From contig OX387200.1 of the NCBI GenBank assembly GCA_947561715.1, positions 22,570,501-22,634,500 of the forward strand: a stretch of 64,000 nucleotides of DNA. Reading direction: 5' to 3'. A program made the position numbers and the translations under genes. The notes below the pieces were generated by a model. It worked only from the letters and a program-made list of their open reading frames with translations. It did no database searches and was not told where the DNA came from. This stretch comes from Ascidia mentula (Eukaryota > Chordata > Ascidiacea > Phlebobranchia > Ascidiidae). Shown one piece after another: positions 1 to 64,000 of this stretch (positions are counted from its first letter, which is position 1; each line of letters starts with the position of its first letter).

Positions 1-840
1 AATCTGCTTAGAAGCATGTTCACTACCTCTGCCACTGCGTACGTTTAACTTAGTGTAAAGGTTGTTTGTGGGGATACCTTAACTTGCTTCACTCGCCAAC
101 AGGATATCATACATCAGGACGGTGCGTGATTCACTTAATGTTGTTGGAAGAAATGTTGCCATAAACAATCAACTCTTGTGGCGAATACAAGCTAACAGTT
201 GGGCAAACTGTATGTCGATTGATAAAGTGTTCTAGGAAACGTTTGAAAGAACAACCATATTTAAGTGGCCAAATGTGATGGTTGTTGTAATTAGGAATTG
301 TGAATTCATCCCATATACTGTAGTCTAACCTATCCCAAGCAATTTGCGGCAAGACACAAATGTGCGTCAGACTTTTCGACGCAAACACGAAACAAAAGTG
401 AGACAAAATCAAATTCCAAACCAACCATGAGGGCACTGTGATGTGATCGCATGTCATAATCCAAGCAAATGTTTCGGTGTTAAAATTGCACAACTTTTTA
501 CAAATTTACGAAGTTGGCGGATCCCCGCGTAACTAAATCTCAGTTTGTGACGTAAAATAACAAGCAAGAAAGCGCAGAAGCTGAAGTTGATTTCAAAATG
601 AACAAACTATATTTACACTTTAATGGCTGCTCTTGCGTATTCATGGGCCCCTGGCTCACCTATCTGATGGACCCTTGGACGAACTCCCAGGTTTGGAAGT
701 GCTTCGCAATCTTAACTATTTATCTGTTACTTAAGGCCCCATATCTGCAATAAATCCCCAAATTCAAGTTTTGAAGGCCATCAACATTATTACCCATACC
801 GAGTGGTTTGCTTGTTTGCCAACAACAATTCCTGTGGTCG
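1..840. other. Left-edge non-coding region
   Basis: I see no supported gene here. A 120-codon open frame on the minus strand (131-493) has no recognisable motif and no convincing splice context. It could be the last exon of a gene or chance. No tRNA, terminal repeat or tandem repeat was found. Confidence 0.4.
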
Positions 841-1500
841 GTGACACATGAAGATCTACTGGTACTGTTTAAAGAGAAAAAAAATTATTGCAGCTGCATC
901 GGTAAAGACACAGCAAGGATCTGATGAGCCTCCAGGAGGATCTTATGTCCTATGGGATAGCAAAAACAGTCCCAGGGGGCAACCAAAGCAACTTTCCTGT
1001 GACAATTTTTTTTGCCATTGCGTAGTAAAGGGTTGGGGCCAACATCAAATTGCAAATTGGATGAGGTTTTTGTGAAAATTTATTTCGCAAAACCAACTTC
1101 TATTTTTTGCAGCCTATTCGGCTAAAATAATGTCCGTTGGCTAAAATAATGTCTCTGGAGGGCGCTTCAAGCAAATATCCTGCAACTAATTTTGACCTGA
1201 ATGCATAGACAAGAGGCGGGCCTAATATAAAATCACAAATTAAGGTATACTTCTGTGATTCAATTTTGAGTTACATCCCCTTGAACATATTGATGCTTTT
1301 TCAACTCACTTTTTCACAGCACCCAGCACCAAATGTCTAGCTGAATGAGAAGGGCAAAAAATGCGCTAAAACTGCACCAAACACGCTGAAAATCGCTCTG
1401 GCAACAGCACGTGACTTCCTGCTCATTCCCTTGTGACGTCACTGAGTTTCTCTATGACCGAGGTACAAGACGGGCATTCCCCGCGGGCTAAACTTTTTTA
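840..1500 (+). repeat. Diverged copy of a dispersed repeat also found inside the P-type element
   Basis: This stretch aligns by eye, in opposite orientation, with about 52,540-53,290. Shared blocks include a run of A before TTGCAGCTGCAT, the block AAACACGCTGAAAATCGC, a motif close to CTTTCTGTGATTCA, and a GGGCA-TTCCC-CGGG block near the right end. Between the blocks the two copies differ by many substitutions and small indels. Neither the 31-bp terminal repeat nor the THAP exons of the P-type element are seen here. It may be a remnant of that element, or a separate repeat that inserted into both places. Confidence 0.6.
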
Positions 1501-1684
1501 ATAGAAATACTGATATGCGGTCTTAAGCCAAGATGTGTTCCAATACAAAGCAATCAAGTCATGTAAAAATGACTGCTTATCCATAGAGAGATCCTTTCAC
1601 AAACAGCTTCAAATTTGAAATGACTTAAACAAAATTTATTTGACAAAAACATTTACAACAAATTGGATGGTAGTGTCCATCACA

Positions 1685-4600
1685 TCATAATCTTGTATCG
1701 GTTATTAGTTGATTTCCTGTCACATTTTCACTCTGGTTGGTGGTTTTATCTTTACTTATCCAGGCATCAACAGATGAAGTTTCCTTTTTAGTTGTGAGAC
1801 TCCGGAAAGGTTTTGTCCACATTATGAATATTTCCCTTCGTAAAACTGCAGACGTGTAAAATATCAGGATTCCCTTAAAAAGATTTAAGGTTAGTAGTTG
1901 ACAATTTCACACAAAGTTTATTCAACATACAAGGAAAGCGTTGAAGATTGTAAACAACCAACTAAAAGTTAGCAAATAAACTTGGTCATCTGATAAAAGC
2001 ATGAAGAAACCAAGAATCCAAGTAACCCCAAAAGTAACTGACATTGTGAAAACCATTTTAACTTGTTGGAGAAAATCTTTCCCTTGAGATGTTGACTGAA
2101 CCTAAAGATGATAATGGATGTAATGCTGTAACTATGGTAACATCTTGCTTGGTTTTCTTATAAATATCTTATTTTCTGCAACAAATACTTCCATAATATT
2201 ACAAAATTATTTAACGTCTGCAAGCATTTATTGACAAAACCAATATTTTACAACTCACGCTGTTCTCCATCTTCCTGACATGTCTAACAACGAGAACAAT
2301 AACCACAATGTTATTGAGCAATATGAAACCAACGATGAGGATGAAGCCAAAGTACAGCGAATAATTATGGATCCAACACATGTTGTCACGACGATAACTT
2401 GATGATTGGGGGTCAAGTTGTGGGGGATCATAATCTGCAACAAACATTCACCAGATATTGTTTTCATGTTCATCTTTGTGATTTCATTTTCATTTTTATT
2501 TTATGTTTTCATTTTTATTTTGTGTTGTTTAAGTAATTACCATAATTGAGGTTCACTTTGTCGACGTATCCGATAGTAATGCCAACATTCAACACAACAA
2601 TCACCAATGGTAGAATATATCCCACAATGCAACTCTTTAACACATAGTATGCGGACCCAACAGAGAAAACCTGAACGACAAAAAGAAATTTGATCGCATT
2701 ATGAATGTATGAGTAAAACCATCATTTACATTCCAATACATGGATCAAAATATCAAGACACCAAACACATTAAACATATTTCACCTTGACAATGGATGAG
2801 TAGAGTTTGTTGCTGTAAATACCAATCCACATCCAAGCAGAGAGGAAGAAATACTGGATGATCACTGCGACAACAGTGCACCACGATCCTGTGTCAACCA
2901 ATGAGATGCCAACAAGAAACATGATGTAAGCGATTACAAGGTTAATGTTAATGTGGAGTTGGATCTGGACGTGTTCCTTCTTACGAAGATCTCTGTTAAT
3001 ATTTTCAATATTGGCCTCTTGTGTTCGTGGAAAACAAAAGTTTAATAAATACTTGAACAAAGTAACATATTTGCCCCAATTTAAATATAATAAATTTTCT
3101 TTTTCAGCACCAGCTTCACAAACACATCAAAACAACTTCATCAAAATAAAACAAATAATATATTTTCAAACTATTACAACAAACATCCAACCTGTGTAGC
3201 AGATAGAGTAGAATGGTCAGAGCAATCGCACAGATAGAAATAATACAACCAACTTTACTCATGACCAACAAAACTACATCAGCCTGGACTTCAACCCTGG
3301 ACTGCAAAGAACATGTTTTGTTAAAAAAAAAGGAAAATATTTTAATAATAAAACTTACCACGAGGAGGGCAAAGCTAGTGAGGTGGTTACATTTACACAA
3401 TGGGGGATTAACTCGTGTTTCAAGTTTGCAACCTACATTTGACCACACAAGGTGCTGTGGATCCCAAAATACACACTGCTGTTTCACAATGTCCACCTGG
3501 TGGCACAAGAGAGTATAAAATGGGGGAATGATTAAAAGCAGACGAGCAAGTCACCAATAAATCATTTCTGTTATTCTTCTCTTTTTCTCCATGCTTGGTC
3601 CTTTCATTTCTGTGCTTTATTTTAACAAATTCCTTCAATTCTTTTGTCTTTGCACCTTTTCCGAGGATTGCGGATACAACCTGACAAAAAGTTTTATTCA
3701 AAGTAAGGAATGAGATGATTTCTGTATAAGCTGCAGACAGATGGCCACTGTTTCGACCTAAAAGGTCTTATCAGTGCAGCTGGTGTGACTTTCAGACGAC
3801 TTTGCTGACCAAACGACCAAGCAAAGACTTCCACTTTGTGGTGACTATACAATCACCGTCATCCGTTGGGCACAAAACTAGGTGCAACCTTACAGAGAAA
3901 ACAGAACATTGTGTCCTTTTAGGTCGAAACAGTGGCCATCTATCTGCAGCTTATACACAATTCATATTATTATCTCCACTTTGCTTATCATGAGATGATT
4001 TCTGTTGAAAAAGATGGAAAATAATTTCCACCACAGAAATATGGAACTAACCCATTTTGCTTTTTGTGAGTTTGAGAAAAGAGTGTCATTTTCATAAACG
4101 ACAAACACAGTCCGTAGTTTTGTGTTTCCGCTTGTTGAAGGCTCAAGAGGAACACTGATGTTGATTGGTTGAATTAACTCTCCCGTTGATGATGTAACAA
4201 TGGGTGGGGAGAAGTTTATGACATCACTTTTGTTTAGTGTAACGTCAGAAACCTGAAATAAAATTGATGTTGAAACATTACTTGATTTTATGGAGGTTCT
4301 TCTACTGCTTGCTTGCAGTAATATCATTTTTTCTACTGACTTTACAAAAGATATGTTGATTGATTAAAATTGTGTTTGTTTATGTTCTTGATTTGTTATT
4401 TTGTTGTGCCACACATGAGAGAAAAAAACATATTTGACATACACAGCAAAGCTGTCATTTAAATCAAATCAACTCAACTTGTTACAAGAAAGTACCTTCA
4501 AGGTTATTTGTTTGGTTTTGATCAGAAGACTTGATTGGCCGAGAGCTGTTAAGTTAACTCTCTGAGAAGCTTTGTTAATCGCCACCACAACTTTATATGC

Positions 4601-7600
4601 ATTCAAACTACCACTAGATGGGGATGTTACTCCAATTTTACCAGAATTTTGAACAAATATTGCAACACTGTCAGATATATGGACAATGTCACTCAATGTT
4701 GAAGGCGTTACCTGTTAATGCAAGGTTAAGTTTATGTAAATATTTTAATTTGCTTCAACCAATTGTGTACAAATAATATACAAAAAACTTCCAGTGGTGA
4801 CACAATGTCCAATTATGATGGAGAAAATCAACAAGAAACATTAAACATTAAAAAACCAACCTCAATGTTAGGTTGAGTTAAAGCTTGGGAGACAGAATCC
4901 AGTATTGACAATGTTTCGACAATCTCACTGGAATTTAATGAGTTTGGGGAAGATGTTAAAAGGTGTAGCTCACTTAAAGTTGAACTTAACTGTTCTGTTG
5001 TGTTCAGGGGGGGCTGGAAAATAATTATGACTTCAATTATTTTGAAGACAAACAAATCAACTTTGACACTTACAGATTTATTAAACTGAATATTACATGA
5101 AATATTTGTAAATGTGTTTGAATCAAACATTGGAGCAAAAATATTCCCGATCCCGACGTGGTTTTGTAATGTTGCGTCACAAATCACAGACGCTTTTGAA
5201 AAACCTGAAATTAACTTTAAAGTTTACCAGTATTGCAGCTAAGCTGGATCAACAACCAAATATTTCCAAAAGTGGACACAATTATATGGGCCCACAATGA
5301 TAAGGAGCCAACATTTTTATTTTTGTGTGAAGGATTTAAACCATCCTAGAAAATCTTGATTTTGTTGAATTTTTTTTTTCACTTAAAATAACTTATACCT
5401 TTTCCACAAAGCTCATTGGAAAAAGCTGTTGATCCAACGGATGTTGAGTTGAATGAAAACCCATTTAAATTAGCTTTGTTACAAGGTCCTGTTGATTCAA
5501 TATGTTTGTACCAATAACTCTATCTATATTTGTCAAGCAAACATTTTGATTGTCAAATACCTGATAATGGCAGATCAGTTAAGTATGATATACTGTGTTG
5601 TAATATGTAGGTTTGGTAACTTTCCATAAGCAAGTTGTAGCTGACTGTGAATGAGTCATCTGTTATTACTAAGTATCTACAAAATATTTGTTGTGATTAC
5701 AAGACTTGAGTAATTAATGAGTAATTAATGCAATGATTAAACTTTTAAATACATTACAATGAGCAATGCAAGACTTTATAAACACTTTTTAGAAACAACA
5801 ACCGTTATATTATGGTATGATGAAGAGCAAAAAGGCAAAACCTCATCAGTATATTTGTTACCATTAAACTCATCACATAAAACAATGTGAAAAATTTTTT
5901 TTTTGCAAAGCAGTTTATATGTTAGGGAAAGCACCTTTATTTCTTTTTGGTTTTGGGAAAGCAAGAATTTAACATGGATTAACTGAAAAGTTTTAAAACA
6001 GAGTGGATAAACAACAATATCTTCACCAAGCAAACTAACCTCACAATCAACTTTGCTTGGTCAATGCTTGAAACAGTTACATTTTTAACAGATGTCAGTT
6101 GAAAACTAAATGCAGAAAGCAGTTTTGATTCCAAAACATCAGTTGCAACCTTTGCGTTTATCCTCTGAGTAAACGTGTATCGGTGGAAATGATCCACTGG
6201 AAAAACTAATAACAGATCTTGGATGGAAAATACAGGTACTGGCACATTGATTTGGGTAAAACTTTTTCACCAGAAATAATCAATACCAAAATTTATAGCA
6301 AACCTTCACAAGTTGGGGGGGTGAATTTGAGCAACCAATCGTAAATATAATCAATAGTTTTCGATATTTGACTTCTGTTCGCCTCAAAAGAAAATCCTCC
6401 ATATGAAGTTTGTAAAGCATTTAATAAATAATCTGTGAAACCGCTTTTTGTGCATCGAGTTTGGAGCAATCGCCGAGAGCGTCCCAAAAATCCAGCAGCA
6501 ATTCTGCACAAAAATGTAAAAATGCTTTTAATTTACCAGCAAGAATTTACAGTATGTGTGTGAATAATTTCAAGGAAATCTTTTCCTTTCCAATGTTTTT
6601 GAATGAATTATATTTTATTGTTTTTATTTTAATTAAAACCTGCAGACATCCTTGTGAGTTGCTCCATTGACCAAAATATCTTGCAAGAATTCCAAACTCC
6701 ATGAATACAAATCCCCAATGGTTGTGTTGTCACATGGAGGGAAGGGGAGGTTGGGTAATGTGAAGTTTTGTAATGAAGTTGATATTGAAGTTTTTAAAGT
6801 ATTGTTTGAGTCGATTAAACACACAGAGTCAAGTGTTCGTTTGTCCAATTGACTTATGTTGAAAAAGTTCAATGCATTCTAGAATTTCAAAACAATTTCC
6901 TTCTATTTCAATAGATATTTTTCCAGTTTTACAATTTAGGAAAACAGTTTTAATTTAAATTCAATGTCACTTGGGTTAAAAAAGAAGGAAGTCGGTATAC
7001 TGCTATTTTTACTGCCACGTATACTAATTAATCAGAATTGTTCTTGTGTCACTTAAGTTTCTAAAGTGTTTATTTGAAACCCATCCGGCGAGACTTCCTC
7101 AGAGTTATGTCAACAATATTGCATCAAGCGCATAAACACAAAAAACGCAAGAGAAAAGGGAATGGATAACATTGGCACCGTTTGTGTCATCATGTGACCA
7201 GATGTGTAGCGGGGCGTAACACTTACAACAAGTTGTTGTAAACCGCTGGAAACACTTTGGAAACTTAAGTGCCAGAAGAACAATTCTGATTAAGAAGGTC
7301 GGTGTTTCAAGAAAATATAAATATACCATAGACTGCCTTCGTAGATAATATCCAATGCTCTGCAAATAGTCAAAAAACATTGGACATTTACTGTCAAGAC
7401 ATTTGGCAAGAAAATCGTTTCCACATTGGAATGATTGCTTTATTTTTTCCCTACATTAAACAAAGCATTAAGTTATTTTGAAAGTTAACTTGTCACTTTT
7501 GTCACAATATTTAATAAAAGAAAATATATATTTTGTATGGAAGATTTTTTATTGAACAATAATAGCCTAAATGTGCACTGAAAAGTTTTTGAATATATTC

Positions 7601-8916
7601 TATTTTGACTTTCTGAGTGGATTGTAGGGAAAAATTTTCCGGGAAAAGTCCGGGAAATTAGCATCCATCAAAAGAAATCCTCCACCCAAATTCCAATCTG
7701 GCATTACACACTAGACAAGATGCCCCACAATTGAAACTAACAGCTTTGCTTTAGAATACCTGCATACTTCTGCATCTGTGTATGGAAGTCCACTTAACAT
7801 TGGTCTTGCACAATCCAACGCCTTGGTCAAGTTCTTCTGTACCGTGCATTTTGGTAAGACTTGAATTTCTGTTGTGGAAATTATAAAGAAAGGGGTCACG
7901 GATACTATATCAAGAGTTTAAACTAAGGTTTTCTGTACCACAGTAGATTACTGACATAAACACTTTCACATTGTTTTGCAAATAATTAGAGCCCTTACGT
8001 TTGCTGAGTCATGTAAAATACAATGACATAATGAAAAATACTACTACACTACACCGGGTCACAAAGTTTTCGCCAAACTTGATCCACGTATAAATCATAT
8101 TTACATGCAAACGACGAAACTTGTGGTTACGAGATATTTAATTCCGATTACTTGCAAATTATCATAAATACAAATATTTTTACCGTCAGTTGGTGGTGGT
8201 GGGCAGTGTGATGGCCTGGCCGGTTTGTTGCAACCCGGCGTTTTGCATTGTGTAAGGTTACATGTTGATAAGTTCCCGGGAAAAGCCACCTCGCAAGCTG
8301 TGTTGGATCCCGCGTATAAACATGAGAATACTTGATAGTGAACTGAAAACATTTTGAAACGTTAAGTTGTTGCAATTGAAAACTTTCTCTTATTGCCTTC
8401 GCGTCGGCAACGTAGAAGTTTCGTAATGCAGTTCAGTCGAGCTTTTAGATCAGATGATACAAACCGCGCTATTATTTGGTTTGTTACAATTTACTTTTTT
8501 TCGATAGGCACCAATTGAACCAACACTTTTTATGAGACAGGTTTAATTAACAACCCAATACGCCCAATAGCATTTAAATCTCCTCTTACTAGGCAAGTTA
8601 TTCTGCTCTGCTTTGATATCATATACTCCACAACTTGAATTAGCCACTGAACCACAATAAGAGAGAATTGGAACGGACTGATTGTTTGGTTCGTTTATGA
8701 CGTTCAATCCTTTGAAACAGTGAGAAACACGTTGCACAAATCCGCCTGAAAAAAACATATGATGGTTTAAAAACACTCATTTTTAAAAAGCTTATTTGCA
8801 AAATTTACATTATGGAAACATTTTCGATTTGAACATTTACCTTCGTTTACATTCTGAGTCGATCCTATGTCTATGTCGTCACAAACAACCAACATTAAAA
8901 TAATTATGGAAATCAT
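1685..8916 (-). CDS. Adhesion G-protein-coupled receptor, 21 exons, 1,088 aa
   Basis: Coding exons (minus): 8841-8916, 8590-8745, 8184-8342, 7760-7868, 6640-6852, 6304-6503, 6040-6238, 5561-5676, 5399-5488, 5074-5204, 4861-5013, 4496-4711, 4052-4252, 3555-3680, 3359-3496, 3192-3301, 2785-2992, 2541-2670, 2259-2434, 1931-2101, 1685-1873. These sum to 3,267 nt. The protein starts with a hydrophobic signal (MISIIILMLVVCDD). It then has a long extracellular region with Cys-rich early exons and an N-glycosylation-rich, GAIN-like part. A canonical GPS follows (CVFWD...CKCNHLTSFALLV), with predicted autocleavage between L and T near residue 755. Seven membrane segments cover about 770-1040, with the extracellular Cys pair (WCTVV and CWIHN). 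The cytoplasmic tail is about 50 residues. I could not assign the subfamily or any named N-terminal domain. A possible 59-bp exon at 7227-7285 has good splice ends but breaks the frame, so it was left out. The intron at 3681-4051 contains a mobile element. Confidence 0.9.
3726..3989. mobile_element. Palindromic ribozyme-bearing mobile element, copy 1, in a GPCR intron
   Basis: The element begins ATAAGCTGCAGACAGATGG and ends ...CACTTTGCTTATC. Its two ends are inverted copies of each other over about 40 bp (left about 3727-3770, right about 3918-3957 reversed). The 16-nt sequence ATGAGATGATTTCTGT occurs directly on both sides (3710-3725 and 3990-4005), which is a target-site duplication. The 371-bp host intron would be about 90 bp without it. 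The left arm, read on the minus strand, is a decayed hammerhead. The right arm has lost the CTGATGA core. Confidence 0.8.
3729..3781 (-). ncRNA. Decayed type I hammerhead ribozyme (core G8 changed to A)
   Basis: On the minus strand: stem I AGCTGCA, core CTGATAA in place of CTGATGA, stem II GACC/GGTC with loop TTTTA, then GAAA, stem III CAG/CTG with loop TGGCCAT, GTC at the cleavage position, and the closing TGCAGCT of stem I. All three helices pair. The only core defect is G8 to A. G8 is a catalytic nucleotide of the hammerhead family, so this copy is predicted inactive. Confidence 0.75.
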
Positions 8917-10350
8917 CTTCTGTCATAAACAAGCTGACATAAGCTGCAAAAAAAACTTAGTATTTAGAAAACTATAGCCCAAAAGTAGATGTATTGACGC
9001 CAACATTTTGTTTTACTGGTATAAACAGCCTTGCTTTAATATTCTGGCTTGCCTTCAGACCCAAATATGATTCAAAGCATCAACGTAAGATGGGTGGTTT
9101 CTCAACTTACGACCGAACATTTTTTCGTGAGTTGCGTCAAACACGTTGTGGGGTTTCACGACCTTTTGCCGAGGTTTTGCCGAAACTTAATCACTTTCCG
9201 ATCAACAATTAACTGGCAATGTTATTCACCCAGACCATTTTAATAAATTGTTTTCATACTAAAATCAATAGTTACACAAACAAACTTTGCTAACTAAACT
9301 CTTGCAGCAGAAAAATACTCACTTTTAAACACTGATCAAATAAAAATATGCTTATAACCAACTGTGTCTTGGATGCAAACCCATATTTTACCGACTCAGT
9401 TTCTTTGTCAAAACTACAACATCATATCATCGCCATCTTGTTCTGTGTTGATCAGGTCGCATGCAACCAAGAACATCTGTGGGCGAACGTGGGGTATGCG
9501 TTGGTGAACGAATATTTGCAAAAACAACAACTGGTCCTGCACACCGTTCTGTTTATGGAACAAGATATACTGCGTGTTATGTGTGGGAGAAGAATAAGGA
9601 CTGGTGACGTCGTTCTTTAATGGACTCAAAATACAAAACTAAAAAATCTCAGACATAAATTGATTTGGAATTTTGTGACATCCGTGCTCTGAAAATATTC
9701 AAGCGATTTATCATTCTTTACGCGGAAAAAAACAGCGACGATACGAACGTGTATGACGTCATCCGTTCCACTTTGTATTGGCGATGACGTGGTTAATTAC
9801 GAAATAAAGTTTTTGTGGTTAAGTTGGAGTCAGGCCGCACAAGGGGGGGTGTAGGCGACCCAGGTCTTGATGATTTCTGACTAATCAGTTTGGATTCCAT
9901 CTTAAAGTTCATCACCAAAAGAAAAAGGAACATTCTGACCTCTCGATGACCTTGGTTGGGGTTATTTAGGAACCGTTTGTCCACAACAGGGGATTACCCA
10001 CCCGGGCAAAAAAACAAACAAAATTCATAAATAAATTCTATTTGGAACCAGAAGAGGGAAACCACCACGAATACAGGAACACGTTGTCAGTATGGATGGA
10101 ATGTGAAATCGTGTGAAAGGCTTCATGTGAAAATGCTTCATGTGAAAATGCTTCACGTGATACTTTGGTGTAACATAAACTCACAAGTGTAATTTTGTGG
10201 ATGACTCCTCGATGCACAAAAAAATGGTTTTGAAATATCGCCAAAAAAACGTTTTATAAATTTTAACATAATAATCATGCCGAGGTTTATAATATGACGT
10301 CATAATCGGCATAGTGACGTTGTTAAGAGGTTGTTGAGTAATCTCTCTGT
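8917..10350. other. Intergenic, GPCR to PDIA4
   Basis: This holds the GPCR 5' flank and the PDIA4 3' flank. Open frames here (for example 9,348-9,620) show no domain or splice support. A three-copy 15-bp tandem repeat (unit GCTTCATGTGAAAAT) lies at about 10,120-10,164. Nothing else is recognisable. Confidence 0.5.
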
Positions 10351-13300
10351 TTACAATTCCTCTTTGGGTTTGGTCAACTTTTCGTTGATGAATTTTTCCA
10401 TGTCTTTCAGCTCTCTACCGCCCTCATACTTGACCGGATGATCTTTATCGCCCACTGGTGACCAATATATAGTAGGGAATCCATCTGCTTTATACTCGCT
10501 GTGAGGGATGTCGTTCGCGGTGGCGTCCATCTTCGCAATAGTTACTTTGTCGTTGTCCTAAATGAAAGATTATTCAAGGTTTATGGCGCAAATGTTATGA
10601 GCACAGTTTCTGTGTTGGTCGGATTGTTTGTGACATAAAAAATACGATTGTGACGAGATTATAAATTAACGATGAATGTTTTCCGATTAGACGAAATACC
10701 TTGAACTTCTTTCCCAACTTCTTATAAATTGGTTCCAGTTTCTTGCAATGTCCACACCAGGGGGCGTAAAACTCAATCATAACATTTCTATCTTTGTTGA
10801 GGACGAGCTCATCAAAAGTGTTTCCGACAACAACTTTGACAGGACCGTTATTCTTCTTTGGTTTTGAGGCAGATTTGTACTTCGGTTTTATATTTCCTGG
10901 AAAGTTGTAACATGAAACAGTAACACAAAACGCATAAGTTGCATGACACCATGTTTATTAATATTATTTGCTTGTAATTACAGGGGGCGGAATTATTTAT
11001 ATGACGGACTCTCTTACCGCATTCTTAACTGCTTTAACTAGATATTAGCTTTGGCAAGTATTGAATCCAATGAGCGCAACGTACTCATCCCACACCACAC
11101 GCAAACAAACCTGCGAGGAAATCGTCGACGAATTCTTTCAAAACATCAGCATCGAAATCAGAGTTTGGTTCCATCGGGTATTTCCTTCCCTTCACGTCGT
11201 ATGCGACCACGTTCGTCTCTTCTCCAGAGTCTTCCAATCCAACAGCTTTCAGGTCGTCTGGAATGTGAACAGTTTCTCACATAATCAGCTTTCGGTATGG
11301 TGAATAAGGTCACATTGCATTAAATCATTCAACTTACTTTCGAAATCATCCTCGTTCGAAATTGCGAAAGTGACGTCATTCATTTCGTTGGCAACTTGAA
11401 GAATTTTTCTTCTCCAAACTTGGGTCGCCTCGCTAGGAAACAATCAGTTGTAAGTTAAACCTGTAACAGAGCACTGCAAACAAACACTCACCGATAGTCA
11501 AAACTAAAGTCTACTGTGTAATAAACCACCACCAGAGGGCGCTTTGAGTATCTCTTCTTCATATTATCACGAGTACGCTGACCAACCAATGGGACAGAGT
11601 GGTCGTTGTAGAATTTCTCCAAGTCAGCTTTTTTCGTGTCCACCTGACATCAAGTAAAGAATAAATGTTTTTGTGAAAAAATATCAATAATATTTACTTA
11701 CGTCCATGCTGAGCCTGTAACTCTTTTTTTCATATTTAGACTGAAATCTTTCTGGGTGAAAAAGTATGATTTCACCGATGGAAGCTCCAATCAAGTTCAT
11801 GACATCTTCACTGAATGTGTGATGGAACTCGTATTCCGACCGAAGACTATTGCCTGTGTAAACATCCCAAATCAGTTGATGACAAATTGCAACAAGACTG
11901 GGACTAAAAAACATGTCAGAATGTTGATTATCACCTGTATCTTGGTAAAGTTGGAGTGCTGAGTCCTCGGCAGAACCAAAACATCCAATAATTGTAACAT
12001 CTGATGCATGGTGGAGAATGTTTTTTGTATTTTTCACTGATGTTAGTTCGGTTGACGGTGGCTTGCTTTGTTCAATCATGTAACTCACAATTCCTGTACA
12101 ATAATAATGAAATTTATAAAACAGATTGACTGGAATTATAATAAAAAGACAAAAAATCACAAAAAGAAACAAAACTTTTGTTTAAAAAATAAAGCAAAGT
12201 TGAATGAACCTCGTTTATCGCGACCTCCATCATACTCATATGCACGACCCCTTCTAAACAACTTCATCGTGGGGTAGCCAGAAACATCATACTTTTGACC
12301 AAGTTCGGACTCTGCCGTCGCATCGACCTACAATGCAAGTCAAGTGTTTTTAACAAGAAACAATTGCTTTATTCAAATATGAGTGGTCATAATAAATGCA
12401 CAAGTGATTCAAACAATGTTTAAAACCTTGGCAAGTGGAATTGGGGGCTCTCGTTTATTCAGCTCTTGAGCAGCTGCTTCATATTCGGGGGCGAGTTTCT
12501 TGCAATGTCCACACCACGGCGCGTAGAACTCAACAAGAATAATATCAGAGTTGTCGACGGTTTCATCAAAGTTCTCCTTTGTAAGAGTCAACACTGCCTC
12601 TGGTGGTGGTTTCCAGTTCGGATCAGCAAGTTCCATAACCCGTGCCACAATTTCTAAACATAACTTTCAATACCACTGATGAATAACTGTTTGTAAGTTT
12701 ATGTTAAACAAAAAAATTAATCCCAACTAAAAGAAAAATATATTTAAGCGTTTTTTAAGTTCAGCTGCTTTGAGAATTGAATTATGTCCAGCAACAACAG
12801 CAGCAAAATATCAAAATTTTTCATGAGAATTGTTTGTTTTCCAGCAACAACATGTGTAGAAGTTAGGTGTTATTTATAATGATTATTTTGTTGAAAGGAC
12901 TTTGTTACTGCAGCTAATTATTCTTTCATGCCATTGCTTTGCTTTCTCAATGACACTTACTTCAACAAAAAAATATGAAGGAATCTTAACCAAAGCTTAT
13001 AAATACCCACAATGGTCATTTGTATCAAAAACTTACCATCCTCACTCCTTCCTCCATCATAAGTTATTGCTTCACCATTACGAAGTATTTTGATGGTTGG
13101 ATAACCTTGGACTTCGTACTTGCTTGCTAATGTGCTGCTAACTGTTGCATCAATCTTAGCAACTGCAACTTTGCCATCCAAAGTCTGCAAAAATATTCCT
13201 TAATTTTTAATATTTAATAATTGTTTGTCAATATACTTAAACTAACCATGAAGTATTTATATTATAGAGTCGTTTAAAACTTTAAAAAAAACAATCAAAA

Positions 13301-13883
13301 CAGGATAAATTTTACAAAACCTTAGCTTTAAAATGTGTAAAATGATGACAAAGCATCCACGATAACAAACCTTGGCAATCTTCTCATAGGTGGGGACAAA
13401 TGATTTGCAGTGTCCACACCACGGTGCATAAAATTCCAACAAAACAACTTCTTTTCCTTTAACGAATGCATCAAAATTGTCATCGTTTAAAACATAAACA
13501 CCATTTTCTTGTTCTGGTTCTGTTGTATTTTCTTCTTTTTCTTCATCTTCCTCATCTAAAATATTTAATTTTTTTCAAAATAGACGATTGCTTATAAAAT
13601 ATTATCAATGTGCATAAAATTCTTGGAAATTTGGTCAAATCTTGCAAACAATATCCAAACTGCAGATAACGATTAAGTAGATTTCCTAGTGTTTTTGTTA
13701 AGCCATGTTACACTATAACGTATATTTAACAGAAACAAAATGTGTGGCTTCAAGCTTTTGCTGCTACGAAAACAATAAGTTCATGTGAACCAAAATATTC
13801 TCACCTTCATTGGCGCGCGACAATTGTGGAACTAAAAAAAGTCCGACAAGAAATAAAAGCAGAACTGATTTCCCCACCTTCAT
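10351..13883 (-). CDS. PDIA4: Protein disulfide-isomerase A4 (ERp72), 12 exons, 621 aa
   Basis: Exons (minus): 13805-13883, 13371-13555, 13037-13184, 12427-12653, 12210-12327, 11935-12093, 11702-11853, 11492-11643, 11338-11432, 11111-11257, 10700-10896, 10351-10557. The total is 1,866 nt. It is an ER-lumen thiol-disulfide oxidoreductase and chaperone. It shows a signal peptide ([18 protein letters not shown]), an acidic stretch, and three thioredoxin domains with APWCGHC (active cysteines about 73/76, 185/188 and 535/538). Between the second and third are two redox-inactive b-type domains. The C-terminus is KEEL, the retention tail typical of ERp72. Layout (a0-a-b-b'-a') and length match the family (about 645 aa in mammals). 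The intron at 11854-11934 is 81 nt with no in-frame stop, so genomic translation reads straight through it. Confidence 0.97.
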
Positions 13884-14479
13884 CGTACACTACTGCTTTC
13901 ACAAAATACACGCTAAATTTTTCGGTATCTCTACCAACTATTGATGCAGAATATCTACCTACTATTAAAATAATGTAATAGGTTTGCAAGAATTTCTTGT
14001 GCAAATCTGGAATTATCAGTCCGAAAGATTTAAAACTTGTTTCAATCATTAATTTGGTTCAAAATGTAGATGAGGCAGAGAAATGTAAATATAACTGAGC
14101 ATGGTTTTAACATGCACCAATATGACGTCGTTATACCTGTTCTAACTTAGCCACGCTACCGGTTGTAAATTTAAGCAGCAACGTTTTACAAATTGAAACA
14201 CAATTTACGCCGGCGGCATTTGTTACACACTCATGCGTGAACAAATGATGACTGTTTCAAAGATTGACCAATAGGAAGTCGCAACGTATGCCCACGTGGA
14301 CTACGCCGAAAAGAAAAGCATCATCTGTGGCCAGTCAACCATCACCAAGCCGAATAATGTTTTTTTTCACCAGGGGAAAAAACTTTCAGTTAAAATGTGT
14401 AAATATAATATGTATCTTCTCCCAATCCAATAATTTTGATCGAAGTTTCAGTTTGAATTTAGCTGTTTTTTTGATACAC

Positions 14480-14657
14480 ACTGACAAAATCGATTTTGAC
14501 TGCACGGACATCATCAGTTTCTGCAAATACGAAATTGCAACTATAAACAGTGAGCTGTACGTTTTCCCAATTCCTGTGAAGCGTTCTGTGTTTGCAATTT
14601 CGTATTTGCAAAAACTGACGATGCCCGTTCAGTCGAAATCGTTTTTTTAGTGTCAGT
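14480..14657. repeat. Foldback (hairpin) repeat, MITE-like
   Basis: The left arm at 14,480-14,539 (ends CTGCAAATACGAAATTGCA) is an imperfect inverted copy of 14,593-14,657 (starts TGCAATTTCGTATTTGCA). The arms are about 60 bp and about 85 % alike by eye, with a spacer of about 53 bp. No target duplication was resolved. Confidence 0.7.
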
Positions 14658-15285
14658 AGAGGGATGGATTTTGGCCAAATTATAGAACTAGTCTTGGCCT
14701 AATGACTCAAAATGTTTTTCTGTATAAAAAGCTTCAGTTAATCTGGATCTCCATTAATCCGGATGAAAAATGATAGTTTTGCTCGTCGTACTACAGATCC
14801 CTGGTTTCGTATGCTTAGCAACGTCATAAATGCAGGCCTACAGTGTGCTCAGCAACGGGAAACCTTTTTAATGCTAAGTACCGGCGGCGCTACATAATTT
14901 AGAAATTTCCATCTATGTTCTGAAGGAAGGCAACAATATTTAAACACCATTCAGCATGCTGTGTACTGGCAGTCAGTTGTTTGTGTGCCTGTAAACGTAC
15001 TTCAACTAGAGGAACTTTACTCGACCACTTCGTAACATTGCAATCACACAATCTACAGCCATTGTTGCTGCGTGTATGACCTCACAGTCAATTGTCACGT
15101 TTATCACACAATGCTTTTAGGCTGATTATTGTAAGTAAACGTGGAAAGTGTTGTAATGATTATTTATGTGAAAAGGTGTCACAACTGTGCTTAATTGGGG
15201 CATTGTTTTCGTTACTCCACTATAGACTTATCGGGTGACTGTATGAAACATTGTTTTGTTGTCTGATTAGTACGAAAATGTAAAG

Positions 15286-15364
15286 GTTGCCTGGCAAGTT
15301 GTGCGCTTGCGCACCAGTGTATCTTGGTTAGCCCAGGGTCGTGAGTTCAAACTTCACCGGGAGC
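15286..15364 (+). repeat. tRNA-derived SINE-like fragment
   Basis: A TGGCAAGTTGTGCGCTTGCG segment is followed by a B-box-like GGTCGTGAGTTCAAACTTC. The same arrangement occurs on the minus strand near 60,009-60,075. It does not fold into a complete tRNA. Confidence 0.5.
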
Positions 15365-16119
15365 TTGACTTTTCAAATCTTGCTCCGACTTGTCATGAAA
15401 AAGTGGCTGATCCAGCTAGGATGCGAAGTCTGAACTTAACGATTACCGTATTGACATTTCTTTGTAGTTCTTGCAAAAAAGAGGTTGCTGCAAAAATCTG
15501 CACAATTATTTTCTCGCTTACAAATTATGTGAGAGAACAGCATGATAGTACCTGGAATAACTTTGTTTATTTTTCAAGCGACGAGTTCTAAAAGTTGAAT
15601 GATTGGCGGAAGAAGCGACGACGCAAAACCAATTTTGTTGATTTTTTGAATGAACAAATTTTCGAAATAGGTAATTTTTTGAGTAAACAAAGGAAAAATA
15701 TTAAATCCAAGATATCTAAGAAAACTAATGCAAGGTGACTCCAGCACGCGCTACAAGACTTTTCCTCTATTTTAAAACTCCGATAAATTTCGGGACAGTT
15801 TGCTTCATCTTTTATCCCACAAAGTCCACTGCTGCATTATGTTGGTGGCGTTGCATTCCAGCATGTGGAGTTGGTAGTTTACGGCTGTCATGCATTCTCC
15901 AGTGGCCACGTTCACTATTGGTCCTCCCTAAGCAAATATAGTCATAAGTAAGACTGGAAATGTATGGGAATGTAAGGCAGGGTTTGTTGAGATGGGCGGA
16001 CGTGACGTATTTCATCATGGGGGGTGATTTAACGCAAGATTTCGCCCGAACAAACGAAAACATTTACATAAAAATTGCAGCTTCAGTGTTGGACTTCTCG
16101 GGATTATTTGCAAACATAA

Positions 16120-18672
16120 TCACTCTCTAACCGAAACCTTTTCAAAATTCCATATTTGTTTTTTGTCGTTTTTTCCAATGTCAGCTGCACACTCACAAAC
16201 TGTCACTAGAGGTCGTTCGTCATCTAATGTGATGCAAGACTCTTTGTCATAGTTTAGTCGTAACTCTTCTTTTTTTGTGTGTTCAATGAACTGGAACAAA
16301 AGTGACAAATCAAGAGTGTTTAAATTTGGCGGGAAATCTCAAAATTTATTTAATTTCCGACATTAGATGAAAAACTCGAACCGCTAACCTGGTTTGAAAG
16401 TCCGTGGCAATTATAAAGACCCACACTTGACTTTTTGTCTTTGATGGAAAGATCCAAACACTTGGGTGGATTCCCCAATGTGCGAATCTGAAAAGTGCAA
16501 AATATTATTCGTTCCAATAACAAATAATTTAAAAAAAAGACATAATGGCGTTTTGGAAAGTTTTGCTTTCATTTAAAATGCGTCACGAACAGTTGGCAAA
16601 GGTTTTCTGAAACTTACAGAACCGAATGAACCAATTTTATCATCAGGAATTTTTTGTTCTGGGTATATATTTTCCAAGTACCACTTGAAATTGTGGCATT
16701 TTAATCTCTCTCGTAACTTCTTCCGTTCTTTCACATCAACATCCTACAAATATTCTGTGTTGGATTTTGTTTCAATTTCCTCCCAATAAACTCACGATTC
16801 TCGGCACCGGCAGTCTGTTGTAGAATAACCTCTTGTATTCGTCCAACCAAACCTCGGCGACCCTCATCACGTTTACCCAGAATGTTTTCCTCCTTTGGTA
16901 GGTGTCGTGATCACGTGACACGTGCCCGATATGGGAACAAGGGAGGATGATGACCCTCCCCCCACACATCCAAGTCTGGGAATTTATTTCGCATCAGAAA
17001 TATTCGACAACTAATTAATTTCATCATGAACGTGGATCGGAAAACAACTGCTTGGGATAGAAATCTTACCCTAAATGAAACTTCGACGTTTTCTCCCCCC
17101 CAGACCTCCATCTGGTTGTCATAGCTACCGATATGCATGAAGTATTTCCTGTTGACGGCGAACAACCCCCCGGAAATAGTGGGGGTGGGGATCGGTTCCG
17201 CCATACTCCTCCTCCTCCCCAACTTCTCATCGCTCATAAACCTCCAATGGAAGAACAATTGCCAGGTGAATCCCCCGATTGATGGCACGCCGTATCCGTA
17301 ATAATACCTGGAAAGTGCGAAGCGTTGTGAATTACTTAACGTATCTGCGCAGTCATCATTCTTCCATTGTCAACTTGACAGTTTTGTTTCGGCAAAGATT
17401 ATATCAGGAAAGCTTTAACATCCTGGTTGAAATCACGGGGATGAATATTCCTACATAAAAGATTACTGGAATGTCCTCGAATCGATATCATCAGTGACAG
17501 GGACCGCCAAGGTTGCGTTGTCCTTTACAATTTCTACGAGTAGCCCCTCCAACCAACCTATTGTACATTCGCAGTGGCAATCCACAAACGCTGTTACCTC
17601 GCCTGCAACGTAATCACTGACGTCACAAAAGCTGCATTGAGTTTTAACATAAATTCAAAATTTTCATCCACTTTTAGCAACAAGATTAGGAAGTATGGGC
17701 AAATGTCAGAGGGCAATGTTTTGCCAAATTCATTGAAGCGATAAAAAATTCTCTCCGAGAATAAACTTTCCAACCTGATGCCTGGTCAAGGCCGATTAGA
17801 CGAGCTCTGATCAAACCCTCCCGTCTCTCGGTTCGAATCAAACGAACTTTCGGCAAAGTTGAAACAAAATCCTGCAGGGGTTGTTTAAGGTGCTCTAAAA
17901 CAGCATCATATCTCAAAAAAAAGACAAATAATCAAACAAAAACATATTAAATTCTTAAACAAGAATAAAAATAATGACGTCACAAATACGCTTTGTTTGT
18001 ACCGTGGTCACTAAAATCGTCCACCAGTATTACTTCATGGAGTAATATATCAGGTGTGTTGTGAAGCACGCTGTAGATCGTCCTAATGAATGTCGACCAA
18101 CCCTCGTTGTAAAATACAATAATAACTGAGGTACTGGGCAGTTTGGAATAGTCATAAGGTTCCTGCTTTAAACATCTGGAAATGAGGAAAAAAACAAGAA
18201 AAAACTTGTTTAAACAATAATGGAGTAATTGATGAGGCAAAAACCAGACCCAGCATCAATTTAAACATGGGTATTTTTATGGACCTTACTCTTTTGGTCT
18301 TGCATCTTTCAACAAACGATGGGGTGAAATTTTCTGACTCAGAAACTGGTTGATTCCATATTTGTTCCACAGGCGGTTGTGTTCCTCCTGGTCTTGCTTT
18401 CCTAACTCCGGAAGTTTGACCGCTACCCCCCACTCTCCTATTCCGTCACTTCCTGTTTCTTCAGGACGTTTTAGTGCAGGTTTTGGTCGGAACGACGGTT
18501 GATTTGTGAATTGTTTGGCAAAGTCTACGATTCCTTCGAGTCGGTTGTCGGCATGTCTGCCACCCACAGGTGTCAAGTAAACAATGGCTTGGAAGAAAAG
18601 GAGCAGCAAGGATATGATAGAAATAAATACGAGGAAATAACGGAGTTTTCGCCGACTTACAACTTTCATCAT
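16120..18672 (-). CDS. Polypeptide N-acetylgalactosaminyltransferase A, 9 exons, 551 aa
   Basis: Exons (minus): 18290-18672, 17990-18175, 17775-17911, 17467-17602, 17070-17307, 16796-16975, 16618-16743, 16389-16487, 16120-16290. The total is 1,656 nt. It is a Golgi type II enzyme that starts mucin-type O-glycosylation by moving GalNAc from UDP-GalNAc to Ser/Thr. Seen: a cytoplasmic KVVSRRKLR patch and membrane anchor (about 11-33); a GT-A domain with [20 protein letters not shown]; the DxH metal motif as VDCHCEC (D about 243); a GGLFAV stretch; and [13 protein letters not shown]. The ricin-type lectin part is short. One CLD-type and one CIT-type repeat are present, and the protein ends at [11 protein letters not shown], so the third (gamma) repeat is missing. 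I do not assign a GALNT number. Confidence 0.93.
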
Positions 18673-20555
18673 TTAATGCAGTGCTTTCAAACTTTTTTGG
18701 AAGATGTCCGCACTTTTTTCAAGAAAGTTTCATCCGTCGTACACCACGAATACTAACAGACTGGTAATAGGAAAGAATATTTTGGTTAAAAAAAGAACAT
18801 TACCACAGACACTGGCTAAACCTGTAAACTATCTGATGCAATTTTACAAAGGTAATTTCAATCATATTAGTGAAGAGTATTCACGTAGCCTACAGCTCAT
18901 GAAGAGGGCGCATGAAGGCCACACTTCCCAGTGGACTGACAACGGCTTTCAGGGTTATGTGGCCTTTTGGTTGCATGAAACAACCCTGCAGGAATAAGCC
19001 TGGCACAAACAAGAAGTTCCTGAACGAAAACGACCACTTATCACACAATTCTTGTCCACATTCATCCACAACATGTTTGCCACCTGCACAAAATATTTTC
19101 ATATGCGCATTACTGCCACATGTTGAAAAGCACTGACTTGATGTATCACCATATTTACCTGGCCACATTGGTACTATCGCACCACTGCAAAGATACTAAA
19201 CACATGTGCAAAGATAATTTATATACCACACTGGTGTTACTCAAACTGTGGTACATGAACCGATCCAGCAGCCGACTGCCGGTATATTAGCATACACCAC
19301 GTTCTAACAGAAGTACGCCACAAAATGTACAGCATCATATAACAAAAGATATGAGACACAATCGCTATTTCCAAGACACTGAAAATCAAAAACGCACAAA
19401 CCCTATACACAAACACGATTAGGTGACAGTGGCTATCGTGTTTAGGTAAATCCTGCTCTGCCTTTTTAAATTTGGGTTTAATACAGGTACAAACCAATAT
19501 TTAAGCGACACCAATCATTATGTTATTTGGTTTAAGCCGGTTTCATAAGGTTTAATCTGTCCTCCATTGTAAAATCTGTTCGCTAGACTGCATTCCTTAC
19601 TAACCAAACTATTGTAAAATATCAATGTCACACAAACTGTCACTGTGCAACTTGTGTCACGATTGTTTTCAAACAATGGATGCACAATCCTTTATTCGAA
19701 GTCTAGCTAGTTAAAGATTAATCTAGAAAAGCCTCAGAAAGCGGCCTATGCCATGTCTGCTTTTCCAAACATTTAAATACAGGACCGGCAATCTGATTCG
19801 CAACCGAACGAACAACAATAAACGGTTGGAAATCGAAGACAAGTCTTTTGTAACAAAATCAGCATCCGTTTTTATTTTCACAGAAACCAATGTAGCGCGT
19901 CTCGTGTTGGTCGTGAAAAATTCCTTGTAGTAACCGCATTTTGTTTAAAAGTCACCGCCAATTTATTCAAACCGTCATACTGTCACCATGCATTGTGTAT
20001 CGTTTTCTCGTCTTACTTTCACTTCCCTTTTGTTTTACAATCACCAAACTTGTACCTTCACCGCCGATAACAACCACCGCTTGGAACCTCTAATAACTCT
20101 TTCTCTATTCTTTTGCACCTTCGTCTTTTATAAGCCGTTACATTCCCAATCTTAGTGTGATGTTGACATATATACGTTGAAACAGATATGTTCATTTGTT
20201 GTTGTGTTAACAACCTGATCACTGCTTAAATGCTGAGACTTTAAAATGCTCTGTATACTGTACGAATAAAACATCACGGATTTTAAGTTACGTTAATCGG
20301 TGAGACGTATTGCATGCTGTGCGAAAGATAGCCGGCAAATACAGAGAATAATTTCACACATATATTTTTGTTACGCCTTATTTGGAGTCGGACTGTTAAT
20401 ATATGAAGGTTCGGTTTTTGCCGCTTTACTAGTATTGGAGCTACTCTTGAGTCAGATAGCGCATTTATATTATTAAGGCAATTAATCGAACGCTTCATGA
20501 ACTTTTCTCAAAACAACAACTGTTCATTCAAATTGCGACAAAATAATCACATCGG
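18673..20555. other. Intergenic, upstream of GALNT-A
   Basis: I find no coding exon with splice support. The open frames are short and lack motifs. No strong repeat was noticed. Confidence 0.4.
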
Positions 20556-23500
20556 TCAAAATGGAAATGGATCAACATTACGTTGGAAACTTTTTTCCTT
20601 GGTTTTTGGAATGAAACTTTTCCATTTTTCCTCTAAACCCTCCACAGCCTGCACAAAAATTAAGTAATTAAGTTTGGACCAACAATAAATCTGTCAAATG
20701 TGTAAGTCATGAGTTTGCCTTTTATTTTAGTTAAAACATTTTGGCAACAAATTTAAAGCCTTTTATGTTTGATTCTAACCACATATTTTGAATAGATTTG
20801 TGCTGTTTGGAATAAAAAGCATACATTTTGTAGGGTTGATGAGTCTGGGTGTTGCTCATGCAGTTTTCGACACAATTCGAGGGACTGCTTACTGGAATAA
20901 CAAACATTTTAAATTAGTACAAGATACTGTTGCATTACAAACAAAACATGTTTTTTATTGTTAAATGTAATCTATTGTTAAATAAAACAAACGTTTTGCC
21001 AGACAACCAAGCTGACTTACTTTATGGGAATTTCACCAAACTTGTTCAAGCACATTTTAACATGCTCTGAAGCGTGAGCTATTGATCCAAATGTGACAAT
21101 AAATTGAAGCGACAAATTGAGCAGCATGATCTTTCTAATAAAAACAAGAAATAACTGTTGAATTTGCTCCAAAACAGGTGCAAATTTTATATTTACTCTG
21201 ATTTGTCATCTGAAGTCAGCACATAGAAGCCAAACTTCATGACAATGTGTACAAGCTCGGTGATGGTATCTTTGTCTGCATTGCACGAGAGCTCCATAGC
21301 GATTTTCAACCATTCCAAACAGAGTGATGACTCATTTCGCATTCTGTCCAAGTCTGTATACAACATTCACCATTTAACTGTTGTTGTTAGATTGATTTTT
21401 TTTTATCTTAGTCTGGTGTTACCCTCATGTGACTAAACCATTTTGGTTTAATCTGCAATGATATTGTAGAATTTATCTGGTGAATACAACATGCAACAAT
21501 CTTGTGCAAATATGTATTTTTCTTTGTCCCATTGACTAGATGCAAACTTTAACACATCTACTTGTCCAAATATTTTACTTTTACAGAAGTATTTCTTACA
21601 CAAAGAAAAAGTTGCCGGAAGATATTCTGGTCGATTGTGTCGAAGAATGGCGGACAATAATTCCATTTTTCCATTGGAATTGAATGAAAATTTCTATGAA
21701 ATTGTTGGTTAAACAATTTATTTTGTCAAACAAGGAAAACTTACTCTTGGGGTTAATTTGTGTAACATGGACCATGCGTTTTCCATACTGTCATACTTAA
21801 GGGAGCAAATTAACATCTTCTTCCTGCAGCAAAAAAGAACCTATCCAATAGGTTTAGCATTTCAATGCATTTAAACCATTGCTTTATTTGGACAACCTTT
21901 AATAAAGTTTTTCCACAAAAGCTGGACTACACTTAAGCTTGGGATACTTACAAAAACCTATATTCCATGTTTGATATTTGAACAAGTTTATAGTTGTCAT
22001 AACTTGTAATAACCTCCCACAAAATCTTTATGGATTTTATGTCATTTAGTTTGTATTGTAAGAAGTCAAGAGCTGCCACTGCACATAAAGTTAAAAAAAT
22101 TATTTGCATATTTTAATAATTATTTACAAAATTACTTGTTGAATTCGTTCATCAGTTTTAGGCAAGCAAAAAGAAAGTTACCTTCCCGGGGAGTTGACTT
22201 AAACTTCTTTCCCCTCATATTTTTGACAATACACAAATTCATTTGGTCAATGGCCTCTTTTTCAAGTTTGAATCCTCCAACTCTGTACATCATTGCCCCA
22301 TACATACTTAAACTTTCATCTGAAAGCTAATCTCATTGACACCCCAAACATATCCCCAGTTTGGAACAGATAATGAAGATAATTTACAAATGCAGGTTGT
22401 GTTCAGGACATGTGATTAATTTATGTAAAGAAGCAGGTTATTTTAACAATAGTTCAAGCTATGGGAATATTGTGATGGAATTTATATTCAGGGCAAAGCT
22501 TCAGGTGGTCAGGTTAATGCTGTGTGAAAATGGCAGTAGATAAAAGTCATTGTAGCAATTGGTGTTACAATTATACTTGATCGAAAACATTAAATTTAAA
22601 CTTTTGAAATCGACATGTATTTTTACCTATCCCGGCAACTTTTAACTCATTCAATATTTTTGACCAAATTTTGAAATGTTTTTGGGGCGACCACGTGTTT
22701 GATGCCATGAACAGGAAAATGAATGTTTCTTCGTTCGGCCAAAAACCATTTCTGTAAATGGTTTCCAGCCAAGTCTATGATACAAAAAAAATTAAAATTT
22801 GTTACATGCAACCAACCAACAGTGTTGAGCGGTTTCAAGCCATTAATAAAATCCAACTTTACGATAAACAAAACAGATCCTTTCTGGCAAAAAATCTGAC
22901 CTTGCCGTGATTCCGGGAAACCAAAGTCATTGCGTTGTAGGTTTTTAAGTCAGCAATTGTTTTGTCTTGAAAATATTTTGAATATATTGAAACAGCTTTC
23001 TCAAATTGTTTTGCCTAAGAATGCAATAATTAATTTATTAAGATTGAATTTTGAAGTGAATAAATAACCCTTAAACAAATTTACGTGCTTACTTTGGTAC
23101 ATGATGTAATGTAGGCCATTATATGTTCTGGGCTTGGGAATGGAAGGGCGTTCATAACTTTGTCCAATAATTCTATGTTTCCACTTTTGCTCACTCTGAA
23201 CATCATCTGTTAAAATGTTGCATTGTTACCGTCATCGCTACTGGCAACACAAAATATATCATTTAAAGCATGGATATTAACACAAAATCCTACTTCATGT
23301 GGAAATTTTTTGTATACTTCGATGGTGTCATCGCAGCAATGGCAGAAGGAGAGGAAACCGATCAGTTGGTTAACGAGCTGTTCCGGGATTTCAGTGTCAT
23401 TTTTTCTCAATGACAAAAACATGTTGGCAGCTTTTTCTGCCTGAAACAAAACAGGATCTGTTTTAAACAAAGTAGCAGAATGGGGTCTTCCCAACCTTAA

Positions 23501-25139
23501 TATTAAAATGGATTTTAACTTGGTTTCAGTTAAAATATATTTTCACATAGCTTAAAATTGTTCTTTTAGCATTCAGGATGTTGTAAAGCTTTCATACAGA
23601 ACCACCAAACATGTATTTAAGTAAACAGAACATTTGAACCTTTTGTTGTCTCAATAATGTTTTTAAAGATTCCACAGAAACTTCCAGACTTGTCCCATGG
23701 ATTTCTTTGAACAATTCCTCCTCTTCAAAAATTGTTTTTCTTTTATCTTCTGTTTTGGATTCATCTAACATTGAAATGTTTCCGTCACCGTCAAGGGGAT
23801 CATGGGAAAATTCTTCGTCAGGATTTTTCTCCAGCCACATCCTCACACCCTCGGCCTCCCAGTCGTGTTCAAACAATGCCTTCTGTTTGGAAATGACATA
23901 ATTTGCTGCCATGATTCCACTTCTGGTAAAACATAAATAAAACTTAGGAACAATAATAACAGATTTACTTAGTGAACAACCAGACTGGCCAAAATTGCAG
24001 AAAACATTAACGTTATTTATTTTATACATTTCGGCTAAATATCATGCCACCATCAGTTTAAATAAATTATAAACAAATAAAACATGTCAATGTTTTCATA
24101 ATTTTGGGCAAGTTTCCTTGTTCTCACAAATAAAACTTTTACAGACTCATTTTCGAAAAAAATTATAAGAAAGGGAGACATTTTAAATCAGCTGCAGACA
24201 AAAAAATAAACGATTCTGTTGACACACTAAGCACTTATTGCTTTGCAGTTTGTAGTGTAATGCGCCTTAGAGGTCACAAGTGTTCTTTTATACTGCTCAA
24301 CAATAGAGACACTACACAACATAGATGCAATAATACACCAGTTTTCTGTTGCATGGGGCTTGTTTTTAACAATGAAACCGGAGACAAAAATACAAAACAA
24401 AAGAGAATTGGCCCAGAATTACTTTCTTGCTCTAGATTTAAATGACCCCACATTCGTTCTTCCCCAATACTGTGGAGATACAGAACTGGAATATTCTGGT
24501 TGTAGAGAAAACTGCACTGTCCCATCCAAAGCTTCGAGTACGGCTGTCTTTGACCTTCACAAAACAACATATCAATTTTATAACATACTGGATGCTGCAG
24601 TAAAAGTGCACACCAAAGTCAGGTAGAAATATGACATGCTTGTTACTGTTCATCACATTTTTCCTTTAATTTCTGTAAATTTTTTTTGTGTTTGGTATTT
24701 TTGAATATATATTCTATGACTATTTCTGCTTTGCCTCAACAAGAAATCCCCCCCCCCCCCCCCCCAATACATTCACAACTGCACTACATGTGTTATTCTA
24801 AAGAACTCCCATCTAAACCAATGCAAATCTTTACCTGCAACATTAAAATCGCACCAATTGATGACATGAAGTCGAACTGCATGAATAACAATAATAAAAA
24901 ATAAACACACCATTTTTTAGCTTTAGGGATTTTCACTTCAGCCCGAAGTTGCTTCTCAATAATTTCTTTTGCACTTAATGGAGATGAAGCATTGCTTGTG
25001 TAAAATGCATTGACACAAATACAACACCTCTTCAACGGGTTTCTTCAAACAAATAAAGTTCCTGTATGAATGTTCGCCATAACATAGCAACAAATTGAAT
25101 AACTTACCTGCTCAACATGGCATAGTTCGATGTAAACAT
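20556..25139 (-). CDS. Mitochondrial PPR-domain protein, PTCD3/mS39-like, 15 exons, 660 aa
   Basis: Exons (minus): 25108-25139, 24911-25042, 23640-23919, 23230-23440, 23093-23193, 22901-23014, 22627-22774, 22182-22319, 21958-22078, 21745-21823, 21498-21693, 21197-21353, 21021-21134, 20825-20891, 20556-20648. The total is 1,983 nt. The N-terminus is rich in Arg/Lys/Ser and lacks acidic residues (MFTSNYAMLSRNPLKRC), like a mitochondrial import signal. Helical repeat segments follow, for example QFEKAVSIYSKYFQDKTIAD and YRNGFWPNEETFIFLF, both PPR-like. Length, the AEVKIPKAKK segment and the order of repeat blocks resemble PTCD3, the mitoribosomal small-subunit PPR protein mS39. That identity is inference. 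Exon 11 ends at a weak donor (21,497); it was chosen because it restores frame into a clearly coding next exon. Intron 2 holds an 18-C run. Confidence 0.8.
24748..24765 (+). repeat. Poly-C run, 18 nt
   Basis: An uninterrupted C homopolymer in intron 2 of the PPR gene. Homopolymers of this length are prone to sequencing error, so the exact count is uncertain. Confidence 0.9.
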
Positions 25140-26395
25140 GAAATGCATTTTGAATTACTAACTTCATTCCAACACACATTTTCTAAACAAATGTGAAAAA
25201 ATCACTTTTGTCATTCCGACACAATTCGAAAAATGTTTCGCATGACTCAACAAAATTTTAACCTAATTTTATAAACCTTGCAGCTAGTTTCCTAAAATTT
25301 AAGCACAACTACAGCGCAAAAAATACGAAACGCAAATAACTAAAAACAAACAATAGAAATTTTGGATACAGTTTAAATCAGAAAGATAATTTTATATTAC
25401 TGTTTCTTGAAACATGTCGTAAGTGCCAAAATATAAAGAAAACATTTTAATCAGTCATGCATAACGTAAAATCTTTGTTTTGACGAAATTACAAAACTGC
25501 CGCATTTCTTGTGGAGAAAGTCCCTAAATGAATTTTGGCAAATGTGGACTTTTTGGATCTCAGCAAATTAAAAATAGTCATAAATACAGCCATTATTTTT
25601 TGACGTAAATTTTGGAAATGTGTTTTGACTGCAGGGTAAAATGTGACCATAATTTAACTTCGACAATTCTCTTCATAAATTTTGGTTTTGGAGTTTCTTT
25701 ACAATATACGGTTTAATAGTCTGTTTTCTTGAAATTAAATAAGTTTTCCGCTAAATACAACTTCTGACTAGACACAACGGAATATTTTACAAACATACGG
25801 ACTATTCTGTTGAAGCCAAGACGTCAATTTGTTTCTTTCGGAAATAAAAAAATAAATAAAAAAGTTGCCTCGTTTCGCGGAAAACGTCACAACACAGACT
25901 GTTCTGTTTGTATTAACAAATAACTACCGTTACGACACAGACTGTTCTGTTTGTATTAACAAATAACTACCGTTACGACACAAAACAAAATTATTTCATG
26001 AAAAACATATTTTTTTCGACAGTGGATGTTAAGCTAGGGGTAAAAAATGAGGCTACACATTTTCATTATCCCTTCAAGTTGGGGTTTAAACCCACGAATA
26101 ATAAATATTGTAAATTTTCTCAACGTAAATAAGATGTTTTTTACGCAAGTGGCATAGAATAAATAAAAGCATCACATAGCAACTAATCCTCTTTTAAATA
26201 AAACACAGTACATGACGTCATAAAGTGACGAACAATGCTGAATAATTCAATTTATGGCGTCAACAATCTCTGAATCGTACGTAAGAACAATATTATATTG
26301 AATACTGTTCCAACTCTTCAATGACTGCTACGTCACAACACTTGGACGCTCCTTGGACTGCCTAGACTGCGGTTGTATTACGCCACCAAGCGGCA
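25140..26395. other. Intergenic, GALNT-B 3' flank to PPR gene 5' flank
   Basis: No gene is seen. The region is very AT-rich, with one tandem duplication at 25,893-25,978. It includes the PPR gene promoter and the 3' flank of GALNT-B. Confidence 0.5.
25893..25978 (+). repeat. Exact 43-bp tandem duplication
   Basis: Two identical head-to-tail units (25,893-25,935 and 25,936-25,978), each beginning CACAGACTGTTCTGTTTG and ending CCGTTACGA. The lack of differences suggests a recent duplication or an assembly artefact. Confidence 0.9.
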
Positions 26396-29300
26396 TCATG
26401 TCCAATACCAGCTTTGGTATCTGTTGCCTTCTTTGCAGGTTGTGAGGATAAGTTCCGGGTTCCCATCCTTGGTTACCCCGGCTTGTAAACATTTATCGTT
26501 CAACATGGAACTTATCCTTCCATCCTACAATAAAACAGTGACGTCATATTTTGCTTCCCGGCTGTGACTTCATATTGGTTTGAAGGTCACCGTTTCTAAC
26601 CACAGTAAATTTACGTCACCATATTAGATGATGGTCTAACTTACAGATGAATGAACCCACTGTTGTACACGGGGTGGTTGGCGGTTGTCAGGGGCACAGT
26701 CTAGCATAGTAACCGTGTCGTCAGCACCAACAGCGCTCATGCACATTTCCTTCTCGGAATTAAACCGGACTTCCTTTTTCGTCGTATACTCGAAAAACTA
26801 ACAACATAACAATAATCTTAAATCTCAAAAAAAGTCAAAATCAAACCAACGGCGACGAAGTGAGTGCTGGATTACACGCTTGCTTAGGGACAAAAATCCA
26901 GCAAGCCACATTAATCTCTTCATGATGTAAGTTCAGGATTAAATAGGTTATACGATCAACACATTTAACGTTAATTCCCTCATACATATTCATGAATTTG
27001 TAGCTTTGTTCTTTAATGTTTTTCACTTAACTTTGGGGCGCTTTACATCTTTTTATTGTTTTGCTCCAGGACAAGCAGAGCTCTAAAATCGAGCACTGGC
27101 CAGGTCACAAACATTGCCAGTGTAATTTTCTGGCAGAATTTTAACAAAATTATAAAGAAATTAAAAAGCAAACCCCCCACAATCCACCACCGAAATTAGC
27201 CTCCCAAACTTTAAACCTGTTTTGAATGGAATTTATGGCAAGACCCCAAGGAAAGTGGCCTCCCAAACCACGTGTTAGTAAGATTGGAAAATCTCTGCAT
27301 TGTTTTGAAGTATTTGACCATGTAGTGAATACATTTCCCCCTTCCACTGTTACCAATCTTTACATGAAATAAAAAGTACCTGATTTCCACCTTGGCCGTG
27401 ACAACCAAACACGGAAACCCTTCCCCCAGTCGGATTGTGCTGAGGGGGGGCGTAATCAAGACAATATGACGTCATACCGCTGTTCCGAAACTGGTTGCGT
27501 TAAAGTTTTGCATAACAACAAAACATGTCAAAAAACATCATGTTAGAACTGAACATTTCGCATTTAGTATTCTAGAATATTCTGGGTTCAAACGTTGGTG
27601 ACAACTTACAGCTCCATAATATCCGGGTCGGTCTTCAGGGACGTGAAGGTCCGGATAAACATTTTCCAAATACCATTTAAAATTTTTACACTGGAGGCGC
27701 TCACGTAACATTTTCCGGTCAGATACGTCTCCATAGTCCTCCTGTTATGATGTCATAATTGTGATTATGAAGAGATAAAGTTATTTTAGTATTAACAACG
27801 AGAGAAGTGCAAACAGCCACAGTGGGGGGTTGAATTCTACAAAACAACCAAAAGCTTTTAAAACATTCGCCTAGTAGAGGAATTACCTTTTTCGCGTGTG
27901 GATTCCTTATGTAGAAATGTTGTTTATAATCGTCCATCCACACCTCGGCAGCTCTTAAGGTGTTTGTGACAAACTTCGGTCGGGGGTAGGGTGATTGTTT
28001 GGGGAACACGTGACCTACGTGGGAACAAGGTATTGTCTCCAGTTTCCCGCCGCACATCCATGTCTGTGACCGAATAATGGTTCAGTAATAGCGGAAGTAC
28101 CGGTGTTGATTGTGGTTTAAAGCAAATTTTTTATGACGTTTTTTTTTCCGGAAAGTTAAAGGATTTGTTGACTGACCCTGAATGAAAGTTCCAGATTTTC
28201 CCCGCCCCAGATTTCCATTCCGGCGTCGTAAGTTCCAATGTGGGAAAAATAAGTTTTACTGACGGCGAATAACCCGCCTGCCATGGTAGGTGATCTTATC
28301 GGGTCGACCGGGGATTTCCTTCTCCTCCTCTCATGGTCTGGGATCGTATGCCACTGGAAAGTGAGCCTCCAGTCAAAGCCACCGATCTGTGGCTCGTGGC
28401 CTCCGTAGTAATACCTGAAATATTCAACATTACTGCGGATGCAGGATCCTTTCTCGGTGGTTATTTAATTTTTATTTTGTTAGAACAATTTTTTTTTAAA
28501 TGTTTGAGTCAAAACCTCTAGGGCAATTTGCACGAATTGTATCAACCCGTGTTAAGGCTCACGTTGAACAAATATTAAATAAAACCTTACATTTGTTCAA
28601 TATTTCATTTGATTTTAACGTCATTGGTTCGTGACAAAGTTAAAACGCCCACATACAGGATGTGGGAAACCAACCGAGCTTCTTCACTGAATCCAACACT
28701 CACCACAGCATCCCCGGATAGCAATCATCCTAACTTAAAGGGAGTCGTGACCAACCCTTAATCTCACCAGGCTTTAACCTGAGCCCACCGGCTTAACACA
28801 GGTGATTGTTATGCAATTGAGGCATCACATGTTTTGTAACCTGCCACGCCAACATGTGACAATAAATTGTTGTGGACTTTGTACTTCCCGCCTACTCAAG
28901 GTCATATGGGTTCAAGCCCCATGATGTAACAGATCACTAGAAAATGTTATCGAACAATGTTTAAAGAAACAATGTTTCTATGGTGACCGCGCACGTCATA
29001 GACAAATATTTAACGCCACGTTGCCCCTAAGATGGTTTGACCTTGACAAGGTGCGAATATCCGTAGGAAACACCAGAGCAAAAAATCAGAAGGTGTTTGT
29101 TCACGTGTTGCGAAGGTGGGGGGGCCTCCCTCACACAAACATCATAAAAGTTTAAGTTTTAAGTTTTTTTTAAAGTTTAATTGAGGTTGTATAAACAAAT
29201 TCTCCGTCGGCGCTCAGTATATTATCGAACTTACTCAAAGGTGTTGTAGTCAATAGTGTCGATCACAGGGACAACGATAACTGTTTCATCTTGCATTATC

Positions 29301-31096
29301 CTTTCAAGTAATGGTTCCAGCCACCCAGACATGCACTCGCAGTGACAATCAAGGAAAGTCAGTACCTCCCCTGAAAAAGCAACAACATTTTTTCAACATC
29401 TGGAATAACTTCCAGTGTTGATCACCATCAAATAAGTTTGCTGTAACATCATATAATGAATATAGTATGCGGTTACCACTATACATATTTTAATTGTGGT
29501 CGTAACAAAGAGTTTACACCAATGTGCTATTACGTCACAATCGTGATAAAAAGCAAACTTCCAAAGGAAAAAATATGTAGAAATTAGAAGACATAGGAAT
29601 GTAGCTCTTCTTATACAAGGAAATGAATCATGGTCGTCGATGGAAACCAGCATGTGACACATTTTATTTACCGACCTTGAGCAAGTGAAGCTCCAAGTAA
29701 TCTTGCACGAACCAAACCCTCCCTCTGTTTGGTTCGAACCAAACGAACTCTCTTCATATTATTCAGGAAGTCCTCCAACTTGCCTTTCAGATATGCTGCA
29801 AAATTGAACACGATGTTCAAAAATACTTTGGAAATGCCGGCTAGGCTACATACAATTCCCAGGTTAAGTTTTGTCGTCAGAAATCTGGCGATTCTCTCTG
29901 TGATTTTACAAACCACAAATATATGAACAGACTTAACCGAACTCTTGACAACTTCAACATATTCGCATGAAGTTATTTTTATATTTTGAAATAAAATGCA
30001 AATGACACGAACGAGTCAACGGCCGGTCAGGATATTTTCAGATCAAAAACTCCATGAATTCATCTCTGGTGTTTATCAGGGCTCACGTTTTGGCGGCGTT
30101 CTTGCTGAAGTATTTAAAATGTCAAACAGAATGTCAAAATTATGGTGGTAAACTGAGGCATGATAAACACACGTGACACAAATGTTTTTTTGGCGTTGGG
30201 TCGTTGTAGATGCAATGGCGAGCCGGCAACATTCTCTACGCGGAACTACTAACGTTTGTCGCTGTAATCATCCACCAATATAATTTCTTCAAGCAGTGAA
30301 GTCGGAGAGCTGTGCAGGACGCTGTATATTGTACGTATTAATGTTGACCAGCCCTCATTGTAGAATGCAATAATCACACTAGTCGTAGGCATCCGACGGT
30401 AATTAAACGGAGCCCTCTGTCGGCATCTGCAACATTAACGTAATTATTGTTTATATTGGGATAAATACATTCCACGGGAAGTTTGGGCACATTCTACATA
30501 AATATTTATACCCCTTACATCAACCACGATCCATTGTCACTCTGTCAACTGGGGTACTGCTTATACATAATTAATGAGTAGAGGTTTCGAATTGTTTACG
30601 TCCAGCGTATATTTGAGTTAACTCCAGAACTGATTACAATGTTTGGTTTGCTGCTTGGTAGTAATACATTTTCCAGTTTATGTTTATATAAATATCCAAC
30701 TTGAACTTACTGTTCATGTCGGGAATCCTTAAGGTTCCGGTGGATTGAAATCCTCTCACTTACGAACTGGTTCACAGCAAACGTCTGGATGCTGTCTTCC
30801 ATGCTCTTCTGTTCCTCATCGTTTAAGTTGAGCAACCTCACAGCACTCCCCCCTTCTCCCGGACCTTTCATGTCCATGTCACGTGGTCTGGGCAGGGCGG
30901 GGGCAGAGAGCGCCCTGTAGCGGTCATCCACTACAACCTCATCACTTCCGACACTTTCCGTCCCCTCATCCACGGTCTTGAATATTCCATCCTCTTGGGT
31001 GAGGTAAAAGTACGTGGCTGTCATGACAACGACCGCTGAGAAGGATAACAAGACCCTTTTGATTCTTGACCTTCGGAACTTCACCAAACTCATCAT
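26396..31096 (-). CDS. Polypeptide N-acetylgalactosaminyltransferase B, 10 exons, 584 aa
   Basis: Exons (minus): 30711-31096, 30254-30426, 29676-29795, 29235-29370, 28177-28414, 27887-28063, 27610-27741, 27380-27490, 26645-26797, 26396-26524. The total is 1,755 nt. It shows an N-terminal basic patch and membrane anchor ([20 protein letters not shown]), then a catalytic domain with [20 protein letters not shown], the DxH motif in [18 protein letters not shown] and [15 protein letters not shown] complete three-part ricin lectin domain follows (YCLDY...[15 protein letters not shown]...QQWV, KCLQA...YQSWYW). Exons 4 and 5 have exactly the lengths of those in GALNT-A (136 and 238 bp) and the intron phases match, so the two are tandem paralogues. 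B keeps sequence closer to the family consensus, while A has lost the last lectin repeat. Confidence 0.95.
28868..28932 (+). repeat. Possible tRNA-derived SINE remnant
   Basis: Within a GALNT-B intron, GTTGTGGACTTTGTACTTC is followed by a B-box-like GGGTTCAAGCCCCATG. It loosely matches the fragments at 15,286 and 60,009. The evidence is weak. Confidence 0.3.
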
Positions 31097-34000
31097 GAAC
31101 GTTTATATCTGGACTTGTCACTAACTGTGTCGTCACAATGATACCATTGTTAAAACATTCTTCCCTATGTTAAACTATTAGTTGTGCTAATATTTTCTTT
31201 CCTACGACAATCTAGAGACAAAATTTAGGAATATTAAATTACTCCGGGTTTGAAAAACAAAAGAAAAAATACTGGACGCAACGTGATTTCAGCCCAAACG
31301 ATTCCAAGTCCGAATCGTTTTATCGAGGAACCCAGTGTTCTAATAAACGAGTTGAACGTAAAAGTTTTGCATTGTTTAGTTCTGCAATTACATCGGATGT
31401 AACTGTGACATCACAGTAAATAATCGTTGGTTAAATGTATTTTAATTTTTGTCGTATTCCAGACAAGTTTGTGGTTGACTAAACCGCAAAACTTGTACCC
31501 TCAATAATATTTTTTTAAAAAGTTGATCAGTCAGAAAATATTTGCCGTGAGGGGATACGAAACATCGTAACAAACCTATTCATGACGTCACAACGATCGA
31601 TGTGAGGTAATAAAAGTATTGGAAACTCACTGGCTCGAAATAACTGCGATAAAAAAGTGATTCTTGTTAGGTCCTGGGAGCTTATGCCAAGCCAAGCACG
31701 AAATTGATGACAACCCACTCACGTTTCTCTTGATGCAGAAATTTCTCGAGGAAAACACGTTAACCACGAATTAATACACAACTTGGTAAGTAACGGTTTG
31801 TGTGGAATTGAAAGTTAGATTAAATGTTGGTACATGGAAACTTGCCGTCTTATAGGAAATGAGACTCCACAAAAATATTTGTCCTTACAGAGAATTTGGT
31901 TTAGGTTTGAAAAAATTTACAAAAGTAAATCTACAAACTTTGTTTTTAAGTCCTGTTGATACCCAAACCCTAAATACGTAGGTTAAACATGCAAATAAAT
32001 TGATGCTGTAGGTTAAATTAACGCTTGTAAACTTAATACAATATTAAGAAAACTCTTAAAGCGTGTAAACTTATATCACGCTAAGCTTGTGTTAAAAGGA
32101 CAATTACAGAACACAGCGGCGTAACAGTACAAAGTATTTCGCCTCGGGGTTGAGTCTCGTGTTTTTGCCAAGAGGGAATCGCGGCCTTGCATGCCGATTA
32201 GACACAACGCCATGTTATTAAAATCTTCCTGTCGATTTAGCCGTTTAGAAATCAGTAAAAAAAACTTGGCGGCGAAATGTTTAAACAACCAAAAGAGTGA
32301 CATCATTACCGCTAGACCAGACTGCTGGGAAAGTAAACAATAATCAAATTACGTCACAATGGCATTCTGTCAATACTAAACAGTCTATTTATTAATATCG
32401 ACATTCATATTGCTTATAACCTATTGCATTTAAAGTTTTAAAAGATAGACCAAATTTGGTTGTTTAAACATTTCAAGTTTTAAATTCACAAACGCGCGTA
32501 AGTATTTTAGATTTGGTTTTATTGACATATTACCTGTACGCTGTACCAGTCATTCAACTGCCAGTTTTAAACTAACCTTATATAGCCACTTCCTTAACAA
32601 GCCTGCATCCCACCGTACAGCTTGTACCGGGAGAAACGCAAGCCACAATAAACGATATTGCCACATACGCATTAAAGATCTTTTAATCTTTGCCTGGAAT
32701 TTGGTCAGTTTTTACAACTAACAAAACTGACCAAAATCCAGGCTGGGAGTAAAATAGGTTAAAATCTGATTACGTTCAGACTTCTCTGTACACGGTATAC
32801 ATAAAACTATAGCATCAAACGGCATTAGGACTTACACCTTCTCCTAGAACCCAACCATAACCGAGCAAAGCCATACCTGCTTAGATAGAAGAACAACTAC
32901 ACGCAAACACTAACGTGGAAGTAAACTTCTTCCCATTTACGCGTCACGCACCAGTAACCAACAGGAAGCTTTTTTTCCTTTTTTATCAATAGAAGTAATA
33001 TTGCAAAAGCAGCATACTTTACCTCCGGAATGTTCTTAGCTTTTTTATATGTAAGAAACTGGTTGTGATAGATGATACAAGTCTAATGAAATAGCACATG
33101 CATGCAACGTATTGGATAGCTACATTTTTGTAGTAAGATAAAAAAACATATTTTGACATCTTCGCAAAATTTGTGGCTAAGCAAAAATTAAAAATACAAA
33201 AATGGTTTGACAATAAATTCCGGAATGGTCGGAACCATATTGACAAGAGAGTTTGCTACTAATCGTTGTTGTAAACACAGATTCACAATGATCCATTAAG
33301 GAAGCAAAATACTCACCACGATTGACGGATTATAGTGTTTTGGCAATAATTTCTGGCATCGCATAAACCTGCGTGCGTGTGAATACAAACAACCTGCCAA
33401 AGTTGTGCTAAAAATGTTCACGAACGGTCATCAAATGTTGTTCAGTAATGAATATTGTGTTTGCTTTTAACGTTACTTTTATTTAAATGCAGTATGAATA
33501 AATTGTTTACAACTGGGGTAGAGCTCTGGCATTAAATTTTTATTACAAGTGTAATTTTGTGACTGTATGTGTTAATTTTAGATTTAATTGTTTTAAAATA
33601 TAAAGTTTTTTATTGTTCAGTAATGTGCATTTAAATGTAGCACTAAAGCCAATGAAAACATATATGAATGTAGCTTTTTTGGTTCTAATTATTCTATGCG
33701 AGATTGATGATGGTTATGCTACCGTGCAAGCATTAGACCAAATTTTTTTAACTGGTATTTCAAAAACAAATATCTTTTATTAAACTTGAAAACTCTACGA
33801 TCTATCTGTGACTTCAACATAAAGGTTTTAACAACCAACATTTTTCAGATTTTAAAATATTTAAACTTTAGTTTTGTTGTGCTGCATTCGGACATCTTAA
33901 GTACGACTTGGCCAGATTGAAAAGGATTTTTCAATAGATGTTGATTTCTCCAACTGCCTAACGTTTTTTTTATGTAATGAACTCATTTGTAATTGCTGCA

Positions 34001-34542
34001 CAGATTGCAGACAAAATTTTGAAAATTTTTTCCAATCATCTAGAGGTGGCACAACAGATAACACTATATAAAAAAGTCCTAACACACAGAAGCAGCATAT
34101 AACACACACACACAATAATCAGAGCATTTATTTTTAAGTATGGCTTTGTAGATTATAATTATGTGTGAAAGAGATTGACATGTCATGATTCAACCTTAAA
34201 AATCTTTTAAATTTAAAAATTGTTTACTGTTGTTTGATTTTATTGCTATAGACTTCCTGAAAGGTAAATATTCCTGTTTTATTTGTTACATCACCATGAT
34301 TTTGTTGTGTTGTAACTATTTTGTATGGGGGGTGTTGCTAAACATTCATCGCACATATTTTATGGTTAGAACAGGAAGTGATGTCAGTTTCCCTTGATGG
34401 GGTTCTACGTCATCTGTGTATACTGCTTCGCCTTTTGTTTGTTGCATTCAGGCATTATGGAGAAAAGTTTTAAAAACCAAAACATAGTGATGTCGTTTAT
34501 GAGGCCAAGATATTGCTTTTTGAAAGTTAATATTTTAAAATT
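31097..34542. other. Intergenic, GALNT-B upstream to WIP upstream
   Basis: About 3.4 kb with no supported coding exon. It contains a microRNA-like hairpin at 32,681-32,754. Part of it must hold the GALNT-B promoter. Nothing else was recognised. Confidence 0.45.
32681..32754 (+). ncRNA. MicroRNA-precursor-like hairpin (candidate)
   Basis: Two 32-nt arms (32,681-32,712 and 32,723-32,754) around a 10-nt loop. The core GCCTGGA/TCCAGGC and TTTGGTCAGTTTT/AAAACTGACCAAA pairing is complete. Overall there are 27 Watson-Crick pairs, two wobbles and three mismatches. Size and small internal mismatches fit a pre-miRNA, but a small MITE hairpin would look similar. Confidence 0.35.
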
Positions 34543-34555
34543 ATTCTAGTGTTGT

Positions 34556-34787
34556 GTATAAGCTGCAGACAGATGGCCACTGTTTCAACCTAAAAGGTCC
34601 CATCAGTATACAATCACCGTCATCTGTATAGTCACCACAAAGTGGAAGTCTTTGCTTGGTCGTTTGGTCAGCAAAGTCATCTGATAGTCACATCAGCTGC
34701 ACTGATGAGACTTTTTAGGTCGAAACAGTGGCCATCTGTCTGCAGCTTATACACAATTCATATTATTGGCTCCACATTGCTTATCAT
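34556..34787. mobile_element. Palindromic ribozyme-bearing mobile element, copy 2
   Basis: Same termini as the copy at 3,726-3,989 (begins GTATAAGCTGCAGACAG, ends CACATTGCTTATCAT). It has a matching inverted-repeat plan and shares internal blocks (CACCACAAAGTGGAAG, AGTCTTTGCTTGGTCGTTTG). A 13-nt near-duplicate flanks it: ATTCTAGTGTTGT at 34,543-34,555 and ATTCTTGTGTTGT at 34,788-34,800. It lies about 130 bp upstream of the WIP start codon. Its right arm carries an intact hammerhead ribozyme. Its left arm has a decayed one on the minus strand (CTGATGG core, stem I lost). Confidence 0.85.
34695..34747 (+). ncRNA. Type I hammerhead ribozyme, intact core
   Basis: In order: stem I AGCTGCA (34,695-34,701); core CTGATGA (34,702-34,708); stem II GACT/GGTC with loop TTTTA; GAAA (34,722-34,725); stem III CAG/CTG with loop TGGCCAT; the triplet GTC ending at 34,740; then TGCAGCT (34,741-34,747) closing stem I. 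All invariant core nucleotides of the hammerhead family are present. Predicted self-cleavage is after C34,740. Short stem III and open stem I are the form known from Penelope-like retroelements. Confidence 0.85.
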
Positions 34788-34919
34788 ATTCTTGTGTTGT
34801 TTGTTATGTTTTCCATGCTGTTGTTTCCAGAAGGTACAAAGTGAACCACACATATGGTTTAATGCTCGGAAACATTTTAAACTTTATCATAAAATATTTG
34901 TTAAACGTAAGGCTTGGAC

Positions 34920-37900
34920 ATGCCACCTCCACCACCACCACCACCGTTGACTGGTGTAGTCTCTGCTCCTCCAGCTTTGTCTAAAAATGAAGCAAAGGAT
35001 AGGAATGCCCTGCTTGGTGATATCTCAAAATTCAGGGGAGCCAAATTGAAGAAAGTGCAAACAAATGATCGCAGTTCTCCTCAGCTCAGCAGTAAGCAGC
35101 GATATTATATAGAACTTTAACTTGGTGGTTACAACCACTTGTTCGTGCATCAGGTCTGGTACCGGCCCATGGAGTGAATGTAACCAGTGTATAGTGAAAG
35201 AACAAATTGTTTTTTGATTTAAGGATGCTTCACGTCTCATGTTTATGCAGCTCAAAAACAGACCGCTTAACTTACCCAGCTATCATTAACTGTGTCATGT
35301 TGTGTTGTATTTTCCAAATCACTGATAACAGTGTTATGAAAAGTTGTAACTTATGTTCTGTTTTCCTATCACACAATAACTGCCGGTCCAAAAAAACTTT
35401 ACATGAACCAGACAGTAGTGCAAAAATAGTTTGCTCAACTCAGATAATGTGCAATTGGTTTTTATTTGTCCGTGCAATTGGTCTTGTTGGAGTTGTTAAA
35501 ATTTTTTTCTTGCCTTTTATTCCAACCAATAATTCGTTGTTTAAATCTTTACACAAAATATAAGTTTACAACCCACCAGAATATAAACATCACTAAAAAT
35601 AATTTGTCGATGAAACGATTTCTTCTATAAAAATAAAAAGTTATTTAGTTTACAGAAAATACAATGTTTGATCTATAGCAAACCACATATTAAAAAAAGG
35701 TTTCAACTTAAATAAAATTGAGGTGAAACATTGTCCACAGAACCAAAAACTGGAGGAGGAGGAGGTGGTGGTGGAGGAGGAGGAGGAATGCCAATGGGAG
35801 GAGGTTTGTTTGCAGGTGGAGTCCCAAGACTTCCTAAATCATCATCAGGTGACTTGTTAGTTAGAAAATTCCTATTTAAAAAATCAACAAACCTGAACTT
35901 TTATGTGATTTTATTATCATGAATTTCCAGGTGGGGGTGCCATGCTACCTCCAGGAAGGGGGACTCCTTCTGGAGCGGGATCTTTAAGAGGAGCTCCACA
36001 AGGTTTTAGGTCGCCACGCCAACAACGGCCTCCCCCACCATCACGAAATGAACCTCCACGCTTTGGAAACCAAAGAAATAGTGGTAACCCCCGGCCCATG
36101 AGTGGAGGTGGCCCACGCTTCCCCCCACCCCCCGCTGCAGCAGCCCCTACCCCTCCAAGTAATAGCAGTAAACCTGGCACAATTGGAAGATCATCTGGAA
36201 GAAGCTTTCCTCCTCCACCAGGCAACACAGCTCCCAGCTCAAGATCTGGTCCACCCCCACCTCTACCATCTTCCCGGGGTCCCCCTCCCCAACTCCCGCC
36301 TTCAAGAAACAGTGGACCTCCTCAGCCACCTCCATCCCGGGGAAGCGGACTTCCAGCTCCTCCTTCCAGAAACTCAGGAGGATTTCCTCCACCACCGGCT
36401 CCATCTAGAAGCACCTCTGGTCCTCCACAACTTCCTCCATCAAGAGGAGGAAATGCTCCCCCGCCACCATCAAGAGGTGGACCTCCACCTCCCCCACCTG
36501 GCAGAAACAACTTGCCCCCTCCACCAGGAGCGGCACTTCAAAATTCTCCCAATAGAATGTCCAACAACAGTGGACCACCACCACCACCTCCATCACGTGG
36601 TGATGGACCTTCACGTCGCACTTCATCAATTCATGCCCCCCCACCACCCCCAACTTCGTCCATCCCATCTCGACAGTCAGTAAGAGGTTCTTCACCTGGT
36701 GGAAGGCCTTCTGTAAATGGACCGTCAGACAGGTAGGTTTTGTTTGCACAATATTTTGATCTTGACAAATAAAAAGTGTTTTATTGTGGTTTAATTCATG
36801 CAATGTAATCATGCTTGTTAGTGTAAAAATTGAGTGAAAAATTATGTACTTCTGTTATTTTGTGCACCGTGTTTTTTTGCAATCTTACATTGGCAACAAT
36901 AAATGGTCATTGTGGCCAAATGCCCCGTCCCCTAATTCGATTGTATGAAGTAGATATGGGCCCCCAACCCCCTCAAGCAACCCCATGCGCGGATCTCGAA
37001 GTTCCGTGCATGACCGAGCGCTGCCTCCACCACCATCACGAAACTCCCATTCCTCAATTGGAAGGTTTGTGATGTCATAATGTGGATGCTGGTTTATTTA
37101 ATGGTTCAACGAAGATGTTAAGCGAGTTGTTGTCCTTCCAGTAACAATTATAACACCTGCATCCCAAGCACAACTTTTTCCATGTTGCAGTATCACTTCA
37201 GTAGCTTAAAATCATGTACAACCAATCACTAGCCACCATTTTCCAAAACAAAATGTTTAACTTGGGATATTCCACCAATGGCAGCCACAATATATTCTTG
37301 GTCTCTTTCACTTTATTTTAAAAAAGTTTTTATTCCATTTTTAAGCAAAACCAAGCTATGCATGTGCATGTTGTTTGACCAATAGTATTTATGTATTGCA
37401 TGAGAAATTTATGTGTTTAATGTTCTGTTCGTATGCAAGTAAATGGTGCTCATTCATGGGTGTTTTGTTGGTATTATTTTTATTTCTTTTACATTCTTAG
37501 GCCTAGCACCATTTTTTTTGTTAAATGCAACAAAAACGTCAGTTAACAAAACCTGTTGTGCAACAAAGTAGTGTCATAATCATTCAACTGCTTAAACCCC
37601 AATGCTTCTTGACCTTTAGTTGTAAACATGTCTGTAAATCAGGGTGGTTTTTAGCCACTTCTAAGCAAGTAAAGTTTTCAGTTCCCCTGTACCTTCCCCC
37701 ATATGCGGTCGAATCGCAACTGGAACCAAGTTAGAACTATATAATGCTAGGATTCATTTTTTGATTGGTCCGAGCTGTATATTGTTTGTAATTACTGACG
37801 GTTGCCATAGAAACACACCTCCTCCTCCACCTCCTAATCGCAATGACGCAAAAGGTCCACCGCCTCCTCCTAACAGAATGAATGGGATGCAGAACAGCAG

Positions 37901-38566
37901 AGGATCGATAAGAAATGGACCTCCAGGAGGAGTTTCTGAGGAAGGTAGGAAATGTGTATGATGCAGTCCGTGTTTATATTTTATTATGGAGCTGCAGATG
38001 GTACACGTTGTATCCACCTATACAGTCTTAGCTGGTACTTCCTCAAACAATTGTTCACTTTGTGTTACTTTTCAGTGAGCGTCAATTCATTGGATGCCCA
38101 TAACTAGGTGCCAAACAGCATTTCACAATTGTTTTAATATAGTGTAATGTTTGTCCATTAGATTACCATTGCTTTTGTAAACGTATGCTGTTTGTACAAG
38201 ACACAACAAAAACATTGCATTGTTCCACGACACATGTGTTATGAGATACTTGACTTTGTTCATCCAAGTATTACATTTTGTTTGCAGATGATTTTGAAAA
38301 CCGATTTCAGTTTAGCCCTCACCTCCCAAGCCCAGAACCTTACCAGAATTACCCAAAAACCTATCCAAGCCATAACCCAAGAAGAGGTAATAAATGAGTT
38401 TCCATTTTCCATCACTAAAAATTACATGGATATTTTTTTGTATAAGATATTAATATAACAAGATATATGTGTGTAACACTGTGTGTATCACTATTTCCTT
38501 TCAGCTGCTGCAAATAACAGACGTGTACCCAACGCCAACCCACCTCCACCACCTATGTATGCATGA
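34920..38566 (+). CDS. WAS/WASL-interacting protein (WIP/verprolin family), 7 exons, 495 aa
   Basis: Exons (plus): 34920-35091, 35741-35848, 35931-36732, 36954-37064, 37811-37944, 38288-38386, 38505-38566. The total is 1,488 nt. It is an actin regulator that binds monomeric actin and holds WASP/N-WASP. Seen: an MPPPPPPPP start; a WH2 actin-binding motif (RNALLGDISKFRGAKLKKV, about residues 28-50); a long Pro/Gly/Ser/Arg region with repeated PPPPSR and PPPPPP blocks, the latter a kind bound by profilin or SH3 domains; and a C-terminal WASP-binding motif (ENRFQFSPHLPSPEPYQNYP) like the ESRFYFHP...PPPEPY segment of WIP. ATG 34,920 is chosen because the family begins MP-polyproline. Which WIPF paralogue it matches is not resolved. 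A ribozyme-bearing element lies just upstream. Confidence 0.93.
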
Positions 38567-40096
38567 ACCACAACTGTTGGACATTCTATGTGCTGGTAGA
38601 GAGAGACATAAGCTTGCAATATATTATTGTTAATCCAATGTTCCAATGCTTGCAACTATTAAACAGGGGTGTTTTTATTTCTTGGAAAATGTTATACTAC
38701 AAATTACAACTGAAAAACAATTAGCGAGTTTAAGCTAGAAACTTCTATTAGCTGGTGTACCCAAGCTTCTATATCCCCTGTGCATTAACCTCCCTAATAT
38801 ATTGTCGTTTTTTATTTTACTTGATTGAAACTAATACTTCATGTAAATACAAAGAAACTTCTAACTTGTAAAAACAAATTCGAACAGAAGTAAATCTGAT
38901 CCGAACCCCATAATGCAGGAATTTTGTCAAAAAATATATTTGTCATCTTTGCCTTGGCTTATTGTTGCATGACATCAGTTATATCCGATTGTTGTGAATT
39001 TTTTTGCAATACTTGTGTGATTTTACATTGGAATAATTCCTCCTTCTCTCACTATATTATCAAATCAATATTTAGAATGTTTTGTGTGTTCCAAATAATG
39101 CCTTCCCATTGTGTGCATGTCAGCGCCACCACGACGCTGGCATTATGTGACCACTACAGGGCGCTCCAGTGCAACTATTTTCTGCTGACTCAAGTGAAAT
39201 ATGGGGAAATTTGTATAATGATGATTTTTTTTGTTACTCTCCCGTCATGACTCTGGGTCGTTACGCGCATACATAGAAATAAAATTAAAGAAAAAATTAG
39301 AAGATGTCTTAAAGTGGGTTGTGACTTGTTGGACCAAGCGGCTTCGGTTGAACATTTGTTTCCAGGGGTCTGAACCTGCCCTATCTAAAACGGTTCAAGC
39401 AGAGCTCCAGCTTGTTTTTTGTTTGTAAACAGCGTTAGAGGGGATATAATATTTATGTAAAACCAGCGTGTATAATGTCCTAATGCGCATGCGCCAGTTA
39501 CTGGATTTATTTCAATTCCGGCAGGCTGTCGGTTGGATCAATGTAGAGATCGGTGGTCTGTCCACCAAATAAACAATACTATGTTGCTGTGTTGATTCAT
39601 GATTGCACCAAGCATTACAAAAGATTTTTTGTTGATAACTTTTTTAATGAATTTTAGTTTTGCCGTGTTTCATCGTGATGATTTACTTAATGGCATATGC
39701 CGATTGAACATATACAAGTTGTCGAAGAATTGATTGCAGTCTGCTGCATAATTTAACAAATGATGCGGTTGCATGCTAGTTTGATGCGGTTACATGCCAG
39801 ATTCTACCAATACGATTAAAAGAACTTGTTTCGGTAAACGCACTTCTGTCCCGCTTGGCGATTGTTCGAATTCGATTGTTCCATTATGTGACGTGATAAT
39901 ACGATGTGGCTATTCATGACTTTGTTGTGTTAATGTACACGTGTAGATTTGCTGAGGTTCCAAAACGCTATACGCCTCAGGAAACCCTGGCAGTCGAATG
40001 CTAACGTTGCTCTGGCAATCTGCATTTAAAGTGCGTTTATTGATTAAAAAACAACTTTTTTTTTCAATTTGCAGAAAAACGTATATTAAGTGAGAT
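38567..40096. other. Intergenic, WIP 3' flank to 137-aa gene
   Basis: No supported gene or repeat. It contains the WIP 3' UTR and the promoter of the next gene. Confidence 0.5.
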
Positions 40097-40625
40097 ATGG
40101 AGTTGGGCGAAGAAGTAAAAACCATCGAAAGCAGAAGAACCTCGGTTGTGGTCACTGGGTTAAAAAAATTAAATTTTGAGCCAGAAAACGAAGCGTTGAG
40201 TCGGTTTTGTTGGAAATGTTACAAGCAGCACAGTAAGTCGACCCTATGCGAAATATCAAGTGGTATTCTTATGCTTCGCAGTGTGGCGATACAGCCTTGT
40301 CACGTTATAACACAATAAACTTCGACATTGACTTTATTTCTGTTTAGATTTTGAAGAAAGAGCGCGAAAGAACTACGATGACGTAATGAGTGGTCACGTG
40401 TGTCGATTGTTGTCGAACTTGATTGGACGATGGGAGAAGGACGATTCGTTCCTTGGACAATTAAGTTTGTTCGGAATCGATTTCCGGTTTATCGCTAAAT
40501 GGACGGAAAATCAACAGCGTCGAAAGTGGCGAAAGAGGAGGTCCCAGGCGAAAGTTTTGGAACAATCTGTTGCAAGCCGGAGACCAAGCTACGTGAGCGC
40601 CACCTATCGGTACAACAAACAGTAG
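40097..40625 (+). CDS. Uncharacterised 137-aa protein, 2 exons
   Basis: Exons 40097-40232 and 40348-40625 (414 nt) with a clean GTAAGT donor and TTTAG acceptor. I do not recognise the family. The N-terminus is acidic (MELGEEVKTIESRRTS), followed by a FCWKCYKQH stretch. The middle is hydrophobic and helical-looking (VCRLLSNLIGRWEKDDSFLG, LSLFGIDFRFIAKW). The C-terminus is strongly basic (RRKWRKRRSQAK), which could serve nucleic-acid binding or nuclear entry; that is inference. There is no signal peptide or membrane segment. Its 3' end faces the 3' end of the next gene 130 bp away. Coding status rests on the long uninterrupted frame across a proper intron. Confidence 0.65.
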
Positions 40626-40755
40626 ATAATAATAGTTGCGATTCCGCCAAGAATAAATTGTTGCTGAAATCGTGTTAGTTTTGTGTTTGAAGGTAAACAC
40701 AAAAAATAATCTCATTCCACTATTTATTGGCAAACGGAAACAGTGTAAATTTTAT

Positions 40756-41885
40756 TCAGGAGTTGTAATATTCCCTTCGATAGTTGATCAGAACCAGTTC
40801 CAGCACCACACGTAGAACAAAAATTAAACCATTGAAAACTGAAAAAAAAAAGAAAGTGTTAATTGTCGCATGGTGTCAATATGGAGGGAGGTTAATTAAA
40901 CTGGTCGATTGTTACTAATGCGGTTAAATGTATTTGACGACATTTTCGGTTTGACAATTTTCGTGTTGACTTTGAGTTGAAAATACACGGTTCCAAAAAC
41001 AACATATGGTATCTCGAAATAGAGTTTGGTCACCAATAGATCACTCCGAACACGAAAAGGTCTTTCATTGGCTGAGCATTTTAGTAGGTTGTTGTTCAAT
41101 ACCGATAAGAACAGTATTTTGTAATAAAAACGACCTTACAAGAGTTGAGGTACAATTAAATAACAGTTTATAACAAAATGCTGCTAGCTTATATATATTT
41201 GCGGCTTGGTGCTTAATATTTTCAACGAACTATGGAGGACGTTGTAAGGCTGCTCTTTCCTGTTTTAAATTTTCTAATCGGGCAATATTATCAGCACACG
41301 CCCAATGTACACAAGTAAAACGTCTGGTGCCTAAATACATTGTTAGTTACGTGACAGTAGTGTCTCTTTCCAATCTGCAAGGTTATGTAAGAAAAACAAG
41401 ACAAACAACTTTCACAGTATTTTTAAACAACTTTTGTTTCTGTTTTTATGGCGCCATGATGCAGAAAAATTGTCCTCAAAATTTAAGGCGCACAATATAC
41501 AATAAACTGTCCAGTATTTACATAATTCACCTATCAGCAAGCAGGAGATTCTGTCACTTCTTCTTTTGTATCTCGATGTTGTGTAGACAAACCCGAGAAT
41601 GGACATAATAAATGTGATAACATGGACAACCTGCAGTATAAAACACAACAGCTCTTATCCAGTTTATACAAACAATAGTGTAATCCAACTACCTACCAAG
41701 GCAATGTATGTAAAACTTTGAGTTGTAAGCAGTGGTTTTCCAATGGTGTATTGTACAACGTCGTTGGTGAGCCCACCGAGCAGCAAGATTCCACTGACAG
41801 CCGATATTCTTGAAAATAATTCGTCTTTTCGGAGCCATTTGCGAGTTTCCTTTGTCGAAATGTCACCAGATGAAGATCTGGCCAT
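40756..41885 (-). CDS. Small multi-pass membrane protein of unknown function, 4 exons, 153 aa
   Basis: Exons (minus): 41697-41885, 41531-41630, 41241-41330, 40756-40838. The total is 462 nt. It begins MARSSSGDISTKETRKWLRK, a basic amphipathic start. Hydrophobic segments are about residues 26-43 (SAVSGILLLGG), 60-83 (IALVVHVITFIMSILGF) and 128-148 (LFNGLIFVLRVVLELVLI). Between them is a YKRRSDR loop and a TRRFTCVHWACADN segment. I cannot name the family; peroxisomal or mitochondrial small membrane proteins are possible. The donor after exon 3 (GTCCTC at 41,240) is weak, so the last junction is less certain. The poly-T acceptor before the last exon is strong. Confidence 0.6.
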
Positions 41886-42856
41886 TCCATACTTAAGACG
41901 TTGTCGGAAATTGCTTTAAATTATTCCATTTTTTGATCTGTTTAGCAGCCGACAAGAGGACATTGTGTAAAATAACGACCAGCAAAGTTTACTTCGGTCT
42001 CGCAAATGCAAGGATTGTGGCGAAACAAAGGCCATTATTATTTGAACAGAAGAACAATAAAAGTTAAATTGTCTTCATCTTGTTGAAATCATTGAGCGTA
42101 CTAAAATACATCCAACAATTGTCAAGTTACATGTTTTAGAAGTATTTTCAGTGTCGTCAATAATTCTTTATATTGCTGGACAGAGGGCTAAATGTTGGAT
42201 AGTTGGTAAAATTTAAAAGTAAAATATTCCACTCGAGTTCCTCCAAAGGCCAACAGCATGGACTCCAGAAGTTTATTTATTTGTATTACAAGAATAAACA
42301 GTTTACAATAAACTTCGTTACACGATGAAATGCACAAAATGGAGCAAATTTTCAACAACGCTATAAACCGACTTTTGAGCTGAAATTTAGGCTGAAAGTT
42401 TTTTTTCCAAATTAATAAAAATGTTGAGTCGCACGGTTGCAGATTGTACCAAAACATAAAAGTACCAGATTGAAATCACACAGTGGGTATACACTTTTCC
42501 ACTACGTTTATTTGACTGGATTAGTTGGACCAACATTATCCGCAAACACAAGATTTCTCCCAATGAAGAATTAAATGGATAAAGTGCGTTTTTAAAACAA
42601 GAAAAACGTGAAGAAAAAAACAGGCCGGACTTTGTTGTAACATAGTGAATAAAACCAGCTAAAATGGAAACTTTGTGACACAGAACTAAACAAACTGTTC
42701 AAAATTAGTGCTTGGGTCAACAGCACCCAAAGTTATGTCAAATCAAATAATTTACCTCCCCCCCCCACGCTAGTACCTGCAATCACGTGATACACCTTGG
42801 TCACACAACGGTAAATCCCCCAACGTACAACAGGTACCGTACAGACCTTCCCCGAG
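41886..42856. other. Intergenic, membrane-protein gene to InsP3 3-kinase 3' end
   Basis: No supported exon or repeat was seen, apart from a short C run near 42,758-42,767. Confidence 0.5.
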
Positions 42857-45800
42857 TTACGTTGTTCTACCGTCCACCGGTATTTCATTCGTACTGCTTC
42901 TCGCGTCCTGGCGACGCAATGCTCTTCTCATCGACCTTGGACTGTTCGTTGCTGCGTCATCAACGGACAGGGGGTTGTGTGATTCTTGACCACTTGATGG
43001 GGCGGTGGTCAGTTCTTGTAAAATTGCCTCAAATATTGTGACCATGTTATCCATCCCGAATAAATAGCCGTCCTCTCTGCAAAGCCAACAGTTAAACGTG
43101 AGGTATATAGAATCGTAAATAAACATAACAGGCTCCTGGTGTTTACTAAAATGGCGCCACCTCATCTACAAACTATAATTAAGTGGAGCAATCCATGAAA
43201 TAATAACATAATGCCACGGATGGGCGACCACATAACGGAAACGGTTATGATGTCATAGATGTCAATGTTTGATCACATTGAGTTATCATAGCTTTGCAGC
43301 GTTATGTCGAGTGTACAATCTTTATCCTGCTTCTTTTTACCAGGAGGATTTACGGCCAGTTCCACAAAACACCTTCAACTTACACATGTGGGCGTGATAG
43401 TTTTGGAATATGTTGCTAAGCTCGATACGCCGGAATCGCTTCGGTATTCAACAAATCGTTAGAAAAAAACTGTAATTTTCACACAAACAAACATTCGGGG
43501 TTTATGGTGGAACAACCCACGCAAATATTAAACACTGAATCACCTTAAAATATGAGTCATGTGACAGATTGTGAAACCCTATATCTCAAAATGGCAACCA
43601 ACAGATAAATAATACATGGCTTATATATTTATAAAATGAAACAAAATCATCAAATATTTGTCGCAAAACTGCAATGCATAGAAGGGGTTTGCCACTTAAT
43701 TATGAAAAAAATAAGTTTTGAAAAAAAAATTATTAAGTTCCAAAAGAGTTTCTCAGAAAGGTTTCCATGTAAAATGTTGTCGCTTGACATGTTGTTGTCG
43801 CGTCACCTGTTTCCTTCCATCCATTCAGATCTGTGATCCAACTTGTGGCTGTCAGGGAGTCGTGTTGTTTTACCGAAGTCAATCATCCAAATATTTGCCT
43901 CTCCCGAACTGTCATGAACAAACAGTAGAGAACTCCCGATCACCTACAAATATATGGTATGGATGACAACATGTTGTAGCCAATACTTCGACAACTCTCG
44001 CTTCAAAATCCAACCACGCTAATCCACGGATGACGTTACAGCTTGTATTGACCTATACAACCTTTCTGTCTATTACCCTGAGCGGTAGAGGTTTTAAAAT
44101 TGTATCCTACAAAAATTAATGCTATCGAAATTAAAATATAGCAACTATTTAGCTTTAGGCTAAATAGAGAGGACAGGCACTTAGGCCTGACCTACAAAGC
44201 TATATTGGTAGTGCGTTTATAAATAGAGTAATTAATGCAACCGAAATGTTGCCAAATTGCCGTACATGGAAAGCAAAGTGCATTGCAAGGTTACGATCAA
44301 TTACGTATGATTCCATTATCACTGAAGGTTTGGAGGAGGTAGGATCGATGGCGTATGGGGGAATAGTTTAATCGGGAAAGTGCCATTCCATACATGAGTG
44401 GTAGGAACCATACGGAAACGTGTATTCCCTACCCGATTTGAAAGATTGACTTTATTTTTTATTTTATTTATTTGACATTCCATTGATAAAACGTCACGCA
44501 ATCTCCATGTTTAGTCTGAATAAATTTTTCACAAATGTAAAATAAGGTGGAGAAGTGATTATATTAGCACGGGTGATTGTGCAAATAAGTTTACTACAGA
44601 TTGTTCAATTGTGCGAATTACATCACGTTAATATCCTGCCCAATGGAAGCAGCCAATTAAAGAACTGTTAATTTCTACCGCAACCGATTCGTTCATGGAA
44701 CAACTCAGAACGCGGTTTTACATTTGCTGCAAAAATTACTTCATTAATATTTGAGGCCAGTAATTGTCGGCTGTCCTACCAATGGTCAGTCAAGCATAGA
44801 GTAATATCACGCATGGTTGAACACGCAAATACTATTTGTTTCCATCACAGAGTTCACCGAGATGCCACGAAGAAGATGCGTTAATGGTTCAATTTATGGA
44901 TGGTGGTGTACTTACCTCGTGGCTGTGGAAGAACTCGGACTTCCCCAAACTCTCGATCATCAACTTCAGCCTATCTATATATTTTCTCTGCAAATAAAAT
45001 ACGTTGATGACGTTCAAATTAGGATTCTGAATTAACGCTGTCCGTTTAGGTATTTGCCTTAATATCAGATAAATACCGACATTATAAACGGACGGCTGAC
45101 GTGCGCAGTAGGTATTTATAACGCAAACATAAAACGTCGGATATATTAACGGCGCGGTTTGGACAGTTGCGACCAAATATTTCACAGAATTTAATCCATC
45201 AGATGAATATACACGGGGTTCAATTTGGCCAGCAGTGCGTTGATCTGGTATCAGTTACTCAATATTTGTAATCAATATTAAGGTGTATTGGGCGATGGAA
45301 TTAACCCGCAATGTGGCTGTGTTACTCCAGTGTCGTAGTCTGCTGGTGGTGTACGCAACGCAAAGTTCTGCTATGTCGAACAAGCGTGTTTTTCACGCTC
45401 CAAAACTCACATTATTTGTCACAATTACTCTGAGTTACGTCATAAAAGCTAGGGTTTACGTGCCGCGCCAACTTTATTGCACCATTATTAGGACGTAAAT
45501 GAACGTCATTAAAGCCACACTAAATTGTGATATTTGTGACGCCATAATGGGATGGACAAGTTAGCATAGGGTGTTAATCCAGCAAACTCACCAGGACACT
45601 TATATTGTTATCGATGAAATAACCAAAAGCCGATGATACTTGCTCTCTACTCTTTGTCAGCTTGTAGTCCTTGCTGGGATCTTTGTCGCTTTTCTGAATT
45701 TAAACAAATGGCTCATAAGATTTCTAACACGTCAAAAACACCACACAATGACACCTTATGACGTTCATAATGGAGGTTTATGACCTTTACAAAAAATGCA

Positions 45801-48800
45801 CCTCCAGCAAAGGAACATTGTGAATGGTTGCTTTTTTAATAACAGTAAGTATTAAAATCACTCACAAATTATAGAAACATTTACATTGAAGGCCATACTA
45901 TGAAGAGACAGTTTTGCCGCCCAATTGAAATTCAAGTGGGTTCTTTTGCAAACAATACTCATTGTGACGTTTAAATCGAGGAAAATCGAACAAAGACTTT
46001 GACGTCATAAACTGTCAATATTAAGAGGTGCCTTTCAAGCCAGATGAGAATAGTAACTGGAACACTTCAGGGAAGGCCTATATAATCACATTAACATTCC
46101 AGGGGTAATTCTATTATGTTTCTACCCATATATTAAGATTAGATTAATTCCCGGTCTGATTGTTGGTAAAACAACACAATGTCTTTAAATGTTGTCATGA
46201 CACCACATATGATAAATCTTTCACACAAAATGTTTATGTGCAAAACACCTTAATTCCTTCTATCCTGAAGCCAAGGTTTGACGTTGAACTGATGTGCTCT
46301 CGCCACTGCATGTAGCGCGGTTTAGTTACAGCATGTTGCTGTCTTTCTTCCTCTGTAGGTTCATTGGGTGAGACTTCCACCATTTTTTGATACATATCCT
46401 ACAAAAAAGTCCATGCATATTTCATATTCCAGAGAAGAGTTTCTTTGCACAGAAACAGCTTTTTAAACACATGTTCAATGCACTTACTTGTCTCAACCTT
46501 GGTTTCACTTTTGCCTTTACTAGTTCGTCTTCCAAGTATGTCCTACACAAAGTTTATGCAATATATAATATATATACTGTGCTTGCTTGGTCACTGCACA
46601 GGGTTCACAGCCCAAATCAACAATGGGAAAAATATTTTATCAGCATCAACCTTAACTTTTCACAATGCATGTTAAGGCATCTTTGTCTCACCGGATCCCC
46701 ATCTTACAATCCATGAGTGATGGACAATCAAAAGGGAGAAGTAGATCTTGCATTCTTGTATACTTTTCCCCGTTCACTTCAACGACTCCATGAAAAGTTG
46801 GAGAGAAATCATGAAGGTTTTGGTCAGTGGTGAGGCCGTTTAAGCATTCTGCCTCTCTTTCAACAAATTTTTTGAGAATACAGCCTTCTTCACCAGGCTG
46901 GAAGTTACCTGACACATTTTCCAAACTATCATATTGCAGTTTTTTTTTCAATTAAAATGTCATTTTGATAGAAATAAGGTCTTATTTCTACACGTAACAT
47001 ATAGTTTTGGTTTAAACCTGACCTGCATGACCTGCAAGCTGCACCCATGGATATTTCTTCTTGAAAGATTGCATAAAAGGTGACCAAATCACCATTCGCC
47101 TGATTTTTTTCCACGAGGTTTGCTGGCAAATAAAAAATTACAAGGTAAGATTCTAAGAGTTAAAGAAGATTTTTCTCCCTGGGAAGTGGTTCTACATGTT
47201 TACAAAGTTCAGAATACCAGCACACATAAATCTGAAAACCCAATATTCAACATTGTTAAGTAACACAAATAACATCATATGGCAAGAAGTCACACAATTT
47301 ACTGAAAGCTGTTCTATACAAATGTATACTCTCCAACATGTATCACTAAGCAAAACAACTTGTCCTACTTTACACTAACTCATTTGCCTTGCAGGGTACT
47401 TTAACTGCCAGCACTCCCCCTCCACCATTGTGATAGTTTTATTGTCAAACTTGGCAGGTTACCAGACGCAAGTTACACTTGTTCTTTTTAATTGGGACCT
47501 CTATTTTGTTTGAGTACTAAAACACATTGGAGGCCATCATACCTATTCCTGGGGTTTGAACTTACAGGAAGTTACTGGAACATTAAAGGAAAGCATGGGG
47601 TTGCCTGTGACTCATAATGCTTTCTTGTAAGTTGTTTGATTGAAAACCATATGACTCATTAAAAGGATATGACCATCTGAAGCAACTTCGTTGAAGAAGT
47701 TATTTATAAACTGTGTCTCGTCATATACGACAAGTATCTCTGGGTTCATGGTTATTTTAATGCTTTGTTAATCAAACAGAAAAATTATTGCCATATAGTT
47801 GTTCGATGGATCGTGTGGCGCACGCAATCACCAATCTCTCACGGCTGGCTCGGTGAAGCGTAACACACGCTTCTATCAACAAATGACTGCGGCAACAAAG
47901 TCTTTTACTGCACAACTCGACCTAACAACATTTGTTGACAAGAGGATGCGTGTTATGATTGGTTAGCTGTTTGGCGCAAGTCAGTAGTGAGCAAACAAGC
48001 TTACTGCAAAAACGTGAACCTAAAGTTTCTGTAGCAATGACTTTTACGCAATATCATTCATGTTCTAATGGAGTCGGTTCTATCACAGCAATAAGATAGT
48101 ACAGATTGTTGACCCACTAACTTCTACAAAACCTGCTGTGCCATCATCCAGCACTGAACAAACACGTTGCCTGCTTGAGTGAGTTTGCTTGGCAAACAAA
48201 GCACACCGTTTCAACATAACTTGCGATACGAAAAAAACGTTTTCCTTGGGAATGCTTGCTGCACTGTATGCCAACACACCTGATTTTTTTAATTATTAAA
48301 TACTATTTAGTGAAACTAAAGACCTAAACAGACAGGAGCCCAAAGTAATCTATAAACATATCCTTTCTACAACACATTTCCTAAACTTTAACAACACTTG
48401 AAAACACTTTTAAAACAAGCAGTAACTACTAAATGATTTGGCAATACACTTGAACGTGTATACTGCTACATAGTAGGCTGAACTAATTTACATACTTCCT
48501 TTTTGTAACATCTAAGCTTACTTAAAAAGGAAGTTGAATTGTTATGACAAGACAATAATGTTGGATGTGTTCCAACCACTACTCACAGCTTTAACTTTGC
48601 TGTGACGACGGTTGGTGCTTATTGTGTTCTCATCGCTGCTTACAAAATCCTCCTCTGATTCTTCAAAGGATAATGAAGACCTTAAAGACAACATATCTCC
48701 AGTTATATAAACTGAGGTTGTCAACTTGGCATTTTCATCTATAACAATATTTTTTTTTCATCAAAACAGTTGTTTTTTATTATTCAACAAACATGTCTGG

Positions 48801-49774
48801 TTAGAAACCTATTTTCACTATACAGCCTCCATCAATAAAAGGAACTCCTATTGTTCTTCAAACATTTCAAATTTATTTACAAACCTGAGTGAACAACTTG
48901 ATGACGATGAGTTCTTGCGTTGCTGCATACTATCATGTACCACCAGTGTGTTCGATAAGGCATCATCAACTTTAGGTGAGCCCTCCATATCAGAAGTAAT
49001 CGATGAAGATGAAGAAAAATGGGAAGGTGAGTTCTTGGACAGACATCCTACAGTTAATGTTGAACAATGTACTTTGTGGCTTGGAGAATCCTCAGCTGAT
49101 GAGGTATTAGTAGCAGATAAGTCACCGGTCTCAAGAGAAAAGGTAATTCCTGACTCTTCCTGCAAGTTGTCCATTCCTCCACCGTTGTCTAGAGATGAAC
49201 TATATGCACTGTCACAACTTCGCCTGGGACTCAACAGGACATGCTCATTAGAATCACCCAGTAGATTTTCCCCACTATTGGAGTCAAGTGAACCACTGCT
49301 TTCACAAATGTGTTTAATGTTAGGATTTCTTGCCCTCGACAAGTTTTGACTATCCATCAAGTCAGTGCCAGCCAATGTTTCACTGCTTTCCTCAACTACT
49401 ATGTCATCCACTGCAGTTGTGTCACTCACTACCACAGATGGTATATTTGCAAGTACACCACGCTGTGGTAAACAGTCACAACTAATCCTGTCACCAACAC
49501 CTTCAATGGTAACAAGATGGTTGTTTTTGGTTGAATTACAATCTGGTAAAAACTTTGCCTGGCTTAAAACATCAACAGAGTTGTACACTGATTGTAGCTT
49601 AGCAGAGCGACCATCTGACAAAGTGACTTCCTGTGTTATACCAGAGCTGCTTTGAGTGGCCAGCTCCCGTATGTTACAGGGTTGACATGATTCACTGTGT
49701 TGTGTGATGTCACCACCACCCTGTGTAGAGCCTGGAGTTCTTTCACACATGTTGCTACATTGCATTTCAGCCAT
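42857..49774 (-). CDS. Inositol-trisphosphate 3-kinase, 10 coding exons, 671 aa
   Basis: Exons (minus): 48895-49774, 48587-48680, 47033-47122, 46692-46908, 46489-46542, 46249-46398, 45592-45693, 44916-44987, 43807-43943, 42857-43076. The total is 2,016 nt. It phosphorylates Ins(1,4,5)P3 to Ins(1,3,4,5)P4, ending the InsP3 calcium signal. The first ~325 residues are Ser/Asp-rich and low in complexity. The catalytic part has the family motifs in order: [15 protein letters not shown]...[47 protein letters not shown] (PxxxDxKxG type), [51 protein letters not shown]. The C-terminus has an extra Ser/Arg-rich tail (about 50 aa) after the usual family end. An acceptor at 49,786 just upstream of the ATG implies a 5' UTR exon or trans-splicing. 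The match is to the ITPKA/B/C group; which one is not assigned. Confidence 0.95.
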
Positions 49775-49785
49775 TGTAGAAAACA

Positions 49786-50853
49786 CTGTTCAGGTTCTTA
49801 AACAATTTCCAACAAGTTATCATATTCAACATCAACACAACCTAAACAATTATTAATAAGTTTGTGTTTTTGCATTGATTTTTAAATTCATAACTTTAAA
49901 GACATGAATTTTCACCCAATTTACCGTTAACAGAAAGTTTTTCTGCAGCTCAACCTATATTTGGTTAAATACTATTTTCATCAGTGTGTTTTAGGTGATG
50001 GGAACAACTTCTCCTATGTATAGGGTTCACCCATTTCAAGCATATACATTATAAAGACAAATTACCCGGCACAGATGTTGAGTGTGGTAACATTTGGAAA
50101 TGGGTGCCTACGCTATATATAAATTGCTTTTTTATAAGCAAGTTATTAATTATGACACAATATAACAATTTAGGGGGTTTGGTCGAAACTCTCGGCATAA
50201 CTTTGTTAACGAAAACATTCAATTAAAATAGAAACATTTAGGCGTATAGTTGATGCGTCCTGCAGAAACAAACGGAGGTTAAATCTGTTATAACTTATTA
50301 CTGGAACATAATAAGTTACTGCACTGGCAACTTCCTTTATCCACCCGCGCTAAGCAAAACAACAACGCACTGCTTACTGTGAAAGCGTGTTTACAATTCA
50401 GAGAAAAAAGGGACACGCGCACTTCCATTACAAGTTCACAGCTCGCTAACAACCACACACACACAGCAAATGTATTTCCGTTCCGAAATGCGATTTTCGA
50501 AAGTCAACAACGATCTTGGGCACCATCTTGCGGTAAAAACATTAATTCAATTTTGTCACTAGTTGTGCTCCATTATGACTTTTTTATGGTTGCATCATAG
50601 AATACTAAAACACGGAATGGAAACTTCGCTGAAAGTGCGCCGTCACGCATACGTAACACTTTACGCGAAATGAAAAATGCATTGGATTACATGCGATTTT
50701 GGTGTTTTTTAAGGGGTTTAAAAACCCATTAAATGGAACCAAATTTAAAAGTTTTAAGAAACAAGAAGTTTGGTCCCTCGTCTTTTGAAATATGTGGATA
50801 ATTTTAAATAAATCGTGTCGCATCATTTTTTACGGCGATTTGCTGTCTACTGC
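49786..50853. other. InsP3 3-kinase upstream region
   Basis: This follows a splice acceptor at 49,786, so it should hold at least an intron and an unseen 5' exon, or the outron if trans-spliced. No other gene or repeat is recognised before the P-type element at 50,862. Confidence 0.4.
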
Positions 50854-51276
50854 GTTTTGGGCACTGATCTCTATTAAACACTGGATAGCGCACTGATTGG
50901 TCGAAAAATGAGGCAAATTGAACATCGTGTCCGCCATGTTGGAAGGACCCACTCTGCACAGAGCAGATGCGGAAAATGCGTTAAAGATTGAGGTTTTGTC
51001 CAATTGGCGTGAAAATTTGGAAATGCAAGTTAATGTTTAGTCTAAATACAAATGTTTACTTTTTTTAGCTATTCACGACATAAAGGTTGGACTTCTGGAA
51101 GGTTGTGTGAATAAGTGAATTCAGGCAAATTGGACATAAAATACTTGCAATGCGTCACTGGCGTGATCAAGCGTACCAACAATCTCAAGCATGTATTTGC
51201 TTTATACTGATCTCGTATTGTAAACAAACACAAAAACGGAATTAAACAGAAACAGAAATTTTAAAGCAGTTTTTAT

Positions 51277-52466
51277 TTACTGGTGCTTAAATAGTACGAG
51301 TTTATTCAATTTTTTTCTTATTTTCTCCCCTGTAACTTTTGTAGAGTATTCTTTGCTCAGGTGGTGCAACCTAATCTTGCAGTAGCATTTAGAAACAGTC
51401 TTGATCAGTCGAAAAGTATGGTTTTCCATAACTGCACATTCAAACATGTGTTCGTCTAAATTACGGAAAAGCTGTGAGACATTAACATCATTCAGAACTG
51501 ATGATGATATCAGGTAGACCTCTGCAGTGTGGTAAGTTTTTATCCAGTGTGTTTAGCATCCTTTGAAATCGTTTTTCTGTTTCTTCACAGATTTTAATTA
51601 CACATGGTGTTGGTTTTACTAGCCCACCTCTGTCTTTGAATTGTGTTTTCTTTTCCGCTTGCCAAACTTCGCTTTATTGGTTGCTTTCTTTCATTTGTTT
51701 GCTAGAATTACATTGTGTATAGTTAATAGTAAAAATAAAAAAAATTACTGATACCTTTTGGAGATGTTTGGGAAAGAGCTTAAACCTCGTCGGTACAGCA
51801 CCTTCACGAAGCAACACTATCTGGCCTGTTCGGTTCATGTTTTTTTCAAAAAAATGGTCTGAGCAAACAACTGAGTTTTTGGTGGGTGACCACCCACTTC
51901 TGTGCAATTTACTCTGCCATTGTTTTCTTTGCACTGGATTTTTTGGAAATCTGTAATACATTTCTTGCTGCTACTGCATATTCTTTCACAACTAAGTATT
52001 TTATTTTCATTCATCATTGCATATACCTTGCATTAACATATTTGCAAAGGTGGCCCAAACACAAGTTTTTTCAGTTATTATTGAAAGCATTTATATATGT
52101 ATGTAAAGTCTGTTTTTGTTATTAACCTGCAACTCTGCACAACCACATAGAATACTGAATGAAACTTAAAGGTTGTTTTATTGTATATGAGCAGCTCCAA
52201 AAACACAGTGTATGTTTTTTGTACACCAAGAAAAAAAAACTTCAAAATAATGTAAAGGAAAATAAACAACAGCATCAATGACATGGCAAATAATTAACTT
52301 TGGCCAACATGTAGTGTTTCACATCACTCATACTTGTGAAAAGTTCTTGGTTGTTGTCGTTTAATTGCCGACTCCTCATCCTCACTCCCTTCACTATCAC
52401 TCCTATCTACGTTTTTTCTTTTTGTGCAACCAAATGCACAACACTGTGTTCCTCTTTTTGAAGCCA
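51277..52466 (-). pseudogene. Truncated P-element-type transposase with THAP domain
   Basis: Exon 1 (52,334-52,466) begins MASKRGTQCCAFGCTKRK and exon 2 (51,755-51,950) gives FPKNPVQRKQW, VCSDHFF and AVPTRF. Spliced, these form a full THAP zinc finger: C-x4-C, FHKFP, CSDH, AVPT box. Downstream, 51,277 to about 51,655 holds the C-terminal part: a GGLVKPTPCVIKICEE stretch in one frame, then ENHTFRLIKTVSKCYCKIRL and a KKLNKLVLFKHQ end in another. The two parts are separated by a frame change near 51,530. The central catalytic region is missing, so this copy should not make active transposase. It may still produce a THAP DNA-binding fragment. Confidence 0.75.
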
Positions 52467-52539
52467 TGGTCTATAAACAAGATTATCAGAATTATCTGTA
52501 TAACTTATCAATTTATTTGTTTTTCAGGCCGCATCTCTG

Positions 52540-53290
52540 TATTTCAATGGAAAAGACTTTCCCGGTTGGGAATTGCCCTTCTCGAACGAACTCCTGCGTA
52601 ACAGAGTAAAATTGTGTGTAACAATGCAATGGGTCATGCATGGGCGCCAGTGTTTTGGTTGAATGAGCGCAGATGAACAGGCTGTTGCCAGGGCGATTTT
52701 CAGCGTGTTTGGGGCAGTTTTACTTTGGTTTTCAGGGTTATTAGTCAGGCAGTAAATTGGTAGAGGGTGCTGTTGTACATGTAGCTGAAAAACTACCCAA
52801 ATATTGAGGTTGATTTTGTGAAAAAATGAATCACAGAAAGTATGTTCAATTTGTGATTTTCTGTTAGTGCCGACCCTTGGCAAGGAATTGTGGCCAAATT
52901 TATAATGGAAATAACTACTTAAACTGCTCCCCCGGGGGCATTTTGACCCTCTGTTGGCCATTGTTTTGGCCAAAAAAGTGTAGGTTTGTTTTGTGAAAAA
53001 ATGAATCACAGAAAGTTACCTCCATTTGCGATTAAGTGAAGCCACCAACCCCCCTCTACACAATTCATGAAGAATTAGATGTCTTGTAATTGTCTTGGGG
53101 CCCCACCGGGGCTGTTTGTACACCCCCTAGGACTGACAATTTAGCAGTTAGCCTTTGCAAAACCCCCCTATGTGCTGTCTTAATGCAGCTGCAATCAATT
53201 TTTTTTCTGTTCAGCAATAGTAGTCCCCCTTCATGAGTCATCAGACCCGGCAATTGTTTTTGGCAAACAAGAGAAACTGTAACCAGGTGC
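52540..53290 (-). repeat. Dispersed repeat inside the P-type element (second copy of 840-1,500)
   Basis: The reverse complement of this stretch aligns with 840-1,500 over most of its length with many differences. It is either the 5' non-coding part of the transposon family or an unrelated repeat nested in it. An open frame across it (52,524-53,009) is not thought to be coding. Confidence 0.55.
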
Positions 53291-53804
53291 ACAATGACAA
53301 ATGACTTCTAAAACTCAATTTTTAGGATTTAATTGTGAGATGCGGCCTTCAATACAACAGTTTGCAGAGCATAGACTTATAATAAATATACAGTCTACAC
53401 AGGCATGAAAGTTACTGATTGCAAAAATTCACAAGAGATTCTAGATAATAACATTTTCATCAATAATTCTTAAGTAATATACGTTTATGTAAATAAACGA
53501 AGACTAAACAAAATTTTACAATACTAAACTTCTTCAAAAAAAAGCTAAATTAACAAAATTACGCCTTAAAACGTCTAATCTGGCAACCTAGCCTGGACGA
53601 AGTGGGACCTTCCAATATGGCCGCCTTCTTATTCAATTTGCCTCAAAAATCGCTCATGCGGACAACAGTGTTGCGCTATCCAGTGTTTAATAGAGATCAG
53701 TGGTTTTGGGTCAAAATAGGAAACAAATAATTGCGCGCTTTTTTGTTGTTTGCAAGCAGTGGGAGGCTAAGTCGAGTAATATTGTCAATCACTATGTTTG
53801 TAAC

Positions 53805-54207
53805 TACCGTATTTTACGGACCATAAGGCGCAACTTAAATCCTTTTTTTTCCTCATAAATTGATCGTACGCCTTATAAGCCGGTGCGCCTAATGTATGGA
53901 TCAAGTAGTGCTTTATTGCCTACACTCAAAACCAGTACCGATACTATTATAAATAAACCACCGTCTTACACAATAAACTACGGTAAAAGCAACTAGCAAC
54001 TGTGATATTCATACTATTGTGACTTGCTTACATTTATTACGTAACAAGTTTTTGTTTAATGAGCTTTATACGGTAACCCATACTCCTTAAAATACGTTGC
54101 GTTCTATAGCCCGGTGCGCCTTATGTATGAACAAAAAACTAATCAAAGCAATTTATTGACAGTGCGCCTTATAATCGGGTGCGCTTTATGGTCCGTAAAA
54201 TACGGTA
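53805..54207. mobile_element. MITE with TA ends (Tc1/mariner-like), about 400 bp
   Basis: Terminal inverted repeats start CCGTATTTTACGGACCATAA at 53,807 and end with the inverse at 54,205. TA flanks both sides (53,805-53,806 and 54,206-54,207). The subterminal GCGCCTTATAA-type motifs recur inside. No coding sequence is present. The CCGTATTTT-CGGAC-ATAAG-GCGC terminus is a form seen in many animal genomes. Confidence 0.8.
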
Positions 54208-54232
54208 CTTGCTTATTATGTTTTTTTTCTAG

Positions 54233-54406
54233 GACAGTATCTCTGCACACAGTAATGCGGTTGTTTGGGAATATTTATTTCGCAAAAACAGGGCATTTGA
54301 CAAACAGTTGACAAACGATAGTATGGCTGCCTTTCTGCGATTTCTGTATCTTGATGAAGATGGAGATGAAGATATTATAATGAACCAAATTATTAAAATT
54401 AGTTGA
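54233..54406 (+). CDS. Orphan exon-like open frame (57 codons to stop)
   Basis: A strong acceptor (TTTTTTTTCTAG) is followed by an open frame of 57 codons with protein-like composition, starting DSISAHSNAVVWEYLFRKNR and including AAFLRFLYLDEDGDED, to TGA at 54,404. No matching upstream exon was found: the MITE ends only 25 bp before it and the P-type element lies just beyond. It could be the last exon of a gene broken by insertions, a transposon fragment, or chance. Confidence 0.35.
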   Translation, partial: DSISAHSNAVVWEYLFRKNRAFDKQLTNDSMAAFLRFLYLDEDGDEDIIMNQIIKIS

Positions 54407-54408
54407 TA

Positions 54409-55330
54409 TCAGGAAATACCTCGCCAACACCATGTTCATACTGATGTGTGCAAATGTTGCTGGTAAAGTCCAACACAAAACAACATTTTTGTGCATAATG
54501 TGGGTTTGAAAAAGTAAAGCCTTGACAAAATATATGTTGATTGCTTGCAAATAATCAAGGGCAGTGGGAATACTTCAAATATAAACCAACTATAATTTGT
54601 ATATAAGTGTTTGCATACGAGCAAATTCTAAAAACTTTTCTTCAACATGACATGTTTCTCTCAGAAGCATTTTAATACATATCTAAATCAAATTCTGTTG
54701 TGTTTTACTTTAAATTGATCTGCGAAGAAAAAAAAATGACTAGTGAAAAAGGTTATTTTTAATATATTAAGGTCCAATTTGGCTGAAACAAAAGGCAATT
54801 ATGTTTAGTTCAACAAAACATTACATATTTTCAACTGTGTCATCAGCAATCAACCAAGTGTTAAGATAAGAGTAAAAAAATAAACTTCTGTTATTTGTGC
54901 AATAGTTTGACAAAAATAATTTCCATTAAATTTGTTTTCTTCTCAGGGATATTGGACTAATCAACACTTAAAGGTAAACTTTCGGACAAAATTGCCAATA
55001 TACAACCAAATATTTACAATGAATTCAAATAGAACACTCAGTGATGAATGGGAAAAATGTATAAGTTAGATTACTAGTACAACAAAAGCAGGTTCATTAA
55101 TATTCACAGAGCATCGTCGGCTCGTATGTGACATGAATTGCTCAGAACCACTGGAATATAAAAAAATGACACAAGAATTTATTTGATGATGTCAATATTT
55201 TTAAGATAACTACCACTATTTATTTATTATTTAATATTATTTGCATAAAAGATGAAAAACGGCCAGATTTAAGTATGGTTAACCAAGTAAATACAATTTT
55301 TGAAAAAAGCAGCAAAGTTTGGAGACGGAC
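54409..55330. other. Non-coding stretch between repeats
   Basis: AT-rich, with no supported exon, RNA or repeat structure noted. Confidence 0.5.
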
Positions 55331-55351
55331 TTGTGGGTGAAAATGTTCACT

Positions 55352-55572
55352 TCGGTGAAGTTACTTTACCCAACTTCACTCGGTGAAGTTACTTCACTTG
55401 AGCCGTGTTTTCGGTGCAGTGACTTCACTCGGTGCAGTGACTTTAGTCGGTGAGGTGACTTCACTCGGTGCAGTGACCTCGTCGGTGCAGTGACTTTAGT
55501 CGGTGCAGTGACCTCGTCGGTGCAGTGACTTCACTCGGTGCAGTGACTTTAGTCGGTGCAGTGACTTCACCG
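55352..55572 (+). repeat. Minisatellite, unit about 17-20 bp
   Basis: Roughly ten imperfect copies of TCGGTGCAGTGACTTCAC and variants (CCTCG or TTTAG in place of TTCAC). A shorter inverted set occurs at 56,920-57,025. Confidence 0.85.
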
Positions 55573-56200
55573 AAAACTGCTTGTCCCTATAATACATGCA
55601 CGTCACCAGCTGACGTCACTTCACTGTACTCTGATTTGATTGCGTACTACTTGACCCCATATTGCCTATTTAATACAATTTCTCAAGAAGCTAGCACAAC
55701 CATATCAAATGCAAATCAAGTTTATTTAATTTTTATGCAAGGGATGCAACAGAAAGTTCTTTTTTTAGCGTTTGGAGCACAATTCACGTGTGTCCATCTC
55801 TCGCAAACATCACATGAAATCTATGAACACAAAAATAGCATGTGTTTTGAATTATGAAAACAGACAGTGCAAACATGTCAAAAACACATGTTTGAGTGGC
55901 ATTTATAATTTTCAAATGATTTTTTTACCCAGGATATTCTTTTCCTACGATTGCCAGGTGGAACTGTGCTGTTACAGGCAACACAGAAGTTTGAAATTTC
56001 TTTAACATCTAAAACAGAATAAGAGATGCTGAAGAGAAAACTTTATGAGACATGTTTGTCCACTAATCTACAACACAATAAGCACATTTTCCTCAAATAG
56101 AAAGTGATTTGTCAAATTTAATATTGTCATATGTTTTATACACAGCCATAAACAAATTGCTTGGTTACCTTGGTTGCCGAACAAACTGCTTGGTTACAAA

Positions 56201-56341
56201 CTGCTTGGTTACCGATAGTGCAAAAGGCAAAAAACACCAATGTAATATATGTGCAGTGACTTCAGGGTGTGTACACGCACTGTTTTTGCACATATATTAC
56301 ATTGGTGTTTTTTGCCTTTTGCACTATCGGTAACCAAGCAG
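56201..56341. repeat. Perfect 55-bp inverted repeat (hairpin)
   Basis: Arms 56,201-56,255 and 56,287-56,341 are exact reverse complements (begins CTGCTTGGTTACCGATAGTG) around a 31-nt spacer. Part of the spacer (about 56,263-56,284) is the exact reverse complement of 22 nt in the ribozyme at 56,525-56,546. Confidence 0.95.
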
Positions 56342-56496
56342 TTCCGTTTGGCCATAGTGCGCTCCACAGTGGTTCGTCGTCTCTGTTGTTCGGTACCTAG
56401 TATAGGGTGCCCTGCAGATCGACGTTGACCGAAAGGTACCACAAAGTGGAGACTAGTGTGCCTGCTAGTGTGAAAGCTAGCACAGTGCCACTCAAC

Positions 56497-56556
56497 AGCT
56501 GCACTGATGAGACCTTACAGGTCGAAACAGTGCGTGTACACACCCTGTCTGCAGCT
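56497..56556 (+). ncRNA. Type I hammerhead ribozyme, intact core
   Basis: Stem I AGCTGCA (56,497-56,503); core CTGATGA (56,504-56,510); stem II GACC/GGTC with loop TTACA; GAAA (56,524-56,527); stem III CAG/CTG closing a 14-nt loop that contains the self-complementary GTGTACAC; GTC ending at 56,549; then TGCAGCT closing stem I. All invariant core bases are present, with cleavage predicted after C56,549. The flanking ACCACAAAGTGGAGACTAG block resembles the copy at 34,556. Confidence 0.85.
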
Positions 56557-57040
56557 ATCCGATACTGATTGCATGATTCAAATGTGGTCTTTGGATAGCA
56601 GTTGTTTCGTTCTATGAAGTTCCATGCTTAAAACCAGTGGTCCACAAATGTAACCGTCCTCTTGGTTTTCATGTTTAGAGTATGACATGGGCCAACAAGC
56701 CATATCACTCTTACACCCACAGAAGAAACAAAATGATCTGCAATATGCTACTATAACACTATTGATGTTTGTGAATTTCAGGTCAGTTAAAATTTCATGC
56801 TATTCATTGGTAATAATTACAACATTAAATAGTTAAATCAAATGTCCTTACTTCTAATTTTTCACAGTGTGCTCGCAGGCGGGTGCAAGTGCTCGCAGGC
56901 GGCTACACCAGGAACTTTGGGTTCACCGAGTGAGGTTACAAGGTGAAGTCCCTACACCGAGTACGGTGATCGGTGCAGTTACTTCACTCGGTGAAGTTGA
57001 GTGAAGTGACTGCACCGAAGCGCACATTTTTACGCACAAC

Positions 57041-58303
57041 CCCTGTTGAAAATTTGGCCCTATCTTATCTGGTTTACAAAGGCTACAATATGACATTTTG
57101 GGCCAAAAACTACTTCACGTAGTACTGCACTATCGATCCAACAAATGTCTTTACAATAAGAGGAGTTATGAAACATTTTGATACAAAACAATAATGACTG
57201 CAAAAAATGTGACCTCTGGGTCAGACTGTTTGTTCATATATTAGGTTTCTGAATCCCGCGATTGCTTTTTAGGCAGATATGCAAATCTAAAACATTACGT
57301 CATCACTTGTATAACGTAATTACATATCTTACGTCATCTTTGAGGTTGACGCGATGACGTATTAACAATTTTTCGGTCAGTAAGGTGACTTGTAACACAC
57401 GGGTAAAAAGTGTATTATAGCGCGTCATTAATAAAACCGTTCACATATTTTAAAACATTAGGGATGAAACTACTTGAATTCCATTTAAATCAATTCTTGT
57501 GGTTACAATAACCTAGAGTTTTTCTCGCCGAAAAACGCCAAAGTCGCATTTTACCCAATGCATTTTTCATTTTGCGTAAAGTGTTACTCATGCGTGACGA
57601 AAAGAGTTTCCATTCCATGTTTGAGTATTCTATGGTTGTATACAACAGCAATTGGTCAAGCGACCGACCCACATATCTGGCAGAAAACCCGATCAAGATG
57701 CGTGGCCAGGACATTCTAGGTTCAAATCCCAATGTGGTAAAAGAAAACAAAAAAAACAGCATATACATTTCTATTAATTTTTTTTACGGCAACTTATGTC
57801 AAGATAACTGGGGTTCGAATCCCGGTGCGGGAAAACAGAGAAGATCACAGAAAAGACTAAATTGTGTATATTAAGCAGGGGTCAAATATGTTGATGTTAA
57901 TGTAATTATAAATGGTTTGCAAACAATTGGACTGCCTTAAAAAAGTGGAAGATCACGAGCTTGTGACAAACAAAGGCTTTAAAACGAAAACAACGATGAC
58001 AGCAGCAGTGGTACATCACGTAAAAACAATTGTTAGTGGTAATAACCTGGAGGTCCAAGATTCCGACTAATCACAAAATATTGTAGTCTATAAATAGATC
58101 ACATAGCTGTAAAAGTATGTCATCGAGTTAAACTCTGCAGTTAACGGGATTGACTGGATAAATGTTGAATTGTTTCCTGTAGTTATCGCAAACCTATTGT
58201 GTCCGACGAACGATGAATAAGCGTAGTGCCTTCTTCGCATAGTTATTAGGACAGAAGCAAAACAATGTTATCATACAGAGGGGTATAAACGTGTTGTGAC
58301 CAA
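57041..58303. other. Upstream region of the CTLD-ZP gene
   Basis: No gene is supported. Two B-box-like motifs, GGTTCAAATCC (57,719) and GGTTCGAATCC (57,812), about 93 bp apart and each followed by similar A-rich sequence, look like remnants of a tRNA-derived SINE. Neither folds as a tRNA. Confidence 0.4.
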
Positions 58304-61300
58304 ATGGCGAGGCGAGATTGCATAATTGTGGCGATTTTTTACGTTCTGCAGTCAACTATGGCAGGTAAGTTTGTATCCAGGGAGTAACTGACCAGTGGAC
58401 ATGGCATATTGTTCATACAACACAGGGGCGTCCAGATCTTCCTGTTATAACCAACATGATGTTGGTGTTGTTGCACTTGCAGAATAGAGAATAGCAAGTT
58501 AATCCGAACTCTCACACTTTGTATAAGTTTATGTTTTAACGTAATTTTTGTCTGAAAGTTGCAATCGAAAAGTAAACGAAAATAAAAATTGTATCATTAC
58601 CGCAATTTGTAAGGCGTGTATAGTCCGTGTAAATCTTGGCTGACTAAAGCACCAAAGCAATTTGATACCCCTTGTTCAAAGCAAATAGACATCCCTTCCA
58701 TGGTTGCAGTTTTAATATGTTGGTTTTAAACAATTACAGAATGGCTGCCATTTAACGATCACGAATTCTACATACAAGCAGATGAGTTGGTTACGAATAG
58801 TGAAGCCGTCAAACGGTGCAGTGAGATGCAATCCATATTATCACCTGTGGAAACAATCGGAGTACATGATTTCCTCAAAAATTCTGCCAATAACTTGTCA
58901 GGTTTAAACTGTGACACAAATGCTAAAATATTTTTAGAAGTGTCTTGTACGTGATTATTTGAGCGTATCAATAAAAAACCCCCTATTTACCAATAATATA
59001 ATTTTAAGGTGCAGGACGCAGTTTGATAAAGTAGGACAGTAGGTCACAACATAATATTTGTTGGATATAGGGTCAACAGAATTGTGGATTGGATTGTTTG
59101 ATGTTGAACTTAACGATCAACGATATTTGTGGGCGGATGGTGGAAATTTTACCGAAGAACAATCGAGATGGGATAGTGAGATTCCAGACCAAACTTTTTT
59201 TCATTGCATTCATACAGTTAGTGACATGCTCCTATGGACAAGTGATGTATGCCATGCTAAACACGGATATATTTGCAAACGGAAACTTGAATTATGTAAG
59301 TGACTTTACAATTAATTGGGCACATAAAAAATGTTTATATTTATTTGCATTTAAAATTACCAGTTATGTCATCAAATGATTCTTGTTTTAGCTAAATGGA
59401 TAATATTTGAAAAATGGGAATTTCTTGTAAATGAAGATGTCGATTTGAACTTTGATAATTCATCAGAGCAATGTAGTACTATTGGTGGACACCTCGTGGT
59501 TTTCACTAATCCAGATGTTAAGATGTTTGTAGCTGGGAAGATTCCACCTGACAGTAAGTGATATATCGCTAATGTAAGTTTCCAATCACTTAGAAAATGT
59601 TGGCACGATGATGCAGTTTTATTGACTCTAACAAGTGTTTTTGATGTGAACAGAATTATTTTGGATCGGTCTTAAAGATGAACGTGTTTGGTCGGATGGT
59701 TTAGTCCTCAGCATTACAGATGGAATCCCTGGGGTTATACCTCTTGATTCATGCTTTGCTTTTGATTCAATGTTAAATTTCCATATGAGCAGTTGCCAAT
59801 CAACCAGGAGTTTTGTCTGTCAGCGTGAAACACCAGGTACGAACTTCCAACATACAGAGGTAGACTAACTCATAGGTGTTAAAAAAATGCTTGGTAGAAC
59901 AAATCTTAAATACAGAATCAATGCATACTTCGGGGGAAGGCCAAAGGGTGCCCGTAAAGACCTTTCATTGACGTAACTAACTACCATGTATCAATCGTAA
60001 GGTTCAAATCATGAGGCTTGAACCCACGACCCTAACCACTCACTGGTTCATGCAAGTGCACAACTTGCTATCCTTAAAATGTTAAGTTTAATTTTGCCTC
60101 CAGACTCCTGGTTTGAATGGAATGATACAGAATATCTTGTGAAGGCTTGGCCTGAGTTTACTCAACAAGAAGCTGTTTCAGAATGTTCTGATAAGATGTC
60201 ACAACTTGTATCAGTTTCATCAAATGAGGAACATCTATTTCTACGTGGACTTACTGCTCAAACAGGTTTTAAGTTTTGTTGATATAATTTTTCCACAGAA
60301 AAATACATTTAAAAAAAATCATTAAATGTTTCACTATTAGTAAATGACTAGTTTCTCTTTAAACCAGGCTTTTTATATCTCAAATGTACAACTCTAAACA
60401 GTTGTCATTCTAAATCAGCTTATTTCACACATGCATGGATTGGGTTGAAGAATTATGGGTCGATGGAGGGTCCATTATTTTATTGGCAAGATTTCTCTAG
60501 TTTGGGAAATAAGACTTGGTGGGGTTTATTGGAACCATCTACAAATGGTCGTTGCGTGGTTTCTAGTGATTACTGCATGCTGTGGGATGTGGAGGACTGC
60601 AATATGCACAGTGGATATATCTGTAAAAGGAAAAAAGGTTTGTTTAAACTGGAAACTTAAATCTGCTATAACATGTGAAAGGATAGTTTTCCAATTTCAA
60701 ATACATTTTTTTTATTTTTAAAAATTCAAGCTTGTATTTACTTAAATAATTAACGTAATTCTAGACGTTGATGATTGCGTCACTGCCCCATGCATGAACC
60801 GTGGAATCTGTGCTGATGGGTTATTTGATTATTCCTGTCTCTGTACACCTGGCTACACTGGAAAAGATTGCTCAGTTGGTGAGTTTTGCAAGAATGTAAT
60901 GTTTTTTGTGAGTTATTTAAAAATGTTTTAAATACCTATTGATACCATGCACAAGATATTCCTGCTAGCATACCACTGAATATTGAGTATGTTTTTGATG
61001 TGTTTTATAATTTTAAATATTGTTTGTAGAGTTGACACCTGGTGGTGTTGATTTGCTGTCTGATGGACTCGCACTCTCCTGTAATCTGTACCATGTCACA
61101 GCATTGTAAGACTGCCTTGAAACTTTGTTACTATTGATTGTTTTGCCACACATTGCCACAACTTACCACATGTAACAAGTTGAGCATTTATCTCGCATGG
61201 GACAAATCCTAAATGTTCAGATTTTTTGTAATTAATGCAGTATGATGAGATATGTTGAGGGTTTGTATCAGGAGTAACAAAAGTTACATTCCAAATAATT

Positions 61301-63264
61301 TACAGGTTAAGCAAAGCCTACATTGATGGTCTGAATGTTGGTGATGTGACGTCGCTTCAAATGTTAAATTCTGAAGGTTTTAAAATTAAAGGATGTGAAT
61401 CAAATTTCAATGAAACAGCAAATCAACATGAATTTAATTTTGAAGAAAGTTTTGGTCAGTGCTCTGCAATGCAAGAGGTAATTATCATTGCTCACATATT
61501 TACAAATTACTTCAGCTATTATCTGATAAAAAAATATTTCACTTTAGGAAGTTGACTCGTATATAGTAGTCAGCTACATTGCATCTCCTGTTGCCAGGGA
61601 CATGATAACAAGCAACAAAGTATTATTATTTGATTGCACATACAAGGCACCGAACAACTCACAAATCAGGTGGATGAACTGGTTTCCCTTGGTTACCAAA
61701 CATGATCACCTCCAAGTTTTTGTTAAACATTTATTTGAAATCAAATTTTGTTTCAGAACAACTGAATATTTTATTGGATCCCAAGAAAGGCACCTGCCAT
61801 ACTTAATATCTCGATATGAGAGCTCAATGTTTTCTGTCAAAAAAAATACAAATGAAATCACTGAAGGAGCAAGAGTTTATGTGGGAATAACACTTAACAT
61901 TAATGAAAATAATCCACTGGTCTTGCAGGTAAGTCTTGTGTTTGCTAGTTGCCAACTAATGTTTGCCTAACTTTTTTGGTAATTTTTTATAGGGTTTAAG
62001 TTGTTGGGTGACTGACAACCTTGACCTGAATTTTTACCACATCCTGAATGACGGGTAAGATAACCCATTTACAAAATATTTTACAAAACCAATTATTTTT
62101 GTGTCGTTTGTGACTGTTTCAAATGATTGTTTTAAAAACAATGTTGTTATTTGATGCAGCTGTTTCCAGATTTTTGTTTTTCATTATAAACAGAACATGT
62201 TTTTTTCATAAAGATTTAAATCTAATTCAAAACATTATGGCTTGTCTATTTCCATTAAGCTGCAAGTAAAGTGTTTAAGTTTGAACCAAATGTTATTTTG
62301 GAATCTCCAGTGAAACTTTCTTGCTGAGATAAAACTTATCAATTTAGATGCGAAGTTGATGACCCTCTGCTTGCGAGTGGCTCAAATGTTGTATATGAAA
62401 GCCATGTAAGTCGACACGTAAGATTTTCATTTATTCCATTCTTGTGGAACCAAGCATCTGACCCATCACTGTACGTCTCTTGTTCAGTGATTGCTTGTTT
62501 ACCGGAAGCTGGAAAAAGCTGCAACAAGGTAGAACCACTATGTATAGGTCCTGCTACAAGTAACTGTACTGCTTGTGTCTGTTATAACAATAACGACTTA
62601 TCCAGTTGTGTCGTTTTCATTCCTATTTGCTTGCAGAATTGTCTCAAAGCTAGAAAGAAAAGATCAACCAATAAATACAAAGATATAAATGAAATTCTTT
62701 CTCTTGGCCCTCTTTTGTTTACAAAGCAAAGCAGTTGCCCTGTTGTAAGTATTAGTTTGTTCAAATTACACCAGCACACTTGATGTTTTTTTTGTGTCCT
62801 AAATTTAATTTATTTTTTCTTCTGTTAAATAAACACACAATGAATATTTTCATAGGATAACCCTTGCAGTCATGTGTGTGTTACGGGGACGATAGGGGAG
62901 GTGTTATGTGGTTGCCCTCCTGGCATGTCCTTGCTAGGTGACAAACTCACTTGCATAGGTAGGTGGTGGAAAAAATCTGTGTTGTAGTTTTGCACTGTAG
63001 TGTTGGTCAAACAAACCATTGGGGACGAATTCTCGTAATAAGCTGTCACCACGTTAACACCCTCTTATAATTTTGACCAAGAAACACAAAAAATATGCTT
63101 TTTTATTTTCAGATTTATCAGCAGTTAATGGAAAAAACTTTCTTCAAACATCTCCAATTTACGCCATCTTGTGTCTTTTTGTGGTCATTTTATCTTTTCT
63201 GTCTGTTGTTGTTTGTAGCTTGTTTAAGACAAACTTTTATTGTCATATTAAATCATTATTCTAA
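58304..63264 (+). CDS. Type I membrane protein with three CTLDs, EGF, ZP domain and EGF, 17 exons, 828 aa
   Basis: Exons (plus): 58304-58364, 58740-58901, 59071-59295, 59392-59553, 59654-59836, 60104-60265, 60368-60637, 60765-60878, 61030-61105, 61306-61477, 61548-61669, 61757-61928, 61993-62054, 62348-62528, 62637-62744, 62856-62958, 63113-63264. The total is 2,487 nt. In order: signal peptide (about 1-20); three C-type lectin domains (about 21-149, 150-264, 265-408; endings such as HAKHGYICKR and NMHSGYICKR, with WIGL in each); a DVDDC EGF, probably calcium-binding (409-446); a ZP module (about 447-712; includes HVRFSFIPFLW and SLYVSCSVIACLP); a furin-type site KARKKRS (about 712-718); an LDL-receptor-like EGF (NPCSHVCV...CGCPPGMS); a membrane span (about 794-816); and a 12-residue tail. 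EPN/QPD sugar-binding motifs are not seen, so carbohydrate binding is uncertain. The ZP module suggests assembly into extracellular filaments or matrix. Confidence 0.92.
60009..60075 (-). repeat. tRNA-derived SINE-like fragment
   Basis: The minus strand reads TAGCAAGTTGTGCACTTGCA followed by GGTCGTGGGTTCAAGCCTC, matching the fragment at 15,286-15,364. It sits in the intron before the third CTLD. Confidence 0.55.
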
Positions 63265-64000
63265 TCATTATATCTTGATATCTATGTGCCCGTTTAGCGG
63301 CCTTTGTCGCGCTCATAGCTGTGTTAAAAATACAAACATAATTTTATATCCCATAAATTCTTTGATTTTGGTTGAATTTCGTTCTTTACTGGTGACATTT
63401 TTGAATAAGTGTCGCGTATGCTCATCGACAGACAATGGAAACAGTATAAAGCCACAGAATGCAGGATTGTTTACGTCATTGATAAGCGATAATGACTCGA
63501 ACAACCTCAACAAGATTTAAGGGTCCTTCTGTCCCGCTCCGTTGCTTGGCAACACGCTTAAATGTGAATAGGAACGCGACAACTTTGCCAATAACAAGGT
63601 TCGAAGCAGATTTAAATCTAACTTAGAACGTTTTGTTGAATTAACACATTGCGATCAATCATTTAAATAAAAACAGTTGCAAGAAAGAAATATTTATTGG
63701 GAAATAATGAATCAAAAGAATGTGCGCTTCGTAATATCGAGGTTGCTTGCGGGCGAAGTTGGGTTTTTTTTCGCTGCTTTCGACTGAAACCAGATGTTTT
63801 TTCCCCAATGAATTTTTGATGACGGCCAAGCGAATTATCTTTTGCAGCTGCGCCCCTGAGGTCATGGCAAACTCACGGCATATTGAGATGAACTAAGACT
63901 TATGTATGGAAGACTGCGATTTACTGAATTCTTTAGTTTGATGGTTTGACTGTTGAAGATTTAAAGACAACTTTGCAAAAATTTTTGTTATGTTTGTTTT
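63265..64000. other. Right-edge region
   Basis: 3' flank of the CTLD-ZP gene. On the minus strand, 63,663-63,855 could be the last exon of a gene extending beyond the window: an acceptor-like CCTCAG, an open frame with basic/Ser-rich composition to a stop, and AATAAA nearby. This is weak; two overlapping frames are open there. Confidence 0.3.

Follow-up and report, generated by a model that had tools for sequence, protein, structure and literature searches.

A hammerhead ribozyme motif upstream of a WIP-like gene in Ascidia mentula lies within a dispersed retrozyme whose insertion ends resemble those of resident Penelope-like elements

The genome of the ascidian Ascidia mentula contains many inverted copies of small hammerhead-bearing repeats whose two outer ends differ in a regular manner, one end being short and the other long with respect to the ribozyme cleavage site, and the same asymmetry is present at the ends of Penelope-like elements (PLEs) resident in that genome. 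This insertion scar, common to retrozymes and PLEs, is the new part of the analysis described here. A type I hammerhead motif located just upstream of a WIP/verprolin-like gene lies in one such copy and, with a probability of about 0.8, belongs to a non-autonomous retrozyme of 284-291 bp that was inserted by PLE-type paired priming at staggered breaks. All positions below refer, unless a contig is named, to the window, the whole stretch of 64,000 nucleotides that was analysed (C67:22570501-22634500), and the genome searched comprises 195.8 Mb in 79 contigs.

The hammerhead motif itself is confirmed as real. The original prediction of a 53-nt type I hammerhead on the + strand at 34695..34747 is borne out by both sequence and folding, as the core elements CTGATGA, GAAA and GTC, corresponding to the invariant CUGANGA...GAAA...UH, are present within 34702-34740, and three helices of 7, 4 and 4 bp leave the structure open at stem I, the arrangement that defines type I. 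Stem I (AGCTGCA/TGCAGCT, 7 bp), in which an internal loop, as would serve the canonical contact between loops 1 and 2, is not clearly visible by eye, leads into the CTGATGA core; stem II (GACT/GGTC, 4 bp including one T-G) is followed by GAAA, and stem III (ACAG/CTGT, 4 bp) by C34740, the nucleotide after which cleavage would putatively occur. With a strict definition of type I, the window yields two sites, at 34702 and 56504 on the + strand, as compared to three sites in 300 first-order Markov sequences of window length, and the strict core pattern CTGATGAGACNTTNNAGGTCGAAACAGTG has 1378 exact matches genome-wide (695 + 683) versus none for the reversed core pattern. The original prediction had offered a covariance score below the family threshold as grounds for its own refutation, and on this point the outcome is formally adverse: no Rfam family matches the window at its gathering score, and the best permissive matches to 34500-34820 are RAGATH-1-hammerhead at 23.2 bits, against a threshold of 56.3, and Hammerhead_3 at 16.2 bits, against 48.5. 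A search of the genome with RF00163 gave no match, and control genomes likewise gave none. Little weight is nonetheless given to the sub-threshold score, because neither a core position nor a helix is missing and because the pattern recurs so often in the one direction and never in the other. For the isolated segment, folding places the hammerhead 1.4 kcal/mol above the minimum free energy (MFE) structure; self-cleavage of 34695-34747 is thus, given this difference and the Rfam scores, a prediction.

Two families of the repeat, A and B, are distinguished by loop III, with 989 genome-wide matches (511 + 478) to a family A 28-mer and 324 (164 + 160) to a family B 35-mer. Both families are also found as head-to-tail arrays, such as that at locus L029, where family A cleavage sites are spaced 284, 285 and 285 bp apart; the family B unit is 291 bp, and the GC contents of the units are 47.4 and 48.5%. 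A blastn comparison of A with B aligns the hammerhead over 40 nt at 92.5%, together with a 13-nt box that lies at equal distance from it in the two families, other matches being no longer than 14 nt. The box, at 179-191 of unit A and 180-192 of unit B, holds a small CCAC/GTGG inverted repeat and is perhaps a protein-binding site. At C71:16477555-16740390, a single retrozyme insertion, recognizable by its 144/236 junction and also present in mirrored form, is repeated at several places, from which it follows that segmental duplication multiplies retrozyme copies there.

The element is a metazoan non-LTR retrozyme, and hence of a known kind, because the length of its unit, its hammerhead of type I, its head-to-tail copies, its GC content of 47-48% and its target-site duplications (TSDs) fit the description in PMC7229834 (Cervera and de la Pena 2020). 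Like the elements described there, it is a dispersed, high-copy repeat with a tandem unit in the range of about 150-450 bp that carries a type I hammerhead and occurs as dimers to multimers, with GC below 50%, TSDs longer than 4 bp and coexisting PLEs. As to the further traits of such retrozymes, the lack of LTRs, primer-binding site, polypurine tract and coding capacity, it is the unit size of 284-291 bp that bears on the comparison. The retrozyme is not itself a PLE, since a unit of about 285 nt, far below the 617-aa stretch of the resident element PLE-1, is too short to encode a reverse transcriptase (RT) together with a GIY-YIG endonuclease.

The copy next to the WIP-like gene occupies 34555-34786 (about 232 bp) and is inverted, with a 13-bp TSD whose left copy, TATTCTAGTGTTG at 34542..34554, matches the right copy, TATTCTTGTGTTG at 34787..34799, at 12 of 13 positions. 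Its arms are delimited by blastn to the 285-bp unit and by the TSD boundaries. In the left, antisense arm (34555..34607, - strand), 34552-34607 matches unit positions 246-301 at 96%, and the outer end is a short (S) end about 13 nt beyond the cleavage site in element sense; in the right, sense arm (34627..34786, + strand), 34613-34789 matches the unit at 94%, and the outer end is a long (L) end about 47 nt beyond that site. Between them lies an approximate junction (34608..34626) that includes, by eye, a short inverted scrap of the unit. The hammerhead is situated in the right arm of a 56-nt inverted repeat of 95% identity (34552-34607 with 34701-34756), the left arm of which carries an antisense hammerhead (34561..34607, - strand) with the core CTGATGG instead of CTGATGA. 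The strict type I finder gives no minus-strand match for this antisense copy, which from its changed core is probably inactive. Two further inverted copies are present in the window. A second family A copy at 3709..4000 consists of 3709-3903 on the - strand (93%) followed by 3915-4000 on the + strand (91%), and no TSD as long as 5 bp was detected for it, whereas a family B copy at 56199..56564 carries its hammerhead at about 56497-56556 (+), with no TSD found at this copy. An 18-bp tandem repeat, TCGGTGCAGTGACTTCAG, of about nine copies is located at 55411-55570, 0.6 kb from the family B copy.

Insertion ends were mapped in 105 clusters, comprising the window copy at 3709 together with loci L009-L057 and L078-L117. 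These loci were picked in three ways: L009-L047 for their resemblance to 34552-34756, L048-L057 for their resemblance to 56440-56640, and L078-L117 in order of place on C1. The window copies W34 and W56 were left out of the cluster counts as the same places as L009 and L048, and L001-L008, the same places as L009-L016, were mapped once. Inversion, with the left arm antisense and the right arm sense, is found in 58 of the 105 clusters, a sample partly picked by similarity to two window copies, and this frequent inversion, together with two fixed end positions, is what sets the ascidian copies apart from the retrozymes of PMC7229834. With S ends defined as lying 5-30 nt and L ends 31-60 nt beyond the cleavage site, the clusters up to L097 include 51 inverted ones, or 48 after removal of duplicates by flank, and 41 of these 48 have one S and one L end; one has two S ends, none has two L ends, and six have an end outside both classes. 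Among L098-L117, 20 loci taken in order of place, five of seven inverted clusters are S/L, and the two called SS are near-identical members of a diverged B subfamily in which the right end extends, by eye, into the L region.

The rule is strictest where an exact TSD of at least 9 bp fixes the limits of the insertion. There are 38 such distinct insertions, 31 of them inverted, and all 31 have one S and one L end, or 30 of 30 once L039, a duplicate of L023, is dropped. By simple arithmetic, ends chosen independently and evenly would give this result with odds of about 1e-9. Copies with two S ends were not selected against, since the first search query stopped at the S position on either side. 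In family A (28 insertions), the S ends lie at 10-20 and the L ends at 33-49 nt, with medians of 15 and 45, and the difference between the two ends of a copy has a median of 30 nt (range 18-37). Each of the 30 TSD-bearing inverted insertions thus displays what is characteristic of PLEs, a tail of about 30-40 nt on one of two inverted ends in combination with a TSD. By eye, no A-rich tail was noticed at retrozyme ends. A hairpin between the two start sites was considered as a shared RT signal, with folding z-scores of -3.0 for family A, -1.5 for B, -0.1 for B2 and -0.2 to -1.3 for PLE-1; such a stem-loop finds support in family A only, and is not claimed.

Exact TSDs of at least 9 bp flank 33 of the 58 inverted clusters, versus 11 of 2000 mismatched flank pairs, and the duplicated sequences are 11-14 bp long in 33 of 38 insertions, with a mode of 12 and an AT content of 76%. 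When a 12-bp TSD with at most one mismatch is imposed, it is found at 32 distinct insertions and is missing from 19 of 52 inverted clusters, six of the 58 (L039, L044-L046, L082 and L102) having been set aside as duplicates. Reading outward from the 64 TSD edges so defined, T occupies +2 at 51 edges and +3 at 43, and G occupies +1 at 25; at the three edge-adjacent positions on the TSD side, the commonest base occurs in no more than 28 of 64. A separate set of 29 sites, without L039 and the 24-bp match of L016, has the AAC|TSD|GTT symmetry as well. Such edges would fit a nick in each strand immediately 5' of a GTT-like triplet, the two nicks being 12 nt apart and leaving 3' overhangs.

PLEs are abundant in the same genome, where at least 121 GIY-YIG matches and several PLE families with hammerhead-like cores in their terminal region are found. 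A frame of PLE-1 carries both RVT_1 and GIY-YIG (the 617-aa stretch of RT plus GIY-YIG). Apart from three full-length matches, all 41 PLE-1 ends, counted by eye, fall into two ranges about 38 nt apart, at query positions 172-185 (22 ends, one an internal piece) and 211-220 (19 ends), and pairs of opposite ends with distinct flanks consist of one end of each type in nine of nine cases. A tenth pair, C67:6425556/6429574, with two S ends, was set aside because its mirror-image flanks indicate one end seen twice. The TSDs of the nine pairs are exact over 10-13 nt in eight and over 7 nt in one, and all nine are compatible with a 12-nt duplication if one mismatch is allowed. The view that the short/long rule holds in PLE-1 alone was rejected, as queries made from untailed ends had hidden the tails later found in PLE-2, PLE-3 and PLE-4. 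In these three families, one tailed and one untailed end are present in 15 of 15 pairs, 11 clear and 4 weak. For the first ten pairs, the tailed flank scores 53-72 in nine and 23 in one, and the untailed flank 10-14 within its family and up to 17 across families; the five further pairs score 72 versus 11, 51 versus 19, 26 versus 11, 23 versus 12 and 22 versus 13. Taken over PLE-1 to PLE-4, the combination of one untailed and one tailed end is found in 24 of 24 pairs, 20 of them clear and 4 weak (tail scores 22-26).

At PLE-1 edges, G occupies +1 in 16 of 18, as compared to T at +2 in 51 of 64 and G at +1 in 25 of 64 retrozyme edges, and this difference in edge motif speaks against PLE-1 as the partner of the retrozymes. 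Three of four PLE-2 pairs could be fitted, with an AAC left edge in all three and a GTTT right edge in one, and with tails of 30-31 nt in two and 20 nt in the third; PLE-2 target sites may therefore be nearer to the retrozyme motif than those of PLE-1, which is only a lead. The TSD fit failed in seven of eight PLE-4 pairs and in one of four PLE-2 pairs, and the fits that were obtained are weak, as one mismatch and a free tail length were allowed. In the window, a PLE-2-type fragment at about 6995-7122 on the minus strand contains a partial minimal hammerhead, CTGAGGAAGTCTCGCCGG, followed by PLE-2 tail sequence, and two PLE-4 fragments in opposite orientation are found at C67:22569780-22570331, about 170-720 bp upstream of the window.

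Could the retrozyme instead have been moved by the APE-type machinery of LINEs, with inverted copies arising through ordinary twin priming or self-priming of the cDNA? Such an origin is unlikely, even though TSDs of mostly 11-14 bp with an AT content of 76% are LINE-compatible too, and 7 of the 38 TSD-bearing copies are in a single orientation. LINE machinery does not readily account for the want of a noticeable A-rich tail, for outer ends that lie near fixed internal sites with one of each kind in every one of the 30 insertions, or for resident PLEs with the same end asymmetry, and self-priming would not place a fixed site and a target junction at both ends of a copy. Fixed starts at both target junctions suit paired priming from the target better than self-priming, although some inverted copies may have arisen by the latter.

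The inverted structure also bears on the local role that was proposed for the ribozyme, namely the cutting of a 5' leader or outron of WIP transcripts. The gene assignment and geometry of the original prediction hold: the first coding exon of the WIP/verprolin-like gene (34920..35093, + strand; borders by eye) contains a WH2 motif (Pfam PF02205, E 5.7e-10) consistent with WIP identity, its ATG is at 34920, and the hammerhead lies on the same strand about 170-225 nt upstream. What the first reading overlooked was the inverted-repeat arm and the membership of the motif in a dispersed, high-copy element. The left arm is transcribed before the ribozyme arm and, in the predicted fold, pairs with 45 of the 53 ribozyme nucleotides. 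A transcript of the whole element has a predicted MFE of -117.5 kcal/mol, as compared to -59.2 kcal/mol with the hammerhead pairs enforced, and the resulting cost of 58.3 kcal/mol is unchanged when the transcript is extended to the ATG. Given this pairing and this cost, cutting of WIP RNA is unlikely, and the inverted arm probably locks the ribozyme at this copy in a hairpin and renders it silent, although this lock is a thermodynamic one and there may be a kinetic window for cutting.

A regulatory ribozyme specific to WIP is, accordingly, less probable still than LINE mobilization. In its favor are an intact, same-strand motif 173 nt 5' of the ATG and the retention of every core position in the sense copy while the core of the antisense arm has changed. 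The intact core, however, may simply reflect an insertion of no great age, the ribozyme sits inside an insertion with its own TSD, and the same core pattern is matched exactly at more than a thousand other places in the genome; it is this copy number, together with the predicted sequestering by the upstream arm, that disfavors regulation of WIP. A hammerhead core is present in both arms of 46 of the 58 inverted clusters, and self-locking of the ribozyme may thus be common. The WIP copy carries a lesson in this respect: before a regulatory role is read into an intact ribozyme motif that lies beside a start codon, one needs to know what repeat family it belongs to and what it can pair with.

The internal junctions of inverted copies are as variable as their outer ends are regular. 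The 59 antisense-sense junctions comprise 54 distinct pairs of unit positions, either arm may be the longer, and in 39 of the 59 the arms overlap by 1-11 nt, which fits joining at microhomology. In 50 of the 58 inverted clusters, each of the two arms extends across the cleavage site, and 15 arms, including one duplicate and one B/A composite, are longer than 300 nt. From arms that cross the cleavage site and exceed one unit, it follows that the template was continuous at that site and that reverse transcription could pass along more than one unit length, as is possible on a circle or on an uncut multimer. Neighbors on opposite strands less than 800 bp apart are, among the matches listed and as counted by eye, in minus-then-plus order in nine of nine cases for family A and ten of ten for family B. 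The least probable reading, in which the copies are MITE-like inverted-repeat DNA transposons with an incidental hammerhead and were moved by a transposase, has the inverted arms, short interior and TSDs to recommend it, but is rejected because the junctions vary in this way, and is further opposed by head-to-tail arrays of the same unit, by arms that exceed one unit and by outer ends at two differing unit positions.

Paired priming from one staggered break leads one to expect inverted arms, fixed S and L outer ends, TSDs and variable inner junctions. In the mechanism that we favor, transcripts holding the unit would cleave themselves at the hammerhead and then be circularized. A PLE reverse transcriptase with its GIY-YIG endonuclease would break AAC|N12|GTT-like sites to leave a 3' overhang of about 12 nt, whereupon one target 3' end would prime reverse transcription at S, about 15 nt beyond the cleavage site, and the other would prime at L, about 45 nt beyond it. 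The two cDNAs would each read back through the hammerhead and be joined in the middle of the element, yielding an inverted copy with a TSD. Self-cleavage, circle formation, the agency of PLEs and priming from both target strands are steps that we infer from the structure of the insertions.

A broader statement can be made with less assurance, at somewhat better than even odds: animal retrozymes would be mobilized by PLE enzymes through paired priming, with 12-nt overhangs at AAC|N12|GTT-like sites, two fixed starts, a template continuous across the cleavage site (whether a sealed circle or an uncut multimer) and joining by short overlaps, such that copies are born inverted and self-locked. The one-short-one-long arrangement would, in that case, hold as a general law for insertions of the PLE type, the tail representing the interval between two start sites, one for each target strand. 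Because inverted birth locks a copy's own ribozyme in double-stranded RNA, the paired-priming reading further implies that mainly head-to-tail arrays would feed the next round.

Much of the groundwork for this interpretation has been published. The retrozymes of animals, the hammerheads of PLEs and a helper role of PLEs have all been treated in print. In PMC7229834, the mobilization of animal retrozymes by PLEs is proposed rather than shown, PLEs being regarded as strong candidates because both carry type I hammerheads, are arranged in tandem and coexist. The words Ciona, tunicate, ascidia and inverted do not occur in the main text of that paper. The axolotl retrozymes and the satellite repeats of amphibians described there resemble the present elements in being repeats of about 300 bp that carry a type I hammerhead in high copy number, but the axolotl helix III is 1-2 bp and cleaves better in dimeric constructs, whereas stem III here is 4 bp. 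One ascidian genome paper lists nine type I hammerhead loci (PMC8704543). Among the titles and abstracts listed, none concerned ascidian retrozymes or PLE-type tails or inverted copies in retrozymes, though main texts and supplements could still hold such reports.

A further likeness is to PLEs with minimal hammerheads (PMC3846280, PMC11167929). Like the retrozyme, these elements have end copies in inverted orientation and a tail of 30-40 nt on one end, are flanked by TSDs of about 8-13 bp in AT-rich targets, and carry a hammerhead near the start sites. They differ in encoding RT and endonuclease and in having a reduced helix III, as compared to the 4-bp stem III and unit of about 285 nt of the retrozyme. 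In vitro, a green anole PLE cuts and extends both target strands, and its reverse transcription begins at two adjacent internal sites, the interval between which corresponds to the tail; the anole hammerhead was dispensable for insertion in that assay (PMC11167929). For a rotifer PLE, TSDs were reported together with terminal repeats in inverted orientation, one of which bears a 31-bp tail, and for its inverted copies self-priming on an antisense template was favored, with other templates left possible (PMC3846280).

The shared scar lends support, of a circumstantial kind, to the published idea that PLE enzymes mobilize animal retrozymes. Paired priming would give a simple account of the inverted copies of PLEs and of their optional tail. 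That retrozymes and PLEs bear the same scar in one genome is circumstantial yet independent evidence as to the enzyme responsible for moving animal retrozymes. The matter of the helper enzyme thereby becomes open to test, in further genomes as well as in the PLE assay already published.
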